Shown: in pieces, positions 1-31,489 of the stretch
Position numbering within the stretch: position 1 is the stretch's first letter
Layout: every line of letters begins with the position of its first letter
Virus record (IMG/VR): IMGVR_UViG_3300014050_000092
Span: 1-31,489 of that record
Length of the DNA: 31,489 bases
Strand: one strand, 5' to 3'
Source: a virus
Notes under the pieces: model-generated
What the model was told of the DNA's origin: nothing
The model's input: the letters and a program-made list of their open reading frames with translations, nothing else
Databases searched by the model: none
Position numbers and translations under genes: made by a program

Positions 1-2575
1 CGTGTCCACCCTTACCGCCACCTGCTTGACCGCGACCTGGGTTATTGTTTGAACCCTGTGCAAAAGCATTCCATCCGCCTCCGCCACCTCCGCCACCGAG
101 TTGTGTAACAGTAAGTGCTCCAGTTCCGTTAACAAGAACTCCTGGACCACCATCTCCACCATAAGTAGGAATTGATGCGTTAGATGAAAGAACTGCGTAG
201 CCGCCTTGGTTACCCTGCTGCTGAACATTCTGAAGCATTGTTGAGCCAGATGTTCCGTAGCCACCAGTTGTACCTGAAGAGTTTTCTACAGATGAGTAAG
301 AAATAGCGTTTCCACCAGGACCACCAGCACCAGCACCGCCACCACCATATGTAGGTGTGTTAGATGCGTTTGTAATTCCGTGTCCACCTGCGTTAGCACC
401 TGGAAGACCGAACTGCCAGAAGCGAAGGTTAGTGTTGTAAGTTCCACCACCTCCACCGCCCTTGGCTGCAAGGAGAGGTGCAGTAATTGTTGCAGAGTAG
501 TGTGATTCACCAGCCCATGTGTAGCCAGAAGTGTTTCCATCTTTGTAGAAAGTAGCAGAAGCACCCTGCTCTAGTTGAGCAAATGCAAGGTAGAACTCAG
601 GTTCAGCACCACCAGTGTTGTTGTTAGCAGCAATAGCAAATGTTGCACCAAGACGCATATAAACTGCGTTTGCAGGTGCTGTAGCACTTACTGTGTAGCG
701 ACGACCAGGCACTGCCTGAAGGTTGCTTGTACCGCTCATCTTGGTACCTGTTGTACCTAGAAGTGCAACTGTTCCTACAGTACGAGAGATGTAGTTTTGG
801 TCAGCATCGTAGAACTCAATGTAAGCATTTGTAGCACGATATTCTTTCCATGCCCAAGCATAGAATGAGCCTGTATAAATCTGTGCTGGTGTTGCCTTGA
901 TGAAGTCGTGTGAAACTTCCATGTTTGCACCAGTTGTCACAGTTGAAATCAACTTAAGACCAACACCGTTATTGTAGGTAGGTGGTTTGTATGCGGTTGC
1001 AGACGCACCAACTTCAACCTGGATGTTGTCGAACAACATAGTTACGTTAGCAGGAACAAGAAGTCCTACATAAGCCCACTTAGCAGTTAGACCTGCTGCA
1101 TATGCTGGAAGACCAGTAAATGTTGCAGAAACGCGGCGCCATGCACCAGAAACAATACCTGTGTGTGCGAATGTACCAGTTCCACTTACTGCTGCTGAGT
1201 TGTTAGCAGAAAGTGTGATTGTTGTACCAGCAATGTTTACAACAGTTGCTGCTGCACCAATACCTGTACCAGATACGTTCTGACCAACGAAGATACCGTC
1301 AGCGTTGTCAACCTGAATATAGTTGTTACCCTGAAGACCAGAAATTGTCTTAGAGATTGCTCCACCGTAACCAGATAGTGGAGATGTGATTGTAACCTGA
1401 GTTACGTTATATCCACCAGATGCTGGAGAACCTGAAGAGTAAACAGTACCTGTACCAGATGATGTTCCCTGGTTGTTTCCTGGATAGTTAGTACCATCAC
1501 CAATACGCAACTGAACAACAAGGTTCTGTGGTGTAGGGCTTGTGTGGTAGACATACATAGAAACTGTGTAGGTTGCGTTAGGGTCATAAGCAAAGCCAGT
1601 TGTTCCGCCAGATAGAGCACCTGCGGCTGAAGTTGAAAGACCTACTAGACGAGCACCAGTTGTTGAGTTAGTACAGATAAGTGCGTTAGCACCTGAAGAT
1701 GTACCAATTACTGATGGTGAAACCATTTCAGCAAGTTTTGGATAAGGGTTTGAAGATACCTGAGCAGTAATAGAGCCCTGGTTATCAAGTACGAAGAATG
1801 AAGAACCAGTAAGAGCAACGTCTTCTAACTGAGCGTACTGAGCCTGAATTACGTTGTTTGACTGGTTTGTTCCTAGTGTGGAAGCCACAGCAATGTTATC
1901 GTTGTAGATAATGCTTGTTGATGTGATTGTGCAAGACTGTAGAAGGAATGTAATTGTTCCAGATACAGTTCCTGAGTTGGCCACAGAAAGTGTGATTGTT
2001 GTACCAGCAATTGTTGTAATAACTGCGTTAGCACCAATACCAGTACCAGATGCGGTCATACCTACTAGAAGACCAGTGTTGTCTGGACGAATATCAATAG
2101 TAAAAAGACCTGAAGTACCAGTTGCAGTTTTCTGCTGCTGCTGAATGTTATTTGCTTCCCAAAGAGAAGTTCCCTTGTTGAAAGAAGGGTTCATTAAAAG
2201 GTTTACAGGAGTTGAGCCACCAAATGTTGTGGTTCCACCTACGCCACCTGGCATAGTGTTGATGTAGTCGCTAGCAGCAGTAGTTGCGCCCTGACCACCA
2301 TGTCCACCTGCACCAATTGATACGTTGTATGTTGTACCTGGAGTAACAGGAACTTGACGCTGGACAACCTGTCCACCGCCTCCACCGCCACCAGCAATAA
2401 CGTCAGCGCCACCGCCACCGCCACCGCCACCACCTACAGCAACAACTTCTACTGCTGTGATGCCTGTTGGTACAGTGAATGTTCCGCTTGAGTTAAACTG
2501 GACTTCTTTAATCGAGAAGCGTCCAGAGTTGTCATTAGGAAATACAATTAAATCTTTGCTACCTGAAATAGCCAT
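1..2575 (-). CDS. Glycine-rich tail fibre / adhesin, 3' end beyond window
   Basis: Reading leftwards from ATG at 2575 the frame stays open to the window edge (858 codons), so the C-terminus is missing. Residues about 35-75 hold two long glycine runs; another glycine-rich, Asn/Tyr-containing stretch fills the last 120 residues seen. This pattern matches the glycine-rich domains of phage receptor-binding tips. Between them are two beta-sandwich-like segments; the first starts NPSFNKGTSLW, as in carbohydrate-binding jelly rolls of tail proteins. A roughly 40-residue module (SGTGIGA...TTIAGTTITLS) occurs twice, near residues 152-215 and 422-465. It starts 28 bases after the preceding small gene and is probably co-transcribed with it. 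Role inferred: distal fibre or host-recognition protein of the virion. The family assignment is by composition and pattern only. Confidence 0.8.
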   Translation of the reverse strand, partial: MAISGSKDLIVFPNDNSGRFSIKEVQFNSSGTFTVPTGITAVEVVAVGGGGGGGGGADVIAGGGGGGGQVVQRQVPVTPGTTYNVSIGAGGHGGQGATTAASDYINTMPGGVGGTTTFGGSTPVNLLMNPSFNKGTSLWEANNIQQQQKTATGTSGLFTIDIRPDNTGLLVGMTASGTGIGANAVITTIAGTTITLSVANSGTVSGTITFLLQSCTITSTSIIYNDNIAVASTLGTNQSNNVIQAQYAQLEDVALTGSSFFVLDNQGSITAQVSSNPYPKLAEMVSPSVIGTSSGANALICTNSTTGARLVGLSTSAAGALSGGTTGFAYDPNATYTVSMYVYHTSPTPQNLVVQLRIGDGTNYPGNNQGTSSGTGTVYSSGSPASGGYNVTQVTITSPLSGYGGAISKTISGLQGNNYIQVDNADGIFVGQNVSGTGIGAAATVVNIAGTTITLSANNSAAVSGTGTFAHTGIVSGAWRRVSATFTGLPAYAAGLTAKWAYVGLLVPANVTMLFDNIQVEVGASATAYKPPTYNNGVGLKLISTVTTGANMEVSHDFIKATPAQIYTGSFYAWAWKEYRATNAYIEFYDADQNYISRTVGTVALLGTTGTKMSGTSNLQAVPGRRYTVSATAPANAVYMRLGATFAIAANNNTGGAEPEFYLAFAQLEQGASATFYKDGNTSGYTWAGESHYSATITAPLLAAKGGGGGGTYNTNLRFWQFGLPGANAGGHGITNASNTPTYGGGGAGAGGPGGNAISYSSVENSSGTTGGYGTSGSTMLQNVQQQGNQGGYAVLSSNASIPTYGGDGGPGVLVNGTGALTVTQLGGGGGGGGWNAFAQGSNNNPGRGQAGGGKGGH

Positions 2576-2602
2576 TGTTCTTTAGCCTCTCGTTTCTGTT
2601 TG

Positions 2603-2941
2603 TTACGCTGCGGTGACTTCTACGCCTGAAATAAGAACATCAAGCGCGTTATTGGATGAAGCACCAACATAGATGACATCGTTTGGGTTCATAACCTGAC
2701 GGATGTCAAAGTTTACAGTTCCGTTGGCTGGAACTTGTAGACCATTGCAAAAGTTAAATGCTGTTGCTGAGTTGTATCCGCCAGTTCCAAACTGAACGGT
2801 TACTGTAGAAACAGACGCTGTCTTGTTTGCTACAACGATATTTGTGATGATGGTGTTTCCACCTGTTGGCACTGAGTTATAAGCAGTGACACCAGCAGTT
2901 GTTGCTACACCTGCGAAAAGTTTCTTTGCTGTAGTTGGCAT
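2603..2941 (-). CDS. Small virion-associated beta-rich protein (hypothetical)
   Basis: 112 aa with no membrane segment, rich in Thr, Val, Asn and Gly, with alternating hydrophobic residues typical of a beta-sandwich (for example TIITNIVVAN, STVTVQFG). It contains one Cys. The ATG overlaps the stop of the upstream gene by one base (TAATG), which indicates translational coupling with that 112-aa partner. Its place between two large fibre genes suggests a small tail or fibre accessory protein, such as a cap or decoration protein. I do not recognise a named family, and the function is an inference from context only. Confidence 0.75.
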   Translation of the reverse strand: MPTTAKKLFAGVATTAGVTAYNSVPTGGNTIITNIVVANKTASVSTVTVQFGTGGYNSATAFNFCNGLQVPANGTVNFDIRQVMNPNDVIYVGASSNNALDVLISGVEVTAA

Positions 2942-3279
2942 TATGCTAACACTCCCATGTATGAGTTGATGGTTAAATCATTTGCTGTTGCAGTGATTGT
3001 TGCGATTTTTGTGTTTCCTGCTGAGTTCACTGCCGCAACTTGCGTAGTACCAGCACTGTTGACCGCGCTTACCTGAGTTGTGCCAGCGTTATTCACAAGG
3101 GCAACAGAGTTGGAAGTAGCAGCAACAATATCATTCACTCCTAGGAGTGAGCCTAGAGTCTCTAATGCCTTAGAGATGAACACTAGGTCCTGAGCAGTAT
3201 ATGTACTAGCAGCGAGGCTAGTGGTAATTTCTGCCTTAACCGCGTCAATTTGGGTAGACAGGCTGTCATAACTAGGCAT
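2941..3279 (-). CDS. Small fibre protein with 11-residue repeats (hypothetical)
   Basis: 112 aa. The N-terminal 55 residues look helical and coiled-coil-like (MPSYDSLSTQIDAVKAEI, ISKALETLGSLLG). Residues about 63-98 carry three consecutive 11-residue repeats (VNNAGTTQVSA, VNSAGTTQVAA, VNSAGNTKIAT), a periodicity seen in right-handed coiled coils and fibrous shafts of phage tail proteins. The start is ATG with a good site (GGAGAA) a few bases upstream. Its stop overlaps the next gene's start by one base. Likely a trimeric shaft, chaperone or connector for the adjoining fibres. No known family is recognised. Confidence 0.78.
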   Translation of the reverse strand: MPSYDSLSTQIDAVKAEITTSLAASTYTAQDLVFISKALETLGSLLGVNDIVAATSNSVALVNNAGTTQVSAVNSAGTTQVAAVNSAGNTKIATITATANDLTINSYMGVLA

Positions 3280-3303
3280 TATTTCTCCATTCCTTGATTG
3301 TAA

Positions 3304-3312
3304 ATTCTAGCA
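3304..3312 (-). promoter_or_regulatory. Possible extended -10 promoter inside the tail block
   Basis: On the minus strand the gap between the 1100-aa gene and the 112-aa gene reads TGCTAGAAT, an extended -10 (TG-N-TAGAAT) about 25 bases before the ATG at 3279. No convincing -35 is present. It could give the distal tail genes a separate transcript. This is based on motif match only. Confidence 0.3.
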
Positions 3313-3347
3313 GTTTTTTTGCTATAGGTGTTTTTGTAGTTTACCAT

Positions 3348-6300
3348 TTACGCCTGAGCCTCAGTCCATGAAACACGGGCTGAAATCTTGGCAGTTGCAG
3401 AACCAATGTTGGTTGCGGTAATGACCAAAACGTCAGGACCGTTAGGATAACTTGGGCTAGCAGTATTTCCGTTACCGCTGAGAATTGAGTTACCGAGTTC
3501 TCGAATTGTCTTCAATTCATAGTTGGTAACGTTGAATGATGTGGTACCAGAGTTTTCTGTATAGAACGAGAACACTTCGTCACCACCCTGTACTGAGCCA
3601 GATGGGGCGTTGCTTGCTGGAACCGCTCCACCAATAGGACCAGTATTGTCAAAATAAAGTACCTGAGCCAAAGAACCAGAACCTACACGCTCACGCTGCC
3701 AGTCGTTTGGTAGACCAGTGTATGCAGGAATTCCAGTAAAGGAAAGGGTTGCTCCTGTAACAGCAGAACCAGAGTTAATTGGCTGAGAGATTTGGATTGT
3801 TGTTCCAAAAATACCTGTAATAACTGCTCCAACAACAATCTGTGCGTTAGAACTTGTAGCAATAGACATACCTACCTGTAGGTTCTGCACGCTGCTAAGG
3901 TTCAAGAATGACTGGAACTGTGTGTTAGCGCCAGTATATGGAGCAACTGCTGCTGCAACAGAGATGCCTGATACGTTAAACGCAGAAGATGCGTGTAGGT
4001 TGTATGAGATATTTGTTGGATTTAAGACTCCACGAATCAAATACTGTCCGTTTGCAGAAATACCCATTGAGGAGAGTTTCATCTGCATACGGTTAACAAG
4101 TTCGCGGTTACCAAAGTTCTTAGCAACAGCGTTATCTACAGATGGTGCTAGACGAACAGCAAGAAGCGGACGAGTAACACCGTTTGGAATATCCAAAGTC
4201 TTCTGCATACCAGCGGTAAATGTGTAGTTAGAGTCATCATCAAAACGACCATCCATAATTACCGATGAACCCCAGTGGGAAATTTGTGGGGCGCAGGTCT
4301 GAGTAACTGTTTGTACAGATACCTGAGCAATACCATTTCCACCAAGAGTTTGGTCTGGGTTGAATGATAGAGATGCGGATGAACTTCCCGCTGCCAAAAT
4401 AACTGTCTGACCAGGAAAGTAGATTGAATATGTCTGACGACGAAGAACTGTAAGTGGGTAGCCCTTTGCAGTAGAACTATATGCTCCAATTGCTGTATAT
4501 CTCATCATTTCACAAGCGGAGTCGCTCTTAATAAAGAGATAGCCTGTTGGAGACCAGCCAGTCACATTGTCAACATAAATTGTTGTATCGTTTGGCTGCA
4601 TTGTTGAACCAACAGTATTTGCTCCTCCTGAAGTCAAACGTGCGCTGCGTGGCTCATTAAACACTTCATAACGAGCAGGTAGGTTACCTGAACGCTGATA
4701 TGCAGCAGTATTGACGTTGTTGTTAGCCATACGATGGCAATAGACCACGTCACCGCGGATTGTTCTGAACCCCCATCGAATAAATCCTGCGCCGTACCAT
4801 GTGTAGTCAATATAAACCATCTGCATCTTACGAGGGTCTAGAACATATCCTGAAGGACCTGTTCCATCCATCTTGTCGAAGTTCCATGCATCTTGACGAA
4901 CACGGATTTCCTGAGTCTTCAAAATACGACCAACTGTTAAGTCAGCGCCACGATATGTAGGATTTACATACATTTCTGTATCGCTGTGAATATTATTGAC
5001 TGTATATGATTGACCACGAATAACTACTTTATCGCCAACAGTAAGTTGCTTTCTAAAGAGTGTTCCATTTCCAACAATCTGTCCTGAACGCTGGGTTGCA
5101 CTAATTTTTCCTGCTAACTCTGTATTTGAGTAGCGACGAACTGCATACATATACTGACCATCGTACTCAAAGTAAAAACCATTTTGGTCATCAAACATAC
5201 CTGTACGAGTAGTTGCTCCTACCCAGTTAGACACAGTGATTGAACGGTTAGTTCCACCAGGAGATGTGTCAGTAAGAGGCATAGGTGATGTAACGTTGAT
5301 TTGGTAAGTAAATGTGTTTGTATCAGTAACAGTGAAGACAGGGAATGTTCCATTAAATGGGTTATCCAAAGCAACAGTCTCAATACCTTCAACGAGGATT
5401 GTTGCTCCTGGCTGTAGACCATGGTCCTGAAGAGTTTCAACAGTTACTGTCTTTGTTCCAGCGGTTGATACATCGCTAGCGCTAAGACGAACAATGTCAA
5501 AAGTTGGAGTAAATTTTGCACCAGTTGAGAACTGAATTGATTTACCTGACTGGTAGCGGAAGTAACGACGAGTCTGACGGATTGTCTGAGAACCCATTGC
5601 GTTGCTTAGAGTTGTAAGAGATACGCCGCCATCTGTTGGACGATGCTGCACATAGCCTTCTGGCTTTGTGTAAATAACAGAAGAAGATGATGTTGATACT
5701 GCTGTAACAACAGTGTCAGAAATTTCAAATGTAAGTGAGCGTGGGTCTGGAACTGTCTTTACAATCCAGTTACCATTCATACCGCTAGTGTTATTAACAA
5801 CAATAGGTGTTCCTGGGAACAAGCCGTGAGGGTTTGTAAATGACAATGTAATTACTGATGGGTTTCCACCGCTTGTTGTTGCTCCAAAACCAACAAGTGT
5901 TGATGTACTTGCCACACCGCCTGGAACGTGTGCGTTGTCAAAAGTATCTCCACCATATACGGTTGAGTAGTTAGCAATAGCAATTGCGCCAGAAACTAGA
6001 CCACGAGCAAAGTATGTAAAGGTTGTTGGAGTCGGGGTGCTGTTAACAAGGAATGTTCCTTCAGCACGGAAGTTAGTTGTATCTTGAACAGAAACAATGC
6101 TTCCTGGTAAAAGGTTGTGGAACACTGAAGTTGTAACTGTAATCAAAGAGCGAGGTCCCTGACCATTTCCTTCAATGCTTACGTTTTCAAATGAGTTACC
6201 ACCAGTACCCTTTGCAAAGAATGAAGGGTAGTTATTCATCAAGAAAAGTGCTTCCCATTTAGATGGCTGAACAGAGTATTCAAAGTCTGTATCCATCAAA

Positions 6301-6650
6301 GACTGTGGGGGAGCAACGCGGAGTTTATCTACTGCATCAAGAAGGGTATCGCTAAATGTTACGGTTTCATTTAATTCATCCACCATAATTGAAAGTTTGT
6401 CTGTTGAAGACATTCCAGATGTATTAACAGATGCGTTGAGGACAACCGTTGTAGACGGGTCAACTGGGTCGTTACTGTATGAGAATGACTGAGCAGCAAG
6501 AGTTGCTTCAGCAAAGTTATAGATAATTGTTCCCTTGGTGATGTTGGTGATGAGCATAAGACGCTCTTCCTGCACAACACGAGGGATAACAATGGTCTTT
6601 GTTGATGGGGTAAAGGTATAAGTAGTACCTCGGATTACTCTTCTTGACAT
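3348..6650 (-). CDS. Large virion structural protein with cyanophage-type core domain
   Basis: 1100 aa, beta-rich, no signal peptide. Around residues 590-680 it carries a block that I recall from structural proteins of T4-like cyanophages: DKMDGTGPSGYVLD, then YIDYTWYGAGFIRWGFR, then RSGNLPARYEV. Flanking regions have repeated HGL-PG-I/V-V motifs (residues about 170, 275, 405), each followed by a small strand-rich unit; these look like duplicated barrel or OB-type folds. A 40-residue module near residues 927-970 resembles the SGTGIGA/IAGTTITLS module of the glycine-rich fibre. The start ATG has GAGGAT upstream. Probably a tail or baseplate-associated structural protein that carries fibres. 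The similarity is from memory and needs a profile search. Confidence 0.82.
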   Translation of the reverse strand: MSRRVIRGTTYTFTPSTKTIVIPRVVQEERLMLITNITKGTIIYNFAEATLAAQSFSYSNDPVDPSTTVVLNASVNTSGMSSTDKLSIMVDELNETVTFSDTLLDAVDKLRVAPPQSLMDTDFEYSVQPSKWEALFLMNNYPSFFAKGTGGNSFENVSIEGNGQGPRSLITVTTSVFHNLLPGSIVSVQDTTNFRAEGTFLVNSTPTPTTFTYFARGLVSGAIAIANYSTVYGGDTFDNAHVPGGVASTSTLVGFGATTSGGNPSVITLSFTNPHGLFPGTPIVVNNTSGMNGNWIVKTVPDPRSLTFEISDTVVTAVSTSSSSVIYTKPEGYVQHRPTDGGVSLTTLSNAMGSQTIRQTRRYFRYQSGKSIQFSTGAKFTPTFDIVRLSASDVSTAGTKTVTVETLQDHGLQPGATILVEGIETVALDNPFNGTFPVFTVTDTNTFTYQINVTSPMPLTDTSPGGTNRSITVSNWVGATTRTGMFDDQNGFYFEYDGQYMYAVRRYSNTELAGKISATQRSGQIVGNGTLFRKQLTVGDKVVIRGQSYTVNNIHSDTEMYVNPTYRGADLTVGRILKTQEIRVRQDAWNFDKMDGTGPSGYVLDPRKMQMVYIDYTWYGAGFIRWGFRTIRGDVVYCHRMANNNVNTAAYQRSGNLPARYEVFNEPRSARLTSGGANTVGSTMQPNDTTIYVDNVTGWSPTGYLFIKSDSACEMMRYTAIGAYSSTAKGYPLTVLRRQTYSIYFPGQTVILAAGSSSASLSFNPDQTLGGNGIAQVSVQTVTQTCAPQISHWGSSVIMDGRFDDDSNYTFTAGMQKTLDIPNGVTRPLLAVRLAPSVDNAVAKNFGNRELVNRMQMKLSSMGISANGQYLIRGVLNPTNISYNLHASSAFNVSGISVAAAVAPYTGANTQFQSFLNLSSVQNLQVGMSIATSSNAQIVVGAVITGIFGTTIQISQPINSGSAVTGATLSFTGIPAYTGLPNDWQRERVGSGSLAQVLYFDNTGPIGGAVPASNAPSGSVQGGDEVFSFYTENSGTTSFNVTNYELKTIRELGNSILSGNGNTASPSYPNGPDVLVITATNIGSATAKISARVSWTEAQA

Positions 6651-6672
6651 ATTTTTATATCCTCGCCATCAT

Positions 6673-7209
6673 TTACAGTAGGGCCAGAGCGATTAAGGCA
6701 CTGGAGGTTGAGCCAATATTGGTAATGTTTGTAGTTGAACTTACTGCTTGGTCTCCAAAGAGTCCGAGTCCTAGCAATGAATTCATCTCTAATAAACTAA
6801 TTCTGTTTGTGTCTGCTGTAGTTCCGTTTGCTCCAGCAATACCTTGTGGGCCAATAGCACCTGTAGGACCTGTTGCTCCTGCTGCACCATTTGCTCCCTT
6901 AATATTTCCTTGCAACACCCATCTGCTGCTGGATGAACTATACGCATAAAAATTTCCGTTTGCGGAGTTTAGGTATACATCTGCTTCTAAAGGACCAGAT
7001 ATTCCTGCGGATTCTGGTGCAACTGAATTAACAGTAATTTTACTTCCACGAGTACCAGCAACACCTGCTGCTCCCGTAGGACCAGTAATAGAAAGACCTT
7101 GAGGACCTGTAGGACCTGCGGGACCTGTAGGACCAGGTGCTCCTTGAGCGCCCGGACGTGAACCAGCAACAACTACCCATTCGGTACCTGTCCAGCGTTT
7201 TAATGACAT
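6673..7209 (-). CDS. Short collagen-like tail fibre protein
   Basis: 178 aa. A short head (MSLKRWTGTEWVVVAG) leads into Gly-X-Y triplets at about residues 20-55, a globular insert (residues 56-105, with the ADVYLNSANGNFYAYS motif), a second Gly-X-Y block (107-135), then a C-terminal helical segment (TNRISLLEMNSLLGLGLFG) that could trimerise the chain. The W-x-G-x-x-W head is the same kind used by the longer collagen-like proteins here. ATG is preceded by AGGAG at good spacing. Phage collagen-like proteins form trimeric triple-helical fibres on tails; the exact role is inferred. Confidence 0.85.
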   Translation of the reverse strand: MSLKRWTGTEWVVVAGSRPGAQGAPGPTGPAGPTGPQGLSITGPTGAAGVAGTRGSKITVNSVAPESAGISGPLEADVYLNSANGNFYAYSSSSSRWVLQGNIKGANGAAGATGPTGAIGPQGIAGANGTTADTNRISLLEMNSLLGLGLFGDQAVSSTTNITNIGSTSSALIALALL

Positions 7210-7285
7210 TGATTGCTCCTACACTCATCCACAAGTAGCATCTATATATTATCCTATTTTCTCTTTTACGAGTTCTTCATATACC

Positions 7286-8974
7286 TTAAAATACCCTGAC
7301 CCATGGGACAAGGTTGGCATATGTAGAACGTAGGGTTGTTGTAGTTAGAGAGTCTCCTCTAGGAATAGTTCCCGCAATTGTATTGCCTGGAACTCCTAGA
7401 CCGATAGTGTTTGCAAACTCTGGCTTTCCTAGGTCCATACCTGCCAAAAGCAAGTTTGTTGCCGATGTGTCTGTAGAAAAGACAACAGCATAGGCTTCAC
7501 CAGGGACTAAGGTGTAGGAAGAAGGGTAGCCACCAAAAGTACTAAATGAGCGGGTATACCAAGTCCCTGTCTGAGTCATCAAACTAGTGTCACTGTTAGT
7601 TCGTGCAACAAGAGTCATAGCACCAGTTTGTAAATTTATTGTGTAAAGAAGGTATCTAGCGTGTGTTGCACTAGGCAAATCTAAAAACCCTGAACCATTC
7701 ATGCAGAACATAGATATGCTGTTAATTGTCAAAATCTTTGGAGATAAAAGAATTGCTGCTGGGTTTGAACCAAAGTCAGGTCTAATATTGATAGTGCAAT
7801 TAGTTCCTAGATGAGCCCTTGAAATATTCTCAAGATGAGTTCCAAGAACAAAATCAACTTCATTAGTTGCTCCAGGAACGCCCTGCGGACCTGTAGGTCC
7901 AGGAACAAAACTTTCTCCCGCTGGACCTGTTGGCCCCTGAGCACCTGTAGGTCCTGTAGGTCCTGTAGGTCCTTCCAAAATTTCTTCTGCACCGCTAGTA
8001 TCAACCCAAAGAACAGTTACATCCTCGTCTGGAGGCGTTGGTTGAATAGCAAGATAGTCTAAATCAATATCATCTTCATCAATCCACAATTCACCTTCGT
8101 ACAAAGTTCCAGTTGGCGGTTCAGGGTCGGAGAAGATAAGTTCATCAAGAACATTTTCTTCAGATGCCCAGAACTGAAATTCTGCTGGGTCTGGTGCTGT
8201 AGTTCCAGAATAAATTGCAGCATTTGCACCAAGGTCATCAATGTCAAACCAAATATCACCAGATGTTGGTCCTGTAGGTGAGCCTAAACCAATATAAGTT
8301 TCTGTAGGAATACCAGTTCCATCAGTTGAAACATAATCCTTACCTTTTGGACCAATGTTTCCAGTAGGACCTGTTGGTCCAGTCGGACCAGTTGGACCAA
8401 CAATTTGACCTACGCTACTCCAAGATGTTCCATTCCATACATACATATCACCATCTGAATCAACAATGTATGCGTCATTACGAGCATTACCTGTAGATGG
8501 AAGATTTTGTGGTGTAGCAACACTTCCTCGAACATTGATAGATGTTCCTTGAGGACCAGTGCTACCTGTCGGACCAGTAGGACCTGGCACGGTTGATGTA
8601 GGACCAGTTGCACCCGTTGGACCAGTAGGACCAAGAATGTTTCCAGCATTAAGCCACTCTGCACCTACTACGTCCCACACATACAAGTCACCTTGTACAA
8701 GGTACGCCTCACCAATACTTCCAACAGGGTCAGCAGCAATTAACTCGGCTAGTGTGTCGTATGAGCCAAGAAGTGTAAGACCTGCACCTTGCGCTCCAGT
8801 TGCACCAGTCGGACCTGTAATACCCTGTAAACCCTGTGCACCAGTCGGTCCTGTAGGCCCGATAGGAGCAATTTTTACTACTTGCCAAACATTGCCGTTC
8901 CATCGCCAAGTATTTGTTCCAGAACTAAATTCTTGATTTAGGTACGGCGAATTAGGAAAATCAATCGCTGCCAT
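7286..8974 (-). CDS. Collagen-like modular tail fibre (562 aa)
   Basis: The N-terminal head (residues 1-35) has the pattern FPNSPYLNQEF...W-R-W-N-G-N-V-W, shared in type with the 640-aa fibre and common at the start of phage fibre proteins. Gly-Pro-Thr triplets follow, interrupted by a type A module (about 61-111, GSY...YLVQGDLYVWD...NAGNILGPTG), a type B module (about 141-193, GSVAT...NDAYIVDSDGDMYVWNG) and an acidic spacer (about 214-335) with W-[FV]-D-x-D motifs. A last collagen block precedes a roughly 190-residue C-terminal beta domain ending VPWVRVF, probably the receptor-binding tip. ATG has GAGGAG upstream. Likely a homotrimeric virion fibre. Confidence 0.88.
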   Translation of the reverse strand: MAAIDFPNSPYLNQEFSSGTNTWRWNGNVWQVVKIAPIGPTGPTGAQGLQGITGPTGATGAQGAGLTLLGSYDTLAELIAADPVGSIGEAYLVQGDLYVWDVVGAEWLNAGNILGPTGPTGATGPTSTVPGPTGPTGSTGPQGTSINVRGSVATPQNLPSTGNARNDAYIVDSDGDMYVWNGTSWSSVGQIVGPTGPTGPTGPTGNIGPKGKDYVSTDGTGIPTETYIGLGSPTGPTSGDIWFDIDDLGANAAIYSGTTAPDPAEFQFWASEENVLDELIFSDPEPPTGTLYEGELWIDEDDIDLDYLAIQPTPPDEDVTVLWVDTSGAEEILEGPTGPTGPTGAQGPTGPAGESFVPGPTGPQGVPGATNEVDFVLGTHLENISRAHLGTNCTINIRPDFGSNPAAILLSPKILTINSISMFCMNGSGFLDLPSATHARYLLYTINLQTGAMTLVARTNSDTSLMTQTGTWYTRSFSTFGGYPSSYTLVPGEAYAVVFSTDTSATNLLLAGMDLGKPEFANTIGLGVPGNTIAGTIPRGDSLTTTTLRSTYANLVPWVRVF

Positions 8975-9013
8975 TTACACTCTCCTCAAGAATAGATACT
9001 TCTAATTGTACGG

Positions 9014-9169
9014 TTAAGAATTAAGACCAAGATTTAGTTGATTTACATATGCGGATGCCCAGTTGATGGCTGAAGCCTCTGATTCCCATGGGCCAGAACT
9101 ATCAACAACTGCATCGTCTAATTTTACTTCACAAATAAGTTCTCTTGTTATTGTATAAGTATATGCCAT
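9014..9169 (-). CDS. 51-aa small conserved-looking protein (hypothetical)
   Basis: A short gene between the 562-aa fibre and the propeller. ATG at 9169 has AGGAG seven bases upstream, and the frame runs 51 codons to TAA. The protein begins MAYTYTITRELICEV and has SSGPWESEASAINWASAYV, a strand-strand-helix layout with a W-x-S-E-x-x-A pattern. I recall similar small proteins next to fibre genes of other environmental phages but cannot name a family. Probably a small tail accessory or assembly protein. Support: strong ribosome site, clean fit between neighbours, and codon use like its neighbours. Confidence 0.72.
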   Translation of the reverse strand: MAYTYTITRELICEVKLDDAVVDSSGPWESEASAINWASAYVNQLNLGLNS

Positions 9170-9178
9170 TTGATTCTC

Positions 9179-10090
9179 CTAGTTAGTAATGAGCGATGTG
9201 CCCAAAAGCCCTAATTGACCTGCTGCAACAAACTTAGGTATTCCTGTTGGAAATCCATATGCAACAGTGTTTACGTTTGAACCAGCAAAGTTTGACTCCA
9301 CTTGCACCCAGTTATTAGCATCTGTTGAATATATAGTTGTTCCGTTGACCCCACCAATAAAAAATGTTGCAGAGCCAAAATCAACGTCTCTTAAAGTGAG
9401 CGCTCCCACTGGTTGTGTCTTCTGAGTCCATGTTATTCCATCTGAAGAAATTGCAATTTTTCCATCTCCACCGCAAGCAACATAGTAATTTAAACCATAT
9501 GAAACAGAGTAAATAATGCTGGTTGTAAAACTACTTGCTTGTTGAGTCCAAGTTGTTCCATTTGATGATGTTGCTAACTTACCTGCATCTCCGACTGCAA
9601 CATATAAAGACCCTGAATATGTAAGACCATAGATAATAGAAGTACCAAAACTACTTGTCCGCTGAGTCCAAGTAATTCCATTTGAGGAAGTTGCTAATTT
9701 TCCAGAAACACCTACAGCAACAAAAAGAGAGCCAGAATAAATTACATTAAGAATTGTTGATGTACCAAAACTGCTGGTTCTTTGAGTCCAACTAATTCCA
9801 TCGGTAGAAGTTGCTAGTTTTCCAGAGGCACCAACTGCTACATAAACTCCAGCGCCATATGCAATATCCCAGATTGTGGTAGTTCCAAAACTACTTGTCC
9901 GCTGAGTCCAAGTAATTCCTTCAGGAGATGTTGCTAGTTTTCCTGAACTTCCCACTGCAACAAACTGACCATTTAAAAACTCTACTGATGAAATTTCAGT
10001 AGTACCAAAACTGCTTGTTTGAAGAGTATAAGAAGAAGGGGCATTTAGTCGAATACGAGATGACCAAATCCCATGAAGGGCTTTAAGCAT
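9179..10090 (-). CDS. Seven-bladed beta-propeller fibre protein
   Basis: 303 aa made almost wholly of seven repeats of about 40 residues after a roughly 22-residue leader. The consensus of repeats 1-4 is TSSFGT-x-x-I-x-x-V-x-Y...FVAVG-x-SGKLATS-x-[DEN]-GITWT-Q. Repeats 5-7 are more diverged. The S-x-[DN]-G-x-T-W signature resembles the Asp-box of sialidase-type propellers and photosystem stability factor-like repeats. Seven copies fit a closed seven-bladed propeller. No catalytic residues of sialidases are apparent, so a binding rather than enzymatic role is likelier. It sits among collagen-like fibres and is probably a virion adhesin tip. Start ATG at 10090 follows the 640-aa gene by 3 bases. 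Confidence 0.85.
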   Translation of the reverse strand: MLKALHGIWSSRIRLNAPSSYTLQTSSFGTTEISSVEFLNGQFVAVGSSGKLATSPEGITWTQRTSSFGTTTIWDIAYGAGVYVAVGASGKLATSTDGISWTQRTSSFGTSTILNVIYSGSLFVAVGVSGKLATSSNGITWTQRTSSFGTSIIYGLTYSGSLYVAVGDAGKLATSSNGTTWTQQASSFTTSIIYSVSYGLNYYVACGGDGKIAISSDGITWTQKTQPVGALTLRDVDFGSATFFIGGVNGTTIYSTDANNWVQVESNFAGSNVNTVAYGFPTGIPKFVAAGQLGLLGTSLITN

Positions 10091-10093
10091 TGA

Positions 10094-12016
<1,923 letters not shown>

Positions 12017-12019
12017 TTA

Positions 12020-15000
12020 TTACACCGCCCTCTCGTACATAAACTCAACAATAATTTCATCATTAGGATTAAATGTAAATGGGTCTGTATGGCTTGCAGG
12101 TAATCCTTCTGCATATACCGCAACCTGTGTATAAATAAATAATTCAATTCTTGTTCTATCATCATTATTAATAGCGACTGTTCCAAAAAAGTTTTTACCA
12201 GTACTAATACTTCTCATTGTTACAGTTCCTATTGGCTCAACATTTCTCATACCGCTAACTGCGGTAAATGGAAGTGTAATTCTATATGTTCCATTTCCAC
12301 GGTTGGTGGTTGAGCCAGCAATAATAAATAGATTTCCTTTAATAAGTCTGCCCATTTGAACATATTTACCAAAAATAGTTCCATTGCCTAAAGTTGGATT
12401 AATACTGCTAGCAGACCAAACAGGAACGTATGTATTCCAACTGCCATAATCAAAGGCACCTGTTGGTCCTGTAGAGCCAGTTAGTCCTGTAGGTCCAGTA
12501 ATTCCTTGTGCACCAGTCGGTCCAGTAATACCTCGTGGGCCAGTTGGTCCTTGGAAACGACCAGCGTTGTCCCACTGGACGTTAATAGCATCCCAGACGT
12601 ACAAGTCACCAGCAACAATATATGCTTCACCAGCAAACCCTGTAGGACGTTCTGCAATAAAGACTTCATATACTGCATAAGAACCAGAAATAAAGAGGCC
12701 CTGACCAGTATCTCCCTTAGTTCCTGTCGCACCAGTTGCACCTGTCGGACCCACAGAGCCAGTTGGTCCAGTGATACCTTGAATACCTTGTGCTCCTGTT
12801 GGTCCAGTAGCACCAACCTCGCCTTGCGCTCCTGTTGGTCCAGTAATTCCTTGGATGCCTTGTGGTCCAGTTGCACCTGTCGGACCCACAGAGCCAGTTG
12901 GTCCAGTGATACCTTGAATACCTTGAGCACCAGTAGGACCAGTAATTGAGAGTCCTTGTGGTCCAGTAATTCCTTGTGGTCCTGTTAATCCACGAATACC
13001 AGTTGGGCCTTGGATACCCTGAACACCTTGTGGTCCAGTTGGGCCAGTAATACCTTGACTTCCAGTTGGGCCAGTAATTCCTTGGATACCCTGAATACCT
13101 TGTGGTCCTGTAGGACCAGTAGAACCTACAGGTCCAGTAATACCTTGAATACCTTGTGCACCAGTAGCACCTGTTGCGCCAGTAGGACCAACCACACCTT
13201 GTGGGCCAGTTGCACCTTGCGGTCCTGTAATTGATAAGCCAGTAGCACCAGTTGCACCTTGAGCACCAGTAGGACCAACCACACCTTGTGGGCCAGTTGC
13301 ACCCATAGCGCCTGTAGGTCCAATTGGAGCAGCACCAACTTCTACCCAATATGAGTCGTAATAAACATAAATTTTCCCATTAAGAGTGTTAAACCATGAA
13401 TCACCATTTTGTGGATTTGCTGGTGGAGTTGCTGCTTCAAGTGCAAAACTTCCATAACGACCAGTTGCTCCAGTTGCACCAGTTGGTCCAACAATTTGTC
13501 CAGCATCAACCCAAGAGTCGCCATCCCAAATATAAATATTTCCATCAGCATCAACAATGTATGCATCATTAATATTATTTCCAGATGATGGAAGTAGCGC
13601 CGCGGTAGCAACACTTCCCTTAAGAACAATTGATGCTCCTGACTCACCCTGTGCACCAGTTGCACCTGTTGCACCAGTAGCACCCGTTAAACCAGTAGCA
13701 CCTGTTGGTCCCTGTGCACCAGTTGCACCTGTCGCACCTGTTGCACCAGTAGCACCCGTTAAACCAGTTAAGCCTGTTGCACCTGTTGGACCTGAAACGT
13801 TACCTACGTTTGTCCAAGTAGTTCCATCCCATACATAGAGATTTCCTTGAATAAGGTAAGAATCACCTTGAGTAATTGGGCCAGTAGGGTGGGCTGCAAT
13901 TAACTCTGCTTCTGTTTCATAAGAACCAGCAATAGCAAGACCTTGACCTTGTGCACCTGTAGGACCAGTAGGACCTGGCACAGTTGAGTCAGCACCTGAC
14001 GCACCTGTTGCACCAGTAGGACCCATCTCACCTTGTGCACCTGTTGGACCAACTTCACCCTGAATACCAGTAGCACCAGTAGGACCCATCTCACCTTGTG
14101 CACCTGTAGCACCAGTAGCACCGACAGCACCAGTTGGGCCAACTTCACCCTGAGCACCGACAGCACCAGTTGGGCCAACTTCACCCCGTGCACCAGTTGC
14201 ACCTGTTGCACCAGTAGCACCAGTAGCACCTGTTGCACCAACAGCACCAGTGGCACCCGTTGCACCAGTAACACCAGCATCACCAGTGCGAGAGAAAGAA
14301 ATTATAAGATTTTCGTCTGCTCTAAGAGCAGTTACTTTTCCACCAACATATGAAACTTGTAATTGATACCAACCACCAGTTTGGCTGGCCATAGATGTAA
14401 TTTGATAAACCGCATACTGCGTTGGGTCTGCTAAATAACTTAGTTTTATAAAACCTTTAATTGCTGATGTGCTACTTGTAAGAGTTTCTAAGTACGAAGC
14501 AACATTTCCACCAAAACTATCAACGTTGTTAATTGCCATGTAAGAGGCATTTACTTCATACCCATTTACTCTCAAATAACCAGAGCCAGGATTAGCAATA
14601 GCGTAGTTGCCACTAAATGTGTATCGAAAACTTACTCCACCAAAAGCACCAGTAGCACCAGTTGCTCCTGCTGAACCTGTTGCACCTGTTAAGCCAGTTG
14701 CACCTGTAGGGCCAACATTTCCTTGGATACCTTGAGCACCAGTAGCACCAGTAGCACCAGTTGCACCAGTATCACCTTTAGCACCAGTAGCACCAGTAGC
14801 ACCTGTTGCACCAACAGCACCTGTAGGGCCAACATTTCCTTGGATACCTTGTGCTCCAGTTGCACCTTGTGCACCAGTTGGACCGACTCCACCTTGGATA
14901 CCCTGAGCACCTGTTGCGCCAGTAGGACCAACTTCACCTTGAATACCTTGAATACCTTGTGCACCAGTTGCACCTGTCGCACCTGTTGCACCAGTAGCAC

Positions 15001-15943
15001 CAGTAGCACCGACAGCACCTGTAGGACCTTGAATATTTCCAACGCTATCCCATTCGGAATTTATTGCGTCCCATACATAAAGATTTCCAGCAACAATATA
15101 ACTATCACCAGGGCTACCTGTTGGATGTGCTGTTTGTAATGCAACTAATGTTGCATAAGAACCAAGAATTGTTACTGATGTACCAGCAGCACCTGTTGCA
15201 CCAGTTGGACCGAGGGCACCAGTTGGTCCTTGTACACCTGTTGGACCCTGAATACCTTGTGCACCAGTTGCACCAGTTGGTCCTTGTACACCTGTTGGAC
15301 CCTGAATACCTTGTGCACCAGTTGCACCAGTAGCACCAGTGTTTCCTTGAATACCTTGAGCACCAGTAGGACCAACCACACCTTGTGGTCCAGTAATTCC
15401 TTGTAAGCCTTGAGCACCAGTTGCACCTGTCGCACCTGTTGCACCAGTTGCACCTGTTAAACCTGTAGGACCAGTTGGTCCACCTGCCGGGCCTTGCGCT
15501 CCTGTTGGTCCTGTTGCACCTGTTAAACCTGTAGGACCTGTTGCACCTTGTGGACCTACTGAACCGCGAGGAACAGACACCGCAGCCTGAGACGCAACTG
15601 CTCCACTTACTGGGTCAACATTTGTAATATCTACATCGCTACCATCATTTACAGGTAGGTAGAAGTCAAAGTTATATGCTTTTGCTCCATAAACACGGAC
15701 GCGAACTGTGTAATACCAACCAACAGGAGATAGGGCTCTATTGTCAGTTGTAGGTAAATCAATACTAAATGAGCCAGTATTGTCTAACTGAAGTTGTATA
15801 GGCCCCGATAAAATTACTGCGTCATTAGCATCTGTAATCTTTCCAGAGGCAGAGAAAGTGACAGTTCCAGAAGCGGGAAGACCATTTACCTTAGTAAATT
15901 GGCCCTTGACCGTTCTAGTTGTCACATCTTCTGAATAACTCAT
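12020..15943 (-). CDS. Giant collagen-like modular tail fibre (1307 aa)
   Basis: The N-terminal domain (1-125) has the V-K-G-x-F-x-x-x-x-G-x-P-A-S-G-x-V-x-F layout, then [12 protein letters not shown] and [10 protein letters not shown]. This is a prealbumin- or fibronectin-like head seen in actinophage minor tail proteins and likely docks to the tail. Collagen triplets follow with inserts: type A near 255-305, a unique globular domain near 431-551, type A near 680-730, type B near 775-825, type C near 828-871 and type A near 1081-1131. The C-terminal cap (about 1164-1307) has [19 protein letters not shown], a frequent phage fibre ending. ATG has GGAG upstream. First gene of the fibre block; its inserts recur in the other two fibres. 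Confidence 0.9.
12732..12790. repeat. Direct repeat copy 1 (59 bp) in giant fibre gene
   Basis: These 59 bases recur identically at 12867-12925, 135 bases (15 Gly-X-Y triplets) away in the same frame. Such exact copies inside a collagen region point to recent unequal recombination or slippage. Confidence 0.85.
12867..12925. repeat. Direct repeat copy 2 (59 bp) in giant fibre gene
   Basis: Identical partner of 12732-12790. The exact match at third-codon positions, although neighbouring triplets vary freely, argues for recent duplication rather than selection on the protein alone. Confidence 0.85.
15216..15331. repeat. Tandem 54-bp-period repeat in giant fibre gene
   Basis: A 62-base sequence at 15216-15277 is repeated exactly at 15270-15331, overlapping by 8 bases with a period of 54 bases (six Gly-X-Y triplets). 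In-frame expansion or contraction here would change the length of the fibre shaft without breaking the gene. Confidence 0.85.
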
Positions 15944-16057
15944 TAAATCTCCAGTTACGACAGCAGCCCGGTGAGATACAATATCCCTCTTATCGTTCCT
16001 ATTTTACGGGGTTTTACCAACCCTTACTTTAGGTTTTGGCAACTGTTTTTAGTTTTA

Positions 16058-17269
16058 TTAATTTCTGCTTGCTCTGATAACACTTATATCTCTTCTAGGG
16101 TCCCAGTCGGCACCAATAACCATACTAAGAATTCCTGCTGGAGACTCTAACCCGGTTCGGTCTCTAAACCATGCTGACCCTGGGTCTAGGGTTGGACATT
16201 GTGCCCAAAAACGGGGACCAATATCCATAGTTTTAAAGTGATGAAAATGTCCCGACAACCACACATCGCAGTTTCCAAGTGCAGTCTGTCCAGCCGCTTG
16301 ACCAGATAAATACTTAACGGGGTCTTTAGATTGATGACCATGAAATAAGCCAAGCATTGTTCCATTGATATTTACAGCAAGAGTTTGATGGTCAGTTTCT
16401 GGGAATCTAAACTCAACGTGAGCCAGATGTGGATTTTCTGCACAAGCATCTTGAACAGCACTTGCTATTTCTACGTTCCATCCATCTGCTGGGTCTGCCG
16501 TTACTTGACGTGTTACTTCGTCATGGTTTCCATTAACAACTGGAACAATAATTTTGTCTGATATATCAGCAAAGGCTTTAATCTGAGCCATTAAAAGACG
16601 ACGACCAACTCTTGTTTGTTCTGTAAGTCCTAAATCTGAACCTGCTTGTCCTTGAAGTCTTCCATTCTGAGAAACGTTTCCCTCAACATGGTCTCCTAAA
16701 AGCGCAATTACTGTAGTTCCAATATTGCGTCCTATTTTTCTTAATTCTTTAAGGCGATAAACTCCACCTTCAGTAGTTTCTAGGATGCGGGCAACAGAAT
16801 CAATTGTTCCTCCGCCGCTACCTCTCTTACCAAGTTGCTGGTCGCTAGGCGCAAAAACAAAAGCCAACTCTCCTGACGTAGTTTTTTCTTTTGCTTTAGG
16901 TCTCCACTTAGAAATTTCATCAACAAGTTTTTCTAAATCTAAATCATTCTCTTTTAAGACACCAACAGGAACAACATTGACACGCATGGACTCAAGCCAT
17001 TCGCCTTTAAATGTTTGCCATTGACCTCTTCGTAGTGCTGTTACTGCCCATGCAGACGGGTCTAACTTAAACTCTTCTAAAATTTTTGCTGCATCTGGCA
17101 TTTCACTTCCAGGTCGTGGTGTTGAGACAACAAAGCCACCTTCTGGTCCGACATCCATACGAGGACGCCACGCTTCAGGAATGTTAAGAGCCTTTATGTC
17201 AGAGCCATTTGGTCCAGGGCTAACAAGCCTTGCTAAACGCTCTGCTAATGACTCTGTATCTTCAGCCAC
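16058..17269 (-). CDS. Calcineurin-like metallophosphoesterase
   Basis: 403 aa. The C-terminal two-thirds carry the ordered metal-binding motifs of the calcineurin-like phosphoesterase fold: S-D-Q-Q (142-145), G-D-H (192-194), G-N-H-D-E (247-251), H-G-H (310-312) and G-H-F-H-H (340-344). The first motif is SDQQ rather than DxH, as in some phage members. The first 130 residues are a separate region of unknown role. The start is GTG at 17269, two bases after the stop of the small upstream gene, so the two are likely one operon. Members act on phosphodiesters, possibly DNA. It may process DNA during replication or host takeover; the substrate is unknown. Confidence 0.87.
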   Translation of the reverse strand: MAEDTESLAERLARLVSPGPNGSDIKALNIPEAWRPRMDVGPEGGFVVSTPRPGSEMPDAAKILEEFKLDPSAWAVTALRRGQWQTFKGEWLESMRVNVVPVGVLKENDLDLEKLVDEISKWRPKAKEKTTSGELAFVFAPSDQQLGKRGSGGGTIDSVARILETTEGGVYRLKELRKIGRNIGTTVIALLGDHVEGNVSQNGRLQGQAGSDLGLTEQTRVGRRLLMAQIKAFADISDKIIVPVVNGNHDEVTRQVTADPADGWNVEIASAVQDACAENPHLAHVEFRFPETDHQTLAVNINGTMLGLFHGHQSKDPVKYLSGQAAGQTALGNCDVWLSGHFHHFKTMDIGPRFWAQCPTLDPGSAWFRDRTGLESPAGILSMVIGADWDPRRDISVIRASRN

Positions 17270-17271
17270 TT

Positions 17272-17580
17272 TTATTTACCGTTGCTCTTTCTTTTAGTTT
17301 TTTGAATTGCTACACGACGAGCACTATTCTTACCGATATAGCATCGGCACTGCTGCGAGCGGTGTAGACGAATTGATGCAAATGCAATGTCATAACCTTC
17401 ATCAAGAAGAATTTCGTGGACTTGTCTATTAGAAATTCCGCCTGGCACTGAGCGAACACCCATTACAGTTTCTAGGGCTTTTCTATCTTCTGCTGCAAGA
17501 CTTTCAAGGATTTTTGCAATTCCGCAAGGAAGACCAGGGGCGGACGGTGTTATTTTATTTAACTTTTCTGCCAAACTCAT
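17272..17580 (-). CDS. Small HTH-like DNA-binding protein (hypothetical)
   Basis: 102 aa from ATG at 17580. A GTG start three codons earlier is possible, but GAAAGG lies eight bases before the ATG, which favours it. The middle (SNRQVHEILLDEGYDIAFASIRLHR) reads as helix-turn-helix, and the tail is strongly basic (RRVAIQKTKRKSNGK). I recall proteins like this directly upstream of metallophosphoesterases in other actinophages. It may act as a transcription factor or DNA-guiding partner of that enzyme; both are inference. Confidence 0.75.
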   Translation of the reverse strand: MSLAEKLNKITPSAPGLPCGIAKILESLAAEDRKALETVMGVRSVPGGISNRQVHEILLDEGYDIAFASIRLHRSQQCRCYIGKNSARRVAIQKTKRKSNGK

Positions 17581-17701
17581 ACTGCACACCTTTCTATGTT
17601 GTTGAGAACCCTGCTGATAAGTCAGCCAGATTCCACACCCACAACAATAACAGGTAAAGTGCTTTTTTGGGAAGATATGTTAGATTTTTATTTTTTTAAA
17701 A

Positions 17702-18046
17702 TTAAGAGTTTTTTCTCTTTGAGCCAACTGCTCTTACAGCCTTTAATGGCTTTGGCTCAACCATTGCGATAACTAGGTCTTTCATAATGCCAACCTCTGA
17801 TGCAATTTTTTGATTACTAATTTTAATTTGTGAAACTTGGTCTGCTAGCGAGGAGCCCCCGTTAGGCCAAAGTTGATGTTCAACTTTATACATTCTCTCT
17901 GATAGAGTGCGACCTTCTTCATCTACGCCTATAGCCATTTCTACCCTTTTTGCAATTTTATACATAGAGTATAAAAACCCGATTAGGAAAGTTACTCCAC
18001 CGAGGATGGCTACTACCGAGGTAAGGACCATATTTGCGTGAGACAT
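17702..18046 (-). CDS. Single-pass membrane protein with PNGGSSLADQV motif
   Basis: 114 aa. One transmembrane helix at about residues 7-28 (LTSVVAILGGVTFLIGFLYSMY) is followed by a basic stop-transfer (KIAKR), a mainly helical cytoplasmic part containing the W-P-N-G-G-S-S-L-x-D-x-V motif (about 60-70), and a basic tail (KRKNS). The layout fits the actinophage DUF2746-like proteins, which are often found near lysis or tail genes. Possible roles are holin-like or membrane-attached regulator; unproven. ATG at 18046 lies only about 12 bases past a putative -10, so the message has almost no leader. Confidence 0.78.
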   Translation of the reverse strand: MSHANMVLTSVVAILGGVTFLIGFLYSMYKIAKRVEMAIGVDEEGRTLSERMYKVEHQLWPNGGSSLADQVSQIKISNQKIASEVGIMKDLVIAMVEPKPLKAVRAVGSKRKNS

Positions 18047-18058
18047 AGATACACCAAT

Positions 18059-18087
18059 ACAATAGATAGTAGGTAGTTGACATCCAA
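18059..18087 (-). promoter_or_regulatory. Putative minus-strand promoter for the membrane protein gene
   Basis: On the minus strand TTGGAT (18087-18082) and TATTGT (18064-18059) are 17 bases apart. The expected start is near 18052, six bases before the ATG. Its -35 abuts the -35 of a divergent plus-strand promoter. Motif-based only. Confidence 0.4.
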
Positions 18088-18109
18088 TTATTGCATAACA
18101 TTATGTTAT
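18077..18109 (+). promoter_or_regulatory. Putative plus-strand promoter with overlapping operator palindrome
   Basis: Consensus TTGACA lies at 18077-18082, and a -10-like TATGTT at 18102-18107 follows a 19-base spacer. That -10 lies inside a perfect palindrome at 18095-18109 (arms ATAACAT and ATGTTAT around a single T). This is a typical place for a repressor to block RNA polymerase. It would control the HTH-primase-nuclease operon. The leader to the ATG at 18252 is long (about 135 bases). Confidence 0.42.
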
Positions 18110-18142
18110 CTATTCTTAAATACTGACTAATTTTGGTAGCCA

Positions 18143-18161
18143 AAGCCTCCTAAAAAGGCTT
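18143..18161. promoter_or_regulatory. Hairpin in the leader of the replication operon
   Basis: Inverted repeat AAGCCT (18143-18148) and AGGCTT (18156-18161) with a 7-base loop. There is no T-tract after it on either strand, so it is not a standard terminator. It may be a leader RNA structure or a protein site. The rest of 18162-18251 shows no clear motif except the GGGTGA ribosome site before the ATG. Confidence 0.3.
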
Positions 18162-18251
18162 AAAGATGTATAGTGGTTCATATTGACGAAATGACACAAA
18201 TTCGCCAAACTTTGGGCCTTAACCATAAAGCGAAGAAGGGTGAACATATAA

Positions 18252-18476
18252 ATGCTTCAGACAAGTAAACGGCTTAGCGTAAGAGCGACTGCTATGAGAT
18301 ACGGAATACCACCAAGAGTAGTCACACGAGCCATATGGTCTGGAGAGTTGTCTGGCATTAAAACCACCACAGAAACGGGAAGAGAGCGTGTATACATTCT
18401 TGTTGACGATGCGGATGTTTGGTTTAACTCGCTTTCACTGAATCAAGAATCTGTTTCTATTGGTGGTGCTGAATGA
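18252..18476 (+). CDS. Excisionase / MerR-like HTH DNA-binding protein
   Basis: 74 aa. Residues 9-60 fit a winged helix of the excisionase family: SVRATAMRYGIPPRVVTRAIWSGEL is helix-turn-helix, and VYILVDDADVWFNSL is the wing and closing helix. Its stop overlaps the ATG of the primase-helicase gene by four bases (ATGA), so the two are translationally coupled. Possible roles are transcriptional control of the replication operon, origin binding, or directionality factor for the serine recombinase encoded at 27042-27701. The first two are favoured by position. Confidence 0.8.
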   Translation: MLQTSKRLSVRATAMRYGIPPRVVTRAIWSGELSGIKTTTETGRERVYILVDDADVWFNSLSLNQESVSIGGAE

Positions 18477-21094
18477 GTCAAGACACTAATAAATTAGCCG
18501 CTTCTGCGGAATGGTATGGATACCAAAATTGGAAAATTCTTCCTTGCTATGGAATCAATAGCGGAAAATGTACTTGCGGTAATTCGCATCCAGAACCAAA
18601 AGACATTGGTAAGCACCCTGCAATAAATCAGTGGAACGCTGCTGCAACATCAGACTTAACAAAAATTTCTAATTGGTGGCACTCAGACCCCAACTATAAC
18701 GTTGGTGTTTACTGTCGTCCATCTGGTTTTTTTGTAATTGATATTGACCCGCGTTCTGGCGGTGTTGAGTCATTTGAAAAATTTCAATCTTTAGTTGAAG
18801 GCGCATTGCCGCCAACAGTTGAAGCACTAACTGGTCAATACATGAACAACGGTAAAAATGTTCGTGGAAGACATTTATATTACAGGTGCAGCCCTGATGA
18901 AGAACTTATTGGAAATCTAAATAAGGCTGGGCTAAAAGGTATTGATATTAAACATAATGGTTATGTGCTTATTGCTCCTTCACGGCACTTTACTGGAATT
19001 AGTTATGAATGGGTTGAAGGCAAAGGTCCGCATGAGATTGAAATGGCAGAAGCACCTGAACAACTTTTAGAGTTTATTCGTAAGCGCAACTCTCGTTCTG
19101 GCACAAAAGTTGGAACTGGAGATTGGGAATCAATTTTTGGTGACCTAGAGTTTGATAAGAAAAAACTTGATGTTGACAAGATGCTTGGAGAAGGTCTTGT
19201 TGAGGGAGAGCGTGCTGTTGGTCTATATCAGATTGCTTGCGCCTTAGCCAATAAATTTCCTATTGATACTGAAGCAGGAAAACTTGCTGTCGAAACTTTA
19301 ATGATTCGTTTTAACCACGAAAAAGTTAAACCTCCTATGCCATTAGAAGGACCTAATAGCGTAACAATGCATACTCGTCGCGCTATTGAGTTTGTTCTTA
19401 AAAATCCTAAGAGTGATTTTACTAGCGAACAATCGTGGCCTGGTTTACTTGATTGGGCTAATAAAAGCCAAGAAGAGTCTCAGTCAAAAATTATTAAGCA
19501 AAACTCTGACGACTACTCAGTTAAAACGGAACTTCAACCGATGACTGGTGTTATTAGACCACCTGCTGTCCCTATGTATCAAGAAAATGATGACATTGCG
19601 TATGGTGAAGTTATTGCAAATACACTTCACGATTTGCCTGGAGATGTGGATGCAGTAAATCCTCAAGACGGTGGTCAAAAGGGTATGCGTTCATTTACTG
19701 ATATTGGTAATGGACGTCGCTTAGTTGATACATACGAAGACTCTATTAGATACACTCCTGGTATTGGTTGGTTTCATTGGGACGATACATACTGGAAGCC
19801 AGACCCTGAAGCACTAGAGATTAGAGAATTAGCAAAGCGAATCCCTTCTCTTATTGCAAAGCAATCTACACAATATGCCGATGCGGATAAACAAAGTGAA
19901 GCAATCCGTTGGGCAAATCTAAGTAAGTCAATTGCTCGACTTCGTTCTGGTATTGATGCGGCTAACTCTGACCCTCGTGTAACTCTTCCTGTTCAAGATT
20001 GGGATAAGGATGAGTATTTACTTGGTGTAAGAAATGGTGTTATTGACCTTCGCACTGGTGAACTTTTGCGAAATAGACCAGACCTTTACATCACAAAGCG
20101 TGCACCAGTTGGCTATGTAAAAGGTCAGCGGAATGTCCGTTGGGAACAGTTTTTAGACTTTGCAACTGACGGCGACAAGGAATATCAAGATTGGTTACAG
20201 CGTGCTGCTGGATACTCTCTTACTGGTTCTCGTCGTTACGATGTTATGTTCTTGGTTTATGGTCCTCCAGGTTCTGGTAAAAATACTTTTGTTGAAGCAA
20301 TTGTTAAATGTCTTGGAACAAAAGAATATGCATGGCCTTTAGACTCAAGCATTCTTGCTCAGAATGACGGAAAAGCATCTGGTCAAGACCTCTACCACTG
20401 GGCTGAACTTCGTGGTCGTCGTCTTGTTTGGGTTGACGAACTTCCAGACTCAGAGCGTTTGAAAGAAAACTCTGTAAAGAAATTAACTGGTTCATCTGAA
20501 ATTTCTGCTCGTTCTCCTGGAGAAAAACCATTTACATTTGAATCTCGTGCAAAGTTGTGGGTATCAACTAACCACAGGCCAATCATTACTGATGATGCAA
20601 TGTGGCGTCGTATTCGTCCTATTCCATTTTTAAAAGTTCCAGAAAATCCAGACCCTGAATTAAAAGAATACATTTTTGACCCTGAAGGCGGTCTTCCTGG
20701 AGTTCTTTCTTGGGCTATTGAAGGTGCAATTAAAGTTCTTGGTTCTGGGTCCCGTGATGGTCTTGGTACTTGTCGTGTAGTTAGTGAAGCATCTGATGTT
20801 TACCGTAAAAACGAAGACAGAATTGGTATCTTTATGTCAGAAGAAACTAATGAAAATGAGGGAGTTAATGTTCAACTTAAGACTCTCTACACTGTATATC
20901 GTGCATGGAGTGATGACCGAGGCGAACGTCCTATGACACAGATTGCTTTCCATCGTAGATTGGTAGAAAAGCAGTATCAGGTTGAGGGTGTTGGCTCTAA
21001 TGCAATTGTTAAAGGTCGTTCTTTAGTTCCTCGTGTTCTACCTAGTGGTACTCCAATGGATGTAGACTGGAGCATTGCTGCTCGATTTAGATGA
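18473..21094 (+). CDS. PrimPol / SF3 helicase replication protein
   Basis: 873 aa. The N-terminal about 215 residues are a bifunctional primase-polymerase domain of the archaeo-eukaryotic primase type: FFVIDIDP provides the acidic metal-binding pair, GRHLYYR the conserved His, and IDIKHNGYVLIAPSRH the later strand motif. After a linker (about 300-420) comes a D5-type N-domain, then an SF3 helicase with Walker A GPPGSGKNT (about 597), Walker B LVWVDE (about 651) and the motif C asparagine in WVSTNHRP (about 700). It primes and unwinds phage DNA during replication. It is coupled to the HTH gene upstream. An early Cys/His-containing loop (CTCGNSH) may bind zinc. Confidence 0.93.
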   Translation: MSQDTNKLAASAEWYGYQNWKILPCYGINSGKCTCGNSHPEPKDIGKHPAINQWNAAATSDLTKISNWWHSDPNYNVGVYCRPSGFFVIDIDPRSGGVESFEKFQSLVEGALPPTVEALTGQYMNNGKNVRGRHLYYRCSPDEELIGNLNKAGLKGIDIKHNGYVLIAPSRHFTGISYEWVEGKGPHEIEMAEAPEQLLEFIRKRNSRSGTKVGTGDWESIFGDLEFDKKKLDVDKMLGEGLVEGERAVGLYQIACALANKFPIDTEAGKLAVETLMIRFNHEKVKPPMPLEGPNSVTMHTRRAIEFVLKNPKSDFTSEQSWPGLLDWANKSQEESQSKIIKQNSDDYSVKTELQPMTGVIRPPAVPMYQENDDIAYGEVIANTLHDLPGDVDAVNPQDGGQKGMRSFTDIGNGRRLVDTYEDSIRYTPGIGWFHWDDTYWKPDPEALEIRELAKRIPSLIAKQSTQYADADKQSEAIRWANLSKSIARLRSGIDAANSDPRVTLPVQDWDKDEYLLGVRNGVIDLRTGELLRNRPDLYITKRAPVGYVKGQRNVRWEQFLDFATDGDKEYQDWLQRAAGYSLTGSRRYDVMFLVYGPPGSGKNTFVEAIVKCLGTKEYAWPLDSSILAQNDGKASGQDLYHWAELRGRRLVWVDELPDSERLKENSVKKLTGSSEISARSPGEKPFTFESRAKLWVSTNHRPIITDDAMWRRIRPIPFLKVPENPDPELKEYIFDPEGGLPGVLSWAIEGAIKVLGSGSRDGLGTCRVVSEASDVYRKNEDRIGIFMSEETNENEGVNVQLKTLYTVYRAWSDDRGERPMTQIAFHRRLVEKQYQVEGVGSNAIVKGRSLVPRVLPSGTPMDVDWSIAARFR

Positions 21095-21104
21095 TTGGAA
21101 AAAG

Positions 21105-21758
21105 ATGAAAAAGTTTATTTATGCCGTACTAGCCGTAAGCCTAGTTTCAATTGCTCCAGCCAATGCGGCTGATAAAGCAACAACTTATGCTTCTACTGAT
21201 GCTGCAATAAAAGTTTTAAAGGTTGCTGCTGAGTCTCGAACAGGGTATGTTCGTACAAAGTTTAAGCACTGGGTAAATTCTGATGGAAATAAAGATGGAT
21301 GCGATGCTCGTAGAGCAGCAATTATCCGTGATGCATCAGTAAAACCAACTATTAGTAAGGGGTGTGTGCTTACTGGTGGTAAGTGGACTAGTGCATATGA
21401 CGGTATGGCTATTGATAAGGCTGGTTCTCTAGATGTTGACCACTTTGTTCCATTAGCCGAAGCATGGGACTCTGGTGCTAGTGCATGGACAGATGAAAAG
21501 CGTAAAGTTTACGCAAATGATTTATCTGACCCGCGTCACTTGTTATCTGTGTCTGCTACATCAAACCGTAGTAAGAGTGACCAGGACCCAGCAGAGTGGA
21601 TGCCGTCAAGTAAGTCATATACTTGCACTTATATTGCTAATTGGGTTTCAGTAAAAGTTCGTTGGTCTTTAACAGTTGACCAAAAAGAACTAGATGCTTT
21701 GAAGAAATACAACACTGGTTGCCCGAAAAAGGCAATTTCTGTAGTTCCAGTTAAGTAA
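21105..21758 (+). CDS. Secreted HNH (DUF1524/GmrSD-like) nuclease
   Basis: 217 aa from ATG at 21105, chosen over a TTG at 21075 because GGAAA precedes it and it begins a clean Sec signal: MKK, hydrophobic FIYAVLAVSLVSIAP, cleavage at ANA-AD. The mature part holds DVDHFVPLAEAW (HNH motif at 110-121) and SNRSKSDQDPAEW (153-165), the hallmarks of DUF1524-type HNH endonucleases. Four Cys (about 66, 87, 174, 206) could form disulphides outside the cell. It overlaps no gene in this reading and starts 10 bases after the primase stop. Export implies action on extracellular or cell-surface DNA: host DNA after lysis, competing phage DNA, or nutrient scavenging. This is inference. Confidence 0.9.
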   Translation: MKKFIYAVLAVSLVSIAPANAADKATTYASTDAAIKVLKVAAESRTGYVRTKFKHWVNSDGNKDGCDARRAAIIRDASVKPTISKGCVLTGGKWTSAYDGMAIDKAGSLDVDHFVPLAEAWDSGASAWTDEKRKVYANDLSDPRHLLSVSATSNRSKSDQDPAEWMPSSKSYTCTYIANWVSVKVRWSLTVDQKELDALKKYNTGCPKKAISVVPVK

Positions 21759-23171
21759 TTAACGAGGGTTAAAAACCCTAGCACCTCCCCCGTTGCCGCC
21801 TCTCCAATTAGGAATACGTCTAGCAGCGGGGGATTTTGCTGTCAACTTACCGCCAACAAATCCTTGCGGTGGTTTAATAAGTAGTGCAGTCATAGCGTGA
21901 ACAAGTGCGTCAACACGGTCTGGAGACTTGCTTGTTTCTCCTGGAATCCAAGATGTCATTTGGTCTTCTAGTTCTGCAAGATACCCGATGTGATGAACAC
22001 GCTGTTGTTCATATGCAAGAACAATAGGCTCTGCACGAAGAGCCTTGCCATGCTTAGAGTGAACTTCAAATACTTTAATGTTTGGGTCAATAGAGTTGAT
22101 AGCGTTACGCACAAGTGCGCCACCTTGGTTTACTTCAGCCACAACTGGACAGCCCCACCTGCGAGCCATCTCAACAACTTTATTTGCCCATACTTCAGGT
22201 GAGCCGTGAATAGTTGCATCTTCTAATACCCATGCTTGGCGCTTATATAAATCTCTATCTGCTGTTGAAGCACACACAACAATTCCACATTCGTCTCGTG
22301 GGTTCTCAGCAACGGATGGGTCAACACCAATTACACGCAGTGGAGTTTGTCCTGGGTATTGTGAAATACGAGTTGATTCCAACATTTCTAAAGTCCAAAG
22401 CGCACCTTCTACTGAGTCAAGCATTTCACCATAAAGTTCTTGAGCAGCAAGACGAGTTCCAGCATATACACCAGTAATTGTTTCTAGATAAGTTTCGCTA
22501 AGGTTTCCTTGGTTATCCATTGTGCTTCCACGACTAACAACAACTTTTCCACTCTTTTTTGCTTCATCAAGAAGTGCGTAAAGAAGCGGAACACGCTTTG
22601 GTGTTGTAGTGACCATAATTTGTGGGTTTGCTCCAAGACGAGTTCCAACACGCAAGTTATCAAATGCAGTCATACCAGCAGCATCTGGAGTTTGTCGCCA
22701 AGCAGCAACCTCATCTCCCCAAGCGTGTGTGAATTGAGGTCCACGAAGTGAGTCTGGCTCATCAGCAGTAAAACAAGTTGCAGTATTTCCGTTCGGCCAA
22801 GTTAAGCGACGCTTTGATGGTTCGTATAGTGGACGCTCACTTGGCGGAGTCACATTCATAATTCCTGACTCACCTTCAACAATAACGTCACGAACATCAG
22901 CAGCAGTACGAGCAACAAGTGCAAAACGACGTTGTCCTGTGTTTGTGTATTTTGCTTGCTCTCTAACCCATTCGGCAGCAGAGCGTGTTTTTCCTGCACC
23001 ACGACCAGCAAGATAAATCCAAATATTCCAGTCGCCTTCAGGTGCTAGTTGTTCTGGACGACCCCACATACTCCAATCCCAAAGTAGTTGGTCTGGGTCT
23101 AACCCTGATAGGGCCATTGCTCTTTCTTCTGGAGGAAGTTTTGCAATAATCTCCATCATTGATTCAGCCAC
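21759..23171 (-). CDS. terL: Terminase large subunit
   Basis: 470 aa. The N-terminal ATPase has Walker A in YLAGRGAGKTRS (about 53-64), Walker B in HAWGDEVAAW (about 149-158) and a coupling motif TTTPKR. The C-terminal RNase H-like nuclease shows GVDPSV (first Asp), AEVNQGG and DRVDALVHA. It matches the Terminase_6 type of family by motif order. It packages DNA into proheads. The start GTG at 23171 has AAAGGA upstream, and ATGs four to five codons later are alternatives. It overlaps the small-subunit-like gene by 16 bases. Its stop abuts the stop of the convergent nuclease gene. Confidence 0.95.
   Translation of the reverse strand: MAESMMEIIAKLPPEERAMALSGLDPDQLLWDWSMWGRPEQLAPEGDWNIWIYLAGRGAGKTRSAAEWVREQAKYTNTGQRRFALVARTAADVRDVIVEGESGIMNVTPPSERPLYEPSKRRLTWPNGNTATCFTADEPDSLRGPQFTHAWGDEVAAWRQTPDAAGMTAFDNLRVGTRLGANPQIMVTTTPKRVPLLYALLDEAKKSGKVVVSRGSTMDNQGNLSETYLETITGVYAGTRLAAQELYGEMLDSVEGALWTLEMLESTRISQYPGQTPLRVIGVDPSVAENPRDECGIVVCASTADRDLYKRQAWVLEDATIHGSPEVWANKVVEMARRWGCPVVAEVNQGGALVRNAINSIDPNIKVFEVHSKHGKALRAEPIVLAYEQQRVHHIGYLAELEDQMTSWIPGETSKSPDRVDALVHAMTALLIKPPQGFVGGKLTAKSPAARRIPNWRGGNGGGARVFNPR
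21765..21779. terminator. Possible bidirectional terminator hairpin between convergent genes
   Basis: A perfect inverted repeat AGGGTT / AACCCT with AAA loop sits inside the last codons of terL, just past the nuclease stop. There is no strong T-tract on either side, so termination would be weak. It is the only hairpin at this convergent junction. Confidence 0.35.
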
Positions 23172-23629
23172 GAATTGGTCCTTTGTAAAGCACGCTGTGC
23201 GCCGTAGTAGAGAGGTGTCGCTGATTTAAGTCCTAAACCTTTTGCTAAATCTTGAAGAGAAAAACCATTTTGATATTCAATAGCAAGTTGTCTGTGATAT
23301 TCGGTAGCACCAATTTCTTTTGCAGCCTTTACTCTTTCAATTGCTGCTGGAATTTCTGACCTATGAGCACGACGCTTTGGTTTAATATCTGAAATTGAAA
23401 CTGTTTCCATAATTACACGCCGGCGCAGTCCTGGGTAAGCAACATTAAGAGCCTTGGCTAGAGAAGGAAGGCTTCCACCTTTAGATTGAAATTCAATTAA
23501 TAGTCGTGTATATTCTCGACTGGCTTCGTGAGCAGGAGTGTTTTGTGACCTTGAGCCATATGCTTTTTTAGCCAAAGGTAGTAGTGGCTCAATAAGTGTT
23601 TTGTACTGCTCAGTTAGTTGCTCGTCCAT
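23156..23629 (-). CDS. Putative terminase small subunit (HTH DNA-binding)
   Basis: 157 aa from ATG at 23629, which has GGAGAG just upstream; a TTG seven codons earlier is less likely. Two helix-turn-helix-like regions are visible: SLPSLAKALNVAYPGLRRRV (about 52-72) and SLQDLAKGLGLKSATPLYYGAQRAL (about 124-148). They are separated by a basic, helical linker (KPKRRAH). The gene overlaps terL by 16 bases, the usual neighbour of a small subunit that recognises the packaging site. No family profile is certain, and it could instead be another DNA-binding regulator coupled to terL. Confidence 0.7.
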   Translation of the reverse strand: MDEQLTEQYKTLIEPLLPLAKKAYGSRSQNTPAHEASREYTRLLIEFQSKGGSLPSLAKALNVAYPGLRRRVIMETVSISDIKPKRRAHRSEIPAAIERVKAAKEIGATEYHRQLAIEYQNGFSLQDLAKGLGLKSATPLYYGAQRALQRTNSWLNQ

Positions 23630-23686
23630 TATCTCTCCATATATAGTCAATTCACTATATATAGAATAACTTAAAAAGACGGGGTA

Positions 23687-23869
23687 TTAGTCCTCGGCGT
23701 CGTCTTCTTTTGGATTTCTTATTGGATATGTAACTGCCCATGCAATAAGGGTTCCAATAATTGCGTAACCTACTATAGTCTTTGCCGACCCATCAAGAAC
23801 TACCCAAGCAATAAACATTCCAAGAAGTGTCCATAGTTGGTCAATCATGTCTGTAAGTATTCTTTTCAT
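23687..23869 (-). CDS. Two-helix holin-like membrane protein
   Basis: 60 aa with two predicted transmembrane helices (LWTLLGMFIAWVVLDG and TIVGYAIIGTLIAWAVTY), a short loop, and an acidic tail (NPKEDDAED). Size and topology fit class II phage holins, but no endolysin gene is present in the window to support this. ATG overlaps the stop of the giant PA14 protein gene by four bases (ATGA), so its translation is coupled to that secreted protein. It might help export or anchor that protein rather than lyse the cell. Confidence 0.75.
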   Translation of the reverse strand: MKRILTDMIDQLWTLLGMFIAWVVLDGSAKTIVGYAIIGTLIAWAVTYPIRNPKEDDAED

Positions 23870-26800
23870 GGTCTGCGTCTCCTCACGCCTTTACTTTCTC
23901 CTGATGAGCCTCCGCCACCAGAACTTCCACCACCACTTGAGCCGCTTCCGCTAGAGCCTCCAGCCGCTCCTGTTGCTGCACCAACTGCATTCATTGCTGC
24001 ACCAGCAGCAACAACAGTTGCAACAACCATGTCAGTTGCTTCTTTTCGTTCTTCATCTGACATATCTGCACCAATACTGCCTAAAGCAAGTAGTGCTTTA
24101 GCAGGGTCATTAAACATAGTAGACAGTAATTCTACAGGATTTGCAAGTACCTCTAGTGCTGCCGCAACCTCAGCGGTGATAACAACTTCATTACCATTTT
24201 CATCTTGACGCACTTCAACGGGAGTGGCTGGAGGTAGGTCTTCATATGAAATTCCAGCATCTTGAATCTGCTCTTTTGTAAGGTTTTCACCTGGAGCAAC
24301 TGATTCAAGAAGAGCATCTGCAATCAAATCTTTTTCAGCCGCTGTTAATTTTCCATCAGCAGCAAGTGCATCTGAAAGATTATTAACTTCTTCAGATGTA
24401 ACTTTACCATCTGCATTTAGTGCATCTAAAATTTTTTCAGCATCCGCTGTTGTAATTTTTCCATCACCAAGTGCATCTTCTACAGCAGTGTCAACAACTT
24501 CTTTTTGTGTAGGTTCTTCAGCAGGTGGTTCTTCAGCAGGTGGTTCTTCTGCTGGTGCTTCTTCAGCAGGTGGTTCTTCAGCAGGAGGGTCAACAACTAC
24601 AGGTGGTTCTTCTGCTGGTGCTTCTTCAGCAGGTGGTTCTTCAGCAGGTGGTTCTTCTGCTGGTGGTTCTTCAGCAGGTGGTTCTTCTGCTGGAGGTTCT
24701 TCTGCTGGAGGTTCTTCTGCTGGAGGTTCAACTGGGTCTGGTGGGGTCACAACTGGAATTGGTCTGCTAAGAACTGAAACAGCAACAGCAACTGTTGTTG
24801 TAGCAGTATTTGCTGATTGAGTAGCAGAACTAATTGTTATTGTCTGCTGAGTCTGAAGATTTGTTAAAGTTTGAGTTTCACTTGTCAAAGTTGTTTGAGC
24901 AGATGCCAAAGTTGTTTCAGCAGTAGTTTTTGTTTGAGTAAGTTGTGTTAGTGTTGATTGCTCTGCTGTAAGAGTTGTTTGAGCAGATGCCAAAGTTGTT
25001 TGAGCAGATGCCAAAGTTGTCTGAGCACTAGTGAGATTTTGCTGAGCCTGTGTTAATGTATTTTCAGCAGAGGTTTTTACTGCTTGTGCGGCTGATAAAT
25101 CAGATTGGGCTGTCTGCAAAGCAGCATCTTTATTTGCTGATTCTGTTTGAGCCGCTGTTAAGTTTGTTTGGGCAGTTGTTAGGTTTTCTTGAGCCGTTGT
25201 TAGGTTTGTCTGAGCGGTTGTTAGGTTTTCCTGTGATGTTTGTAGGTTTCCTTGAGCCGTTGTTAGATTTGTTTGAGCATCTGTCTGTACCTGAATCATT
25301 GTTGCTAAAGTTGCTTGGTCAGAACTCAAAGTATTTTGAGCAGCAGTAAGTGCTGTCTGAGCAGCATTTAATGATGCTGTATCTGTTGATAGAGTTGCTT
25401 TGACGTTATTCAAAGCAGTTGCTGCTGCTGCGGCAGCATCAAGTTGTTCTTGAGTTGCTGAAGTTCTACTAAAAGCAGTAGAAGGAACTACCTGCCAACC
25501 ATTTCCTCTATTCCATTGTAGTTGAACGCTGGCTCCTCCACCATTTTCGTAAAAATAAAGTGTAATTGCTTTAGGTGTGTTAGCAGTAAAAGAAATAGGA
25601 GCAGAAACAGAACCACCACCACCTTTGTCATACCAGTCATTAATAGCAAGTTGATTGTCTATGTAAAGTTTTACCCCGTCATCAGCAGGGGCATAAAAAC
25701 GAATATTTGAAGTTGTGTCAGAAGTAATATTTCCATCAAATTTGACTTGAAAATCTTCAGGATAAGTATTGGCTGGACCTCCACTGCCCCATTGATAATT
25801 TATTTGAGAAGAAGTAGTTGTAAGAGTGGTTGTCATATTTGATTGAAACACAGGTGGAGCATTGTTATAGCCAATATCCTGTTTTACAGTCATATTCAAA
25901 CCTGGCTGAGAAACAGCAGCAACTGCTGCGTCTGCCGCTGCTTTTGTTTGTGTAGCAGTGGCAACATTTTGAGTGTCTGTATTTACAATATCGGTAAGGG
26001 TATTTACTGTAGTTTGAGCATTTGATACTGCTTGAGTATCTGAAACAACTACTGCTGTCTGTGTCTCAACATTTTGAGTTGCTGTAGCAAGATTTTGAGT
26101 TGCTGTTCCAACTGCGCTTATTGCTGTTGCTACTTCAGAGGTTTTTTGGACTACATCCGCATTGGCATTTTCAACATTTGTTGAAGCAGTTGCGTGCTCT
26201 TGCGTTGCTGATGCTAAAGATGTAGCAGCGCTTTGGGCCTCGGTAGTTGCAGTAGAAACTGTAGCCGTAGCGGTTTCTACAACTGAAGTTGCTGATGTAA
26301 GAGACGTTGTTGCGCTCTCCACTGCTGACGTTGCTGTAGCAACTGTTGCTGTTGCACTCTCCACTGCTGACGTTGCCGTAGCAACAACAGAAGTCGCTGT
26401 CTCAACTACGGCTGTTTGAGTTGCTACTGCTGAAGTTGCTGTTGCTAAAGAAGTTGTTGCTGAATCTACTGCTGTTTGGGCTGTAGCAACTACAGTTGTT
26501 TGAGCAGCCACTGCCTCGACTGAAGTTGTTGCTGTTTGGATAGCAGTATTTGCAGATTGAATTGCTGTCTGGGATGCTTGAACTTCAGAGGCAGCGTTGA
26601 CTTGTTGTTGAGAACTAGCAGATTGAATGGCACTGGTCAACGTTGAACTTGCATTGTCAACCTGTGTTTGAATTGAAGATACCGACGCTGCTGCATCGGA
26701 TGCTGGCTCAGTTGGTTGGGTTTGCGTTACCTCTCCTGAACCTGCTTCTGGACCACCTCCTAAAGACGCATTGTTTGACTGCGAATTAGAATTTTGCCCT

Positions 26801-26958
26801 GTTCCTCCTTCTCCTGAAGTTGATTGAGTATCATCAGCATACGCTTGTGCTGGGGATAGGATTGCAATAATAAAAGCAATTACGGGCAGCCCAATAAGGC
26901 TGACCAATAATCTTTTGGCCGCCAAAGCACTCTTAACTTTAACGATGCGCTTACGCAC
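23866..26958 (-). CDS. Giant secreted PA14 / coiled-coil / EEPPA-repeat surface protein
   Basis: About 1030 aa from GTG at 26958, preceded by a G-rich ribosome site; a TTG at 26997 would add 13 residues. The N-terminus has a basic region, a hydrophobic stretch (LLVSLIGLPVIAFIIAIL) and a cleavage-like site PAQAYA-DD. Then come a long Ala/Thr/Ser helical region (about 90-350), a PA14 domain (about 355-500; APADDGVKLYIDNQL is its core), a second helical region of NLTTAQ-type repeats (about 505-720), and about 15 EEPPA/EEAPA units (about 745-820). Three helix-DGK-helix repeats follow, then a small hydrophobic segment, a Gly/Ser-rich tail and final RRRRP. PA14 binds sugars. Likely a cell-surface or virion adhesin; anchoring unknown. 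Confidence 0.85.
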   Translation of the reverse strand: MRKRIVKVKSALAAKRLLVSLIGLPVIAFIIAILSPAQAYADDTQSTSGEGGTGQNSNSQSNNASLGGGPEAGSGEVTQTQPTEPASDAAASVSSIQTQVDNASSTLTSAIQSASSQQQVNAASEVQASQTAIQSANTAIQTATTSVEAVAAQTTVVATAQTAVDSATTSLATATSAVATQTAVVETATSVVATATSAVESATATVATATSAVESATTSLTSATSVVETATATVSTATTEAQSAATSLASATQEHATASTNVENANADVVQKTSEVATAISAVGTATQNLATATQNVETQTAVVVSDTQAVSNAQTTVNTLTDIVNTDTQNVATATQTKAAADAAVAAVSQPGLNMTVKQDIGYNNAPPVFQSNMTTTLTTTSSQINYQWGSGGPANTYPEDFQVKFDGNITSDTTSNIRFYAPADDGVKLYIDNQLAINDWYDKGGGGSVSAPISFTANTPKAITLYFYENGGGASVQLQWNRGNGWQVVPSTAFSRTSATQEQLDAAAAAATALNNVKATLSTDTASLNAAQTALTAAQNTLSSDQATLATMIQVQTDAQTNLTTAQGNLQTSQENLTTAQTNLTTAQENLTTAQTNLTAAQTESANKDAALQTAQSDLSAAQAVKTSAENTLTQAQQNLTSAQTTLASAQTTLASAQTTLTAEQSTLTQLTQTKTTAETTLASAQTTLTSETQTLTNLQTQQTITISSATQSANTATTTVAVAVSVLSRPIPVVTPPDPVEPPAEEPPAEEPPAEEPPAEEPPAEEPPAEEPPAEEAPAEEPPVVVDPPAEEPPAEEAPAEEPPAEEPPAEEPTQKEVVDTAVEDALGDGKITTADAEKILDALNADGKVTSEEVNNLSDALAADGKLTAAEKDLIADALLESVAPGENLTKEQIQDAGISYEDLPPATPVEVRQDENGNEVVITAEVAAALEVLANPVELLSTMFNDPAKALLALGSIGADMSDEERKEATDMVVATVVAAGAAMNAVGAATGAAGGSSGSGSSGGGSSGGGGSSGESKGVRRRRP
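24512..24729. repeat. 15-bp tandem repeats encoding EEPPA
   Basis: About fifteen units of 15 bases (GGTTCTTCAGCAGGT and variants with TCTGCTGGT) read as EEPPA or EEAPA on the minus strand, broken once by VVVDPP near 24586-24602. Synonymous variants (GCA versus GCT) alternate. The number of units can change by replication slippage without loss of frame. Confidence 0.9.
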
Positions 26959-26988
26959 TCGGAAATACCCCCACCACAGGTTTATTTC

Positions 26989-27006
26989 ATACAACAAATG
27001 TTGTAT
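26989..27006. promoter_or_regulatory. 18-bp palindrome between recombinase and PA14-protein genes
   Basis: Perfect inverted arms ATACAACA (26989-26996) and TGTTGTAT (26999-27006) flank the two bases AA. On the minus strand TTGATA (27031-27026) and TAAAAT (27022-27017) lie just upstream, so the palindrome would fall just downstream of a promoter for the PA14-protein gene. It may be an operator. A two-base centre is also the layout of serine-recombinase crossover sites. Confidence 0.45.
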
Positions 27007-27041
27007 TTATGTACTTATTTTACACTATCAATGTTTAGAAA

Positions 27042-27701
27042 TTACTTAGATGTACGCAAATAAACTTTTCTTACTGTTGCTGGATACCACTTTTCTCCGC
27101 CTAAAACAGTCGGTATGGCATCTCTGTTAAGGTTATCTGCAATTAATTTATACGATAAACCAAGATTTCTTTCATTTTCTATTCTTTTAAGAACTGCTTC
27201 ATTTACAAGAGGTAGTGGACCTAAATCAACTCCCCAAACTTTTCCATTGTTGCGTCTATCTTGGTGAACATCTTTTTGACGAAGCGAAATCATTCCGCGT
27301 TCCATCTCAGCCATGGCAGACATAATTGTTACAACAAATCTTCCTTGATAAGTTGCAGTGTCCAAACCTAAATCAAGAAGTGCTAGACGCCAGTTGTATT
27401 TATGTGAACGGTCAACAATGCTAAGAAAGTCACGAGTTGAACGAGCAAGTCGGTCAAGACGAGTGACAAAGAGGGCTTCTGCTTTACCAGCATCTAAATC
27501 ATCCAAGGCTTTTTTCAAGACAGGACGACCAGTAATGTTCTTTCCAGAACGACCCTCTTCACGAAGCATCTCTACTTCATACCCTTGCGACTCTGCTGCA
27601 TAGCGAAGTTGCTTTTCTTGGGCATCAAGGCTTACCCCGTCATCCACCTGCATCTGAGTGGAGACTCGGGCATAGCAGTAGGCAATTTTCTTTTCTGTCA
27701 C
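27042..27701 (-). CDS. Serine recombinase (resolvase/invertase type)
   Basis: 219 aa. The N-terminal catalytic domain (1-140) has YARVSTQMQ with the nucleophile Ser14, then EEGRSGKNITGRP, VTRLDRLARSTRDF and AEMERGMISLRQ, the conserved Arg- and Ser-bearing motifs of this family. The C-terminus has a short linker and a helix-turn-helix (LSYKLIADNLNRDAIPT...KWYPATVRKVYL). It lacks the long zinc and coiled-coil region of large integrases, so it is a resolvase/invertase-size enzyme of the type frequent in actinobacteria and their phages. GTG start overlaps the stop of the upstream membrane gene by four bases. It may integrate, resolve or invert DNA; the target site is unknown. Confidence 0.9.
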   Translation of the reverse strand: MTEKKIAYCYARVSTQMQVDDGVSLDAQEKQLRYAAESQGYEVEMLREEGRSGKNITGRPVLKKALDDLDAGKAEALFVTRLDRLARSTRDFLSIVDRSHKYNWRLALLDLGLDTATYQGRFVVTIMSAMAEMERGMISLRQKDVHQDRRNNGKVWGVDLGPLPLVNEAVLKRIENERNLGLSYKLIADNLNRDAIPTVLGGEKWYPATVRKVYLRTSK

Positions 27702-27892
27702 TTAACGACCTTGAAAATCTCCTTAGTTGACTTTTTGTTTTTTCCACTTCTAAACAAGTTAAGAAAGGCTTGACCAAAGGCAACCAACAAAGCCAAACCA
27801 ACAAAAGCAACGATTAGTAGCAAAGCGCTACCAAGAACATACATACCTAGTTCAAAAGCCAACTCGAATGGTGCTTTCCAGTTAATATCCAT
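27698..27892 (-). CDS. Single-pass membrane protein coupled to recombinase
   Basis: 64 aa from the second of two adjacent ATGs, which has AGAGG at the better spacing. One strong transmembrane helix (YVLGSALLLIVAFVGLALLVAFGQAFL) is followed by a basic cytoplasmic tail (RSGKNKKSTKEIFKVVK). The stop overlaps the recombinase GTG by four bases, so both are made from one message. The operon is preceded by several palindromes. Function unknown; it could be a superinfection or lysis-control membrane protein. Confidence 0.72.
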   Translation of the reverse strand: MDINWKAPFELAFELGMYVLGSALLLIVAFVGLALLVAFGQAFLNLFRSGKNKKSTKEIFKVVK

Positions 27893-27907
27893 CATTTCCT
27901 CTTTTCT

Positions 27908-27922
27908 AGCGTAATTTACGCT
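27908..27922. promoter_or_regulatory. 15-bp palindrome next to recombinase-operon start
   Basis: Perfect arms AGCGTAA and TTACGCT around one T, 16 bases upstream of the membrane-protein ATG. Likely a regulator site in the leader of the recombinase operon. Confidence 0.45.
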
Positions 27923-27939
27923 TGCTTGAGCCTACCATA

Positions 27940-27967
27940 TGTATACTCTTAGACCTAAGTGTATACA
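27940..27967. promoter_or_regulatory. 28-bp near-perfect palindrome with two-base centre
   Basis: Left arm TGTATACTCTTAG (27940-27952) and right arm CTAAGTGTATACA (27955-27967) match at 12 of 13 positions around the dinucleotide AC. The length and two-base centre resemble 26-28-bp crossover sites bound by dimers of small serine recombinases. A dimeric repressor operator is the simpler alternative. Confidence 0.5.
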
Positions 27968-27971
27968 GAAT

Positions 27972-27992
27972 ATAAGCACATAGCGTGCTTAT
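27972..27992 (-). terminator. Hairpin after the 24-aa gene, possible terminator
   Basis: Perfect 8-bp arms ATAAGCAC and GTGCTTAT with a 5-base loop, 26 bases past the 24-aa gene's stop. On the minus strand it is followed by ATTCTG, only weakly T-rich. It could be a terminator or part of the recombinase-operon control region. Confidence 0.42.
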
Positions 27993-28017
27993 TTATAACC
28001 TTCATATTGGACGATTT

Positions 28018-28092
28018 TTACCCTAACGCTATCCAAATGAGCGTAAAGATAAGAATTGTGGCAGTTAGTCCGCCTAATAGGAACATAATCAT
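28018..28092 (-). CDS. 24-aa membrane microprotein
   Basis: Begins MIMFLLGGLTATILIF and ends IWIALG; almost wholly a single transmembrane helix with no charged residues. The ATG at 28092 overlaps the stop of the upstream zinc-finger gene by four bases (ATGA). A strong AAGGAG ribosome site lies eight bases before it, within that gene. The coupling and the ribosome site argue that it is translated despite its size. Membrane microproteins of this kind can regulate holins or channels; the role here is unknown. Confidence 0.6.
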   Translation of the reverse strand: MIMFLLGGLTATILIFTLIWIALG

Positions 28093-28211
28093 TTCTTATG
28101 CTCCTTCATATGTCGAACTAGTGTGAAGTGTGCAAAGCCAGAGCGAACTTCAATTTCTTTCTTGCATTCAGGGCAGATTACTCTGCGATTGGCTGGAACA
28201 TTACTACTCAT
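28089..28211 (-). CDS. 40-aa zinc-finger-like protein
   Basis: Starts MSSNVPANRRVICPECK. A C-P-E-C pair (residues 13 and 16) plus H-x(6)-H-x(4)-H in the tail (FAHFTLVRHMKEHKK) can bind one zinc ion in a C2H2 manner. An upstream in-frame ATG at 28325 would give 78 aa, but that extension lies entirely across the 54-aa gene in another frame, and its sequence is low-quality as protein. The start at 28211 overlaps the 54-aa gene by 8 bases. Likely a small nucleic-acid-binding protein. Confidence 0.65.
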   Translation of the reverse strand: MSSNVPANRRVICPECKKEIEVRSGFAHFTLVRHMKEHKK

Positions 28212-28368
28212 CGCAACCACAGGGTTTGTCGTAATCGAACTCGCAGAAGCAACATCCCATTTTTTCTCCATGTGCTTTGCAGTAGTAAGTAAATTGGTGT
28301 TCATCGCAACACACCCAAAGTTCATCCATAATTTCGTAGAACTCTGTTGTATCTATTGGTTTTGACAT
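28204..28368 (-). CDS. 54-aa cysteine-rich putative zinc-binding protein
   Basis: ATG at 28368 with AAAGGA upstream. The protein runs MSKPIDTTEFYEIMDELWVC and continues with Cys at about 20, 21, 30, 38, 39, 41, 49 and 51 and His at 24 and 33, ending CGCDE. Eight Cys and two His in 54 residues strongly suggest two zinc sites. The open frame has no internal stop, and the promoter just upstream is close to consensus. It is the first of three overlapping tiny genes. Function unknown; zinc-ribbon microproteins in phages often bind host polymerase or nucleic acids. Confidence 0.75.
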   Translation of the reverse strand: MSKPIDTTEFYEIMDELWVCCDEHQFTYYCKAHGEKMGCCFCEFDYDKPCGCDE

Positions 28369-28395
28369 AGCCGTCCTTTCGTCGTTGTTACCCTA

Positions 28396-28446
28396 AGTCT
28401 AAAACCTCTAGAATAGAATGTCAAGTTTTCCAGACGCCCTTTCCGT
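28396..28446 (-). promoter_or_regulatory. Promoter module copy 1 (consensus promoter plus upstream box)
   Basis: On the minus strand TTGACA (28424-28419), a 17-base spacer and TAGACT (28401-28396) form a near-consensus promoter. Seven bases upstream of the -35 is the box at 28446-28432 (ACGGAAAGGG core) shared with three other sites in the window. It drives the 54/40/24-aa gene set, with a leader of about 20 bases and a ribosome site. The box overlaps the stop of the next gene upstream. Confidence 0.65.
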
Positions 28447-28973
28447 CAGTCTATGAGGGCGACCCGAATGGGAGGGAAGGGTTCTACAGGGGAGAGGGAG
28501 GTAAGGGGGAAACGCCAACCGTTCATCTCTGGGCTGGAGTCAAAGTATTCGGCGTGTTGCATAGCGACATCTGCTGGGATGTAGCCGTAAATCTTTACCT
28601 CGGAGAAGAAGTCTGGGTCTAAAACTTTACAGGCAAAGATGACCTTGCCAACATCTTTCTCCCAAATTGGAACGTGGTCCTTAGTGCGAACTGTTCTGAC
28701 TTCAATGTTATCGCCAACATCAGAGAACTTGCCTCGTTCTTTGTGGAAGCGCTTACTGTAAACAGGAACACTCCATTGGCGGTCAGTGACATAAGCAACT
28801 GCCACCTCTGCGACCATAGTTCTTATGGTGGCAAGAAGTTCGTGTTCTAACTTTCCGTTTTCAAGACCTGCTTGATAGTTGGGGCGGTTAGTGCCTCCGC
28901 GTTTTTCAAGCCAGCGATGTTTTGCTAAGTCGTAGCAGGTCTCTAACTCTCTTTGAGGTATCCGAACAATCAT
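28446..28973 (-). CDS. Hypothetical protein, possible PD-(D/E)XK-like nuclease
   Basis: 175 aa. The N-terminal helix region carries a conserved-looking glutamate (EHELLATIRTMVAEVAVAYV). Then comes a strand-turn-strand FSDVGDNIEVRTVRT (about 83-97), followed by VIFACKVLDPDF and VKIYGYIPA. The order E...D-x-x-(x)-x-E-x-R plus later strands resembles phage PD-(D/E)XK nucleases in which Arg or Lys follows the acidic pair. The C-terminus ends FPLTSLSP. I have seen similar phage proteins but the fold is an inference. The ATG overlaps the stop of the preceding gene by one base (TAATG). Confidence 0.75.
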   Translation of the reverse strand: MIVRIPQRELETCYDLAKHRWLEKRGGTNRPNYQAGLENGKLEHELLATIRTMVAEVAVAYVTDRQWSVPVYSKRFHKERGKFSDVGDNIEVRTVRTKDHVPIWEKDVGKVIFACKVLDPDFFSEVKIYGYIPADVAMQHAEYFDSSPEMNGWRFPLTSLSPVEPFPPIRVALID

Positions 28974-29359
28974 TACTCAACGCCAAAGTATTTCTTAAGC
29001 CATATTGCCTTATCTACATCATAAGGTTTATTTGGGGTCTTATCTTCGTAGTCATCGCCATAGTTATAAGTAATGTTTTCAGTTACATCAATAATGTAAG
29101 TAGCGCCTAAACACTCGTAAGACCAGTTATGTTCTTTTTCTCTTTCAGAGGCATCCATTTCCATAAATGAAGGAGGGTCTAAATCTTCATCATTGTCATC
29201 AATCCATGAGTAATACTTTGCGTGTGACTTTGCTAGATACTCTGCTTCACCACTTGAGTCTGCGTTTCCGTGAGTATTGCAACTATCGCAATACCAAACC
29301 CAGCCAGCAACTGTGCTTTTACAGGTTTTGTTTGTAATGATGTCTTGTAGTGTTTCCAT
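28973..29359 (-). CDS. Acidic protein with small Cys/His motif (hypothetical)
   Basis: 128 aa, strongly acidic in the middle (DDNDEDLDPPSFMEMDASERE). Residues about 20-33 have WYCDSCNTHGNA, a C-x-x-C plus His that could bind a metal with a later Cys. The start ATG has AAAGGA seven bases upstream. It is the first gene downstream of promoter module copy 2 and is coupled to the nuclease-like gene (TAATG). Acidic surface proteins of phages may mimic DNA; that is speculation. No family recognised. Confidence 0.75.
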   Translation of the reverse strand: METLQDIITNKTCKSTVAGWVWYCDSCNTHGNADSSGEAEYLAKSHAKYYSWIDDNDEDLDPPSFMEMDASEREKEHNWSYECLGATYIIDVTENITYNYGDDYEDKTPNKPYDVDKAIWLKKYFGVE

Positions 29360-29391
29360 TTTTAAGTCCTTTCGTCATTTGTCTTGAGAAT

Positions 29392-29441
29392 ATAGTAAGT
29401 CTATACAATGAAAAGTGCAACTTTTTGCGCTCTCTTTCCGT
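29392..29441 (-). promoter_or_regulatory. Promoter module copy 2
   Basis: On the minus strand TTGCAC (29420-29415), a 17-base spacer and TACTAT (29397-29392) precede the 128-aa gene. Six bases upstream of the -35 lies the box ACGGAAAGAGAGCGC (29441-29427). A pyrimidine-rich tract and an inverted repeat TTTCCG/CGGAAA lie further upstream, to about 29470. The gap 29360-29477 holds nothing else. Confidence 0.6.
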
Positions 29442-29477
29442 TATAAGAAGAAGCGGAAAAAAGGAGGGGAGGGGGGG

Positions 29478-29663
29478 TTAGGTGCGAGGTTTGGGAGGTT
29501 TGGGGGTGACCAGTTCCCTGACCATGTGGACGTTGTACATAATGTCGCCTGTGGCGTTGAGCAGGGTCAGCACTTCAGCAAAGGCTTTTTTGCGTGCCTT
29601 TTGACATCCAGTGCATGGGCATACCCAATCGCCGCGTTCTGGCGTCTGGTTTGGGTCAGCCAT
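29478..29663 (-). CDS. Small CPCTGC zinc-binding protein (hypothetical)
   Basis: 61 aa. Begins MADPNQTPERGDWVCPCTGC; three Cys within six residues probably bind metal. A helix follows (KARKKAFAEVLTLLN), and the tail is Pro/Lys-rich (TPKPPKPRT). The start ATG has GGAGAA upstream. I recall small actinophage proteins with the same W-V-C-P-C-T-G-C motif and unknown role. Its coding sequence is unusually C-rich near the 3' end (the plus strand reads as G runs), which shapes the G-rich flank of the promoter module. Confidence 0.72.
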   Translation of the reverse strand: MADPNQTPERGDWVCPCTGCQKARKKAFAEVLTLLNATGDIMYNVHMVRELVTPKPPKPRT

Positions 29664-29687
29664 CTTTTCTCCAATGCATGGGTTTTC

Positions 29688-29882
29688 CTATCTACATACA
29701 GAGCAATAAAATGGTGTGCGAAGGTTCTCTGCTTTAGTAACAATGACCTGAGAGCATTTAGAGCATCTAGCCTCTACCAACCCGCGTTTTGCTAAAGAAT
29801 CATCAGTTTTTATAGTCAAAGAGCGAGTGTAGTAAACCTTGGTCAAATACCAAGTAAGCAATATACAAGTTATAGTAATCAA
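29688..29882 (-). CDS. Membrane-anchored zinc-ribbon protein
   Basis: 64 aa. An N-terminal hydrophobic helix (ITITCILLTWYLTKVYY) is followed by a C-terminal ribbon with C-S-K-C (about 40-43) and C-S-V-C (about 60-63), the classic C-x2-C...C-x2-C zinc layout. The start is TTG at 29882, with AGAGGA seven bases upstream, and overlaps the stop of the preceding gene by four bases (TTGA), which supports the rare start codon. Function unknown; the zinc ribbon may recruit a partner to the membrane. Confidence 0.7.
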   Translation of the reverse strand: MITITCILLTWYLTKVYYTRSLTIKTDDSLAKRGLVEARCSKCSQVIVTKAENLRTPFYCSVCR

Positions 29883-30127
29883 TCTTCATCCTCTTTTTGT
29901 TCTATTGGGGCAACACCAAAATCAACAATAATGTGGTACGCCGCTTCTATGTAGATAGAAACATTTGAGATAAGGTCCTCTGGGTGGTGAAGTTCATCTT
30001 TGTTATGAACTCCCCAGTTCTTAGAAAGGTATTCCTTAAGTCCTGGAACCAGCGTATCTACAAACTCGTCAGAGGTCATATAGCCTCTTTTGCGTAACTC
30101 TTTATCTGTTACTCGTTTTTGCACCAT
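29879..30127 (-). CDS. Hypothetical helical protein (82 aa)
   Basis: 82 aa from ATG at 30127; a TTG two codons earlier is in frame but less likely. The sequence is a mix of helices with a basic start (MVQKRVTDKELRKRGYM) and an acidic end (EQKEDED). MTSDEFVDTLVPGLKEYL suggests a short DNA-binding or oligomerisation fold, but no family is recognised. There is no ribosome site: the -10 TAAGAT ends seven bases before the ATG, so the message is probably leaderless. Its stop is coupled to the membrane zinc-ribbon gene (TTGA). Confidence 0.7.
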   Translation of the reverse strand: MVQKRVTDKELRKRGYMTSDEFVDTLVPGLKEYLSKNWGVHNKDELHHPEDLISNVSIYIEAAYHIIVDFGVAPIEQKEDED

Positions 30128-30133
30128 TTTCAA

Positions 30134-30184
30134 ATCTTAGCACTTCTACAATAAAAAGTTGGTTTTTTCGCGCTCTTTTTCCGT
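30134..30184 (-). promoter_or_regulatory. Promoter module copy 3
   Basis: On the minus strand an extended -10 TGC-TAAGAT (30139-30134) lies 17 bases from a poor -35 (CCAACT, 30162-30157). Seven bases further is the box ACGGAAAAAGAGCGC (30184-30170). The weak -35 suggests the box helps recruit polymerase. The plus-strand gene at 30233 begins just to the right. Confidence 0.58.
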
Positions 30185-30220
30185 TATAAGGGGAAGAGGC
30201 AGAAAAGAAAAGGAGGGGTG

Positions 30221-30233
30221 TAGGATGGGGGGA
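30221..30233 (+). promoter_or_regulatory. -10 element for a leaderless proteasome-like gene
   Basis: TAGGAT at 30221-30226 ends seven bases before the ATG at 30233, so transcription would begin at or next to the start codon. There is no clear -35. A G run just before the ATG could also act as an unusual ribosome site. Confidence 0.35.
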
Positions 30234-30778
30234 TGACAACGGTAATTGGGATGCAGTTTGGGGATGGATGCTGGTTGGCATCTGACAGCCGAACAACTGG
30301 TGAGACAGGACGCCCCTACCACCACGACTGGGTTGAGAAAATAACGCAGCGTGGCGAATACCTAATTGCTGGCTCTGGAGATGCTGATGCTTGCGACATC
30401 ATTCAGCACGTTTGGCAGCCACCTGAGCCTCCTAAGAAAAATAGAAAAGATAAAGAGAATAACCTTTTCAACTTTATGGTGACAACAGTTTCGCCAAGTC
30501 TTCGCCAGTGTCTTGAAGATGGCGACTACGAGCAAGACAAAAATGATAAGGATGCTGGTTATCTTTTCCTTATTGCCCTTCGTGGAGTCATTTACGAAAT
30601 AGATAATTCAAATACTGTCTCGATGAGAGATGATGGCATTTATGGAATTGGCAGTGGCTCTAAGTATGCAATTGGTGCGCTATACGCTGGTGCGTCATAT
30701 ATAGATGCACTTGAGATTGCTGCAAAGAATGATATCTACACCGCAGCGCCGTTTAAGTATTACGAACAAGATAAGTAA
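30233..30778 (+). CDS. Proteasome beta-subunit-like Ntn hydrolase
   Basis: 181 aa. It begins MTTVIGMQFGDGCWLASDSR: after Met removal Thr becomes residue 1, with Asp at 17 (ASDSR) and Lys at 35 (VEKI), matching the Thr1-Asp17-Lys33 catalytic set of 20S proteasome beta and HslV subunits apart from a two-residue insertion. Later motifs fit too: LIAGSGDADACDI, IYGIGSGSKYAIGALYAG and DALEIAAKNDIYTAAP. There is no long propeptide, so Met excision alone would activate it, as in HslV. It probably assembles into rings and degrades peptides; host or phage targets are unknown. It stands alone on the plus strand among minus-strand genes and appears leaderless. Confidence 0.87.
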   Translation: MTTVIGMQFGDGCWLASDSRTTGETGRPYHHDWVEKITQRGEYLIAGSGDADACDIIQHVWQPPEPPKKNRKDKENNLFNFMVTTVSPSLRQCLEDGDYEQDKNDKDAGYLFLIALRGVIYEIDNSNTVSMRDDGIYGIGSGSKYAIGALYAGASYIDALEIAAKNDIYTAAPFKYYEQDK

Positions 30779-30821
30779 AGTTATACAATGACAGGTGCGT
30801 TTTTCTGCGCTCCCTTTCCGT
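30772..30821 (-). promoter_or_regulatory. Promoter module copy 4, facing into the proteasome-like gene
   Basis: The box ACGGAAAGGGAGCGC (30821-30807) lies six bases from a -35-like ACGCAC (30800-30795). The -10 position reads TACTTA (30777-30772). The CATTGTATA segment of the spacer is shared with copy 2. It points left into the 3' end of the plus-strand proteasome-like gene, so it would make an antisense RNA or is a relic. Confidence 0.45.
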
Positions 30822-30853
30822 TATAGGAGGCGGCGGAAGAAAAAAGGGGGAGA

Positions 30854-31087
30854 TTAGGGTGTGGGGTAGTTTTGGGTGTCGTCTGCAAGGAGACGTTCAA
30901 ATATGTCGTCAGGCATTTTGTGCCCGATTCTCTGGTGCGCTTTAAGATGGTCAATCATTTCTTGAGTTGACTCTGCTTTGTAGTAAGGCTCTGTGTCATC
31001 ACAAAAATAACACATGGCACAGATAACTCCGCCAGAAGAATGTTGGTAAACATTCACATCATCTTGAAACATCTTTGCATAGGTCAT
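30854..31087 (-). CDS. Small C2H2-like zinc protein (hypothetical)
   Basis: 77 aa. C-A-M-C-Y-F-C (about 23-29) followed by MIDHLKAHQRIGH gives enough Cys and His for a zinc finger. The pattern of a CxxC, then a helix with H-L-K-x-H, then GHKMPDD, recalls small actinophage proteins of unknown function. ATG at 31087 has no spaced ribosome site, but a -10 TATACT ends seven bases upstream, so it is likely leaderless. It ends inside a G-rich plus-strand stretch. Confidence 0.72.
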   Translation of the reverse strand: MTYAKMFQDDVNVYQHSSGGVICAMCYFCDDTEPYYKAESTQEMIDHLKAHQRIGHKMPDDIFERLLADDTQNYPTP

Positions 31088-31115
31088 ATCCCTAGTATAG
31101 GGGTTACTATTAGTT
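31088..31115. promoter_or_regulatory. 28-bp divergent leaderless promoter pair
   Basis: Between two divergent ATGs lie only 28 bases. On the minus strand TATACT (31099-31094) is 7 bases from ATG 31087. On the plus strand TACTAT (31105-31110) is 6 bases from ATG 31116. Both distances fit transcription starting at the start codon. Confidence 0.45.
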
Positions 31116-31430
31116 ATGCACTCCTTTGGCCGAGATTTTGATAATGAAGATGAGATGGATGATTATGTTGACTATCTTATTGCAGAGGGTATATTAGAAG
31201 AAGACGGCTTTGATGAGGACGGGGATATTACATATACATATAACTTTGTGAAGATGAAAGAGAAAAACCCAGAGTTATACGAAATGATAATTAATGACAT
31301 AAACGAAAGCCTTCTTCGCCTATACGAATTGGGCTTCGTTAAAGTAGACTATGACGAAAATCTTCAGGCTCATTTTTCGGCAACGGAAGATGGTGAAGAG
31401 TTTTTTAGAACATTTATGGAAGACAAATAA
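31116..31430 (+). CDS. Acidic protein with winged-helix-like C-terminus (hypothetical)
   Basis: 104 aa, very acidic (FDNEDEMDDYVDYL, EEDGFDEDGD). The C-terminal half (EMIINDINESLLRLYELGFVKVDYDENLQAHFSATEDGEEFF) reads as helix, then LGFVKVDYDE...HFSATEDG. That helix-wing order is typical of winged-helix regulators, but without the usual basic surface. It is probably leaderless. It ends four bases before the tRNA. Possibly an anti-repressor or DNA mimic; no family is recognised. Confidence 0.72.
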   Translation: MHSFGRDFDNEDEMDDYVDYLIAEGILEEDGFDEDGDITYTYNFVKMKEKNPELYEMIINDINESLLRLYELGFVKVDYDENLQAHFSATEDGEEFFRTFMEDK

Positions 31431-31434
31431 ATAC

Positions 31435-31489
31435 GCGGTTGTAGCGCAGTTGGTAGCGCGAGACCTTGCCAAGGTCTAGGTCGCGGGTT
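31435..31489 (+). tRNA. tRNA-Gly (GCC), truncated by window end
   Basis: The 5' acceptor strand GCGGTTG is followed by a D arm closed by GCGC/GCGC and an anticodon stem AGACC/GGTCT with loop TTGCCAA (anticodon GCC, glycine). The T-arm strand GCGGG then begins, and TT ends the window. The T loop and 3' acceptor strand are outside. It could be phage-encoded, which would fit the Gly-rich fibres, or a host gene at a prophage boundary. Confidence 0.88.

Follow-up and report, generated by a model that had tools for sequence, protein, structure and literature searches.

The PeSL elements of T4-type phages are mobile regulatory cassettes in which a stem-loop stands beside an early promoter. In cluster A (L5-like) mycobacteriophages, stoperators are repeated asymmetric intergenic sites that follow the direction of transcription and are proposed to stop elongation (PMC9283540). 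Cluster K mycobacteriophages carry SAS/ESAS, in which the short asymmetric repeat GGGATAGGAGCCC lies at gene junctions and sometimes includes the upstream stop codon (PMC3203893). Actinomycetia phage DSL-LC01 is known from a lake metagenome, with a predicted actinobacterial host and a predicted temperate lifestyle (PMC10611076). The window analysed here is a viral contig of 31,489 bases (IMGVR_UViG_3300014050_000092), whose minus strand carries a recurring box at gene junctions. The box copies and two of the genes around them are as follows.

28432–28446, minus strand: box copy 1, ACGGAAAGGGCGTCT, degenerate; it begins where gene 28446-28973 has its stop codon
29427–29441, minus strand: box copy 2, ACGGAAAGAGAGCGC, an exact match between tandem genes, with orthologues in the related genomes G001 and G003
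30170–30184, minus strand: box copy 3, ACGGAAAAAGAGCGC, an exact match between two divergent genes, the hslV-like gene and gene 29879-30133
30807–30821, minus strand: box copy 4, ACGGAAAGGGAGCGC, an exact match between two convergent genes, gene 30854-31087 and the hslV-like gene
30233–30778, plus strand: HslV-like (Ntn-hydrolase) gene (phrog_1040, E 6e-29), situated between box copies 3 and 4, which are on the opposite strand
30854–31087, minus strand: 77-aa gene upstream of copy 4, whose homologues have a box 1–32 nt past the stop codon in 10 genomes

Copies 2, 3 and 4 match ACGGAAARRGAGCGC with zero mismatches, and their similarity extends beyond the box, as far as TATAACGGAAARRGAGCGC on the upstream side and an A-tract on the downstream side. 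Dinucleotide shuffles gave a chance expectation of 0.03 for ACGGAAARRGAGCGC at ≤2 mismatches, and four matches arose in none of 100 shuffles, which upholds the repeated box of the original prediction. A PWM trained without the window copies scored the exact boxes at 41.8, 39.4 and 35.6, against a top score of 13.4 in 20 shuffles. Copy 1, at 11.9, falls below the best shuffled score and is borderline by sequence alone. Three of the four copies first proposed are therefore exact and the fourth is degenerate, but it has clear counterparts in relatives: in G001, G015 and G017, the corresponding junction has a clear box, with its start at the homologue's stop codon. The TTTCCG/CGGAAA inverted repeat also claimed for copies 2–4 did not hold up, being complete in copy 2 alone, reduced to a partial form (CTTCCG) in copy 4 and missing from copy 3, and it is not conserved across the box family. 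Rfam gave no match at the window boxes.

IMG/VR was searched with the 19-mer TATAACGGAAANNGAGCGC and with ACGGANNNAGAGCGCRRAAAA, a looser pattern, and many contigs matched. Searches of whole records found the boxes clustered, nearly all of the records giving no control matches, and 56 non-redundant copies from 17 contigs made up the element set. Read in the box direction, the conserved composite architecture consists of a C-rich/G-poor tract, the box ACGGANNNRGAGCGC, RAAAAA, five bases and TTT; in group B, to which the window belongs, a ATTGTATA-like block lies 17 nt past the box. Most elements follow a same-strand stop codon, the exceptions being those that flank hslV. Among the genes common to the box-bearing contigs examined are a terminase, a Prim-Pol primase, a resolvase and WhiB, and these contigs therefore represent one broad family, with 478 terminase relatives in IMG/VR. 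Its nearest named member is DSL-LC01, whose terminase is 76% identical. The box-plus-tract element was not found in DSL-LC01, G034 or G040, the contigs being fragments, the gene calls mechanical and the pattern scans strict. A 55-nt consensus query of named phage records returned chance matches only and no box family. A host-derived or prophage origin of the box was rejected, since two scans of bacterial genomes gave zero and five matches, the five without a C-rich tract. IMG/VR matches with ACGGAGGGAGAGCGC were excluded as unrelated, as they came from isolate-derived contigs with near-identical flanks and no C-rich tract.

Coordinated variants of the box preceded by the same C-rich tract, in other lineages, were ACGGAAAGGGCGCCC in G028, ACGGAGYGGRCGCCC in G024 and G025, and ACGGAATGAARGCGC in G036; the box types distinguished between lineages include ACGGAACGAGAGCGC as well as that of G028. 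Mismatches per 21-mer averaged 2.76 within a genome vs. 4.54 between genomes (0 of 2000 permutations), and this within-genome likeness holds even among copies with unrelated flanks. No phage sigma factor was found among 13 genomes tested. WhiB genes were present in all 13 genomes searched and therefore cannot separate box-bearing from box-free genomes. A 97-aa Cys-rich protein, present in nine of 10 box-bearing genomes and in none of three without the box, was dropped as a box-binding candidate because 159 ORFs were similarly distributed (at least six of 10 with, none without), making it non-discriminating.

The tract upstream of the box spans about −75 to −5 relative to the box, read in the box direction. 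At its peak (−40 to −31), the C content is 57% (group B) or 55% (group A) and that of G only 1–3%, against a background of 21% each; group C tracts are less C-rich. The composition includes A, hence the tract is not mere polypyrimidine; it also lacks structure, with mean MFE values of −1.4 and −1.9 vs. −8.9 for random 58-mers. On both strands of the window, only three 50-nt stretches have C ≥20 and G ≤3, and all are at box sites. The tracts of the window, with approximate coordinates, are listed below.

28447–28524, minus strand: C-rich CDS 3′ end before copy 1, C 34 and G 14 of 78, in the top 0.5% of segments
29442–29519, minus strand: tract before copy 2, with 37 C and 7 G in 78 nt, running from the 3′ end of gene 29478-29663 up to the box; its C-minus-G value is reached by 45 of 62822 78-nt segments
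30185–30262, minus strand: tract before copy 3, C 38 and G 4 of 78, overlapping the start of the opposite-strand hslV-like gene; the top C-minus-G value of all 62822 segments in the contig
30822–30899, minus strand: tract before copy 4, with 34 C and 7 G in 78 nt, running from the 3′ end of gene 30854-31087

Published work characterises rut sites as RNA of such a length that is rich in C, poor in G and unstructured (PMC6407284, PMC9160355), and by its composition the tract can be described as resembling a Rho-utilisation site. Both the tract and the ATTGTATA-like block within the spacer of the promoter had been overlooked by the original prediction.

Past each box, the following promoter-like sequences were located.

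28396–28424, minus strand: promoter of copy 1, TTGACA-17-TAGACT, preceding gene 28204-28368, with 10 of 12 consensus positions
29392–29420, minus strand: promoter-like sequence of copy 2, TTGCAC-17-TACTAT, preceding gene 28973-29359 and conserved in G001 and G003; its spacer contains ATTGTATA at 29409-29402
30134–30162, minus strand: promoter-like sequence of copy 3, CCAACT-17-TAAGAT, preceding gene 29879-30133; its spacer contains ATTGTAGA
30771–30799, minus strand: CGCACC-17-ACTTAT, a weak promoter-like sequence past copy 4 that is antisense to the 3′ end of the hslV-like gene, its position kept in G001–G005

The predicted promoters stand for copies 1–3, where the hexamers all lie 29–30 nt from the box end, but hardly for copy 4, where a weak ACTTAT/TACTTA alone overlaps the stop codon of the opposite-strand gene and, if used, would transcribe antisense through hslV. 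The ATG of gene 29879-30133 comes 6 nt after the copy 3 −10, and the transcript of this gene is possibly leaderless. Good −35 hexamers are seen in copies 1–2 and in about half of group B; group A has a strong TATAAT at 25–26 nt without a recognisable TTGACA-like −35. A sigma70/SigA-type −10 occupies a preferred place past the box in groups A and B and not in group C: it follows 21 of 22 boxes in group B (shuffled mean 10.5) and 19 of 19 in group A (shuffled mean 7.6), and four of 15 in group C vs. 4.3 in shuffles, which is no enrichment. Several group C boxes directly abut an ATG, and in G010, G013 and G019 several abut the next ATG. The recurrence of the box in related phages, with a −10 following more often than expected by chance, bears out the earlier view of a regulatory-type element. 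The constant box-to-promoter distance attached to that view is lost across the family, where the −10 lies at 25 nt in group A, at 29–30 and also 21 nt in group B, and at 18 nt in G024 and G025. Boxes lacking a fixed promoter spacing, the outcome that the prediction itself had set against its claim, thus occur in relatives, and the group C boxes have no enriched −10 at all.

Past the box that follows homologues of gene 30854-31087 lie seven BLAST-distinct downstream genes or the convergent hslV, and several of the seven share an MPILGT start. For gene 28446-28973, four genomes have homologues whose stop codon carries the box, and three different genes come next among them. The converse is seen as well: in one downstream gene family the box is kept although each of five genomes has another gene upstream. 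The box is retained with either neighbour and therefore behaves as a boundary mark rather than the promoter of one gene set. The activator idea of the original prediction does not extend to the whole family on these arrangements: the box stays with its upstream gene when the downstream gene differs, and copy 4 is directed towards the end of a gene that converges on it.

We tentatively favour the element as a punctuation mark, a factor-dependent (Rho-like) terminator plus box followed by a host SigA promoter, and regard this reading as not quite an even bet. The transcript of the upstream gene would pass through the unstructured C-rich/G-poor stretch, a Rho-utilisation-like landing site, and elongation would end at the conserved box or just past it. 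The box would be a pausing or termination zone, or the site of a protein blocking the polymerase, and a SigA-type host promoter past it would begin the next transcript, often near or at the ATG. Transcription termination, a part for Rho or a comparable factor and the binding partner of the box are steps that we infer from sequence. Such punctuation is consistent with the setting of copy 4, where two genes converge and could profit from a terminator while no gene is evident for a promoter to serve, and with a −10 enriched downstream in groups A and B of phages in which no sigma factor of their own was found. Against it, copy 3 lies between divergent genes, where the tract is met by antisense transcription only, the conservation of the box (~15–20 bp) exceeds the need of any Rho terminator, and the group C tract is weaker. 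A polymerase pause motif was not retained as the meaning of the box: GG-N8-YG, the consensus for such pausing, is present in the window's three exact boxes and in neither copy 1 nor the variants of G024, G025 and G028, and is thus lost in variant lineages. A more specific version, in which a phage protein would read the box and, with host Rho on the tract, halt the polymerase and license the downstream promoter, making each gene a self-contained transcription unit with a site specificity that shifts between lineages, is distinctly doubtful.

The activator of the original prediction, a phage or host protein that would sit on the box and recruit polymerase to weak promoters, the tract being incidental, appears unlikely. 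It would account for the −10 after 40 of the 41 group A and group B elements, and for group A promoters that have a strong −10 and no recognisable −35. WhiB-type regulators work through SigA in actinobacteria and would be candidates, being encoded in every genome searched; however, these include G034, G040 and DSL-LC01, where the box was not found. The varying distance to the −10, the group C boxes without a −10 and the convergent setting of copy 4 also argue against activation, which may operate in groups A and B but fails to explain the entire family.

A site of the repressor or stoperator type, at which a phage repressor on the asymmetric box would silence or halt transcription as in L5-type phages, is decidedly unlikely, though it shares asymmetric repeats, short intergenic spaces and an orientation mostly with transcription. 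The greater likeness of copies within a genome is expected if sites follow a changing binding protein, and DSL-LC01 is predicted to be temperate (PMC10611076). The two boxes flanking hslV nevertheless face against it, and a rut-like tract is not known from stoperators. It is highly doubtful that the element is a recombination boundary, kept mainly since homologous recombination there shuffles gene cassettes: the box does stay with one neighbour as the other changes, as in the family with five upstream genes, but lineage-specific box variants and the ordered tract-box-promoter layout imply function beyond homology, and gene swapping could be a by-product. Very improbable is a structured RNA or translation-start signal, with the transcript folding around the box or the box serving as a ribosome-binding leader; the box can pair with the pyrimidine tract, and the boxes against ATG in G010, G013 and G019 place GGGAG/GAGAG in the Shine-Dalgarno position, but a conserved hairpin was not supported, as pairing was no better with true than with swapped upstream tracts (0.662 vs. 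0.667), a lack of covariation, and RNAalifold gave no consensus structure, and the window boxes lie at least 42 nt from any same-strand start.

The lineage-specific change of the box offers a handle on the factor that would read it. The terminase relatives form a large freshwater phage group with almost no experimental work, and the element could provide a means to read the transcription units of freshwater actinophages. It would also be a natural test of how actinophage small genes are separated without hairpin terminators.

Among described systems, PeSL resembles the element as a repeated intergenic promoter module among shuffled small genes, but its stem-loop has no supported counterpart here (no alifold consensus, no covariation). 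Intrinsic terminators do not match, since the tract is unstructured, an A-tract rather than a U-tract follows the box, and covariation is absent. Rho-dependent terminators share the C-rich, G-poor, unstructured ~70–80 nt around the stop codon, more weakly in group C, and a possible pause sequence within 20 nt, whereas known examples have no conserved 15–20 bp box and the use of Rho here is putative. DSL-LC01, of the same phage family, likewise has small genes split by a terminator-like feature and then a promoter. Its stop-to-promoter slot holds strong GC-rich hairpins (mean MFE −25, 27 sites) in place of box and tract, followed by CTAAAG-NN-GTTATAAT promoters; the comparison is with one genome of higher GC. 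Hairpins in the matching slot therefore suggest, by analogy, that the window's family may use a factor where DSL-LC01 uses a hairpin to end one transcript and start the next. The closest positional analogue of the group C boxes, likewise against ATG, is the SAS of cluster K, but the box consensus differs from GGGATAGGAGCCC, the window copies lie well upstream of starts rather than immediately before them, no 17-bp inverted repeats were seen, and a C-rich tract is not described for SAS. Cluster A stoperators are the closest functional analogue: both are repeated, asymmetric actinophage sites that resemble each other in length, lie in short gaps between genes and follow the direction of transcription, although the window element differs in sequence, is preceded by the unstructured C-rich tract and usually has a promoter after it. 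We rate the box and tract as probably belonging with the repeated intergenic regulatory sites of actinophages, under a consensus distinct from both stoperators and SAS.

A ATTGTATA-like block was located 17 nt past the box, within the proposed promoter spacer, in 22 of 22 elements of group B, the set of related phage elements to which the window belongs. Two of these blocks, both with counterparts in relatives, are:

29409-29402, minus strand: ATTGTATA-like block, spacer of copy 2
30152-30145, minus strand: ATTGTATA-like block, spacer of copy 3

The block could serve as an alternative -10, which fits the leaderless ATGs in the related genome G017, or else as a second operator.

Two protein-coding genes were also noted:

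30233-30778, plus strand: HslV-like Ntn-hydrolase gene
G001 (L217) 8600-8893: 97-aa protein with two CxxC pairs, also in relatives

The phage-borne HslV-like gene is kept in many relatives and is flanked in the window by two boxes, both oriented against it. The 97-aa protein occurred in 9/10 box-bearing genomes vs. 0/3 genomes without the box, a distribution common to many other families. Downstream of group A boxes (L200, L201, L204, and L214) sit several genes that share the start MPILGT.ASQN.KSF and appear to be paralogues with a structural or tail-fibre role.

The window end interrupts a further gene:

31435-31489: tRNA gene (Rfam tRNA match)

Its anticodon looks like GCC (Gly). Several very long proteins with collagen-like GPTGPTG repeats are encoded at 6673-15943, and collagen-like genes are also annotated in the Actinomycetia phage DSL-LC01, the closest named relative.

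DSL-LC01 carried 27 copies of another motif across its whole genome:

DSL-LC01 (L398) 18000-48000: CTAAAG-NN-GTTATAAT copies

Many are enclosed by GATTCT...AGAATC inverted repeats, typically with a small gene downstream and mostly with a GC-rich hairpin upstream. The sites appear to be a distinct, seemingly undescribed promoter family.

Follow-up and report, generated by a model that had tools for sequence, protein, structure and literature searches.

A proteasome-family peptidase related to HslV and BPH in a probable phage of freshwater Actinobacteria

Results and discussion

The IMG/VR virus record IMGVR_UViG_3300014050_000092 carries, at positions 30233-30778 (+), a gene for a 181-aa protein that sequence profiles and a predicted fold assign to the proteasome family of Ntn hydrolases, on the side of HslV and BPH rather than that of bacterial PrcB. 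The protein is apparently an active peptidase, as predicted from its complete set of catalytic residues, and dN/dS values of 0.07-0.11 against close relatives in several lineages point to purifying selection. The window, which is the whole stretch of DNA analysed and also the entire record, is linear, comprises 31,489 bases and is probably a fragment; its content includes terminase, primase, exonuclease, resolvase and tail-fibre genes.

Peptidases of the proteasome family have been recognized in viruses before and are widely distributed there. A 2021 study described proteasome homologs in phages (PMC8665760), and a PHROG exists for the family. Such proteins have been catalogued in phages without a known function, and the family of the window protein is abundant in environmental viruses, with relatives encoded in at least 551 IMG/VR stretches. 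Two phages in culture, whose host 'Ca. Planktophila' is an abundant freshwater bacterium, have a homolog, which makes the function directly testable. The least expected observation is that two diverged subunits are paired in one actinophage genome, a combination for which no report was found among open-licence papers.

Family assignment and predicted fold

The window protein matches PHROG_1040 ('peptidase HslV family') along residues 1-180 with E=6.1e-29. Taken alone, it scores 20.3 bits with the Pfam Proteasome model (PF00227), just below the cut-off of 22.4 bits; its homolog in contig G006 scores 25.5 bits, above the cut-off, and 52 of 55 relatives match at E<=0.01. The best solved relatives of a profile made from the 55 sequences are BPH (5ovu, 9e-11) and HslV (3ty6, 2e-9). 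Among the same 55 members, the NCBIfam model for HslV matches 44, and that for 20S_bact_beta matches 12 weakly.

The AlphaFold2 model (pLDDT 92.4, pTM 0.88) has the Ntn order of strands and helices, with helices H1-H4 in a four-layer alpha-beta-beta-alpha arrangement. Foldseek and VIA-align rank BPH first (Z 18.5 over 158 residues, rmsd 2.2 A). Z scores to BPH, HslV and Anbu are 17-18.5, and proteasome beta subunits are close behind BPH (PrcB, Z 16.9). The first-pass annotation of this DNA had proposed a phage-encoded proteasome-like peptidase, and the PHROG_1040 match and the Ntn fold bear out that reading. It had also called for a structure prediction, holding that anything other than the Ntn four-layer sandwich would speak against it, and the predicted structure is that sandwich.

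Catalytic residues and the acidic loop

The ORF begins with MTTVIG, in which the Thr at ORF residue 2 (30236-30238, +) is the N-terminal nucleophile, Thr1 of the mature protein. This residue is invariant in 55 of 55 relatives, as are Asp17 of the catalytic triad (30284-30286, +; ORF residue 18), the Lys at mature position 35 that is equivalent to proteasome Lys33 (30338-30340, +; ORF residue 36), and the oxyanion-hole Gly that is equivalent to Gly47 (30377-30379, +; ORF residue 49). Mature Thr2 is likewise invariant in all 55. Because one of the two patterns used to search IMG/VR contained MTTI, these counts are biased at the N-terminus, though not at Asp17, Lys or Gly.

Farther along the protein, GSGSKYAIGAL (30650-30682, +; ORF residues 140-150) spans the loop of the Ser129 region and the start of helix H3. 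Its Gly140 and Gly142 are invariant, and Ser141 occurs in 49/55. A D-x-x-T motif at 30731-30742 (+) is the equivalent of proteasome Asp166/Ser169. Position 170 is Thr or Ser in every relative; the Asp at the D166 position is present in only 39 of 55, which counts against the mechanism favoured below. The segment from helix H2 to the next strand, which is the position of a pore loop, is the acidic loop DGDYEQDKNDKDAG (30518-30559, +); at this loop the relatives have a median of 36% Asp/Glu, versus 12% for the whole protein.

An in-frame TAG at 30221-30223 lies 12 nt before the ATG, and the ORF therefore has no propeptide. Thus, the 181-aa translation contains the Thr1, Asp17, Lys35 and GSGSKYAIGAL features that had been noticed initially, and lacks a propeptide as had been claimed. 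The loss of the Thr/Asp/Lys set in all relatives, which had been named as grounds for abandoning the idea, has not occurred.

Comparison with known systems

Members of PHROG_1040 include the 'protease' of Arthrobacter phage Hum25 and of Microbacterium phage Pumpernickel, and the 'ATP-dependent protease subunit' of DSL-LC01. These phage-borne proteins resemble the window protein in their full-length profile match, catalytic residues and similar length. However, identity to the annotated actinophage members is only 27-29%, and the window protein belongs to a separate, supported clade. The nearest homologs in isolated phages are those of LanE43AprE7 and LanE43AprF5 (OX376640, OX376641), with 42% identity over the full length, and there the gene directly follows a portal-like gene, unlike in the window. 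LanE43AprE7, a phage in culture, infects 'Ca. Planktophila' LanE-43, a freshwater actinobacterial host (PMC10202952).

BPH (PDB 5ovs, 5ovt, 5ovu) is the closest solved fold. It forms a double ring whose pore loop is elongated and acidic, and its Thr1 binds epoxomicin (PMC5777263). It agrees with the window protein in the acidic loop at the pore position and in having no propeptide, and for neither was an unfoldase found. Identity between the two is approximately 20-25%, and BPH is a bacterial gene product that forms a homo-tetradecamer. HslV differs in that the window protein has no NCBIfam HslV match and no HslU partner: a ClpX/HslU-type unfoldase (PF07724) was detected in none of 11 phage records, several of which, including the window's, are fragments. 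PrcB, the beta subunit of the bacterial 20S proteasome, has a propeptide and an alpha partner, whereas the window protein lacks a propeptide.

Cellular relatives occur on plasmids of Rhizobium and Streptomyces, and these are probably the AAH of Fuchs et al. 2021 (PMC8665760). The putative AAH sequences are close to the window protein by profile (hhalign 99.9%, E 1e-32), belong to group I and have no propeptide, but they form a clade separate from the window group with 100/98 support. The 2021 survey noted no actinobacteria-specific phage with AAH (PMC8665760), and actinophages with the sister group prove to be common. PPH (PMC8665760) is also phage-borne and of group I; however, it has approximately 140 residues and no helix H2, whereas the window protein is 181 residues long, with residues 76-96 forming a helix where H2 would be. 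Beyond Fuchs et al. 2021, nothing was found in the open-licence literature on proteasome-like proteins in actinophages or acI.

Host and genomic distribution

The near-identical phage G003 (127 kb) was used as the source of the wider genome of the window virus: its TerL is 97% identical to the window's terminase, and its peptidase is 90% identical. WhiB genes, which mark actinophages (PMC10202952), are present in nine of the 11 records searched. Because G003 has three of these genes, an actinobacterial host is supported for the window virus, in agreement with the host assumed in the first-pass annotation. Another part of that assumption, that actinobacterial hosts have a 20S proteasome, does not hold for all of them, as Corynebacterium glutamicum has no PF00227 match.

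The window protein matches 90 phage records, and annotated homologs are found in many isolated phages. Members of the family come from phages that infect E. coli, Vibrio, Moorella and Tenacibaculum, among others. A pattern-limited scan of 84,980 GTDB genomes yielded one relative, in a gammaproteobacterial MAG. Within approximately 3.5 kb of the gene at 83 loci, DnaB helicase, RusA-like resolvase with related small genes, primase and sigma-factor-like genes each occur at 31 of the loci, and WhiB at 27. In several large phages, the gene adjoins PhoH, ThyX, DHFR, ribonucleotide reductase or dCMP deaminase. A portal gene lies directly upstream in 13 of the 83 IMG/VR loci as well as in LanE43AprE7, and in phiM5 the peptidase gene sits between TerL and portal; no single conserved timing can therefore be claimed. 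No operon partner conserved across groups was found.

A second, diverged family member in close relatives

G003 encodes a second family member at 88280-88855 (-), a protein of 191 aa whose identity is 31% with the window protein and 45% with the DSL-LC01 protein. Both kinds of peptidase also occur in G005 and G006, and no contig longer than 50 kb other than these three bears a gene of the clade to which the window protein belongs. The second, diverged gene is located in relatives at L023 8280-8855 (-), L026 13041-13607 (+) and G006 78504-79064 (-). Its product has the same predicted fold with a longer H3-H4 region, and because it keeps Thr1/Asp17/Lys, it is not an inactive subunit of the alpha type. 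The two kinds fall into separate clades of a tree whose root is arbitrary in that no HslV or PrcB outgroup was included; the separation argues against a recent duplication and for an ancient divergence. The 125-kb contig G016 and DSL-LC01 have one match each only. Any second copy in the window virus would lie outside the fragment.

The presence of two diverged subunits per genome suggests a possible viral multi-subunit protease. That the window-type and second subunits of G003, G005 and G006 form one hetero-oligomeric viral proteasome, for example with two kinds of ring, is distinctly doubtful; if true, the two-subunit particle would give the virus a whole proteolytic machine of its own, not one borrowed from the host. 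A PF00004 ATPase of approximately 350 aa is found in several of the 11 records and is not adjacent to the peptidase. In several phages with the second subunit, an AAA ATPase of this length (in G003, 97192-98241, -) is 7-10 kb from the second-subunit gene.

Possible functions of the peptidase

The leading explanation, in which we have about even confidence, is that the protein, from a phage of freshwater Actinobacteria, belongs to the HslV/BPH side and works as an active threonine peptidase that is self-compartmentalising. Removal of Met, peptidase activity, ring assembly, use without an unfoldase and the identity of the substrates are steps that we infer. Host methionine aminopeptidase would take off the initial Met and free Thr1, which makes a propeptide unnecessary. 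Judging by the fold, the subunits would stack as a BPH-like homo-oligomeric double ring with the active sites inside. The acidic loop after H2 would line the pore and select unfolded or particular proteins, with no need for a dedicated ATP-driven unfoldase. The gene context suggests that the particle might remove particular proteins of the host, or perhaps of the phage, in the replication phase and thereby contribute to takeover of the cell; degradation of host proteins, an activity raised in the first-pass annotation, is possible. In close relatives, the second, diverged subunit may form a ring of its own or join the window-type ring.

No activity of purified BPH was seen on model substrates (PMC5777263), which counts against the leading explanation and would suit a specific processing enzyme or ligase that acts on one or a few targets, perhaps as a monomer or single ring. 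The proteasome-like family does include a monomeric ligase, connectase (PMC8665760), and the absence of a PF07724 unfoldase from the 11 records also fits such an enzyme. However, the two-helix insertion that connectase has between S3 and S4 is missing from the model, and H1-H4 are intact as in ring formers, so this alternative is somewhat improbable. A role in virion assembly, namely the trimming of head or portal proteins by a ring or a monomer as the capsid matures, is suggested by the portal and TerL-portal placements. We considered a head-maturation protease for the portal adjacency and ranked it low. G003 has a separate protein that matches head-maturation proteases (phrog_18402, 2.6e-55), the window, G003 and approximately 31 other loci have the peptidase gene outside the head module, and in phiM5 the neighbouring head genes, but not the peptidase, are noted in the particle; such a role is quite unlikely.

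None of the hosts E. coli, Vibrio, Moorella and Tenacibaculum is known to have a 20S proteasome, and phages of all four carry the same family. This bears on the earlier suggestion that the protein competes with, poisons or replaces host 20S subunits, that is, that a beta-like subunit mixes into PrcA/PrcB particles and blocks or reprograms them. The actinobacterial host, the fold similarity to PrcB and the lack of a propeptide would be in keeping with such interference. But the nearest solved relatives are HslV and BPH rather than PrcB, the NCBIfam counts favour HslV (44/55 versus 12/55 for 20S_bact_beta), and a pure blocker would not need a full catalytic set under strong selection. Interference with the host particle is therefore very improbable, and 20S mimicry was set aside as the main reading in view of the HslV/BPH relatedness and the phages whose hosts lack the 20S particle. 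Finally, the cassette-like position of the gene between the 86-nt repeats described below, and the absence of the ORF that precedes it in L001-L003, might indicate a decayed or neutral cargo gene with no role in infection. Given the low dN/dS over several lineages, the invariant catalytic residues and the hundreds of viral relatives, this is scarcely credible.

Start region, repeats and surroundings of the gene

The sequence TAGGAT (30221-30226, +), which conforms to TANNNT, precedes the ATG by six nucleotides and may serve a leaderless transcript as its -10 box. TANNNT with this spacer occurs at 11 of 134 ATG starts in the window and G003, versus 30 of 1971 control ATGs, and relatives with a lone gene have the same spacing (TATGCT-N6 in L004 and L029, TACACT-N6 in L036). 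On these grounds, the leaderless start that had been proposed for the peptidase is plausible. The starts in the window and G003 with TANNNT exactly 6 nt before the ATG suggest a set of leaderless phage transcripts. A sigma-70 promoter scan found five sites versus 3.5 expected and no consensus just upstream of the gene on either strand, so an antisense-facing promoter that had been suggested there was not confirmed. The lone orientation that had been remarked on applies to the window only; in L001-L003, the gene overlaps a 79-aa ORF by 4 nt. This upstream ORF is membrane-protein-like (phrog_2421), is precisely missing from the window and is absent in L004 and L005.

Three copies of an 86-nt intergenic repeat, 67-71% alike, flank the gene. 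Copy 1 is at 29404-29489 (+), copy 2 ends at the start codon (30147-30232, +), and copy 3 is just after the gene (30784-30869, +). Within those pieces of G003, G002 and G005 that were searched, the repeat is confined to the peptidase locus, and the gene content between copies varies among relatives. This arrangement suggests either that cassettes are exchanged or that the repeat is a regulatory element held in common.

Several other elements were observed. A serine recombinase/resolvase gene at 27042-27701 (-; PF00239, 5e-36) is 97-100% identical in L001-L003 and adjoins the variable region. A series of highly repetitive collagen-like tail-fibre genes at 6673-15943 (-) has segments common to each other and to relatives. 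In G003, a 2635-aa protein (L022 1454-9361, -) matches the anti-restriction family phrog_7245 and the exonuclease-like family phrog_192. A tRNA-like sequence at 31436-31489 is cut by the contig end; in L002 and L003, a homologous 104-aa gene is followed directly by tRNA-Gly(gcc) and then by tRNA-Gln.
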